A stretch of DNA of 34,987 bases, from assembly GCA_938083015.1 (NCBI GenBank), contig CALKCX010000001.1:1-34987 (forward strand). Direction: 5' to 3'. The notes beneath the pieces were generated by a model. The model did no database searches. It was not told the origin of the DNA and saw only the letters and a list, made by a program, of their open reading frames with translations. Position numbers and translations under genes: made by a program. Below, in pieces: positions 1 to 34,987 of the stretch. This DNA comes from an uncultured Microcaldota archaeon. GTDB lineage: Archaea; Micrarchaeota; Micrarchaeia; Anstonellales; J096. Position 1 is the first letter of the stretch. Each line of letters begins with the position of its first letter.

Positions 1-435
1 CGATTTCTTATGTTCTAAATTAGATACATCAAATAAGAATTTAAGATCATCTATTTCTATTTCCATGTTTTTAAACAATCTATCTGTTTTTACGTAATAT
101 AACATATGCGTTTTATAGAATAGAATTACGTCTTTATCATCCGTATATATCTTTTCATAGATATCATTATGATGAGGTGTAAATCTAAAGTATATTGAAC
201 CACTTTCTGAAAAGTATCTAGAAAAGAACGTATATAGTTTATCGAAGAATTCTTCTCTAAATTCAGGAAAAGGACTTAAAGAATTTTCAATATCTTTTTT
301 CAAATACGGCAATATGCCTTTTTCAAAGTATTTCGTTTTTATCTTCATCAAATTTATATACCCGGACTCTCCTTCAATCTTTTCACCTATAAACAAGTTT
401 TTCAATATTTCATAAAACTTATCTTCTTTTGTCAT
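1..435 (-). CDS. Type III-like adenine DNA methyltransferase (Mod), N-terminal part only
   Basis: An open frame on the reverse strand starts at ATG 435 and runs off the left edge for 145 codons, so it is absent from the ORF track. The protein begins MTKEDKFYEILKNLFIGEKI and contains EFREEFFDKLYTFF, SESGSIYFRF, DDKDVILFYKTHMLYYVKTD and LFDVSNLEHK. I recognise this as the conserved N-terminal region of large Mod-like adenine-specific DNA methyltransferases related to type III restriction-modification. The catalytic DPPY and SAM motifs would lie outside the window, so activity cannot be judged. A TTTAAA box about 25 nt upstream suggests a leaderless start. The assignment rests on remembered family similarity. 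Confidence 0.65.
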   Translation of the reverse strand, partial: MTKEDKFYEILKNLFIGEKIEGESGYINLMKIKTKYFEKGILPYLKKDIENSLSPFPEFREEFFDKLYTFFSRYFSESGSIYFRFTPHHNDIYEKIYTDDKDVILFYKTHMLYYVKTDRLFKNMEIEIDDLKFLFDVSNLEHKKS

Positions 436-455
436 AAGTTTTTAATCTAATTTAA

Positions 456-465
456 GAATTTAAAG
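456..465 (-). promoter_or_regulatory. TATA-like box for the Mod-like gene
   Basis: Read on the reverse strand this is ctttaaattc, about 21-30 nt before ATG 435. That is the spacing expected of an archaeal TATA box for a leaderless or near-leaderless transcript. Confidence 0.4.
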
Positions 466-490
466 ATTTACATGCTAACATTTAGCTAAC

Positions 491-503
491 GTTTTAAAAT
501 ATT
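491..503 (+). promoter_or_regulatory. TATA-like box for the ribosomal protein operon
   Basis: gttttaaaatatt lies about 40 nt before the uL3 start codon. This leaves room for a short leader carrying the purine-rich gggtgga Shine-Dalgarno sequence just before ATG 540. Unlike many operon-first genes here, this operon appears to have a leader. Confidence 0.45.
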
Positions 504-539
504 TCTCTAGATATATATTGAAATCTGTGGGTGGAATAG

Positions 540-1445
540 ATGACTGATATTAGAAGACCAAGAAGAGGTTCTCTTGGAGTTAGACCAAGAAAGAGGGCCA
601 ATAGTATAATATATAAATTTGACTATTGGCAAGGGGACCGTGATATACTTGGGTTTATCGGCTATAAAGTAGGAATGGTATCTTTATCTTATAAAACTAC
701 TGTAAATAAAACAGCTGTAACCGAAGTTAGTTGCGGTACAGTATTAGAAGTGCCCCCTATTAGAGTATACGGTATAAGATATTATCTTAATAATAAAACA
801 ATAGATGTTTTAACTGATAATCAAGATATGTTAAAAGATCTCTCTATTAAAAGATTAAAAGCTAAAAGCGAGATAAATTTAAATAATGTAAAAGATGTAA
901 GATTATTAGTATATTCAAAACCTTCTGAAACATCTGGTGTAGAGATAAATCATATTATAAGATTAGAATTAGGTATTGGGGGAAATGTTAAAAATAAGAT
1001 TGAGAAAGCTAAAAGCTATTTAGGTAAAACAATAAGTTTTAAAGATATATTTAAAGTCGGGGATATCGTAGATGTAGGTGCAGTGACTAAGGGGAAAGGT
1101 TGGCAAGGTGAAATAAAGAGATTTGGAATAGCAAGACAGAGAAGAAAAGCTACTGGTAAGATAAGACATGTAGGTACTCTTGGTCCTTGGCATCCTCATT
1201 ATGTTATGTATTACGTACCTAGAGCAGGACAAACTGGATTTCACAATAGAGTTGAATTGAATAAGCAGATATTAGTAATAGATAAAGGTTTACCTATTAA
1301 GTTCGATAATTACGGTATAGTTAAATCAGAATATGTTATATTACATGGTAGTATTCCTGGACCTGTAAAAAGACCAGTATCTATAAGAATTGCAGTAAGA
1401 CCAAAACAGGTCAAAGAAATGAAGGATATTAAGGTGATATTATGA
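540..1445 (+). CDS. rpl3: Large subunit ribosomal protein uL3
   Basis: A 301-residue protein of the archaeal/eukaryotic uL3 type, a 50S protein whose long finger reaches toward the peptidyl transferase centre. It has the archaeal N-terminus PRRGSLGVRPRKRA, the internal GDIVDVGAVTKGKGWQG and GTLGPWHPHYVMYYVPRAGQTGFHNR stretches in the usual order, and a typical C-terminus ending in VSIRIAVRPKQ. The ATG at 540 is preceded by gggtgga. It is the first gene of the operon and its stop overlaps the uL4 start by 4 nt, which implies translational coupling. Length is a little below typical archaeal uL3. The assignment is secure. Confidence 0.97.
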   Translation: MTDIRRPRRGSLGVRPRKRANSIIYKFDYWQGDRDILGFIGYKVGMVSLSYKTTVNKTAVTEVSCGTVLEVPPIRVYGIRYYLNNKTIDVLTDNQDMLKDLSIKRLKAKSEINLNNVKDVRLLVYSKPSETSGVEINHIIRLELGIGGNVKNKIEKAKSYLGKTISFKDIFKVGDIVDVGAVTKGKGWQGEIKRFGIARQRRKATGKIRHVGTLGPWHPHYVMYYVPRAGQTGFHNRVELNKQILVIDKGLPIKFDNYGIVKSEYVILHGSIPGPVKRPVSIRIAVRPKQVKEMKDIKVIL

Positions 1446-2167
1446 ATATAAACATATATAATCTTGAAGGAAAAGTAGAATCTTCTATTGAAATTCCTTT
1501 AAATATAGATATTAGATATGATGTAATAAGAAGAGCTGTATTAAGTGAAGAAAGCAAAACATATCAACCTAAGGGCAATTACAGATGGGCAGGAATGGAT
1601 ACATCTGCTAAGTTTGTAGGTAGAGAAGGAATATATAGATCTTTGAAAGATCAAGGACAGGCAAGATTGCCTAGAGAATTATTAGGTGGTGGCAGATACG
1701 GAAGAGTAAGAATAGTACCTCATTCAGTAAAAGGTAGAAGAGCACACCCTCCAAAACCTGAGAAGATAATAGAAGAGAAGATAAATAAAAAAGAATGGAA
1801 TATGGCTTTATTACATTCTATATTTGGAGCAAATCTATTCGTAGTTAAAGATTTAGAAAAATTAAACAAAACAAAAGATGGTGTTGTTTTATTAGAGAAA
1901 TTCGTAAAATTGGATGTTTATAGAAAGAGAATAACAGGTGTAAGAAGAAAGAGAAAGAATAGAGCTTATAAAGAACCTATAAGGGCCACAGTAGTTACTA
2001 AATCAGAAGTAAAAGGATTTTCAAATATAGCTGGTGTAAGATATAATACGATAGATAAATTACAGGTTAAAGATATAGCTCCAGGAGGTGAAATTAAAGG
2101 TAGAAATTTGATAATATCATACGATGCTTTCTTAGATTTAATGTCAAAATTAGGGGTGAAGTTATGA
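1442..2167 (+). CDS. rpl4: Large subunit ribosomal protein uL4
   Basis: A 241-residue uL4 of the archaeal L4/L1e type, which lines part of the peptide exit tunnel. The RWAGMDTSAKFVGREGIYRS segment and LPRELLGGGRYGRVRIVPHS identify it, followed by basic segments and a C-terminus ending FLDLMSKLGVKL. The start is set by a strong GGTGA (aaggtgatattATG) and a 4-nt ATGA overlap with uL3. Its own stop overlaps the uL23 start by 4 nt, so uL3, uL4 and uL23 are likely translated as a coupled set. Confidence 0.96.
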   Translation: MNINIYNLEGKVESSIEIPLNIDIRYDVIRRAVLSEESKTYQPKGNYRWAGMDTSAKFVGREGIYRSLKDQGQARLPRELLGGGRYGRVRIVPHSVKGRRAHPPKPEKIIEEKINKKEWNMALLHSIFGANLFVVKDLEKLNKTKDGVVLLEKFVKLDVYRKRITGVRRKRKNRAYKEPIRATVVTKSEVKGFSNIAGVRYNTIDKLQVKDIAPGGEIKGRNLIISYDAFLDLMSKLGVKL

Positions 2168-2406
2168 TAGTAGATGTGTTAAAAACAGAGAAAGCTATGA
2201 ATGATTTGTTAAACAATAAACTATACTTAATCGTAGATCTTAAAGCTACTAAACCGGATATAAAGAAATTTATAGAGGAAACATTTAAGGTAAAAGTATT
2301 ATCTGTTAGAACACATATAAATATGAAAGGTCAAAAAATAGCTATTGTAAAGATTGATAAATCCTATAATGCTCAGGAAATTTACGATAAATTATCTGTA
2401 GGGTGA
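2164..2406 (+). CDS. rpl23: Large subunit ribosomal protein uL23
   Basis: An 80-residue uL23, the protein beside the tunnel exit that forms part of the docking platform for SRP and chaperones. It shows the family pattern: VLKTEKAMN at the start, a central DIKKFIEETFKVKVLSVRTH and a C-terminal KIAIVKIDKSYNAQEIYDKL. It has the archaeal length and position between uL4 and uL2. The start follows ggggtgaagttATG, with GGTGA 4 nt before the ATG. The first codons overlap the end of uL4 by 4 nt. Confidence 0.95.
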   Translation: MIVDVLKTEKAMNDLLNNKLYLIVDLKATKPDIKKFIEETFKVKVLSVRTHINMKGQKIAIVKIDKSYNAQEIYDKLSVG

Positions 2407-2411
2407 AACAT

Positions 2412-3128
2412 ATGGGAAAAAGATTGAAACAACAGGTAAGGGGTAAGGGAACTGGTAGATATAAATTACCTGATACTATTACAAAGTATAAAATAGGATT
2501 GCCTAAAATAGATGAAATGACCATAGGAGAAGTAATTGATATTATCGATGACCCTGTTAGAACAGCAGTATTAGCACAAATTAAATATGAAAACAATACT
2601 TTTTATGTACCTGCAACAGAAGGATTGTATATAGGTAAACAGATTGAGATAAATGGTAAAAATCCTAAGATAGGAAATATTCTAAAATTAGAGAATATAC
2701 CAGATGGATACTATATATGTTGTGTAGAGAAAACCAAAATGGATGGTGGCAAATTCATAAGAACTGCAGGTGGATATGGTATAATACTGTCTAGAGATGA
2801 GAAAGGAGTATATGTAAAATTACCTAGTAGAAAAATAGTAGTATTGCCTAAAGATGCAAGAGCTATAATAGGAGTAGTAGCAGGAGGAGGATATAAAGAA
2901 AAGCCTCTTGTTAAAGCTGGTAACGCATACTTTAGATATAGAAAATTGCACAGATTATGGCCTAGAAACAGAGGTGTTAAAATGTCTCCTTATGATCATC
3001 CTCATGGAGGTAAACAACACCATGAAGGTAAAAGTACTACTGTATCTAGAAATGCAGCTCCAGGACAGAAAGTAGGACATCTTGCTGCTAGATCTACTGG
3101 TAGAAAGAAAGCTAAAATTGATACTTAG
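2412..3128 (+). CDS. rpl2: Large subunit ribosomal protein uL2
   Basis: uL2, a core 50S protein at the subunit interface. It is identified by MGKRLKQQVRGKGTGRY at the start, LPSRKIVVLPKDARAIIGVV in the middle and the conserved C-terminal HPHGGKQHHEGKSTT, where the conserved histidine region lies. The ORF track opens at a GTG (2403), but that GTG is part of the Shine-Dalgarno GGTGA. I prefer ATG 2412, 5 nt after it, which gives the canonical MGKR start. That leaves a 5-nt gap after uL23 instead of an overlap. Length of 238 residues is normal for archaea. Confidence 0.96.
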   Translation: MGKRLKQQVRGKGTGRYKLPDTITKYKIGLPKIDEMTIGEVIDIIDDPVRTAVLAQIKYENNTFYVPATEGLYIGKQIEINGKNPKIGNILKLENIPDGYYICCVEKTKMDGGKFIRTAGGYGIILSRDEKGVYVKLPSRKIVVLPKDARAIIGVVAGGGYKEKPLVKAGNAYFRYRKLHRLWPRNRGVKMSPYDHPHGGKQHHEGKSTTVSRNAAPGQKVGHLAARSTGRKKAKIDT

Positions 3129-3136
3129 GTGATAAT

Positions 3137-3550
3137 ATGTATCAATATCAACCAAATTTAAGAAAAGGATACGATGAAAATATATCAAAACTTAGTTTAG
3201 AAGAGACTTTATCTATATTAAAAAGTAGAGCTAGAAGGGCCCTTAAAAGAGCAATGGAAGGAAAGAATATTGAGTATAAACAATTAATTCTAAAGGTAAG
3301 GAAGATGAAGAAGAATCCAAAGAAGTTAGCAGAAGGAATAAAAACACATTGTAGAGAAGCAGTTATATTACCAGAATGGTTAGGTTTGAAGTTTTTAGTA
3401 TACAATGGTAAAGAATGGAAACCTGTAGAGATAACATTGGATAAAATAGGACATAGATTAGGTGAGTTTTCATTTACTGTAAAATTCGAGAAACATGCTG
3501 GACCTGGTATAGGTGCTACTAGAGGTAGTAAATTCATAGCTATGAAGTGA
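3137..3550 (+). CDS. rps19: Small subunit ribosomal protein uS19
   Basis: A 137-residue archaeal/eukaryotic type uS19 (eukaryotic S15), which sits in the 30S head near the A-site finger. Diagnostic stretches are EAVILPEWLGLKFLVYNGKE, IGHRLGEFSFT and the C-terminal HAGPGIGATRGSKF. The N-terminal extension is typical of the archaeal form. The start is placed by aggtgataATATG with GGTGA 4 nt upstream. It lies between uL2 and uL22, the order conserved across archaea. Confidence 0.96.
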   Translation: MYQYQPNLRKGYDENISKLSLEETLSILKSRARRALKRAMEGKNIEYKQLILKVRKMKKNPKKLAEGIKTHCREAVILPEWLGLKFLVYNGKEWKPVEITLDKIGHRLGEFSFTVKFEKHAGPGIGATRGSKFIAMK

Positions 3551-3555
3551 TTAAT

Positions 3556-3978
3556 ATGAAGACTGCTAAAGCTTCTATTGAAAACGTAGATGTCTCTTAT
3601 AAAGATTTAGTAGAAATTGCCCGATATATAAAATATAAATCGGTAGATCAAGCAGAGAGTATATTGAAAAAGGTAATACTAGGGGAAATGTTTATTCCAT
3701 ATAGAACATATAATAGGAAACTTGGACATAGAAAAGGAGGTGTAAAAGGCAGATATCCTAAGAAAGGAGCTAAGGTAATGCTTAAGTTGCTTAAATCCTG
3801 TATGGCAAATGCAAGACAACTAGGAATGAATGTAGATAAGTTAAAAATAATTAATATAGCTGCAAATAAAAGCAGAATATATTATAGAATACAACCTAAG
3901 GGCAAACCATACAGGCATAGATATGTATTGGCCAGAGCTGAGATTATACTGGGTGAGAATGATGAAAAACAAGAATAA
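3556..3978 (+). CDS. rpl22: Large subunit ribosomal protein uL22
   Basis: A 140-residue uL22, whose extended hairpin lines the exit tunnel. It has the KTAKASIENVDVSYKDLVEIA opening, the RKLGHRKGGVKGRYPKKGA archaeal insertion, a helix with LKLLKSCMANARQLGM, and the terminal YRIQPKGKPYRHRYVLARAEI hairpin region. The track starts at GTG 3547, but that triplet is within the agtga Shine-Dalgarno sequence, so ATG 3556 is the better start. Its last 17 nt overlap the proposed uS3 start. Confidence 0.94.
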   Translation: MKTAKASIENVDVSYKDLVEIARYIKYKSVDQAESILKKVILGEMFIPYRTYNRKLGHRKGGVKGRYPKKGAKVMLKLLKSCMANARQLGMNVDKLKIINIAANKSRIYYRIQPKGKPYRHRYVLARAEIILGENDEKQE

Positions 3979-4621
3979 TGAGGATCTTAAGACTAAGTTT
4001 TTCATAACTAATAAAGTATCTGAAATTGTGCTTACAGAGAGTTTAGGGAAGATGTTGAAAGATGCAGGTGTAGTTGTAATAAACCTTAGAGCTAATATGT
4101 TACCAAAGGGCATAAAGATAATGCTAGAATATTTTCCTATAAATCGAGAGTTTTCAATGAAAGAAGAATTGATAGCTAAGATAAAATCTTATCTTAAAGA
4201 GAATTTTAATCTTGAAGATGAGTTGATGATTGAAGTATGGAAAACTAAAAACCCTGTACTTGAACCTGCAGTAATAGCAGCATTTATAGAAGAAGCTTTA
4301 AAGACCAATAAACCTATAAGAAAGATATTGTATAATTATCTATACAGGGCAAAACAGAATGGAGCAATTGGTGGTGAAATATATATTAAGGGGAAACTAG
4401 GGGCAAGAGGTGCTAAGGCCAAGAAGATCAAAGCTTATTTTGGATTTATACCTAAAGCAGGAGATCTTAGAAAATATGTTAAGGCCATAAAGTATCAGGC
4501 AGTAACTAAGGCCGGCGTAGTAGGCGTAGGTGTAATGATAACTCCACCTGAAGTAGAACCTTATTTAAAACCTAATCAAAAGGTCAAAGATGAAGTAAAG
4601 ATAGAACCTGAAGAAGAATGA
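3962..4621 (+). CDS. rps3: Small subunit ribosomal protein uS3 with degenerate KH loop
   Basis: The position between uL22 and uL29 and the C-terminal region (GEIYIKGKLGARGAKAKKIK, then AVTKAGVVGVGVMITPPE) identify uS3, which lines the mRNA entry tunnel of the 30S head. The N-terminal half is very divergent. Archaeal uS3 KH domains normally carry a GxxG loop such as VIGRGG, but the equivalent place reads YFPINREFSMKEELIAKIKS with no GxxG. The acidic tail is VKIEPEEE. The track starts upstream inside uL22. GGTGA at 3952-3956 favours ATG 3962, 5 nt after it (ATG 3959 is possible). Confidence 0.9.
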   Translation: MKNKNNEDLKTKFFITNKVSEIVLTESLGKMLKDAGVVVINLRANMLPKGIKIMLEYFPINREFSMKEELIAKIKSYLKENFNLEDELMIEVWKTKNPVLEPAVIAAFIEEALKTNKPIRKILYNYLYRAKQNGAIGGEIYIKGKLGARGAKAKKIKAYFGFIPKAGDLRKYVKAIKYQAVTKAGVVGVGVMITPPEVEPYLKPNQKVKDEVKIEPEEE

Positions 4622-4658
4622 TAAGATTTTTAAATAGTATTTTAGATAATAAAATAAT

Positions 4659-4826
4659 ATGAAGATAAGTGAATTAAGACAGAAAAGTAGTGAAGAGCTA
4701 ATATCTATAGAGAGAGATCTAAGAATTCTGAAGATTAAGACAGATAGAATGAAGAGAAGAGAAGTTAGAAAAGCAATAGCTAGAGTGTTAACAGTTTTAA
4801 GAGAAAGGGGAATCAAGATTGGTTAA
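4659..4826 (+). CDS. rpl29: Large subunit ribosomal protein uL29
   Basis: A 55-codon gene not in the ORF track. It translates as MKISELRQKSSEELISIERD with a basic helical remainder ending VLTVLRERGIKIG. This is the two-helix uL29 pattern (ELRxxSxEEL near the start, RKAIARVLTVLRE near the end), a small protein at the tunnel exit. The location between uS3 and SUI1 is the archaeal order. Upstream, atttttaaatag (about 4626-4637) could be an internal promoter, since the 37-nt gap is unusually wide for this operon. Its end overlaps the SUI1 TTG start by 8 nt. Confidence 0.93.
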   Translation: MKISELRQKSSEELISIERDLRILKIKTDRMKRREVRKAIARVLTVLRERGIKIG

Positions 4827-5106
4827 AATTCCTGGATTTGATAACGATATAGATTTTGAAAAAGAAGATTTATCGCTTAGGATAAAGATATACACAGAAA
4901 CGTCTAAGTTTAATAAACTTGTAACAGTAGTAGAAGGAATTAAAGAGAATAGAGAAGAAGTAGCTAAATACTTAAAAAAGAGACTTGCATGTGGAGGTAC
5001 TATAAGAGATGACGGCGTAATCATTTTACAAGGAGATCATAAGAGAAAAGTAGTAGAACTATTGAAACAATTTGGATATAAAGAACAACAGTTTGAGCTT
5101 CTCTAA
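4819..5106 (+). CDS. Translation initiation factor aIF1 (SUI1/eIF1 family)
   Basis: A 95-residue SUI1-domain protein that controls start-codon fidelity on the small subunit. Family signatures are KLVTVVEGIKENREEVAKYL, the RLACGGTIRDDGVIILQGDH core and a C-terminal KVVELLKQFGYKEQQFELL. The only reasonable start is TTG 4819, overlapping uL29 by 8 nt. The gene closes the ribosomal operon. In many archaea the next gene would be RNase P Rpp29 and then uS17, but here the strand changes at once and the stop codon overlaps that of the convergent membrane gene. Confidence 0.93.
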   Translation: MVKIPGFDNDIDFEKEDLSLRIKIYTETSKFNKLVTVVEGIKENREEVAKYLKKRLACGGTIRDDGVIILQGDHKRKVVELLKQFGYKEQQFELL

Positions 5107-6821
5107 TCTATTTTCTTATATAATCTAATACTATTATTGGCGTATATTAAATCATAACCAGGAGGGGCCTCAAATTTGTTATAGTTTCTAAAATCTATTA
5201 AAGCTACTTTAAATGTTCTTATGTAATTTTCTCTTATACTAGGATCTAGATAGGCATCTGCAGTTATGTAATCAATATTATTGACTTTTAATATATCTTC
5301 GCAACCTATACACATAAGAGGGTCTACGATAAAAATAGGGTATTCTCTACTATTTAGACTTTCTCCTTTATATATTTTCTGTATTAGATTATTATCTATT
5401 TTATACTCTGTAATTAGAAATAGTCCTATATCGAATAATATGTATTTTACATTGTATTTTTCTAATAAGGTTTTTCTCAATTCTGAATTATTTGAATATA
5501 GCATAATGGCAGCGTCTAGATCTCTGTTTGATAAGTTCATAAATGGAAGATGAAAAGACTGTGCCCATCTAGAGGTAACCACATTAGTACCTGTATAGGC
5601 ATTGATAAGAAAAGACAATGGTTTATTTGATAATACTACTCCAGGGTCAGAATTGATAATATCTATTACATTTTTAATTTCTGAAATGTTATAAATACTA
5701 TTATTGTAATTTTTCAAAATTTCAAATCTAGAATAGAACGCATTGTAACTGTTTAATACTATAGGTATGAGTATTAATAATAACATCCAGGATTTAATAG
5801 ATTTGTCATATCTTAAAGCTACTCCGAATATCAAAGCAGGAGTTATGACAAGGTTGATTGTGTAATTAGGTAACATATTTATACCGAATAGTTTATCAGT
5901 TAAAGGGGCCAATATTATCAATAAGCTTATTATGAGTATCCAGATATCTACTGCGTTTAGATTTCTATTCTTATATAGAAGATAAACATATGATACGAGA
6001 AAGATTATAGTTAAAGTATTTATTAAATATTGAGGAAGATAGATAAGGTATATGTAATCTATTGCCTCTATTTTAGACATATCTGGAAAATCGATTTTTA
6101 ATCTTGGAAACAATTCAAAATCTAATCTAGATATTATGGTAAATGATAATATTATTAATACGGATAATGGCAATATGTTTTTATCTATCAATTGAATAGG
6201 TCTTTGATATTCTTTATAGTATATTATAGATATGATCACAAATAGACCGATTGTTACAAATAATATATTATGGGATAATAACGATATTAATAACGCCCAA
6301 GCATAGTTTTTCTTATATACTAAGTAAATTGTAATTGGAGCTATTATTGGTATGACCATTTCCGTGTATTTTAATATTACGACTGAAAACTGTAAAACAA
6401 ATATATGAGATATCAATGCTAATAGCGGATTATTCGATATTTTCAATATAACTAAAAACCACACTATACTCATAAATATAAGTATAGACGATACTATTTT
6501 CATTGCATTTATAGCTTCTATATTTAGAATTTTGATAAAAGGTAATACTAATAAGCTGTATATAGGATTATACGAGAAAACCTTACCTTGATAATAATGA
6601 TTACCTATGATATCAAGTGTTTTGTTCATATAATGAATTTGCCCTAGTTGAGCGTATAGATCACCGCCAATTAAATAAGAGGGAAGTTCTTGAAATGTCG
6701 ATAATTTATTATAAGATTGATATGAATAAAAGAGAGATATTAAGATGGATAAAAATAAGTATAATGATGTTTTATCTTTAAGTATTGAATAAACAGAAGT
6801 TATGGTTTTAATCTTCTCCAC
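5103..6821 (-). CDS. Large polytopic membrane protein, possible GT-C type glycosyltransferase
   Basis: A 572-residue membrane protein. About ten or more hydrophobic helices fill the first 360 residues or so, followed by a C-terminal soluble domain of about 190 residues. The first extracytoplasmic loop contains LIGGDLYAQLGQIHYM, with an acidic residue where GT-C enzymes often carry a catalytic Asp. The C-terminal part has the SRWAQSFHLPFMNLSNRDLD and LLEKYNVKYILFDIGLF style common in such proteins. A role in glycan or glycoprotein assembly is inference. The gene overlaps the end of the transglutaminase-like gene by 22 nt, so the two form an operon. Its stop overlaps the convergent SUI1 stop. 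Confidence 0.5.
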   Translation of the reverse strand: MEKIKTITSVYSILKDKTSLYLFLSILISLFYSYQSYNKLSTFQELPSYLIGGDLYAQLGQIHYMNKTLDIIGNHYYQGKVFSYNPIYSLLVLPFIKILNIEAINAMKIVSSILIFMSIVWFLVILKISNNPLLALISHIFVLQFSVVILKYTEMVIPIIAPITIYLVYKKNYAWALLISLLSHNILFVTIGLFVIISIIYYKEYQRPIQLIDKNILPLSVLIILSFTIISRLDFELFPRLKIDFPDMSKIEAIDYIYLIYLPQYLINTLTIIFLVSYVYLLYKNRNLNAVDIWILIISLLIILAPLTDKLFGINMLPNYTINLVITPALIFGVALRYDKSIKSWMLLLILIPIVLNSYNAFYSRFEILKNYNNSIYNISEIKNVIDIINSDPGVVLSNKPLSFLINAYTGTNVVTSRWAQSFHLPFMNLSNRDLDAAIMLYSNNSELRKTLLEKYNVKYILFDIGLFLITEYKIDNNLIQKIYKGESLNSREYPIFIVDPLMCIGCEDILKVNNIDYITADAYLDPSIRENYIRTFKVALIDFRNYNKFEAPPGYDLIYANNSIRLYKKID

Positions 6822-7801
6822 CCGTCGTCATTGTAATAATCAATCCAATTTTCAGATATCACCATTAATATCTTCTTTGGTTCGTATCTACATTTTGGAG
6901 AATTACATATTGTTAGATCTTTACCTAATTCTCCTAATACTTCTCCTGTTAAAGGATCCAATACATAACCTGATTTTATATCATTATAAGAACTAATGTT
7001 TATAGGTGATAATGCCACTCCACAATGACCAGATTGTTTGTAATTAAAGCATACTACTACTATATCGTATATTTCTAATCTTCCTAACATATGCGTCATA
7101 TATCCATCTTTTGATACATTTTCATAGATTATGTATTTAAAATACGGTGCATCTAAAAGCGGTGCAGGTTTCATACTTTCTAAAAACATTTTTTCTGGTA
7201 ATGAGTTTAATAAAGCTTTTAAAGCAAGGGCATGAGATTTACAATCACCATAACCTTGTTCCATCATCTTTTTCAAGCTATTAAATTGATCTATTCTATT
7301 ATTATAACCGTATATTTTTCTTGTCAAATGTACAGCACATGGTATTCTAAAGGTAAGACCATAAGAGCATTCTGCAATTATCTGCTCTTTAAGGGCCTTA
7401 TCATAGAATTCTGAATTCTCTCTAAACCATTTTGATAAATTCTTAAACATCTCCCATTCAGATGAAGAAGTATTTTGTTTAGATATGTTTTTATATTGCT
7501 CTATCAATAGCTTATGCTCTTCTAATAGCTTAGAATAAGAATTATTTATTGTTTCGTATTCTTTACTTAAATTCTGGTATTTTTCATTTTGTTTTTGTAG
7601 AATGTTTAACGTATTTATAAGAGTTTCATTCATTTTTTGCAACTTATTATTCATGTTTTTAATCGTTTCTTCTAATAAGCTTATTTCTATATCTTTTTCT
7701 TCTAAGATTTGATTAACTTGTTCTAATCTTATGTAAAGATATGAAGCTAATATTGTGACTACTATCAACAATATTAATGATACTATCAACCTAATGTCCA
7801 T
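6800..7801 (-). CDS. Membrane-anchored coiled-coil transglutaminase-like protein
   Basis: A 333-residue protein with one N-terminal membrane helix (about residues 5-24), a long polar coiled coil (about 25-110, rich in E, K, N and Q) and a C-terminal papain-like transglutaminase domain. YGDCKSHALALKALL supplies the nucleophilic Cys (about 187), SGHCGVAL a likely His (about 259) and YVLDPLTGE a likely Asp (about 282). The catalytic domain probably lies outside the membrane on a coiled-coil stalk. It may be a cysteine peptidase or a cross-linking enzyme; the sequence does not decide. It is the first gene of the operon with the GT-C-like protein. Confidence 0.72.
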   Translation of the reverse strand: MDIRLIVSLILLIVVTILASYLYIRLEQVNQILEEKDIEISLLEETIKNMNNKLQKMNETLINTLNILQKQNEKYQNLSKEYETINNSYSKLLEEHKLLIEQYKNISKQNTSSSEWEMFKNLSKWFRENSEFYDKALKEQIIAECSYGLTFRIPCAVHLTRKIYGYNNRIDQFNSLKKMMEQGYGDCKSHALALKALLNSLPEKMFLESMKPAPLLDAPYFKYIIYENVSKDGYMTHMLGRLEIYDIVVVCFNYKQSGHCGVALSPINISSYNDIKSGYVLDPLTGEVLGELGKDLTICNSPKCRYEPKKILMVISENWIDYYNDDGWRRLKP

Positions 7802-7834
7802 ATATATAAGATAAAAACTTTTTTATATAAAACT
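7802..7834. promoter_or_regulatory. 33-nt divergent promoter with two face-to-face TATA boxes
   Basis: Between the transglutaminase-like gene (reverse) and EndoQ (forward) lie only 33 bases. Forward atatataag near 7802-7810 is about 25-30 nt before the EndoQ ATG. Reverse ttttatata near 7825-7833 is about 25-30 nt before the other ATG. Neither gene has a Shine-Dalgarno sequence, so both transcripts are probably leaderless. Confidence 0.5.
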
Positions 7835-8992
7835 ATGGAAATAACAATTGATATTCATTTACATGGTAAGTACTCTAGAGCGACTTCTCCATATCTTAAT
7901 CCAGAAACTATAGCACAGGCAGCTAAGATTAAGGGAATTGATGTTATTGGCACAGGAGATTTTACTCATCCTCTATGGATAGATTTGTTTAAAAATCTTG
8001 AAGAAAGAGATGGATTATTATATGGTTATGGTAGTAGATTTATGCTTAGTGTAGAGGTAAACAATGTTTTTGAATACATGGGCAGACAACTTAATATACA
8101 TAATGTAATATTAACGAATTCTCTAGAATCAGCTTATCAAATATTAGATGTGTTGAAAAAATACGGTGATCTATCAAAAGATGGTAGACCTAATCTTAAA
8201 ATATCTATGATGGAAATGATGGATATACTTAAAGGTTTAAATAGAAAGACAGAAGTATTCGCTGCCCATATATGGACACCGTGGTTTTCAATACTTGGTG
8301 CAAGAAATGGGTTAAGAGAAATAAAAGAAGTTATCGATGATAGATTATTGGCCGTTGAAACTGGTTTAAGTGCAGATCCTAATATGACAGCTATGACATC
8401 TGCAGGTGATTTTCCAATAATATCTAATTCTGATGCCCATAGCTTAGATAATATAGGTCGAGAAGCTACTAGACTTGATGTTGACGATATTAGTTATGAT
8501 TCTATAATAAATGCAATTAGATCAAAAAGAATAGTTAAAACTTATGAATTCTATCCACAAGAAGGAAAATATTATTATGATGGACATAGATCATGTAATA
8601 TTCGTGTTCATCCTAATCAAAACAATATATGTAAAGTCTGTGGAAAGAAGTTAACAATAGGTGTATTGCATAGAGTAATCGATTTAAAAGACGGAAAAAC
8701 TAGACCTGTGCATAAATTTCAATATATAATTCCTATAAAGCAGATACTTAATTACGTTATGAATTCTAATAAAATTGAAACGTATTACAAAGCTTTAATA
8801 GATCGGTATGGAAATGAATTAAGCATATATGATAATTTTACTAAAGAAGATCTTTACAATATACTTGGAAAATATGGAGAGGATGTGTATAGAATATTAA
8901 AAGGAGACATAATATGGGAACCTGGATACGATGGGGTATACGGTGTATTTAGATTAAAAAATGATAAAATAATAGAACAATTGAAGAGCTAA
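7835..8992 (+). CDS. Endonuclease Q (PHP-family deaminated-base endonuclease)
   Basis: A 385-residue PHP-family protein matching archaeal EndoQ, which nicks DNA 5' to uracil, hypoxanthine, xanthine and abasic sites. The N-terminal DIHLHGKYSRATS is PHP motif I (H8 and H10), followed by GIDVIGTGDFTHPLW, VFAAHIWTPWFS and ISNSDAHSLDNIGREATRL, all metal-site segments. A zinc-finger-like RSCNIRVHP...ICKVCGKKLTIGVLHRV lies near residues 250-280. The family is about 400 residues, so this is full length. Its 3' end overlaps the convergent membrane gene by 44 nt, and a dUTPase lies just beyond. Confidence 0.88.
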   Translation: MEITIDIHLHGKYSRATSPYLNPETIAQAAKIKGIDVIGTGDFTHPLWIDLFKNLEERDGLLYGYGSRFMLSVEVNNVFEYMGRQLNIHNVILTNSLESAYQILDVLKKYGDLSKDGRPNLKISMMEMMDILKGLNRKTEVFAAHIWTPWFSILGARNGLREIKEVIDDRLLAVETGLSADPNMTAMTSAGDFPIISNSDAHSLDNIGREATRLDVDDISYDSIINAIRSKRIVKTYEFYPQEGKYYYDGHRSCNIRVHPNQNNICKVCGKKLTIGVLHRVIDLKDGKTRPVHKFQYIIPIKQILNYVMNSNKIETYYKALIDRYGNELSIYDNFTKEDLYNILGKYGEDVYRILKGDIIWEPGYDGVYGVFRLKNDKIIEQLKS

Positions 8993-9347
8993 TATACGTT
9001 TGGGCAGCTGTAGGAATGATATTTTTATAAAACATAGTCGTAATAACTATCAATACTATATAAGATATAAGATATATTGTAAGAGATAATAATGAATGCT
9101 CTGGTAATAATGTTATTGAATTGGCCAGATGTATATAATCATCATATTCCAATATTTTAGATCTAAATAATGAGAATAATTCGTATACTAAGGCGACGGT
9201 AAAAAACGTTATCAACCATACTATATGGTTTCCTAACATCAATGTTTGAATTGCAATTATTAATGCAATTAATGGAAAAGATTTAACATAACGTAAATCG
9301 TAATAGATAAAAAGCAATATTGAAATGAATAAAATATATTCGATCAT
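8949..9347 (-). CDS. Small polytopic membrane protein, possibly a divergent A24 prepilin peptidase
   Basis: A 132-residue protein with four or five hydrophobic segments. YYDLRYVKSFPL after the first segment resembles the first catalytic motif of type IV prepilin/archaellin peptidases (D-[LIV]-[KR]-x-R-x-V-P). EYDDYIHLANSITLLPEH further on could stand in for the GxGD motif region. Known family members are clearly longer and keep GxGD, so the likeness may be chance. It overlaps the dUTPase stop by 4 nt on the same strand, and its own 3' end runs 44 nt into EndoQ. Function unresolved. Confidence 0.45.
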   Translation of the reverse strand: MIEYILFISILLFIYYDLRYVKSFPLIALIIAIQTLMLGNHIVWLITFFTVALVYELFSLFRSKILEYDDYIHLANSITLLPEHSLLSLTIYLISYIVLIVITTMFYKNIIPTAAQTYISSSIVLLFYHFLI

Positions 9348-9820
9348 TCTTTATATATACCTTTGTATTCACCTAACTTAGTTCTATTTCTAAACAATAC
9401 AATTTGTCCTACTTTAGCATTCCTATAAATCTCTAAACCACTAGGGTTGATAACATGTAATAATAATTCAGGATGTCCTCTATAACCTGGATCAAATAAA
9501 CCAGAATATATTGTGGCCCCATTTCTAATTAAACTACTTCTAGGAAAAAATATACCTATAGTTCGATTATCCAAATTTATAAGTTCATTTATTTTTATCT
9601 TATAACAACCAGGGGCCAAGTGTAAATAATCGTCTTCCCATTTTAATTCTATATTTTCAGCTAGTTTTCTATTAGTATTATCAAAATCTAAGGCCCCGTA
9701 TGATATGAAAGTATATATTTGTTTTAAAGTTAAATCTATACCAGCTTGTTGAATTTGCTTATTAGCATCGATATACTTAGATATTATCTTGTCTATAGCA
9801 TGTTGCGGTGGGATTATCAT
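9344..9820 (-). CDS. dut: dUTPase / dCTP deaminase family protein, probably dUTPase
   Basis: A 158-residue trimeric dUTPase-fold protein that would hydrolyse dUTP to dUMP and keep uracil out of DNA. IGIFFPRSSLIRNGATIYSG carries the PRSS phosphate-binding motif, GLFDPGYRGHPELLLHV is the next conserved stretch, and AKVGQIVLFRN is the C-terminal one. Archaeal dUTPase and dCTP deaminase are homologous. The length is at the short end, and I favour dUTPase but cannot exclude a bifunctional enzyme. It is the first gene of a two-gene reverse unit, and its TTTAAA promoter element is shared with the divergent acidic-protein gene. Confidence 0.8.
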   Translation of the reverse strand: MIIPPQHAIDKIISKYIDANKQIQQAGIDLTLKQIYTFISYGALDFDNTNRKLAENIELKWEDDYLHLAPGCYKIKINELINLDNRTIGIFFPRSSLIRNGATIYSGLFDPGYRGHPELLLHVINPSGLEIYRNAKVGQIVLFRNRTKLGEYKGIYKE

Positions 9821-9839
9821 AATTTTAAGTTTAGAATAA

Positions 9840-9850
9840 AGTTTAAAAAG
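9840..9850. promoter_or_regulatory. Palindromic TTTAAA promoter element between dut and the acidic gene
   Basis: agtttaaaaag contains the self-complementary TTTAAA. It lies about 25 nt before the dut ATG on the reverse strand. On the forward strand it lies about 35 nt before ATG 9882, which also has an aggtggg Shine-Dalgarno sequence. One element could serve both directions. Confidence 0.4.
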
Positions 9851-9881
9851 ATAATAGTATATGAATAATTAGGTGGGCGTA

Positions 9882-10058
9882 ATGAACCTATTGCCTAATA
9901 AAAAACCTGACGATAAAAACAAACCAGAAGACGAGAAAAAAAGAAGACCAGAAGAAGACGAAGAAGAAGAGTGGGATGAGGAAGAAGAAGAGTGGGATGA
10001 AGATTGGGACGAGGAATGGGATGAGGAAGAAGATTGGGAAGAAGAGGAAGAGGAATAA
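9882..10058 (+). CDS. 58-residue highly acidic Trp/Asp/Glu-repeat protein
   Basis: A short lysine/proline-rich N-terminus (NLLPNKKPDDKNKPEDEKKR) is followed by about 35 residues made almost only of D, E and W, as in EEWDEDWDEEWDEEEDWEE. The track starts at GTG 9873, but that lies inside the aggtggg Shine-Dalgarno, so ATG 9882 is preferred. I think it is a real gene because it has a promoter-like element and a Shine-Dalgarno sequence, and its stop abuts the next ATG with no gap. No family recognised. The polyanionic Trp tail could bind a basic partner such as a nucleic-acid-binding protein, but this is speculation. Confidence 0.6.
   Translation: MNLLPNKKPDDKNKPEDEKKRRPEEDEEEEWDEEEEEWDEDWDEEWDEEEDWEEEEEE
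9960..10055 (+). repeat. Low-complexity purine repeat encoding W-[DE]n units
   Basis: The stretch is nearly all G and A with regularly spaced tgg, as in gaagagtgggatgaggaag repeated with variation. It encodes five Trp residues separated by runs of acidic residues. Confidence 0.7.
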
Positions 10059-10556
10059 ATGAGGTTCTACTTTTCATATTTTTACGAATTTCTCACAAAC
10101 GGTTTAATCCCATCTATATTTGGATTGATAATATTCTTTTTACCTGATATTGCATATTTATTTGTTGATTCGTTGAAAAACATATCTCTTCTTGAACCTA
10201 TATATATGGGCGATGGAAATCTAGTGTTTAGAATTATAGGAATTATAATAATATTGCTAGCTATTATATATAGCTATCTTAAATTCAAATTTAGTTTTCT
10301 CGATCTAGCAGATGATTATCTTTATTATGAAGAAGGAGTAATTGCAAAAGTTAGAAAAAAGATACCTTATAAGAGTATTACAGATATACAATTAAAAAGA
10401 GGTATTTTTGAAACTTTACTTGGTATGGATGCAATATACATAAACACGGCCGGTAAAGCAGATTACGAGTTAATAATAAAAGGTGTAAGTATAGAACACG
10501 GCGATATTATATTTCAGAAACTTAAAAATAAGCTTTTCAATAAGGATAAGTCATGA
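10059..10556 (+). CDS. Membrane protein with bacterial PH-like domain (bPH2/DUF304, YdbS-like)
   Basis: 165 residues. Two long hydrophobic segments (about 12-35 and 55-80) precede a cytoplasmic PH-like domain with the usual bPH2 pattern: DYLYYEEGVIAKVRKKIPY, then SITDIQLKRGIFETLLGMDA, then IYINTAGKADYELIIKGVS. Such proteins are widespread and of uncertain function, often membrane stress or lipid related. The ATG follows the stop of the acidic gene with no gap, and the end overlaps the AK6 start by 4 nt, so the three are probably co-transcribed. Confidence 0.75.
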   Translation: MRFYFSYFYEFLTNGLIPSIFGLIIFFLPDIAYLFVDSLKNISLLEPIYMGDGNLVFRIIGIIIILLAIIYSYLKFKFSFLDLADDYLYYEEGVIAKVRKKIPYKSITDIQLKRGIFETLLGMDAIYINTAGKADYELIIKGVSIEHGDIIFQKLKNKLFNKDKS

Positions 10557-11062
10557 GAATAGGTATAACAGGTGTGCCTGGTAGTGGTAAGACTACATTG
10601 GCCAAAGATTTAGCTAAACTATACCATTTGCCTTATATATCTATAAATGATGTTGTAAAGAAACATAATCTTGGAGAAGAAGTAGATATAAATAAATTAG
10701 ATAAGATAATTCGAAGAATTGTAAAAGATATGAATGGATTTGTAATAGAAGGACATTTATTAGTAGAAATTGATATAAATTTAGATATTTTAATATTATT
10801 AAGAGCGTCTTATAGAGCTTTATTGAGAAGATATAGAAAAAGGAAATATCCAGATTGGAAGATATGGGAAAACATTGCAGCAGAGATATTGGATTATTTT
10901 CCAATTAATCTAAAAAATAAGAATTACATAGAGATAAATACAACTGGGTTAAATAGAAGACAATTGTTAAAGAAAGTTTTAAAATCCATAGAAGAGAAAC
11001 AAGGTGATGTTGTAAATTGGAAAGACGATATGATAAGTTTAATAAATAGGGGAAAGATATAA
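10553..11062 (+). CDS. AK6/Fap7-type adenylate kinase
   Basis: A 169-residue P-loop NMP kinase of the AK6/Fap7 family. In this family ATPase/adenylate kinase activity is coupled to small-subunit assembly through uS11. MRIGITGVPGSGKTTLAKDL carries the Walker A motif, GFVIEGHLL is the family substrate region, LDILILLRASYRALLRRYRKRKYPDWKIWENIAAEI matches the lid region, and the length is typical. It is translationally coupled (ATGA overlap) to the PH-domain gene. A reduced genome may rely on it for both nucleotide balance and ribosome maturation, which is inference. Confidence 0.82.
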   Translation: MRIGITGVPGSGKTTLAKDLAKLYHLPYISINDVVKKHNLGEEVDINKLDKIIRRIVKDMNGFVIEGHLLVEIDINLDILILLRASYRALLRRYRKRKYPDWKIWENIAAEILDYFPINLKNKNYIEINTTGLNRRQLLKKVLKSIEEKQGDVVNWKDDMISLINRGKI

Positions 11063-11072
11063 GTTTTAAAAA
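11063..11072 (+). promoter_or_regulatory. TATA-like box for the coiled-coil gene
   Basis: gttttaaaaa directly follows the AK6 stop, 31-40 nt before ATG 11103, with a weak gtgat Shine-Dalgarno in between. Confidence 0.35.
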
Positions 11073-11102
11073 TTATTCTTATCTATATAATTGTGATTTG
11101 TA

Positions 11103-11609
11103 ATGGATAGCAGAGAGGAGCTTGAGAAGATCATCAAAGAGAAAAACGAATTAAGAAGTTATTTAAAACAGATCGAAGAAAACTTGACTTATCTTACTAA
11201 AGAAAGAGAATATCTAGAACCTAATGTACAGAAATATAAAGAGCTTAGATTAGGGGAATTGATGAATAGAAGAAAAAAGATAGAGTATTTGATGATTACA
11301 CAGGCCAAAAGTGCTAAAGCTGAAAAGAAGTATCTTGAAAAACTAGTTAGTATTGAGAGAAAGATCAAAGAGAATGCCCCTCTGTTAGAAGCTTATAGAA
11401 GATATAGCAATGTAATTAAGCAAATAGAGTTGTTAACTAAGCAAAAACAAGAGATGGAAACTAAGATAGAAGAGTTAGATAATAGAATAAACGAGATGAT
11501 TAAAAGTATGAAGACTAATAAAAGACCTAAACCTAAGAGTAAAGAAAAGCAAGAAGTCTCTGAACAGGCCCCTAAGAAAGACTATATATCTCTTGAAGAT
11601 CTACTTTAG
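11103..11609 (+). CDS. Soluble coiled-coil protein of unknown function
   Basis: A 168-residue protein that is almost entirely charged helix. Two coiled-coil stretches (about residues 1-60 and 75-135) are separated by a short break, followed by a flexible Lys/Pro linker and a C-terminal motif KKDYISLEDLL. It has no membrane segment and no signal peptide. The terminal YISLEDLL looks like a short peptide that could dock to another protein, but I recognise no family. It stands alone between AK6 and the RDD gene with its own promoter-like element. Confidence 0.65.
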   Translation: MDSREELEKIIKEKNELRSYLKQIEENLTYLTKEREYLEPNVQKYKELRLGELMNRRKKIEYLMITQAKSAKAEKKYLEKLVSIERKIKENAPLLEAYRRYSNVIKQIELLTKQKQEMETKIEELDNRINEMIKSMKTNKRPKPKSKEKQEVSEQAPKKDYISLEDLL

Positions 11610-11614
11610 CGAAA

Positions 11615-11626
11615 TGTTTAAAAATA
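11615..11626 (+). promoter_or_regulatory. TATA-like box for the RDD gene
   Basis: tgtttaaaaata lies about 35-40 nt before ATG 11659. The leader between them ends in the Shine-Dalgarno sequence gggggtg. Confidence 0.4.
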
Positions 11627-11658
11627 TAAATATAGATAGATAAAAGGGGGTGTCTTAC

Positions 11659-12060
11659 ATGGCGACTGATGTTGATACCAAAAGAATGTTAGCTTACATA
11701 ATAGATGTCTTAATATTGATGACAATAACTACAGTAGTTTATGTATTCATGTTTGCAATAATAGGGGTCATTATAATGATAATACCTTTCTTGTCTCCTA
11801 TTTTTACACTTTTCTCATTTTTGATAGCATTAGCAATACCATTTCTCTATTTCTATCTACTCGATTCTAGAGGTGGCACATTAGGACATAGGATAATGAA
11901 GATTAGAAGTAACGCTAATACGGCCCCTAACTCTAAGAGAATAATAAGGAATATTCTAAAGTCATTCTTTGTAATTCCAATTATAATATTCATAGTCAAG
12001 ATAGTTTCTAATAGATGGATACACGATGAGTTCTCTGGTATAACAGTACAGGAAATTTAA
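11659..12060 (+). CDS. RDD-family membrane protein
   Basis: A 133-residue protein with the RDD layout. VDTKRMLAYIIDVLILM (conserved Arg and Asp of the first helix) is followed by two or three hydrophobic segments, then SRGGTLGHRIMKIR, a membrane segment, and RWIHDEFSGITVQ near the end. Members are small membrane proteins, some proposed to be transporters, and the role here is unknown. The track starts at GTG 11650, but this GTG is part of the gggggtg Shine-Dalgarno sequence, so ATG 11659 is preferred. Confidence 0.8.
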   Translation: MATDVDTKRMLAYIIDVLILMTITTVVYVFMFAIIGVIIMIIPFLSPIFTLFSFLIALAIPFLYFYLLDSRGGTLGHRIMKIRSNANTAPNSKRIIRNILKSFFVIPIIIFIVKIVSNRWIHDEFSGITVQEI

Positions 12061-12088
12061 TATAATTTATAAACTTCTTCTGTTGATT

Positions 12089-12099
12089 TTTTAAATATT
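12089..12099 (+). promoter_or_regulatory. TATA-like box of the thiolase gene
   Basis: ttttaaatatt is centred about 25 nt before ATG 12119 and there is no Shine-Dalgarno sequence, so the transcript is probably leaderless. Confidence 0.5.
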
Positions 12100-12118
12100 T
12101 CTTAATATTTGATCAAGT

Positions 12119-13282
12119 ATGAGAAGAGTTGCAATTATAGGTATAGGTATAACTAAGTTTGGAGAACATTGGGATAAGGGAATAAGAGAATTGGCATTAG
12201 AAGCAGGAATAAAAGCAATAGCTGATGCTGGATTAGAAGGAGAAAAGATAGATGCTGGGTATGTTGGTAACATGGCAGCAGGTAGTTTTGCTCTTCAAGA
12301 ACATCTTGGTGCAATGCTTGCAGATCATCTTGGTTTAAACCCTATTCCTGTTGTAAAGGTAGAAGCAGCATGTGCTTCAGGTGCAGTAGCATTTAGACAA
12401 GCTTATATGGCAGTAGCATCAGGTATACACGATATCGTAGTAGCTGGTGGTGTAGAGAAGATGACAGATCTAGATACAGAAACTGTGACCAAAATACTAA
12501 GTGCAGCAGGTGATCAAGAATGGGAAGCATTTCAAGGAGCTACTTTTCCTTCATTATACGCACTTATGATGAGATCTTATATGTTAAAATATGGGGCCAC
12601 TGAAGAGGATTTTGCATACGTAGCTGTTAAAAATCATAGACATGCTAAAAATGTAGAGTATGCACAATTTAGAAATGAAATTACTTTAGAACAAGTTATG
12701 GAATCGAAATATGTAGCAGAACCTATAAAAGTATTAGATTCTTCTCCTATATCAGATGGAGCGGCAGCAGTTATACTTACATCTTTAGATCAAGCTTATT
12801 CATATACATCAGAACCTATAGAGGTATTGGCCTCTAGTCAAGCAACAGATACAATAGCTTTACATGATAGAGAAGATTTAAGTTATGTCAAAGCTACAGA
12901 GATTGCAGCAACTAAAGCTTATAAACAGGCAAATATTACACCTACACATATAGATTTGGCAGAAGTACACGATGCTTTTACTATAGGTGAAGTTATGGCA
13001 ATAGAGGCCTTAGGATTCTTTGAAAGAGGAGAAGGGTATAAGGCCGCTAGAGAAGGATGGTCAACATATGGTGGTAAAATCGTGATAAACCCAAGTGGAG
13101 GACTAAAAGGAGCTGGTCATCCTGTCGGAGCTACAGGTATAAAACAAATATATGAAATAGTATTACAGCTTAGAGGTAAAGCAGGATCTAGACAGGTAAA
13201 GAATGCAACCTATGGGTTAGCTAACAATGTCGGGGGCAGTGGTGCAACATCCGTAGTTACTATATTGGGCAAAGTATATTAA
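12119..13282 (+). CDS. Archaeal SCP-x/acetoacetyl-CoA thiolase-type thiolase
   Basis: A 387-residue full-length thiolase. EAACASGAVAF gives the nucleophilic Cys (C85), EVHDAFTIGE the HDAF motif (H284) and GGLKGAGHPVGATGIKQIYE the GHP motif (H334); NNVGGSGATSVV lies near the end. This is the archaeal type that condenses acetyl-CoA to acetoacetyl-CoA, usually encoded with HMG-CoA synthase and a DUF35 protein as the entry to mevalonate. Neither partner is next to it here. Nanoarchaeum equitans, the best-known relative, lacks lipid synthesis, so the reason to keep this gene is unclear. Codon use looks like its neighbours, so recent transfer is not evident. Confidence 0.88.
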   Translation: MRRVAIIGIGITKFGEHWDKGIRELALEAGIKAIADAGLEGEKIDAGYVGNMAAGSFALQEHLGAMLADHLGLNPIPVVKVEAACASGAVAFRQAYMAVASGIHDIVVAGGVEKMTDLDTETVTKILSAAGDQEWEAFQGATFPSLYALMMRSYMLKYGATEEDFAYVAVKNHRHAKNVEYAQFRNEITLEQVMESKYVAEPIKVLDSSPISDGAAAVILTSLDQAYSYTSEPIEVLASSQATDTIALHDREDLSYVKATEIAATKAYKQANITPTHIDLAEVHDAFTIGEVMAIEALGFFERGEGYKAAREGWSTYGGKIVINPSGGLKGAGHPVGATGIKQIYEIVLQLRGKAGSRQVKNATYGLANNVGGSGATSVVTILGKVY

Positions 13283-13283
13283 T

Positions 13284-13293
13284 GTTTTTAAAC
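13284..13293 (+). promoter_or_regulatory. TATA-like box of rpoK
   Basis: gtttttaaac lies about 22-31 nt before ATG 13315 with no Shine-Dalgarno sequence, suggesting a leaderless rpoK transcript. The following run of seven Ts could also end the thiolase transcript. Confidence 0.45.
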
Positions 13294-13314
13294 TTTTTTT
13301 AATAATATAAAAGT

Positions 13315-13473
13315 ATGAATAAGTTTGTGAAAGCAAGAATAATAGGAGCGAGGGCATTGCAATTATCATGTGGTGCAGAACCTAATATAGATGCGAATGT
13401 AAAAGATACTATAGAATTAAGCTATATGGAATTTAAAAACGGAATTATCCCTATAGAGGTCAGAAAGAGATGA
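13315..13473 (+). CDS. rpoK: DNA-directed RNA polymerase subunit RpoK (Rpb6/omega homologue)
   Basis: A 52-residue protein, below the track cutoff. It reads MNKFVKARIIGARALQLSCG followed by AEPNIDANVKDTIELSYMEF and ends GIIPIEVRKR. The ARIIGARALQLS and IPIEVRR elements are the Rpb6/RpoK core, which clamps the largest RNA polymerase subunits together. It is about the shortest form of the subunit, with no N-terminal extension. Its stop overlaps the start of the Cys-rich lipoprotein gene (ATGA), so a housekeeping gene and a surface protein gene share a transcript. Confidence 0.93.
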   Translation: MNKFVKARIIGARALQLSCGAEPNIDANVKDTIELSYMEFKNGIIPIEVRKR

Positions 13474-14306
13474 GATGGATTCTAGGTCTTGTAGTATTGC
13501 TTATTTTATTTTCTGGATGTATAGATACTGGTCAATCGAAGGTTTGTAGTATAGATGCAGATTGTAAAACTTATCAGCAATGTGTAAACGGTACATGTAC
13601 TCTTAGGCCTGGATCATGTGAAGGTGATAAAGATTGTCAATTCTATGAACTATGTGATAGACGAGAGAATAGATGTGTTGTTAGAGAAGGATTTTGTGTA
13701 AATAACAATCAATGTAAGATTTACCAATTTTGTAATCTAACTACGAAAAGATGTCAATCTATTCCAGGATTCTGTGATAAAAATAATGACTGTGATAGTT
13801 GGCAACAATGTGATACTAAAATAAATAGATGTGTACCAAAACCTGGTTATTGTTTAGAAGATAAGAATTGTAGATCTTGGGAAAAATGTAATAATTTCAA
13901 TAGATGTGAACCATTACCTGGTAGATGTAATGTTGATCAAGATTGTAAAAGTTACGAATATTGTGATAAGAGAAATAATAAGTGTACTCCTAAACCTGGT
14001 TATTGTAATGTACACGGCGATTGTGATGAAAAATGGCAATACTGTGGAAATGATAATACATGTAAACCTTTATTTGGAAGATGCAATACTGATTCGGACT
14101 GTGCTGAATGGGAGATATGTAATAAATTTAAGAAAACATGTGAACTTGCACCAAATAGATGTTTAACTAATCAGCATTGTAAAGATTGGCAATACTGCGA
14201 TTCATTTAATGATAAGATGTGTAAACCTTTGCCTGGTAGATGTGACAGGCAAGAGGATTGCCCTAAAGGACAGATATGCGATACGACGACACACAGATGC
14301 AGGTAA
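13470..14306 (+). CDS. Secreted lipoprotein-like protein with ten four-cysteine repeats
   Basis: 278 residues. The N-terminus MRWILGLVVLLILFSGCIDT is a signal peptide with a lipobox-like FSGC, so the protein is probably lipid-anchored outside the cell. The rest is ten repeats of about 26 residues with the pattern C-x4/5-[DN]C-x3-[WY]-x2-C-[DN]-x5-C-x-P-x-PG, as in RCNVDQDCKSYEYC and NKCTPKPG. That is 40 cysteines, probably two disulfides per repeat. The layout recalls EGF- or Dickkopf-like small disulfide domains, but no family is recognised. A role as a rigid surface stalk or adhesin is inference. A protein disulfide oxidoreductase is encoded 6 kb away. Confidence 0.85.
   Translation: MRWILGLVVLLILFSGCIDTGQSKVCSIDADCKTYQQCVNGTCTLRPGSCEGDKDCQFYELCDRRENRCVVREGFCVNNNQCKIYQFCNLTTKRCQSIPGFCDKNNDCDSWQQCDTKINRCVPKPGYCLEDKNCRSWEKCNNFNRCEPLPGRCNVDQDCKSYEYCDKRNNKCTPKPGYCNVHGDCDEKWQYCGNDNTCKPLFGRCNTDSDCAEWEICNKFKKTCELAPNRCLTNQHCKDWQYCDSFNDKMCKPLPGRCDRQEDCPKGQICDTTTHRCR
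13543..14306 (+). repeat. Ten tandem ~78-nt coding repeats (Cys4 units)
   Basis: Each unit encodes about 26 residues with four cysteines and an ending like PLPG or PKPG. The DNA copies share tgt spacing and phrases such as cctggtagatgtaa but have diverged at many positions, so the duplications are old enough to have been selected for protein pattern more than for DNA identity. Confidence 0.85.
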
Positions 14307-14767
14307 AGGTATTAAACAGAAAGCATATTGATGAAGTAGTTCAGTTTTTAGAAGAAGTCAAAGATCTAGAATTAGGAGACGATGAAGTATCAGAGATAAA
14401 AGATATATTAATAGAAGGGTATAGTTTTGGAGTATATTCAGAAAGAGATTTACACGGAATATGTCTAATGTACGAAGTAAGTTTTGATGGAATACAGATA
14501 TTGTTTGATGAAGAACCAAATGCATTATCCGCAGAACCTCATATTGATTATAAATACGAATACTTAGAAAACTTAGAGAATACGATGTTTAAAGCTATAG
14601 ATAGGATTGTTACTGAAAATGAATTTAACTATGTTGTAATACAGATGTCTAAAACAATAAGAGAAATAAGAGATAATCCGAGAGATTTAACTAAAGCTTT
14701 GATTAAAGCAGGTTATAGATTTATCGAATCACCTGATGATGTAACAATAGGTTTTAAAGAGTATTAA
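14297..14767 (+). CDS. Unknown small protein, possibly GNAT-like
   Basis: A 156-residue soluble protein. The track starts at ATG 14276, but ATG 14297 gives the neat start MQVKVLNRKHIDEVVQFLEE and reduces overlap with the Cys-rich gene to 10 nt. The opening followed by YSFGVYSERDLHGICLMYEV resembles the start of a GNAT fold, and the end, LIKAGYRFIESPDDVTIGFKEY, resembles the typical terminal strand (LY.K.GF). The usual acetyl-CoA loop (Q/RxxGxG/A) is not visible, so it may be an inactive or very divergent member. It is translationally linked to the lipoprotein gene. Confidence 0.5.
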   Translation: MQVKVLNRKHIDEVVQFLEEVKDLELGDDEVSEIKDILIEGYSFGVYSERDLHGICLMYEVSFDGIQILFDEEPNALSAEPHIDYKYEYLENLENTMFKAIDRIVTENEFNYVVIQMSKTIREIRDNPRDLTKALIKAGYRFIESPDDVTIGFKEY

Positions 14768-14979
14768 AATAGTTTTATAGATAGATGTCTTACTTTACTA
14801 TTCTTAAACATTTTTCTATTCTCAGAATCACTCCAACATTTTTTACATATTTTTATTTTCTTAACAGCTATGTTTTTCACATTTTTAATAGCTTTAATAT
14901 CATTTAGAGATACTATCTTACCACAGTAATTACACATCTCGGCCTTAGCTACGATTTCCCCATCCGAAGTCTTTATCAT
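14764..14979 (-). CDS. Small two-CxxC zinc-ribbon-like protein
   Basis: 71 residues with MCNYCGKIVSLNDIK and KKIKICKKCWSDSENR, which gives two CxxC pairs about 35 residues apart. This pattern would bind one zinc ion. The remainder is basic, suggesting nucleic-acid binding. A TATA-like stretch (tataaaaagatttttatta, read in reverse) lies 15-30 nt upstream. Its stop overlaps the convergent GNAT-like gene by 4 nt. No family recognised. It is short, so some risk of a false ORF remains, but the paired CxxC supports it. Confidence 0.6.
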   Translation of the reverse strand: MIKTSDGEIVAKAEMCNYCGKIVSLNDIKAIKNVKNIAVKKIKICKKCWSDSENRKMFKNSKVRHLSIKLF

Positions 14980-15011
14980 AGCTTTTATAATCTATAAAAA
15001 GATTTTTATTA

Positions 15012-16616
15012 TTAACACGTAAATATGTATTTATCTTTGTCTTTAATTACATAACCTATTCCTATTAAGAATAATCTTTCTTTAGATAGGTGTTCTTCAT
15101 CAATATATCCTTCTATAATATCAAGAGATTCGGGATTGACCTCTTCATCAGCTAATAACAGTTCTTTAGGTATTATTACCTTTATCTTTACAGGTTTTTT
15201 TGCCCAATCTACAACTGGTAAATCATTTGCTTGTCCATAATAGTATACATCGCCCACTTTTTTTACAACTCCTATACCTTTAAGATTTAACACATCTGCA
15301 AGTTCACGCTTATCCACATATATAGTTCCTTCCCAATAGATGTTTTTCCCATCTTTCTGTTTTAGAAGTTTTAAATTAATAGGAATTGGATCTTTGAAAA
15401 ATGTTATCTTATCTATTCTTCTTAGTTTCTTTTCCATTATCTCTCTATTTATATCTAAAAGCATTTTCCATTCTACTATTGTTTCTTGCTTACCTGGTCC
15501 AAATCTGCTTACAAACTCTTTAATAGCATCTTTTAGTATACCTCTTCTTCTTAAAGCTTTAATAGTAGCTAGTCTTGGATCATCCCACCCATCTACGATA
15601 TTTTTTTCTACTAGCTCTCTAATCTTCCTTTTTGATGTAGATGTACCTTTAATCTCTAATCTAGAGAAATGTATCAATACTATATCTCTTAATCCTAGAT
15701 CTCTTAGAATAGAATGGTATAGCTCTGTTCTAAGCTCATATTCTTTAGATCTTAAAGCATGTGTAACAAGTTCTATACTGTCTAATATAGGTGTGGCAAA
15801 ATCGTATGTTGGCCAGAATTTATATTTATTACCATGTATATAATGAGGATGTTCTACTACTCTAAACATTACAGGATCTCGCATAGTAGTATTATGAGAA
15901 GAGAGATCGCCTTTGTATAAAGCAACTACTTCTCCTTCTTTGTATTCACCATTTATAGCAGATCTAAACATGTCTAAATTTTCTTCTATAGAATTGTTTC
16001 TATCTTTAGTAGGTATTCCTGTTTTTCTCATCTCAGATATCTGTTCTTGAGAGCTATTAGTTAAATACATCTTATCTAAGCTTATAAGCTTCTCTGCGTA
16101 TTCATATAATATATCCATATAGGAAGATGAATGGGTGATTTTTGAATACTTTGCTCCTAACCATTCGATATCTTCTAACATGGCCTGTTCATACTCTTTA
16201 GAACATTTCTCTGGATTGGTATCGTCAAATCTTATTATCAATTCTCCTCGATATCGTTCTAAATATAGTATGTTTAACATTAGCGATTTTGCATGACCTA
16301 TATGCATATAACCTGAAGGTTCGGGCGCAAATCTTAATACAATATATTGGGGATCATCTGGTAATTTAAATCTCTTTTCTTCTCTTAAATATCTTTGATA
16401 ATCGTATTGATAAAATTCTTTTTCAACTTCACCAATATCCATACTGTTTACATTTTCTACTATTTTGCTTACAATAGGTATTATCTCTTTTACTTTAACT
16501 TTTAATTCAGGATGTTCATATAGTATCCATCCTATTACAGACTTTAAATCAGCTTTTCCATATTCCAACCTGTTTTTCAACACCTGTTTTCTAAAATCAT
16601 TATAATAATCTTCCAT
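15012..16616 (-). CDS. gltX: Glutamyl-tRNA synthetase, archaeal (GlnRS-like) type
   Basis: A 534-residue class I synthetase. RFAPEPSGYMHIGHAKSLML holds the HIGH motif (about 105-108), LIIRFDDTNPEKCSKEYEQ follows, and KGTSTSKRKIRELVEKN is the KMSKS-like loop. The C-terminal half has the beta-barrel anticodon domain of archaeal GluRS/GlnRS rather than the bacterial helical cage. Archaeal GluRS is non-discriminating and feeds the tRNA-dependent amidation route to Gln-tRNA, so a GatDE amidotransferase is expected elsewhere. The promoter (reverse tttttaaatat) lies inside the end of the upstream gene, about 25 nt before the ATG, implying a leaderless transcript. Confidence 0.93.
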   Translation of the reverse strand: MEDYYNDFRKQVLKNRLEYGKADLKSVIGWILYEHPELKVKVKEIIPIVSKIVENVNSMDIGEVEKEFYQYDYQRYLREEKRFKLPDDPQYIVLRFAPEPSGYMHIGHAKSLMLNILYLERYRGELIIRFDDTNPEKCSKEYEQAMLEDIEWLGAKYSKITHSSSYMDILYEYAEKLISLDKMYLTNSSQEQISEMRKTGIPTKDRNNSIEENLDMFRSAINGEYKEGEVVALYKGDLSSHNTTMRDPVMFRVVEHPHYIHGNKYKFWPTYDFATPILDSIELVTHALRSKEYELRTELYHSILRDLGLRDIVLIHFSRLEIKGTSTSKRKIRELVEKNIVDGWDDPRLATIKALRRRGILKDAIKEFVSRFGPGKQETIVEWKMLLDINREIMEKKLRRIDKITFFKDPIPINLKLLKQKDGKNIYWEGTIYVDKRELADVLNLKGIGVVKKVGDVYYYGQANDLPVVDWAKKPVKIKVIIPKELLLADEEVNPESLDIIEGYIDEEHLSKERLFLIGIGYVIKDKDKYIFTC

Positions 16617-16634
16617 GTTTTGATTACAATATTA

Positions 16635-16646
16635 TATTTAAAAATT
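16635..16646 (-). promoter_or_regulatory. TATA-like box of gltX inside the upstream gene's end
   Basis: Reverse-strand aatttttaaata lies about 20-30 nt before ATG 16616 and overlaps the last codons of the helical protein gene. There is no Shine-Dalgarno before gltX, so leaderless translation is likely. Confidence 0.4.
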
Positions 16647-17459
16647 CAGCTCTTCGTATAATTTGTTTTTTTCATCTTTATGTAATGACATACACGAGTA
16701 TATTACTAATTTTATCAACATCATTGCCTGCTCATTAGTATAAAAAGCTAACAATGTTAAATAGGTATCTTTAATATAATCTATTAACTTATTTTTATTT
16801 TCATCTATTTTACGCTGTATAGAAGGTAGATGTGTTTTATTTATCAATTTTCTCAATTCTATAATTTTTCTATCTAAAAAGAATATTTCAAGGAATTTTG
16901 ATCTAATGGATTTAGGTAATAACAGAGGATTATAACCTAATGGAAAATAAGACATGTCTATTATTGTATTTGCCAATTCCGGGGTATATGGTATTTCGTT
17001 TTCTATTGCAAATATCAAGGCCTGTACTTTCATTATGTTATCCTCAATATTATCGTCTATTATCGTATTTATAACATTTTTTATAATCTCTTTTTCAATT
17101 ATCTTACCTTTTGATCTAAAGTAATCGTAAATTAAATATACCAATGGGTCGTATTCACCATAAGCATATGGTTGAAGATTACTTAATAATACTTCCACGT
17201 ATTCTTTTAATTCTTCGCTTTGATTAATTCTCTCTAATAAGACTGCTGCTTCTTGAAATGTAATTCTTAATTCTACTAACAATTGTATAGCATTGTTTAT
17301 ATACCTGTTATCGAGATATCTTTGAAATAGCTTAATATACAATATGGCCATGGATAGTTTATCTTCTTCAGTTAAATGTTTAGATTTTTTAAATGAATAT
17401 TCGGCTAATTGTAAATAACCATTCGCGTATAATACTTTTGCCGCTATATTGTATATCAT
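16638..17459 (-). CDS. All-helical (TPR-like) protein encoded with the Rad50-like gene
   Basis: A 273-residue soluble protein that appears nearly all helical. The N-terminal part (IAAKVLYANGYLQLAEYSFKK, then DNRYINNAIQLLVELRITFQ) has the paired-helix rhythm of TPR repeats, and no catalytic motif is visible. It is not Mre11: there are no DxH, GNHD or GHxH metal motifs. Its ATG overlaps the Rad50-like stop as ATGA and is preceded by cggtgataag, a strong Shine-Dalgarno. This coupling suggests the product works with the Rad50-like ATPase. Function unknown. Confidence 0.65.
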   Translation of the reverse strand: MIYNIAAKVLYANGYLQLAEYSFKKSKHLTEEDKLSMAILYIKLFQRYLDNRYINNAIQLLVELRITFQEAAVLLERINQSEELKEYVEVLLSNLQPYAYGEYDPLVYLIYDYFRSKGKIIEKEIIKNVINTIIDDNIEDNIMKVQALIFAIENEIPYTPELANTIIDMSYFPLGYNPLLLPKSIRSKFLEIFFLDRKIIELRKLINKTHLPSIQRKIDENKNKLIDYIKDTYLTLLAFYTNEQAMMLIKLVIYSCMSLHKDEKNKLYEELNF

Positions 17460-19672
17460 CTTATCACCGTATAATTAATAGATAAATCTCTACTTCTCTC
17501 TCTATCTAACCATATCTGTTGATTCCAATTTACCCCTAATTTTAATCTATCGTCATGGGTAATTATTATAAATTGATCTATTGATTCCATAGCAAGTTTA
17601 TTTATATTATCTATTAAATTATCTATTGAGAGATCGTCTAGATTATGAGTAGGTTCGTCTAATATTATTACTCTTAATTTCTTTGATATTATATCTAATA
17701 TACCTAATCTCATCGCTAAAGCATATACTGTTTTCTCTCCCCCGCTCATTCTATCTACGCTAACTAATTTATCACCTGTCTTAATAGTTAATTCATAACC
17801 TTCTTCATTTACAACTATCTTTGGATCCCCGTATATTTTACCATAATAAAGACTATTCCAATACTTTTCTAAATTCATGTTCAATACATCTATCAACCTT
17901 GCCCTACTTTTTACCATAAGATCTTTCATTTTACTATTTATTTCATCAAGATCTTTCCACAAAGCTCTTTTCAATTCTAGATTTTTTTCTCCTTGTTCTA
18001 ATTCTTCTAAATAAGGTAATAGCTCTTTTTTATCTCTTATACGAGCATTAATTGACGATTTTATCTGTTCTATAGTTACTATTATGTTTTCTATACTACT
18101 TCTCAATGAGGATAGTTCAGAATTAACATTTAAAAATTCTTGATCTATATTTTTTAGTCTTTCTAACTCTTGAAGCAATGCGGTTAAATAAGCTTCTTTA
18201 TTTTTCAATTCTTCTTTATATTTATCAACTTTAGCTTCAATTTCCTTTTTTCTATCTAATTTTCTCTCTATTTCAATTAGCTGTTGTTGCTCGTTTTTTA
18301 GCAATTCTTCGTCATCTAATTTCTGATTAATTATATTGTTAATCTCTTCTACTTTTTGTCTATGATCTTCTATAGAAGTATTCAATGAATTTATATTCTT
18401 TTTATTATCTTCTAAGAGTTGATTTAATTCTTTTAATTCTTTTTCCATGTTATTTAATGTTTTCTCCATATTAGTTTTAACATAATTTATAATATAAGCT
18501 AAGATGATAACAAAGAGTATTGACAGAATACCTATGTTAAATAACAATATTGCCAATATGATAAGAGGTATTCCTAATATTGTTTTGTTTAATAAATCAA
18601 TCTTCTGTCTTTGTTTATTTATCTCTTGCTTATAATTTTCTATTCTATAATTAATATCTTTATTCTTCTCTTCCATTATCTTTATTTGGCCGATCATCTC
18701 TTGTATTTTAAGCTCTATATCTCTTTTCTGATCTTTTAGGTTATCATTTATTCTCTTTTTTTCCTCTATCTCTTTTAATTTTTGTCCAATTTCTTCTAAT
18801 TTAATTCTAATCTGTTCTTTATCTAAATCTATGTTATAAGTTTTCAACTCATCTTCTAATCTTTTTATCTCATCTCTTAATTGAGCTATAGTTCCCTTGT
18901 TGATATCGTACTCGGTCTTATATTTTTTATGTTCATTATACTTCTTTGATATCTCTGGAAGTTTTTGTTTTAAAGCAATTTCTCTTTGTTCTCTATCTTT
19001 CAAAATTTTTTCGTATTTATCCAATTTCTCTTTCAATACTTTCAATTCCTCTTCTATATTCATTAATCTCTGTTGATATCTTTTTTTAATTTCTATCAAA
19101 ACTGCCATATTCTCTTTAATTTCTTTATCTATTGCTTTCATCATAATTGTTATCCTATCTATTCTAGTTTGATGTTGTTCTATACCAAATATCGTATCTA
19201 AATAAGTCTTTAGTTCCTTAGGTCTTAAATTCAATATTTTATATATACCATCTTGGGCACCGTATAGGACTTTTAAGAATATATCTCTTTGTATACCTAG
19301 CATTTTCTCTACTTCTTTAGATATTTCATCATTATTCCTTGTCTTAAGTTTATCATCTATATATAAGCTACTCTCTTCTCCTTTATTACCAGCGTATATA
19401 TTTCTTTTAATATTCACCTTTCTATTTTGAACAATGAATTCAACTTCTATATTCGCCGATTTAGCTCCATCTCTAATGAAGTCCTTTTTATTAGTCTTAG
19501 CTATTGATCTATAACTATCTGTTATTGAACCAAATAATCCATAAAGTATACCTTCTATTATACTAGTTTTACCAGATCCGTTTTTACCAAATATCAATAT
19601 TTTGCCTTTGTTAAAAGATACTTCTGTATTTTTATGAGACATCCAATTAGATAAGTTAACTCTTGTAATCAT
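17456..19672 (-). CDS. Rad50/SMC-like ATPase with a transmembrane hairpin in place of the zinc hook
   Basis: A 738-residue ABC ATPase of the Rad50/SbcC type. The N-terminal Walker A is LIFGKNGSGKTSIIEGILYG, the C-terminal signature is DRMSGGEKTVYALAMRLGI, and Walker B is RVIILDEPTHNLDD. Long coiled coils fill residues about 185-360 and 400-590. Rad50 normally has a CxxC zinc hook at the centre. Here the centre (about 361-398) is two hydrophobic helices, TILGIPLIILAILLF and LSILFVIILAYIINYV joined by a tight NIG turn, and the whole protein has no cysteine. The coiled coils would be pinned to the membrane with the ATPase heads in the cytoplasm. Bacterial YhaN-type ATPases are a possible precedent. 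It lies in an operon with a membrane protein and a helical protein; no Mre11, HerA or NurA is in the window. Confidence 0.82.
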   Translation of the reverse strand: MITRVNLSNWMSHKNTEVSFNKGKILIFGKNGSGKTSIIEGILYGLFGSITDSYRSIAKTNKKDFIRDGAKSANIEVEFIVQNRKVNIKRNIYAGNKGEESSLYIDDKLKTRNNDEISKEVEKMLGIQRDIFLKVLYGAQDGIYKILNLRPKELKTYLDTIFGIEQHQTRIDRITIMMKAIDKEIKENMAVLIEIKKRYQQRLMNIEEELKVLKEKLDKYEKILKDREQREIALKQKLPEISKKYNEHKKYKTEYDINKGTIAQLRDEIKRLEDELKTYNIDLDKEQIRIKLEEIGQKLKEIEEKKRINDNLKDQKRDIELKIQEMIGQIKIMEEKNKDINYRIENYKQEINKQRQKIDLLNKTILGIPLIILAILLFNIGILSILFVIILAYIINYVKTNMEKTLNNMEKELKELNQLLEDNKKNINSLNTSIEDHRQKVEEINNIINQKLDDEELLKNEQQQLIEIERKLDRKKEIEAKVDKYKEELKNKEAYLTALLQELERLKNIDQEFLNVNSELSSLRSSIENIIVTIEQIKSSINARIRDKKELLPYLEELEQGEKNLELKRALWKDLDEINSKMKDLMVKSRARLIDVLNMNLEKYWNSLYYGKIYGDPKIVVNEEGYELTIKTGDKLVSVDRMSGGEKTVYALAMRLGILDIISKKLRVIILDEPTHNLDDLSIDNLIDNINKLAMESIDQFIIITHDDRLKLGVNWNQQIWLDRERSRDLSINYTVIR

Positions 19673-20406
19673 ATTCTTCTAATAGATAACGTAAATTTAT
19701 TAAAATATAGATTTGCCCCCAATATTATTAAGAATGGTAAGAATAAGAATACGTTTATCAATAGCATTAACCATCTTATAACTTCAAGAGGTAACACGAT
19801 GTTTATCAAGAATATCGTAATTAAATTAGCTAAAGTAGCAATTATTCCATAGATTAGCGGGTATATTAATAATTCTTTTCTAAACAGATATATTTTTTTT
19901 ATGGCCTTTTCAAAATTCACTTCTTCTATGACAATTGCATAAGGTATTAAAATTAAAATATAGCTTATTAAGAATATTATAATTGATAAAACCCAGCTAT
20001 CAAAAGAGTAAACATAACCGTATATTGATATAGATAATTGTAAAAGGAACCAGAATATGAAAAACATGTATACTTCTGGTAAACTATGTTTTATGTTTTT
20101 TATAAAAGCTTCTTTTGGTATCTGTTCAGTTCTATATTCTTTTGTTGCCAATGTCAATACTACAAATACTAAGCTATAGATAAACATTGTAATTAAATAA
20201 AATAAAATTATTAAAAACATTTGAAATAAGTCTATTTCGGTTAGTTTAGAAATCCTTATAAATATGCCGAATGTTGACAGGTAAATATATTCTGGCAATA
20301 GATGTAATAATAAGGCAGATGTTACTAGAAGGATAAATCCTACGATTAATACTAAATCTAAAGATTGTAAATACACATCTATGCTACTCTTAAGTTCGTA
20401 GATCAT
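19669..20406 (-). CDS. Six-helix membrane protein upstream of the Rad50-like gene
   Basis: A 245-residue polytopic protein with about six hydrophobic segments. The pattern of long helices with IPYAIVIEEVNFEKAIKKIY between segments resembles the glycerophosphodiester phosphodiesterase membrane domain / DUF7847-like proteins, which are widespread and mostly of unknown function. No catalytic residues stand out. Its stop overlaps the Rad50-like ATG by 4 nt, so the two are translationally coupled. That suggests it is a membrane partner of the ATPase, which itself has a membrane hairpin. Confidence 0.65.
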   Translation of the reverse strand: MIYELKSSIDVYLQSLDLVLIVGFILLVTSALLLHLLPEYIYLSTFGIFIRISKLTEIDLFQMFLIILFYLITMFIYSLVFVVLTLATKEYRTEQIPKEAFIKNIKHSLPEVYMFFIFWFLLQLSISIYGYVYSFDSWVLSIIIFLISYILILIPYAIVIEEVNFEKAIKKIYLFRKELLIYPLIYGIIATLANLITIFLINIVLPLEVIRWLMLLINVFLFLPFLIILGANLYFNKFTLSIRRI

Positions 20407-20450
20407 ATATATATTTAAATATTCCTTATTTAAAAAAACATGGTGGTGTT
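20407..20450. promoter_or_regulatory. 44-nt divergent promoter region
   Basis: atttaaatatt near 20411-20421 (forward) and tttaaataa near 20427-20435 (reverse reading) face each other between the membrane protein gene and pdo. The forward gene also has a tggtggtg Shine-Dalgarno sequence before ATG 20451, while the reverse one has none. Confidence 0.45.
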
Positions 20451-21116
20451 ATGACACAATTGTTAGATCAAAATACAAGAGATGCAATAAAAAAATACCT
20501 AGCTGGTATGGAAAGTCCTGTAAAATTATTGGTAATTACAGATAATCGCTCTCCAAATTGTACGTATTGTAATGATATAAAAATGCTTTTCAAAGAATTG
20601 TCTGAACTTGATCTGGAGATGTTACAGATAGAATTAATAGATGGATGGAGAGAAGAATTTGAGAAAAATTATGGTATAAGATTTGAACACGTACCTGCAA
20701 TTGTATTTTTAAATGATAACGTAAAAGGCAAAATCGTCTACAGAGGTATTCCAGCAGATCAAGAATTTGGAGTATTTTTAGAAACTATATTAGAATTGTC
20801 ATTAGGACATGTACATCTTAGAGATGAAGATGTAGAAAGAATAAAGAAGATTGATAAGAATGTCGATATTAATGTATATGTTACTCCTTCATGTCCTTAT
20901 TGTCCAGCAGCAGTAGCATCAGCTTATTCTATAGCAATGCTTAACCCCAATATAAAGGCATATGCAGTTGAATCTGTAGAATTTCAAGTAGAGAGTAATG
21001 AAAATAAAATTAGAGCAGTCCCAACTGTTATTATAAAGACAGATAAGAAAACTGTAAGATTTGAAGGGGCATTGCCCATTGACGTATTTATAAGTAAAAT
21101 CGAATCTGCATTATAA
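20451..21116 (+). CDS. pdo: Protein disulfide oxidoreductase (two-thioredoxin-fold PDO)
   Basis: A 221-residue protein made of two thioredoxin/glutaredoxin folds, as in hyperthermophile PDO. The N-terminal unit has SPNCTYCND (C37, C40) and EHVPAIVF with the cis-proline. The C-terminal unit has TPSCPYCPAAV (C148, C151) and RAVPTVII. Both active sites are intact. PDO forms, reduces or isomerises disulfides and is thought to support intracellular disulfide use in thermophiles. It has no signal peptide, so it is cytoplasmic. TyrRS starts one base after its stop. Confidence 0.9.
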   Translation: MTQLLDQNTRDAIKKYLAGMESPVKLLVITDNRSPNCTYCNDIKMLFKELSELDLEMLQIELIDGWREEFEKNYGIRFEHVPAIVFLNDNVKGKIVYRGIPADQEFGVFLETILELSLGHVHLRDEDVERIKKIDKNVDINVYVTPSCPYCPAAVASAYSIAMLNPNIKAYAVESVEFQVESNENKIRAVPTVIIKTDKKTVRFEGALPIDVFISKIESAL

Positions 21117-21117
21117 C

Positions 21118-22155
21118 ATGGATGTAGATTCGAAATTAGAGTTGATAAAGCGAAGACCTACTGAAGAGTTAATAAACATAGAATTAATAAAAGAAAAACT
21201 AGAGACAGGAGAGAAGATTAAACATTATATAGGTTTTGAGATATCTGGATTAATACATTTAGGTACTTTATCTACATTACTTAAAGTTAAAGATCTTAAA
21301 GAAGCAGGAGTAGATGTTAACATATTTATAGCTGATTATCACAGTTGGATAAATAAAAAATTTGGAGGAAATTTAGAGACAATAAGAAAAGTGGCCAATC
21401 AATATTTTATGCCGTTTATTCAAACATTAGGTATAGATTCTAATTATATAATGGCCTCTGATATATATGACAATGATTACTGGGCAATGGTGATAAAGAT
21501 AGGAAATAACAGTACTGTAAATAGAGTTAGGAGAACTTTAACTATTATGGGCAGAGAAGATTCTGATAGTAATCCTGTGTCTTATTTTATATACCCTCTA
21601 ATGCAGACAGCAGATATATTTAAGTTGGAAGTAGATATAGCTCATGCAGGAATGGATCAGAGAAAGGTACATATGCTTGCCATAGATGTAGCTGATAAAA
21701 TAGGTATGAAGAAACCTATGTGTTTACATACTCATCTATTACCAGCTTTAGATTACGATGGTCGTATGGATATTATTGATGCTAAGATGAGTAAAAGTAA
21801 AGAAAAAGGAGCTATATTTATACATGATAGCGAACAAGAGATAAGAGAAAAGATAAGATCTTCATACGCCCCTGCTAGACAGCTTGAAAATAACGTTGCC
21901 TATGATATATTGAAATGGGTGATAATTAGAAAAGATGATCAAGAATTTACTATTCAAAGAGATTCTAAGTATGGGGGCGATATTACAATTACATTACCAG
22001 AATTTGAAAACGCATATATCAAAGGTGAGATTCATCCAATTGATTTGAAGAATTTTGTAAGTGATAAACTAATAGAGATGTTAGCACCTGCTAGAAAACT
22101 TAGCGAATCTAAACGAGAATTAATTGATTTTATAAGAACCTCTAGAACAAGATAA
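21118..22155 (+). CDS. tyrS: Tyrosyl-tRNA synthetase, archaeal/eukaryotic type
   Basis: A 345-residue class I synthetase. GFEISGLIHLGTLSTLLKVK holds the HIGH motif as HLGT, YPLMQTADIFKLEVDIAHAG is the tyrosine-pocket region and AKMSKSKEKGAIF is the KMSKS loop. The length fits the compact archaeal form with a short C-terminal anticodon-recognition part. I prefer TyrRS over the related TrpRS because the Y-P-L-M-Q-x-x-D pocket matches the archaeal TyrRS pattern. It lies one base downstream of the pdo stop, so the two share a transcript. Confidence 0.9.
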   Translation: MDVDSKLELIKRRPTEELINIELIKEKLETGEKIKHYIGFEISGLIHLGTLSTLLKVKDLKEAGVDVNIFIADYHSWINKKFGGNLETIRKVANQYFMPFIQTLGIDSNYIMASDIYDNDYWAMVIKIGNNSTVNRVRRTLTIMGREDSDSNPVSYFIYPLMQTADIFKLEVDIAHAGMDQRKVHMLAIDVADKIGMKKPMCLHTHLLPALDYDGRMDIIDAKMSKSKEKGAIFIHDSEQEIREKIRSSYAPARQLENNVAYDILKWVIIRKDDQEFTIQRDSKYGGDITITLPEFENAYIKGEIHPIDLKNFVSDKLIEMLAPARKLSESKRELIDFIRTSRTR

Positions 22156-22156
22156 A

Positions 22157-22166
22157 CCTTTTAAAC
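22157..22166 (+). promoter_or_regulatory. TATA-like box of the eS19 gene
   Basis: ccttttaaac lies about 23-32 nt before ATG 22189, immediately after the tyrS stop, and there is no Shine-Dalgarno sequence before the ATG. A leaderless transcript is likely. Confidence 0.5.
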
Positions 22167-22188
22167 ATAATCTATAATAGAATAAAAC

Positions 22189-22587
22189 ATGCATGTTAAT
22201 GAATCTGATCCTAAAGTATTAATAGCTAAACTTGCTGATAGATTGAAAAAAGAATTACCTAAACCAGATTGGGTAGATTATGTAAAGGCCGGAGTTTACG
22301 CAGAAAGACCTCCTGAGCAAGAAGATTTCTGGTGGATTAGAGCAGCATCTATAATGCGAAAACTATATCTTGATGGTGCTATTGGAGTAAGTAGACTTAG
22401 AAGATTATATGGAAGACGTAAAAAGAGAGGAGTAAAACCAGAACATAGGGCAAAGGCAGGGGGAAAGATTATAAGAAGTATATTACAAGGATTGGAAAAA
22501 CTAGGATATGTGGAGAAGAGTAAAAAAGGTAGAATATTAAGTTCTAAAGGAAGATCTCTTTTAGACCAGGTTGCTAAAGAGATATGA
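22189..22587 (+). CDS. rps19e: Small subunit ribosomal protein eS19
   Basis: A 132-residue eS19, a 30S-head protein of archaea and eukaryotes. DFWWIRAASIMRKLYLDGAI, then VSRLRRLYGRRKKRGVKPEH and a C-terminal LQGLEKLGYVEKSKKGRILS with the typical SSKGRSLLDQVAKEI end make it unambiguous. Its stop overlaps the PDCD5-family start by 4 nt. Coupling of eS19 with PDCD5 is common in archaea. Confidence 0.95.
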   Translation: MHVNESDPKVLIAKLADRLKKELPKPDWVDYVKAGVYAERPPEQEDFWWIRAASIMRKLYLDGAIGVSRLRRLYGRRKKRGVKPEHRAKAGGKIIRSILQGLEKLGYVEKSKKGRILSSKGRSLLDQVAKEI

Positions 22588-22841
22588 CAGAGGAACCAGA
22601 TGAATTTGAAAAAGACGATAAATTAAAGAGAACTCTTAGATTAATACTTACACCAGAAGCGTATTCTAGATTAATGAATGTTAAAATCGCCAATCCAGAA
22701 TTATTTCAACAAGCAGTTAATACAGTTATTAACATATATTCTAGATATGGAAAAACGATAGATGAAGCACAATTGTTAAAAATATTGAAACAATTAAAAG
22801 GAGATGAAGGAGGGGGAGAGATAATTATAAAAAGAAAATGA
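22584..22841 (+). CDS. PDCD5/TFAR19-family DNA-binding protein
   Basis: An 85-residue helical protein with the PDCD5 pattern: a charged N-terminus, then LRLILTPEAYSRLMNVKIANPELFQQAV and a C-terminal KTIDEAQLLKILKQLKG. It is shorter than the usual 105-120 residues, mainly at the N-terminal helix. Archaeal members bind nucleic acid, and their exact role is not settled. Its start overlaps the eS19 stop (ATGA). The TATA box of the six-gene membrane operon lies just after its own stop. Confidence 0.9.
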   Translation: MTEEPDEFEKDDKLKRTLRLILTPEAYSRLMNVKIANPELFQQAVNTVINIYSRYGKTIDEAQLLKILKQLKGDEGGGEIIIKRK

Positions 22842-22843
22842 TC

Positions 22844-22854
22844 TATTTAAAAAA
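22844..22854 (+). promoter_or_regulatory. TATA-like box of the six-gene membrane operon
   Basis: tatttaaaaaa is centred about 25 nt before ATG 22876, with no Shine-Dalgarno sequence, so the long operon seems to start with a leaderless gene. No comparable element is evident at the later junctions, where genes abut or overlap. Confidence 0.5.
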
Positions 22855-22875
22855 GTTAATCGATATATTAATAGA

Positions 22876-24390
22876 ATGGGATTAGTACAGATTATACTGA
22901 ATAATACAGACATACTGGCATTGGGACTTGGTATAGGCCTGTCAGTAGCCTTAATAATATATTTTTACAATCTAATATTTAAGAAAGATCAGGCAAAGGT
23001 AAGTGAAACTATAAAAGATGTGGCAATTGTAATATTTTATATTATCGTATTATTCGTATTAGACAGTATATATAATGTCATGCTTGCCAATTGGTTAGGT
23101 TTATCTACAGTACCACCTGGTACTAATTTAAGATTAGCAGAAGCTGTAATATACAAAGACATAGATAAGTTTAGAGAGAGCTTAATGTACGTATACTTGG
23201 CCGATTTTATATTAAACTTATTTGGATCTTTTCATGTTCATATACATACTGCTTTAAATCCTGAGATGTCTTTGTTACCAGGTTCATCGATATTTAAACG
23301 TCTAGCAAATGCAACTGCCACATTGCTATCTGATAAAGCTGCTTTAGATCCGTATAAAAGTGAGACCGATTTAAATATATTTTCTGTATTCTTATCGCCT
23401 ATGCAAATGCTATATACTGCTTCTTATGGTATGTTTCTAATATTAGTATATAAATACGTTAAACTTACAATTATAACTTATCTTCCTATGATTATGTCTA
23501 TATTTGTTCCATTAGGTCTGTTATTGGTATTCTTACCTATTACTAGAAAAGTAGGTATGACAATACTGGGCTTAGCTGTTACTCTTTACTATCTATTCCC
23601 CGTATTTATAATATACGCGGATACTGTTTTGAGAAATATGCCAGATCTTGATTATAGATATATATCATCTTATATATCTCCTACTATAGTAGAATTTCTC
23701 GATAGATCTTCTTCTCCTCAAAATCCTTCTCAGCTAATAGGGTATAAATATGCTTTTATAGAGAGAGAAAAGCAATATAGTATGCAAAATATAAATCAAA
23801 TTGTTTCTGATAATAATTCAATAGCTGATAGTCAAAAGGAAACAATTGGCACAATATACTTGTATTCTTTTGTTGATGCTCAATCTATATGTGAAAACAA
23901 TGTTGATGATGAAATATGTAGAGAATATGAAACTGTAAACATAGGTAGTTTTAGATCTGAAAACTCTTTAGCACCTGTAGCATCTTTAGGGGGCAATATT
24001 TTGAAATTTGCTGCCTTAGCAAGAACTAGTGCAGCTATTAAAGAAGTATTGCAATCATCTTATGTTGTTGCAGTAACAAATCCAGTATTGCTTTTATTAA
24101 GAAACATAGCTAATATTGCTATAAACATAGCAATATCCACGATATATATTACGCAGATAATGCCTATTCCTGGAGTATCCCAGTTAATATACGGTGCTTT
24201 GAATATTCCGTTTATTCCATTTTTGATTTTCAAGACAATATTAGAAGTATTGATAATCGTATATAAAAACATTCTATATGGATCAATAACGATATTTTTA
24301 GATATATTCTTAATAATAACAGGTTATAGAGCTGTTGCTTCTATAATAGGAGCAGAACAAAGAATACTAGGTTTAGAGAAGGTGTTATAA
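22876..24390 (+). CDS. Large membrane protein A of the six-paralogue array
   Basis: 504 residues, with a central extracytoplasmic stretch between two groups of membrane helices. The N-terminal half has TM1 (about 15-35), a charged loop KDQAKVSETIK and TM2, then the exo loop NLFGSFHVHIHTAL. The array core motif sits at about 210-245: LPITRKVGMTILGLAVTLYY followed by LFP. A long polar loop (about 260-370) carries C-x8-C (SICENNVDDEIC). The C-terminal tag is GAEQRILGLEKVL. It is the most divergent copy in the core because Leu-Arg is replaced by LV. No family recognised; the TrbL/VirB6-like overall style is a guess. The stop overlaps the next ATG by one base. Confidence 0.75.
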   Translation: MGLVQIILNNTDILALGLGIGLSVALIIYFYNLIFKKDQAKVSETIKDVAIVIFYIIVLFVLDSIYNVMLANWLGLSTVPPGTNLRLAEAVIYKDIDKFRESLMYVYLADFILNLFGSFHVHIHTALNPEMSLLPGSSIFKRLANATATLLSDKAALDPYKSETDLNIFSVFLSPMQMLYTASYGMFLILVYKYVKLTIITYLPMIMSIFVPLGLLLVFLPITRKVGMTILGLAVTLYYLFPVFIIYADTVLRNMPDLDYRYISSYISPTIVEFLDRSSSPQNPSQLIGYKYAFIEREKQYSMQNINQIVSDNNSIADSQKETIGTIYLYSFVDAQSICENNVDDEICREYETVNIGSFRSENSLAPVASLGGNILKFAALARTSAAIKEVLQSSYVVAVTNPVLLLLRNIANIAINIAISTIYITQIMPIPGVSQLIYGALNIPFIPFLIFKTILEVLIIVYKNILYGSITIFLDIFLIITGYRAVASIIGAEQRILGLEKVL

Positions 24391-25466
24391 TGTTACCAAT
24401 CTTCAATACTCTAATATTAACATTAATCGGTATTGTTATAGCTTACATAATACTATTGTATCTTCTATCTAGATTGAGCAATAATGAAGAATTGAAAAAT
24501 AATTATAAGATAGAGATGCAACAATTGTTACTTAGTGTATTTCTATTTATAGGAATACAGGCCATTGCCAATATAGTAAATCTTTTTTACAATACATATA
24601 CTCAAGGTTTTGATTTATTCGATTATATATCAATACAATTGACTTTAATGCTTAGAAATCTTCATGAATTTGCAGCTCATCTTACATTGACAGCTACTTT
24701 AATGAAGATGTTTGGAGAATTTACAAATATAGGTTATCCTCATGGTAATTTTGGATCGGCAAAATTAGTAGCATACCCAGGAGTAGATATTTTATCATCA
24801 GTTACATTTCAAATTAGAGATTTAATGTTTATAGCTACTGGTGGATTAGTAGCACAATCTATATTAATGGATGTTATAAAGACGTTATCTTTAACATTGT
24901 TATTACCAATAGGTATTGTTCTTAGAATATTACCTATATTTAGACAGTTTGGTAATGAATTAATAGGTTTATCCGTATCTTTATATATAATCATGCCTCT
25001 TATATACGCTGTATTTTTCCAGACTATGATAGATTTAGCAAGCTATAGAGGGGGGTTTATCGAGAGATTCACAGCTTATTATTTAATGTTATCCGATAGC
25101 GATCCTACTATGCTAGCACCAGATAAGATGTTTGTAAAAATACAGAATAATACCAGTATAATGAATACGGCCAATGTTATAATGGATTATGCCGATAATC
25201 AATATTTTAAAGATATTAATAGTGAACTTGAAGGTAAAACTTCAAATCCAGATAAATTGTATAGGATGTTTGAATTGTACATGTCAACATCTCTTGTAAA
25301 AGCAGGTTATGTACTTGGACTTCCTATATCTTTTTTATTCGTATTTGGCCTATATATATACGCAGCAGGATTTTTAGTATTTGCATTTGGTCTACCTGGA
25401 TTTGCACTAGCAATAACATTGACAGCTGCTAAAAGTATAAGAGACTCTTTAGAGAGGTTGACTTAA
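24390..25466 (+). CDS. Membrane protein B of the six-paralogue array
   Basis: 358 residues. TM1 (about 7-29) is followed by LSRLSNNEELKNNYKIEMQQ, TM2, and an exo loop with NLHEFAAHLTLTATLMKMFGE, then two more helices. The core motif is at about 172-205: LRILPIFRQFGNELIGLSVS followed by LYIIMPLIY. A variable loop (about 215-300), two final helices and the tag KSIRDSLERLT complete it. It has the same order of elements as copies C-F but no exo-loop cysteine pair. It begins one base before the end of copy A's stop. Confidence 0.75.
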   Translation: MLPIFNTLILTLIGIVIAYIILLYLLSRLSNNEELKNNYKIEMQQLLLSVFLFIGIQAIANIVNLFYNTYTQGFDLFDYISIQLTLMLRNLHEFAAHLTLTATLMKMFGEFTNIGYPHGNFGSAKLVAYPGVDILSSVTFQIRDLMFIATGGLVAQSILMDVIKTLSLTLLLPIGIVLRILPIFRQFGNELIGLSVSLYIIMPLIYAVFFQTMIDLASYRGGFIERFTAYYLMLSDSDPTMLAPDKMFVKIQNNTSIMNTANVIMDYADNQYFKDINSELEGKTSNPDKLYRMFELYMSTSLVKAGYVLGLPISFLFVFGLYIYAAGFLVFAFGLPGFALAITLTAAKSIRDSLERLT

Positions 25467-25467
25467 T

Positions 25468-26664
25468 ATGCATCCTATTATACAATTGGTTATTCCGATT
25501 ATAATCATCTCGATAATAATATACGTCATTGCACAGTTATTAGCTAGAATACTAAACAAGCCCGATATAGTAATGTATGTAAACATGGAGCTTCTAAACA
25601 TAATGATCTTTTTAATACTTTTAATAATCATACTTTTCTTAATAGATAATATTGTATACTTATCAGTATTAACTTTAAATCCTGATGCTGAAAACGAAGT
25701 TTGTAAGGCAAACAACATACCTAATTATAGATGTCACATAGTTATTTCTGGTTACTTTCTTGAATCTATACTTAGAGAGCTTACCGATTATTATATTCAG
25801 TTAAATTCAATGGTTATGGTAAATAATTTCTTTAAGTATATGGGGGGTGTAAAAGGTATACAGGGTGACAAGTATATAAAAATACAGTTTAATCCCCTTG
25901 TGTATATCGTAGATGGTTATCTAGAGCCTATAATTAGACAAACCCAGACTATGCTGCAATTCGTATTGGCCCAATTTATAATATTATGGTATATCACTTC
26001 TCCACAATTCTTTATTGGCTTTTTAACATTCGGCGTTATATTAAGAGTATTTGCACCTACTAAAACAGCTGGTGGTCTAATTATTGCATTGATAATAGGT
26101 TTATATTACGTATTTCCTATGGCCTATGTATTATTAGATGTACATTATAGATACGCATACGATGGTACATATGGGTTTAATAAAATCAATACTTTTAGAG
26201 TTACTGAACATCTATTTTCTATATTTGGTCTACCATCTGGTCTTGATAAGGCCATTAATTCTATAACAGGATTTATAGATAAATATAAGGATACGCAAAA
26301 CATACCTGTTAATGAGGCAGAAGAAAGAATAGGAGGTATTGCAGCTACTTTATCACAATTATCTTCAGTAGCATCTATATTGTTAAAAGCAGCTGTTATG
26401 GTATCTTTTATGGTTAGTTACCAATTAATATCTATGTTTCCAGTAGCTACTTTAGGTTATGGTTTACTTATTGATATGGTCCCTTCTATTAAGAATAATA
26501 TCGTGAATATACCTGTTCTTCTTCTTAATATATATACGGAATTCTTTTTGATATTTGGTGTTTTAATATATATTGCATTAATAAGTACTGTGGCATTTGT
26601 AAAAACTTTATCTCCTATTCTGGGTGGTGACGTTGAAATTGCTGGTATTACTCGTATTATTTAG
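25468..26664 (+). CDS. Membrane protein C of the six-paralogue array
   Basis: 398 residues. It has TM1, the loop RILNKPDIVMYVNMELLN, TM2 and an exo segment with C-x9-C (EVCKANNIPNYRCHI), then REL/YYIQLNSMVMVNNFFKYMG, paralleling the RTL...ESMG stretch of copy F. The core motif is at about 190-220: LRVFAPTKTAGGLIIALIIG followed by LYYVFPMAY. A polar loop follows, then final helices and the tag GGDVEIAGITRII. It starts one base after B's stop (no Shine-Dalgarno visible). Its last codons contain the Shine-Dalgarno of copy D. Confidence 0.75.
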   Translation: MHPIIQLVIPIIIISIIIYVIAQLLARILNKPDIVMYVNMELLNIMIFLILLIIILFLIDNIVYLSVLTLNPDAENEVCKANNIPNYRCHIVISGYFLESILRELTDYYIQLNSMVMVNNFFKYMGGVKGIQGDKYIKIQFNPLVYIVDGYLEPIIRQTQTMLQFVLAQFIILWYITSPQFFIGFLTFGVILRVFAPTKTAGGLIIALIIGLYYVFPMAYVLLDVHYRYAYDGTYGFNKINTFRVTEHLFSIFGLPSGLDKAINSITGFIDKYKDTQNIPVNEAEERIGGIAATLSQLSSVASILLKAAVMVSFMVSYQLISMFPVATLGYGLLIDMVPSIKNNIVNIPVLLLNIYTEFFLIFGVLIYIALISTVAFVKTLSPILGGDVEIAGITRII

Positions 26665-27898
26665 TATATTATGGGCCAATTCATGTGATAACAATGGGTT
26701 TATTGATGAGACTTGTATAGAACAAGAAGTATTCGGTAAACCTGATGAAACTGTTATCAATAATATGATTAAAAAAATCTTTATTACTGCTAGAAATGCT
26801 ACAATAGGGTGGATAGATAATGTAATAGTAAACATGATAGGTCCTTTTACTGTCTGTAAAAACCCTTCTCCTATTAATATTGGTAATTTATTATCAACAG
26901 TAGCAACAATAATCATTATATCTTTTCTCTTAGTATTATTACTTCATTATATATATACTATGTTTAATACCTCTAGTAAATTCTCTATATTAGATGAGCT
27001 CGCTAATGGAATAATTACGCTATTATCTATTATAATAATAGCTGTCGTATTAAATTATTATGCTGTCAATAGTATATTTATCTATGCTAAAACATATGTT
27101 GTAGATGTGATGGTGAATTTCTCATTCTTTACCATGTTGTTAAAAACTATTGAAACAATGTTATTTGCATTGGCCAATATTGTATTACCTCTTGGACCAG
27201 CTGATGCTCGTGGTATATTCTCTATATCTTTCTCTCAACTGTTTTCAATAGTATTTAAATCTCTAGATGTGATTAAAACAATATTCTCAACAAGTATATT
27301 AGAATACGTATTTAAATTATTCTTACTATGTATAGGACCAAAAGTAATATTAGAAGTAATCTTACCTATAGCTGCATTACTTAGAGCATTTTACTTTACC
27401 AGACCAGGAGGAAATATGTTATTAGGCCTATCTATCGCCTTTATCGTAATATATCCTTTGATTATATACATATATTATAACATATATCAACATATCTCGA
27501 TAATATGGAATGTTTATTTTGCAGAATCAGCTTATAGGATGATTTCTGGAATAGCAATAGGATTAGTATTTGTACTTACTCCTTTAGCTGTTAAGGCCTT
27601 AGTTGTTACATCTTTTAATAAAATAGCAGATGTGGCAAATATAGGTAATATAATAAATGCGATAAATCAGAATGCCCAGACTTTACAATTTTTAGGTTTA
27701 AACATCGGGGGCATTATATCAATATTGCAATTTGTACCAGCTTTATACTTTTTAGTATTCGGGTATTTACAATTGGCATTGATAGCAGCATTGATATTAG
27801 GACCTCTTGCTTTATATCTTACAGTATCTCTTACAGGTCAAATTAGTAAAGCTTTAGGTACTGAAATAAACATAGCTGCTTTATCTAGGTTGATATAA
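26633..27898 (+). CDS. Membrane protein D of the six-paralogue array, with signal peptide
   Basis: About 421 residues. The start is uncertain. The track uses GTG 26624, but GGTGGTGA at 26623-26630 looks like a Shine-Dalgarno, so I choose TTG 26633, giving the signal-like MKLLVLLVLFSILWANSC. It overlaps copy C by 32 nt. The mature N-terminus has C-x9-C (SCDNNGFIDETC) and another Cys in FTVCKNPSP. Two helix groups flank the core at about 248-280: LRAFYFTRPGGNMLLGLSIA followed by FIVIYP. The tag is GTEINIAALSRLI. It is the only copy with an evident signal sequence and a long secreted N-terminus, besides copy E's polar one. Confidence 0.72.
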   Translation: MKLLVLLVLFSILWANSCDNNGFIDETCIEQEVFGKPDETVINNMIKKIFITARNATIGWIDNVIVNMIGPFTVCKNPSPINIGNLLSTVATIIIISFLLVLLLHYIYTMFNTSSKFSILDELANGIITLLSIIIIAVVLNYYAVNSIFIYAKTYVVDVMVNFSFFTMLLKTIETMLFALANIVLPLGPADARGIFSISFSQLFSIVFKSLDVIKTIFSTSILEYVFKLFLLCIGPKVILEVILPIAALLRAFYFTRPGGNMLLGLSIAFIVIYPLIIYIYYNIYQHISIIWNVYFAESAYRMISGIAIGLVFVLTPLAVKALVVTSFNKIADVANIGNIINAINQNAQTLQFLGLNIGGIISILQFVPALYFLVFGYLQLALIAALILGPLALYLTVSLTGQISKALGTEINIAALSRLI

Positions 27899-27899
27899 T

Positions 27900-29291
27900 A
27901 TGATAGGTATTGACAATATTAATGGTACAAACATTGAAGATAATGTAAATTCTATGATAAACTTTATGATAAATCAGATATCAGTAACTTGTACAGACCC
28001 TATACAAGAGAGATGTGATTATGAATCTAAAGATATGACAAGTATATATCAAAACATTAAATCCAATATGGGAATATTGAAGACAGTTCATCAATCTATA
28101 ATAGATGCAATAGCTAAGATGATCGATTATCTTTATAGAACTACTACAGGTCAAGGAGATATGTTCGGAGACAGATATTGTTCTAGTTTAAACTTCAATT
28201 ACATAACCTCTGTTATCGGATTAGGTATCTTCTTAATATTAAGTTATCTATTAATAGAATTCGTAGCTAGGATAATAGGTAATAACAAATATCAGGCATT
28301 AGCTAGAAAAGAGATAGCAGATATATTAATATTATTACCTTTATTAATAGCTTTATTGTATTTGCCATGCATGATATATATTGATAATATAAGTATACAT
28401 CAAAGATCTTTATTATATATACATTCGGCAATATTCTCATCTTTCGTATCAATCATACCTTTAACGTATTACGCTGGTACTGTGGCCGCCCATAGTGTAA
28501 GTGTTGTTCAAAATCTAGGTGGAGGTGCTCCTCAAACTGCACCTTTAGCTAGTCAATATTATGAATCTGCTTTAGCATTGACTAGACAGGCCACAACGTT
28601 TTTAGCATTGTCATTTGTATGGGTAAATACATTTACATATCTCTACGATATATTTACTTATGGATTTGTTAGATATCTATTACCAATAGCTATCATATTA
28701 AGATTTATACCTTTTACTAGATCTTTAGGCGGTGGATTATTAGGTTTAATTGTAGCTTCCAATTTATTTATTCCAATAATATTTTCAATAAACTACGAGA
28801 TTATAAAGATGTTTGGTCCAGCATATTTTCATATGGATAATAATAAAGTTACGTTAAAATTCAACCCTTGGATAGAAATGGTATTATCTGTATTTGCCAG
28901 CGTATTCATATTGGCCTTAATAGTAAATCTAACCATGGCATTGAGATTTTTTGGTAATATTAAACACGCTATATCAAGATTTAGAATTTGGCAGACCATT
29001 AGACAAGGATTTAGAAGATTGTTAGGTTCTGTTATAGGTATAGGTGGAGGTGTATCTACTACCAGTATATCTATATTTGCATCAATATCATCTGTGACTA
29101 CTACATCTATTAGATTATTTGCATTTCAAATTCCTCTGTTAATACTAATAGCAATTCTCATCGTATCGGTAATAATATTCAATATATTATTGCCTACCAT
29201 AACATTCTTATTCCTTACATCTACTATTAAATACTTATCAGCTATATTTGGTGAAGAGTTTGATCTTGCAAACTTAACTAGGTTGGTGTAA
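27900..29291 (+). CDS. Membrane protein E of the six-paralogue array
   Basis: 463 residues. A polar N-terminal domain of about 95 residues carries Cys residues (SVTCTDPIQERCDYES and DRYCSSLNF), so it is probably outside the cell if the fold is like copy D. TM1, the loop RIIGNNKYQALARKEIADIL and TM2 match the other copies. The core motif is at about 265-295: LRFIPFTRSLGGGLLGLIVA followed by SNLFIPII. A basic stretch FRIWQTIRQGFRRLLGSVIG and serine/threonine-rich SVTTTSIR precede the last helices. The tag is GEEFDLANLTRLV. Its ATG is one base after D's stop. Confidence 0.75.
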   Translation: MIGIDNINGTNIEDNVNSMINFMINQISVTCTDPIQERCDYESKDMTSIYQNIKSNMGILKTVHQSIIDAIAKMIDYLYRTTTGQGDMFGDRYCSSLNFNYITSVIGLGIFLILSYLLIEFVARIIGNNKYQALARKEIADILILLPLLIALLYLPCMIYIDNISIHQRSLLYIHSAIFSSFVSIIPLTYYAGTVAAHSVSVVQNLGGGAPQTAPLASQYYESALALTRQATTFLALSFVWVNTFTYLYDIFTYGFVRYLLPIAIILRFIPFTRSLGGGLLGLIVASNLFIPIIFSINYEIIKMFGPAYFHMDNNKVTLKFNPWIEMVLSVFASVFILALIVNLTMALRFFGNIKHAISRFRIWQTIRQGFRRLLGSVIGIGGGVSTTSISIFASISSVTTTSIRLFAFQIPLLILIAILIVSVIIFNILLPTITFLFLTSTIKYLSAIFGEEFDLANLTRLV

Positions 29292-29292
29292 C

Positions 29293-30279
29293 ATGGAGCA
29301 ATATCAAATTGTAGCTATATCAATTGCTATGATTAGTGTAATACTAGCAGTATTACTATATCAAATATCGAAGATATTTAATCTACCAGGATTGAAGAGG
29401 TATTCTGAGATGTTTATATGGGAAGCGTTTTTAACAATACTTTTAGCTTTATTCTTATTCTTAATCTTAGATAAAGTTAATAGCTTTCTTTTTGACGTAT
29501 CTGTAAGTATGTTTAAAACTATAAATCTAGATGTTTCTAATGTTCAACACAAGAGTCCTATGGCATTAGCTAGAGAGGTATTAAGAACATTAATATCTGA
29601 TTGTTATCTAAACATGTACGGTTCTTATTTAATGGCAAGGGCAATTCTTGAATCTATGGGCAGCTCTCTATCAGAAGTAGGAGCAGAGAATACTAAATTA
29701 CCTACTAGTACGGCCGTATATTCAATAATATGGATGAAAGATCTATTGAAGTTATTCCATTTTTTAATATGGACAGGAATGGTAATGCTTAAGATCATGT
29801 ACTTCTTCTCTGCTTATTATCCAGTTTTGATAATGCTCGGCATAATATTAAGAGCTTTTGAACCTACTAAATCAATGGGAGCTTATTTAATTAGTTTAGG
29901 AATTGGATTATTTGTAGTATTTCCATTTGGGTATAATCTGGGGTTAGTAATAAATTATAATGAAATGTTATGTAATATGCCTAGAGAGATTAGAAATAAT
30001 ACTGAAATTGCAACTGGATTTTACAGTATGTTTGAAATAGGTGAAAATGCAAAAAGTTTTGTAGGAGTAGTTACAATGTTAAAGACTTTAACAGATTTTA
30101 CAATAGGTTTATTAGTAGCTCCGCATAAAGTAGTAGAATTAATATACGCTGTAACAGCAGTCACCTTAATAACTCCTCTTATAGCTTTTATAATAGCTTT
30201 GTCTTTCATAAACATATCTACTACTGCATTAGGGGGAAGAATTAGTGAAATCGGAAGAGGTCTGTTTAAGTTAATTTAA
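29293..30279 (+). CDS. Membrane protein F of the six-paralogue array
   Basis: 328 residues, the shortest copy and the clearest view of the common plan. TM1 (about 8-28), ISKIFNLPGLKRYSEMFIWE, TM2, then an exo helix LRTLISDCYLNMYGSYLMAR and ESMG, TM3-4, the core at about 184-215 (LRAFEPTKSMGAYLISLGIG followed by LFVVFPFGY), a short loop with EMLCNMPRE, TM6-7 and the tag GRISEIGRGLFKLI. Two loop cysteines could pair. It ends the operon; the serS promoter overlaps its stop codon. Confidence 0.75.
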   Translation: MEQYQIVAISIAMISVILAVLLYQISKIFNLPGLKRYSEMFIWEAFLTILLALFLFLILDKVNSFLFDVSVSMFKTINLDVSNVQHKSPMALAREVLRTLISDCYLNMYGSYLMARAILESMGSSLSEVGAENTKLPTSTAVYSIIWMKDLLKLFHFLIWTGMVMLKIMYFFSAYYPVLIMLGIILRAFEPTKSMGAYLISLGIGLFVVFPFGYNLGLVINYNEMLCNMPREIRNNTEIATGFYSMFEIGENAKSFVGVVTMLKTLTDFTIGLLVAPHKVVELIYAVTAVTLITPLIAFIIALSFINISTTALGGRISEIGRGLFKLI

Positions 30280-30283
30280 ATCT
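30274..30283 (+). promoter_or_regulatory. TATA-like box of serS overlapping the preceding stop codon
   Basis: atttaaatct lies about 17-26 nt before ATG 30300 and contains the TAA stop of membrane protein F. No Shine-Dalgarno sequence precedes serS, so a leaderless transcript is likely. Confidence 0.4.
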
Positions 30284-30299
30284 TTTCATATATTATATT

Positions 30300-31541
30300 A
30301 TGATAGACATAGATATTATTCGTAAAAACATAGATGTTGTTAAGAATAATCTAATAAGAAGAGGTTATTCTGTTGAAATAGTTGAACAACTTTATGATTT
30401 AGATAGGCAATGGAAAAATGTAAAAGAAACATTAGATAATGCTAGAGCTGAGAAGAATAAATTGACTAAAGAGATAGCTAAAAGTAAAAATCCAGAGAAA
30501 ATTGAAAATATAAGAAAACTAAATAAGACAATAGAAGAACTTGAAGAGAAAGAGAAGATATTGAATGAGAAGAGATTAGAATTATGGTATAATATACCAA
30601 ATATCCTTGACCCTACTGTACCTTTTGGTAAAGATGAGAATGATAATGTTGAAATAAGAAGATGGGGGGCCCCTAAAGAGGGAATAGAACATTATAATAT
30701 TGCTGAATTCATGTTTGAACATGGGGCAAAATTAGCTGGTCATAGGTTTACAGTATTAAGAGGTAATTTAGCTAGATTAGAAAGGGCATTGATTAATTAC
30801 ATGGTAGATCTTGCTGTAATGAATGGATATGTTGAAATGTCTGTTCCACATATGGTCAAACCCGAAATACTATTTGGTACTGGACAATTACCGAAATTTG
30901 AATTAGAATTGTATAGATTAGAAAGAGATAACTTATACCTTATACCGACTGCAGAAGTACCTTTGACTAATTTACATAAAGATGAGATATTGGAAGAGAA
31001 TGAATTACCTAAAAATTACGTGGCCTTTACCCCTTGTTATAGAAGAGAAGCAGGGGCCTATGGTAAAGACATAAAAGGATTGATTAGACAACATCAATTC
31101 TATAAAGTTGAGCTTGTTAAAATCACATTACCTGAGAATAGTAATAAAGAACATGAAAAGATGTTAATAGATGCTGAAATGGTACTTAAAGGATTAGAAT
31201 TACCTTATCGTGTTATATTATTATGTTCTGGCGATACTGGTTTTTCATCTGCAAAAACATACGATATAGAGGTATGGATGCCTGGACAAAATAAATACAG
31301 AGAGATAAGTTCTGTAAGTAATTGTACAGATTTTCAATCTAGAAGAATTCCATTGAGATTTAGAAGAGGCAATCAATTAGAATATCCACATACTCTAAAT
31401 GGTTCTGGAGTAGCTGTAGGTAGGGCATTAATAGCTATAATTGAAAATCATTGGGAAGATCGAGGTATAAGAATACCTAAGGCCCTTAGAGATTACGTTA
31501 AAACAGATTATTTAGAACTTAACCTTTTATCACGATCATAG
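30300..31541 (+). CDS. serS: Seryl-tRNA synthetase
   Basis: A 413-residue class II synthetase of the common bacterial/eukaryotic/archaeal type. The N-terminal coiled-coil arm (DIDIIRKNIDVVKNNL to EKEKILNEKRLEL) binds the long arm of tRNA-Ser. The catalytic part has class II motif 2, FTPCYRREAGAYGKDIKGLI with RQHQFYKVELVK, and motif 3, NGSGVAVGRALIAIIENHW. Near the end, FQSRRIPLRFRR is the usual SerRS stretch. It is not the rare methanogen-type SerRS. Its 3' end overlaps the convergent rtcB by 23 nt. Confidence 0.94.
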   Translation: MIDIDIIRKNIDVVKNNLIRRGYSVEIVEQLYDLDRQWKNVKETLDNARAEKNKLTKEIAKSKNPEKIENIRKLNKTIEELEEKEKILNEKRLELWYNIPNILDPTVPFGKDENDNVEIRRWGAPKEGIEHYNIAEFMFEHGAKLAGHRFTVLRGNLARLERALINYMVDLAVMNGYVEMSVPHMVKPEILFGTGQLPKFELELYRLERDNLYLIPTAEVPLTNLHKDEILEENELPKNYVAFTPCYRREAGAYGKDIKGLIRQHQFYKVELVKITLPENSNKEHEKMLIDAEMVLKGLELPYRVILLCSGDTGFSSAKTYDIEVWMPGQNKYREISSVSNCTDFQSRRIPLRFRRGNQLEYPHTLNGSGVAVGRALIAIIENHWEDRGIRIPKALRDYVKTDYLELNLLSRS

Positions 31542-32907
31542 GTATAAGTCTAGCTATAGGTTTAGATAATCCATTTTTCGTGACCACATCTACTACCTCG
31601 TCTACATTCTTGTAAGCATCTGGGACTTCTTCTACAATTCCTTCTTCAGATCTAGCTTTTAGTATTATACTTTTTTTCAATAAATCCTTTATTATATTCT
31701 CTGCCTTATAATTACTCTTAGCTTTAGTTCTACTCATAGTTCTTCCAGCTCCATGACATGTCGATCCAAAACTTAAATCCATTGATTTACTATTTCCAAT
31801 TAAAAGATAAGAAGCTGTGCCCATAGATCCTGGTATTAATACAGGTTGACCTATATTTCTATAAATAGGTGGTATATCCTGATGATTAGCGGGAAAAGAT
31901 CTAGTAGTTCCTTTTCTATGCACGATTACTTCTTTTAATTCTCCATCTATTTTATGTTTTTCTATTTTAGCTATGTTATGGGCAACATCGTATATTAAGT
32001 CTATATTATCTATTTTGAATACATCGTAAAATGTTTCACGTACTAAATGTGTAAGTATTTGTCTATTTGTAAATGCGAAGTTTACTGCAGCTTTCATAGC
32101 GCCCATATATCTTTGACCTATTTCATTATCAATATAAGTATAGGCAAGATCTTTTTCTGGTATTGATCTATCTTTTCTAATTATTTCTGCTATATAATCA
32201 GAAGCTATCTGATGACCTAATCCTCTTGATCCTGTGTGTATCATTACCATTACCGTATCTTTTTCTATATTGAATATCTTTGCCAATTCTTGATCGTATA
32301 TCTCTTCAACATATTGTACTTCTAGAAAATGATTACCAGAACCAAGACTACCTAATTGATTCTTTCCTCTACCTTTAGCAGTTTTAGATACGTATTCAGG
32401 TATACCTTCCATACTTCCTTTTTCCTCTATTTTATCTAAATCTTGAGAATAAGCATATCCTTTTTCATATGCCCATTTAACCCCAATACTAAGTACTATA
32501 TCTAATTCATCTTCACTTACTCGTATATTTCCTTCTCCTGCTGGAATGTTCTTAAATAATCTATCGGATAATTCTCGAATTTTACTTATTACATCTTTTC
32601 TATTTAAATTAGTATTTAACAATCTAACACCACAGTTTATATCAAAACCTACCCCTCCTGGTGATACTATGTTTTCAAATGCAGCTACTCCGCCTATTGG
32701 AAATCCATATCCTTCATGTGCATCTGGCATTACAGACGGGTAGTTTACTATTGACGGTAATGAAGCTACATTCATAAGTTGTTGCAATGTTTTATCTTCT
32801 TTCATCTTTTTTAATAATCTCTCTGAAGCGAATACATATGCATCTGTTTTCATATTACCTTGCTTAGGAATTTTATAACGATAATCATCAATCTTTTCGA
32901 TAATCAT
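31519..32907 (-). CDS. rtcB: RNA-splicing ligase RtcB
   Basis: A 462-residue GTP-dependent RNA ligase that joins tRNA exon halves and 2',3'-cyclic-phosphate ends. GGVGFDINCGVRLL supplies the metal-binding Asp and Cys, LGSLGSGNHFLEVQY and MIHTGSRGLGHQIA metal histidines, and STCHGAGRTMSRTKA the guanylylated His. All the catalytic segments are present and there is no intein, although some archaeal RtcB genes contain one. Archease is not adjacent. The protein is close to normal length. The gene shares a 34-nt divergent promoter with the epimerase gene. Confidence 0.93.
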   Translation of the reverse strand: MIIEKIDDYRYKIPKQGNMKTDAYVFASERLLKKMKEDKTLQQLMNVASLPSIVNYPSVMPDAHEGYGFPIGGVAAFENIVSPGGVGFDINCGVRLLNTNLNRKDVISKIRELSDRLFKNIPAGEGNIRVSEDELDIVLSIGVKWAYEKGYAYSQDLDKIEEKGSMEGIPEYVSKTAKGRGKNQLGSLGSGNHFLEVQYVEEIYDQELAKIFNIEKDTVMVMIHTGSRGLGHQIASDYIAEIIRKDRSIPEKDLAYTYIDNEIGQRYMGAMKAAVNFAFTNRQILTHLVRETFYDVFKIDNIDLIYDVAHNIAKIEKHKIDGELKEVIVHRKGTTRSFPANHQDIPPIYRNIGQPVLIPGSMGTASYLLIGNSKSMDLSFGSTCHGAGRTMSRTKAKSNYKAENIIKDLLKKSIILKARSEEGIVEEVPDAYKNVDEVVDVVTKNGLSKPIARLIPMIVIKG

Positions 32908-32941
32908 AAACTTTTTATATATTGAAATAGATTTAAAACGT
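32908..32941. promoter_or_regulatory. 34-nt divergent promoter with two TATA boxes
   Basis: Forward ctttttatat (32911-32920) lies about 22-31 nt before the epimerase ATG. Reverse gttttaaat (about 32931-32939 on the top strand) lies about 25-32 nt before the rtcB ATG. Neither gene has a Shine-Dalgarno sequence, so both are probably leaderless. Confidence 0.5.
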
Positions 32942-33823
32942 ATGATTCTAATTACAGGAGGGAGAGGCTTTATAGGTAGCTATCTATATGATTTTGCTAA
33001 ACAATACGATGATGTTGTTATTATAGATAATCTCTCTAATCCATCTTTTAGATCAAAAAACAACAATATTAATATCGATCTTAGCAATACAATACCTGAT
33101 TTACAAAACATCGATATTATATACCATCTGGCAGCAGATATATCTGTGATAAATAGTATATCAAATCCTAAACATAATTATCAAAACAATGTTATATCTA
33201 CTTTAAACATACTTGAATTGGCAAGAAGATTAGACGCTAAAATCGTGTTTTCTAGTTCAGCAGCAGTATATGCACCATCGAATACAATTATAGATGAAGA
33301 CCATTCTTTATCGCCAATAAGTATATATGGGTTATCAAAACTACATTCTGAGCAATTAATACAAATGTATAATAGATTATATGGTCTTGAATATTGTATA
33401 TTAAGATATTCCAATGTATATGGTTATGGGGCCAAGTTTGGTGTAATTCCAACTTTTATCTCTCGTATGTTAACTAATCAAACTATAGAAATATACGGTG
33501 ACCCTATTAGAGATTTTGTTTATGTAGAAGATGTAGCAATGCTTACATATATAGCTAGATATTATACTGGTATTTATAATCTAAGTACAGGAAAAGGAGT
33601 AAAAATAAGAGATGTTTTCAATATCTTAAGTAATATTTTGAATTATGATAAACCGCCTATTATTAAAGGGCCTAGAATAGGAGAGATAGAGATTAGCATA
33701 TTAGATAATTCTAAATTACTTAAAACATTTGATTTAGATAAAATAGGGTGGAAAGGGTTTGTGAATATAGAAGAAGGTCTAAAGAGAACATTGACTATGT
33801 ATTCTTCTCACCAGCAATTATAA
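32942..33823 (+). CDS. NAD-dependent sugar-nucleotide epimerase/dehydratase (UDP-glucose 4-epimerase-like)
   Basis: A 293-residue short-chain dehydrogenase of the extended type. ILITGGRGFIGSYLYDFAK is the Rossmann glycine motif, IYHLAADISVINSISNP is the second conserved piece, FSSSAAVYA carries the catalytic Ser region and ISIYGLSKLHSEQL the YxxxK. The late RYSNVYGYGAKFGVIPTFIS and GDPIRDFVYVEDVA motifs fit GalE-like and related enzymes. Substrate is not decidable, but it likely makes a nucleotide sugar for the S-layer or other surface glycans. It overlaps the convergent TrmI-like gene by 29 nt. Confidence 0.82.
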   Translation: MILITGGRGFIGSYLYDFAKQYDDVVIIDNLSNPSFRSKNNNINIDLSNTIPDLQNIDIIYHLAADISVINSISNPKHNYQNNVISTLNILELARRLDAKIVFSSSAAVYAPSNTIIDEDHSLSPISIYGLSKLHSEQLIQMYNRLYGLEYCILRYSNVYGYGAKFGVIPTFISRMLTNQTIEIYGDPIRDFVYVEDVAMLTYIARYYTGIYNLSTGKGVKIRDVFNILSNILNYDKPPIIKGPRIGEIEISILDNSKLLKTFDLDKIGWKGFVNIEEGLKRTLTMYSSHQQL

Positions 33824-34349
33824 ATGCTGTATGATACAATTGCTTATGCTTTGGTTTAAGTATATTTTCATCGACTTCCCATTCTTCTAATATTGATCTT
33901 ATCATATACGTCTTAAAACCTAATTTTTTCAATTCCATATACCCGTCTTTAGCTTGATTAGCATTAGGCAAATAGATTACAAGCCATCTTTCAACGTAAT
34001 TATATACATTTTTTATTACATCGATAAAATCTGGAGAATCGATTAAATATAGATAGGCATGTTTATCAGCTTCTTTACCATCTTTGTTTATTACTTCTAC
34101 ATTGTCAAATGTTTTTAAATTGTATAGAAGATCTTCATATATATCTTGTCTTCTTTCATATACATATAGATGTTTTACTATTCTAGCTAGATAATAACTG
34201 GCGTAACCACTGCCCCCTCCGATTTCTACTACAACATGATCTTTAGATAAAGCAGTAATGCCTATTATTAAACCTATATCTTTAGGTAGAATTACTGCAG
34301 TTCTTCTTTTAAATCTAGATAAGCCTTTGTCTAAGAAGAATTTTCCCAT
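33795..34349 (-). CDS. Short SAM methyltransferase, tRNA m1A (TrmI)-like
   Basis: A 184-residue Rossmann methyltransferase. RRTAVILPKDIGLIIGITAL resembles the RRTQIIYPKD entry of TrmI, and VVVEIGGGSGYASYYLARIV is SAM motif I. The tail ILKPKHKQLYHTAFIIAGEK matches the RPxxxxxGHTAFL end typical of tRNA m1A57/58 methyltransferases. Normal TrmI is about 250 residues with an N-terminal beta-barrel domain that is missing here. It may be a minimal TrmI or a related methyltransferase with another target. It is convergent with the epimerase gene. Confidence 0.65.
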   Translation of the reverse strand: MGKFFLDKGLSRFKRRTAVILPKDIGLIIGITALSKDHVVVEIGGGSGYASYYLARIVKHLYVYERRQDIYEDLLYNLKTFDNVEVINKDGKEADKHAYLYLIDSPDFIDVIKNVYNYVERWLVIYLPNANQAKDGYMELKKLGFKTYMIRSILEEWEVDENILKPKHKQLYHTAFIIAGEKNT

Positions 34350-34504
34350 AATAATATATGGAAGTTTTTATTAAATTTTCATTTCAACGTGTAATCATGT
34401 TAATCTTTTAGTGAAATTATAAATGTTGGTTTTTTGATAAACATCTAAAAAGAGATTAAATTTTTAAACCTTTCTTTTATCTTATTAATCAACGGTGATA
34501 AAAA
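34350..34504. other. 155-nt divergent intergenic region, the longest in the window
   Basis: It separates the TrmI-like gene and the S-layer gene. It holds a weak AT-rich box for the reverse gene and, for the forward gene, a TATA-like tttttaaacc (34461-34470) followed by a roughly 20-nt leader with aacggtgat before ATG 34505. I see no tRNA or other RNA gene in it. Confidence 0.5.
34461..34470 (+). promoter_or_regulatory. TATA-like box of the S-layer gene
   Basis: tttttaaacc lies about 35-44 nt before ATG 34505. The leader contains GGTGAT 5 nt before the ATG, so this probably highly expressed gene uses a Shine-Dalgarno leader, as the ribosomal operon does. Confidence 0.5.
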
Positions 34505-34987
34505 ATGAAAAAGATGACCGTAAAGAAAATGGGAGCTGTTCTTGGAGCAGCTCTTGTGGCCAGCTCTGCATTCGGTGCAGTTTTTTATGACAATACAGAG
34601 TTGGTATCTAACAATGGACAAGTAGTAGCAAAAGTAGTAGTAGGATCTAAAGCACAACCATCAGATGGAGTTGCAGCAGCAAAGATAGCAAGTTATTTAG
34701 CAAGTAGAGCATTCCAGACAAGACAGGTTACTGCACAGATTGAAGGTCAGGCAACATGTACAGTAACCGGAGGCACAGGTGATGCAAGATGTGAAGTAGT
34801 CAATAAGAGCGTAGACTTGACAATAATAATGCCTGGTCTAAGAAGTAATCAAGTAGTACAGATAAATCCTTTAATAGGAGAAACTCTTGATACAGAAGTC
34901 GGAGACAGAGATGCACCAGGTTCTTCAGATAGTTTAAATGTATTAACAAAACTATGGGATGACTATGCACATCCAGATCAAGATCAA
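34505..34987 (+). CDS. S-layer protein, N-terminal part (runs off the window)
   Basis: 161 codons are visible and the frame stays open at the right edge, so the track misses it. MKKMTVKKMGAVLGAALVAS and SAFGA form a signal peptide. The following VVAKVVVGSKAQPSDGVAAA with KIASYLASRAFQT matches the N-terminal S-layer domain seen in Methanococcales-like and other archaeal S-layer proteins (VVVGSxAxxxDxxAAxxIA). Two cysteines (ATCTVTGG and ARCEVV) could pair. Codon use is richer in GCA/GGA than neighbouring genes, in keeping with high expression. Function: subunit of the outer protein lattice. Confidence 0.85.
   Translation, partial: MKKMTVKKMGAVLGAALVASSAFGAVFYDNTELVSNNGQVVAKVVVGSKAQPSDGVAAAKIASYLASRAFQTRQVTAQIEGQATCTVTGGTGDARCEVVNKSVDLTIIMPGLRSNQVVQINPLIGETLDTEVGDRDAPGSSDSLNVLTKLWDDYAHPDQDQ

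Follow-up and report, generated by a model that had tools for sequence, protein, structure and literature searches.

The window analysed here (34,987 nucleotides; contig CALKCX010000001.1 of assembly GCA_938083015.1, an uncultured Microcaldota archaeon whose assembly comprises 518 kb in 15 contigs and is 84% complete) carries three consecutive genes on its reverse strand. In the direction of transcription these encode a six-transmembrane (6TM) protein of 245 amino acids (19669..20406), a Rad50 of 738 amino acids in which a predicted membrane hairpin stands in for the zinc hook (17456..19672) and a helical protein of 273 amino acids with a TPR-like N-terminus (16638..17459). The next gene downstream, on the same strand, is that for glutamyl-tRNA synthetase (gltX; 15012..16616), and the flanks of the locus as a whole are of a housekeeping kind, with aminoacyl-tRNA synthetases, S19e and a disulfide oxidoreductase. 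The positions given for the three genes in an initial annotation of this DNA, and the 4-nt overlaps of ATGA type at both junctions, match the gene calls in the window exactly. The overlaps had been read there as the mark of one functional unit; however, 9 of the 27 same-strand neighbour pairs within the window overlap by 4 nt, as is common in this compact genome, so that overlap alone says little and is weak evidence for such a unit here.

The assignment of the 738-residue protein to Rad50 is borne out by profile, sequence and fold comparisons. Its top NCBIfam models are those of Rad50 (E = 4e-47), the closest solved sequences in a PDB sequence search belong to Methanocaldococcus jannaschii Rad50 (E = 5e-43), and an AF2 model used as query finds its best fold match in the Rad50 of the Chaetomium MRN complex (7zr1; E = 4e-26). 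The protein scores far under the equivalog cut-offs of Rad50 models (Rad50_Sulf NF041034 and PRK03918, the hooked archaeal reference). A match to the Arcadin-4 model (E = 8.5e-27) was rejected as an identity since several Rad50 models score higher; Arcadin-4 and the other archaeal SMC-related proteins (ASRPs such as ClsN and Sph) share the superfamily and general architecture of the window Rad50, and mostly carry a zinc hook (PMC9389158). In alignment, the bipartite ABC ATPase head of the window protein is intact throughout, from Walker A (GKNGSGKTS, residues 29–37; 19562..19588, reverse strand) and the Q-loop to the signature SGGE, Walker B LDEP, the D-loop and the H-loop THDD, which lie within residues 643–708 (17549..17746, reverse strand). 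Between the two halves the AF2 model places helices at about 165–376 and 383–608 as long antiparallel coiled-coil arms, joined at the coiled-coil tip by a helix–loop–helix turn at 377–382; the model is modest overall (mean pLDDT 72, pTM 0.48) and of low local confidence at the apex (pLDDT about 50).

The zinc hook counts among the features that define Rad50, and opinion is divided on whether it has to open or serves only to join the two arms. The Rad50 sequences taken from nearly 90 loci in Micrarchaeota include 81 full-length proteins, 78 of which present a CPxC motif mid-protein, at the coiled-coil apex. In this set of 81 the CxxC hook is absent from the Rad50s of the window genome and of two congeners (G001 and G003), and these hookless three are exactly the three with a hydrophobic central hairpin. 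Their maximal 19-residue hydropathy reaches 3.0, 2.9 and 2.3 respectively; the next protein attains 1.45, and the median lies near 0.5. Hydropathy peaks near residue 670 in many relatives were rejected as membrane helices, as they correspond to the C-terminal ATPase head. In the window protein the hairpin spans residues 364–398 (18479..18583, reverse strand; TILGIPLIILAILLFNIGILSILFVIILAYIINYV). The membrane hairpin proposed earlier for this protein is supported as a prediction; that its position is exactly the site of the zinc hook had been missed. The hairpin aligns to the hook columns between flanking arms of similar length, and in all three species it forms a run of 35–43 residues free of D, E, K and R with a lysine or arginine near each end. 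At 35 residues for two passes it is short, and insertion could be partial.

The three hairpins, all from incomplete metagenome-assembled genomes (84–88% complete), share few identical residues (I368, I380 and I385), and the hydrophobicity that they nevertheless retain argues for selection rather than chance. It would be most improbable for the hairpin to be functionless, whether as the remnant of a hook in decay or as an error of assembly: domain loss does occur in reduced genomes, but the feature is found in open frames in separate assemblies of three species, its hydrophobicity is kept where the Rad50s as a whole are only 37–40% identical, and the ATPase motifs are complete.

A maximum-likelihood tree of the joined Rad50 head domains groups the hairpin species in one clade (support 98) whose sister is formed by two hooked species of the same genus, G002 and G004 (100), within a genus clade (100). 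Since every other Micrarchaeota Rad50 sampled is hooked, the hook is ancestral, and because the hairpin clade nests in the genus as sister to two hooked species, the tree indicates that hook was swapped for hairpin once, in the ancestor of the three species. The same tree speaks against a hairpin Rad50 acquired from a foreign source by horizontal transfer, a reading that we rejected; the gene is vertically inherited. Gene order agrees. In both hooked sisters the same 6TM gene stands immediately before rad50 and overlaps it by 4 nt, a contig end truncating the copy of G004. Beyond the 6TM gene of G002 lies the same disulfide oxidoreductase gene as in the window, and this synteny supports the orthology of the hooked and hairpin rad50 genes. 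Head tree and synteny together identify the window protein, despite its missing CxxC, as a genuine archaeal Rad50 that has lost its hook. With the hooked archaeal Rad50s of M. jannaschii and Pyrococcus furiosus it shares the heads, the split Walker A/B arrangement, arm length, vertical inheritance and fold; it differs from them in presenting a predicted membrane hairpin in the column of the CPxC hook and in lacking an adjacent mre11.

The two partner genes have separate histories. The family of the 6TM protein has members in 86 of 99 Micrarchaeota genomes, and six transmembrane segments are predicted for the orthologues of G001, G002 and G003. The 6TM gene adjoins rad50 in all five members of the genus, which upholds the earlier description of a polytopic membrane protein tied to rad50. 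At the places compared outside the genus the 6TM gene is never beside rad50; a type 2 isopentenyl-diphosphate (IPP) isomerase gene lies within the 1.5-kb flank at 11 of 15 such loci. The family distantly resembles DUF7847, two relatives matching at 18.5–19.3 bits against a cut-off of 28.7, with no match for the G001 and G002 congeners in the profile search. The helical gene, conversely, is restricted to the genus (5 of 99 genomes) and lies downstream of rad50 in the hairpin clade only; in the hooked G002 and G004 it is found on a different contig from rad50. Its product had been described as an unknown TPR-like protein, and part of this stands: the protein is all-helical and predicted to fold as a helical repeat, with a TPR likeness confined to residues 1–66, which superpose on TPRs with Z of 9–10 on structural re-ranking, and a TPR_2 match (1e-4) in one of the five family members; Foldseek returned no significant match for it.

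The same three-gene order recurs in the window genome, G001 and G003, as the initial annotation had proposed to check. However, because the helical gene of G002 directly precedes gltX, the gene that also follows it in the window, the hairpin lineage combines a 6TM–rad50 pair with a helical–gltX pair, so that the trio is a lineage-specific junction and not an old unit. This bears on the proposal that the 6TM protein, Rad50 and the TPR-like protein form an Mre11-independent membrane ATPase module for chromosome tethering or membrane remodelling, a reading that we consider unlikely. The conserved trio order favours it, as does the degree of conservation among the three species, the TPR-like (63–67% identity) and 6TM (51–53%) proteins being better conserved than Rad50 (37–40%). 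Against this must be set the unlinked TPR-like gene of the hooked congeners, its association with gltX in G002 and the occurrence of the 6TM family elsewhere mostly beside type 2 IPP isomerase, as well as the presence, in all three hairpin genomes, of an intact Mre11 without any second Rad50 to partner it.

The absence of Mre11, HerA and NurA claimed for the locus holds for the immediate neighbours of the trio but, NurA apart, not for the genome, which encodes an Mre11-like phosphoesterase of 349 amino acids on another contig (C8:56679) and two HerA-like DUF87 proteins, as does each member of the genus for the latter. NurA was undetected in four of the five genus members, including the window genome, and in several other Micrarchaeota. 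In all three hairpin genomes the DxH, GD, GNHD, HQ and GHxH motifs of Mre11 are intact. The Mre11 of the window genome is divergent: family scores are weak and a phmmer search of the PDB found no relative of it. Orthologues in G001 and G003 are 43–46% identical to it and that of G004 35%, and the relatives in G004 and G007 match archaeal Mre11 models. The gene that follows it encodes the same nucleotidyltransferase in the window genome, G001, G003 and the hooked G004. It is on these grounds, the motifs, the graded similarity to better-scoring relatives and the synteny, that we name it Mre11.

One Rad50 was found in the window genome, the only other weak match being a normal SMC protein, and a single Rad50 is likewise found in G001 and G003. 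If gene loss through incompleteness is 12–16% in each assembly and independent, the chance of overlooking a hooked Rad50 in all three genomes would be about 0.3%. The initial annotation had named a trio that is not conserved, together with a sole Rad50 acting with a distant mre11, as the outcome that would speak against it; the Rad50 is indeed the only one and mre11 is distant, while the trio is conserved in the hairpin clade. An ATPase module distinct from Mre11 finds no support, given this single Rad50 and an Mre11 with intact motifs whose locus shares its nucleotidyltransferase neighbour with that of the hooked G004.

Because a sole Rad50 and a distant Mre11 with intact motifs occur together in all three genomes, we favour a membrane-anchored Mre11–Rad50, its Rad50 apex held in the membrane through the hairpin, over an Mre11-free module, and consider this reading probable. 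What the sequences show is that hook was exchanged for predicted hairpin a single time, that the motifs of ATPase and Mre11 are intact, that no further Rad50 is found and that rad50 is coupled to the 6TM gene; the mechanism proposed on this footing is as follows. The hairpin at the apex would be transmembrane or membrane-inserted, fixing two Rad50 arms side by side through their apices, presumably with dimerisation by way of the membrane, while the ATPase heads, together with the nuclease Mre11, with which the hairpin Rad50 would pair despite the distance between their genes, would remain in the cytoplasm and extend from the membrane. The co-translated 6TM protein may help to gather the hairpins, and the TPR-like protein may likewise contribute. 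DNA ends could then be captured and trimmed, or the chromosome tethered, at the membrane. The main role proposed for the hook is the stable joining, or dimerisation, of the arms, and in fission yeast a MukB hinge can substitute for it (PMC6969161); we infer that anchoring in the membrane may take over its arm-joining task. In the engineered chimeras, as in the window protein, the apex is exchanged and the rest of Rad50 kept (PMC6969161), although these are laboratory constructs with soluble hinges, whereas the change seen here is natural and leads to a predicted membrane hairpin.

The same precedent lends itself to another account, in which the hairpin is a substitute dimerisation module whose hydrophobic tips pack together in or out of a membrane and the complex is otherwise an ordinary Mre11–Rad50 with no membrane role. 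That the hook serves mainly in stable dimerisation and is replaceable by other dimer modules (PMC6969161) fits this account, and so does the shortness of the hairpin. We regard it as rather unlikely, however, as stretches of 35–43 residues that contain no D, E, K or R and are flanked by K/R are typical of membrane helices and would be expected to aggregate in water, and as rad50 is co-translated with the 6TM gene.

A role in anti-phage or anti-plasmid defence, suggested for the trio at the outset, would cast the protein as a sensor ATPase of SMC/Rad50-like kind acting with an effector in the membrane, in the manner of Lamassu or MADS. The PADLOC models mad3 and LmuB, of the SMC/Rad50 superfamily, do match the ATPase, but at the level of the superfamily and below the Rad50 models. 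A co-encoded defence effector, as would be expected of Lamassu LmuB or another SMC-like defence system, was not found: neither the 6TM and TPR-like partners nor the neighbours tested with PADLOC match any defence model. The housekeeping flanks, the vertical inheritance of rad50 and its occurrence, so far, in every clade member at one fixed locus likewise leave defence unsupported and make it very unlikely.

YhaN proteins can contain membrane segments, and examples from genomes and plasmids were checked for a comparable architecture. A central hydrophobic hairpin, at 44–53% of the length, is present in 7 of the 12 YhaN-type or AAA_27-like ATPases looked at, from four Bacillota (Monoglobus, Vescimonas, Lachnospira and Latilactobacillus), one Deinococcus and two Natrinema plasmids; it is absent from the alphaproteobacterial, G139, G123 and G109 examples. 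The YhaN of YhaO/YhaN-type pairs, whose neighbour is an Mre11-like nuclease, thus resembles the window Rad50 in presenting a predicted central hairpin instead of a hook, but differs in gene neighbourhood, the gene directly upstream encoding a nuclease or phosphoesterase in six of the seven hairpin examples (Vescimonas being the exception) and the 6TM protein in the window. The window protein itself was rejected as a YhaN, scoring 12.9 bits with AAA_27 against a Pfam cut-off of 22, and 25–27 bits in pairwise comparison with the YhaN examples against more than 150 bits with its hooked congeners. These scores place the window Rad50 outside YhaN, so that its hairpin and that of the YhaN examples look convergent, each gained independently. 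Nothing on a transmembrane Rad50, or on a link of YhaN to Rad50, turned up in the open-access literature searched, which does not prove that no such paper exists.

The wider proposition, that a bona fide Mre11–Rad50 became an integral membrane machine by exchanging hook for hairpin, independently of YhaN-type ATPases of the same architecture, so that apex anchoring recurs in nature as an alternative to zinc-mediated dimerisation, with DNA ends in these archaea processed at the membrane alongside a 6TM partner, is one that we hold to be evenly poised. A swap that is natural and affects a cell's sole Rad50 supports the notion of the apex as an exchangeable joining module and, if the hairpin does insert, a DNA-break repair machine would be anchored to the membrane. 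Because YhaN-type proteins share this architecture, Rad50-like nuclease complexes anchored in the membrane may be commoner than appreciated. The occurrence of hooked and hairpin species in one genus makes membrane-located break repair directly testable; the hairpin-bearing group itself is a small set of hot-spring archaea.

Most of the Micrarchaeota loci examined (L086, L088, L091-L096, L098-L100) place a type 2 isopentenyl-diphosphate isomerase gene beside the 6TM family, the membrane protein family whose window member lies immediately before rad50, and this neighbourhood suggests that the family is tied to lipid or isoprenoid metabolism.

Near mre11, the distant phosphoesterase gene of the three hairpin species (those in which a predicted membrane hairpin replaces the Rad50 zinc hook), a conserved operon (L171 10856-16705) is present in all three and includes genes for a DUF87 (HerA/VirB4-like) ATPase and for membrane proteins. 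A second, shorter Mre11-like protein is encoded on a separate contig (L112 111-944) of G004, a congener that retains the CPxC hook. Predicted central membrane hairpins are also found in plasmid-borne YhaN-type (AAA_27) Rad50-like ATPases from Bacillota, Deinococcus and Natrinema (L184-L190), where the Deinococcus locus carries ParA/ParB and the Natrinema loci contain helicase genes, in one case together with a PD-(D/E)XK nuclease.

Elsewhere in the window, six consecutive predicted genes (22876-30279, + strand) encode proteins of 504, 358, 398, 424, 463 and 328 aa, none of the six with a Pfam match; copies of the first five in relatives are polytopic (3-7 TM segments), and the gene order is kept in the other hairpin species, G001 and G003, within the extent of the loci compared. 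Also conserved in both is the gene at 13470-14306 (+ strand), which overlaps the following gene at 14276. Its 278-aa product matches DUF5885 and, more weakly, cysteine-rich (DUF7107/Dickkopf-like) families, is possibly exported, and has one TM segment in the copies from relatives.
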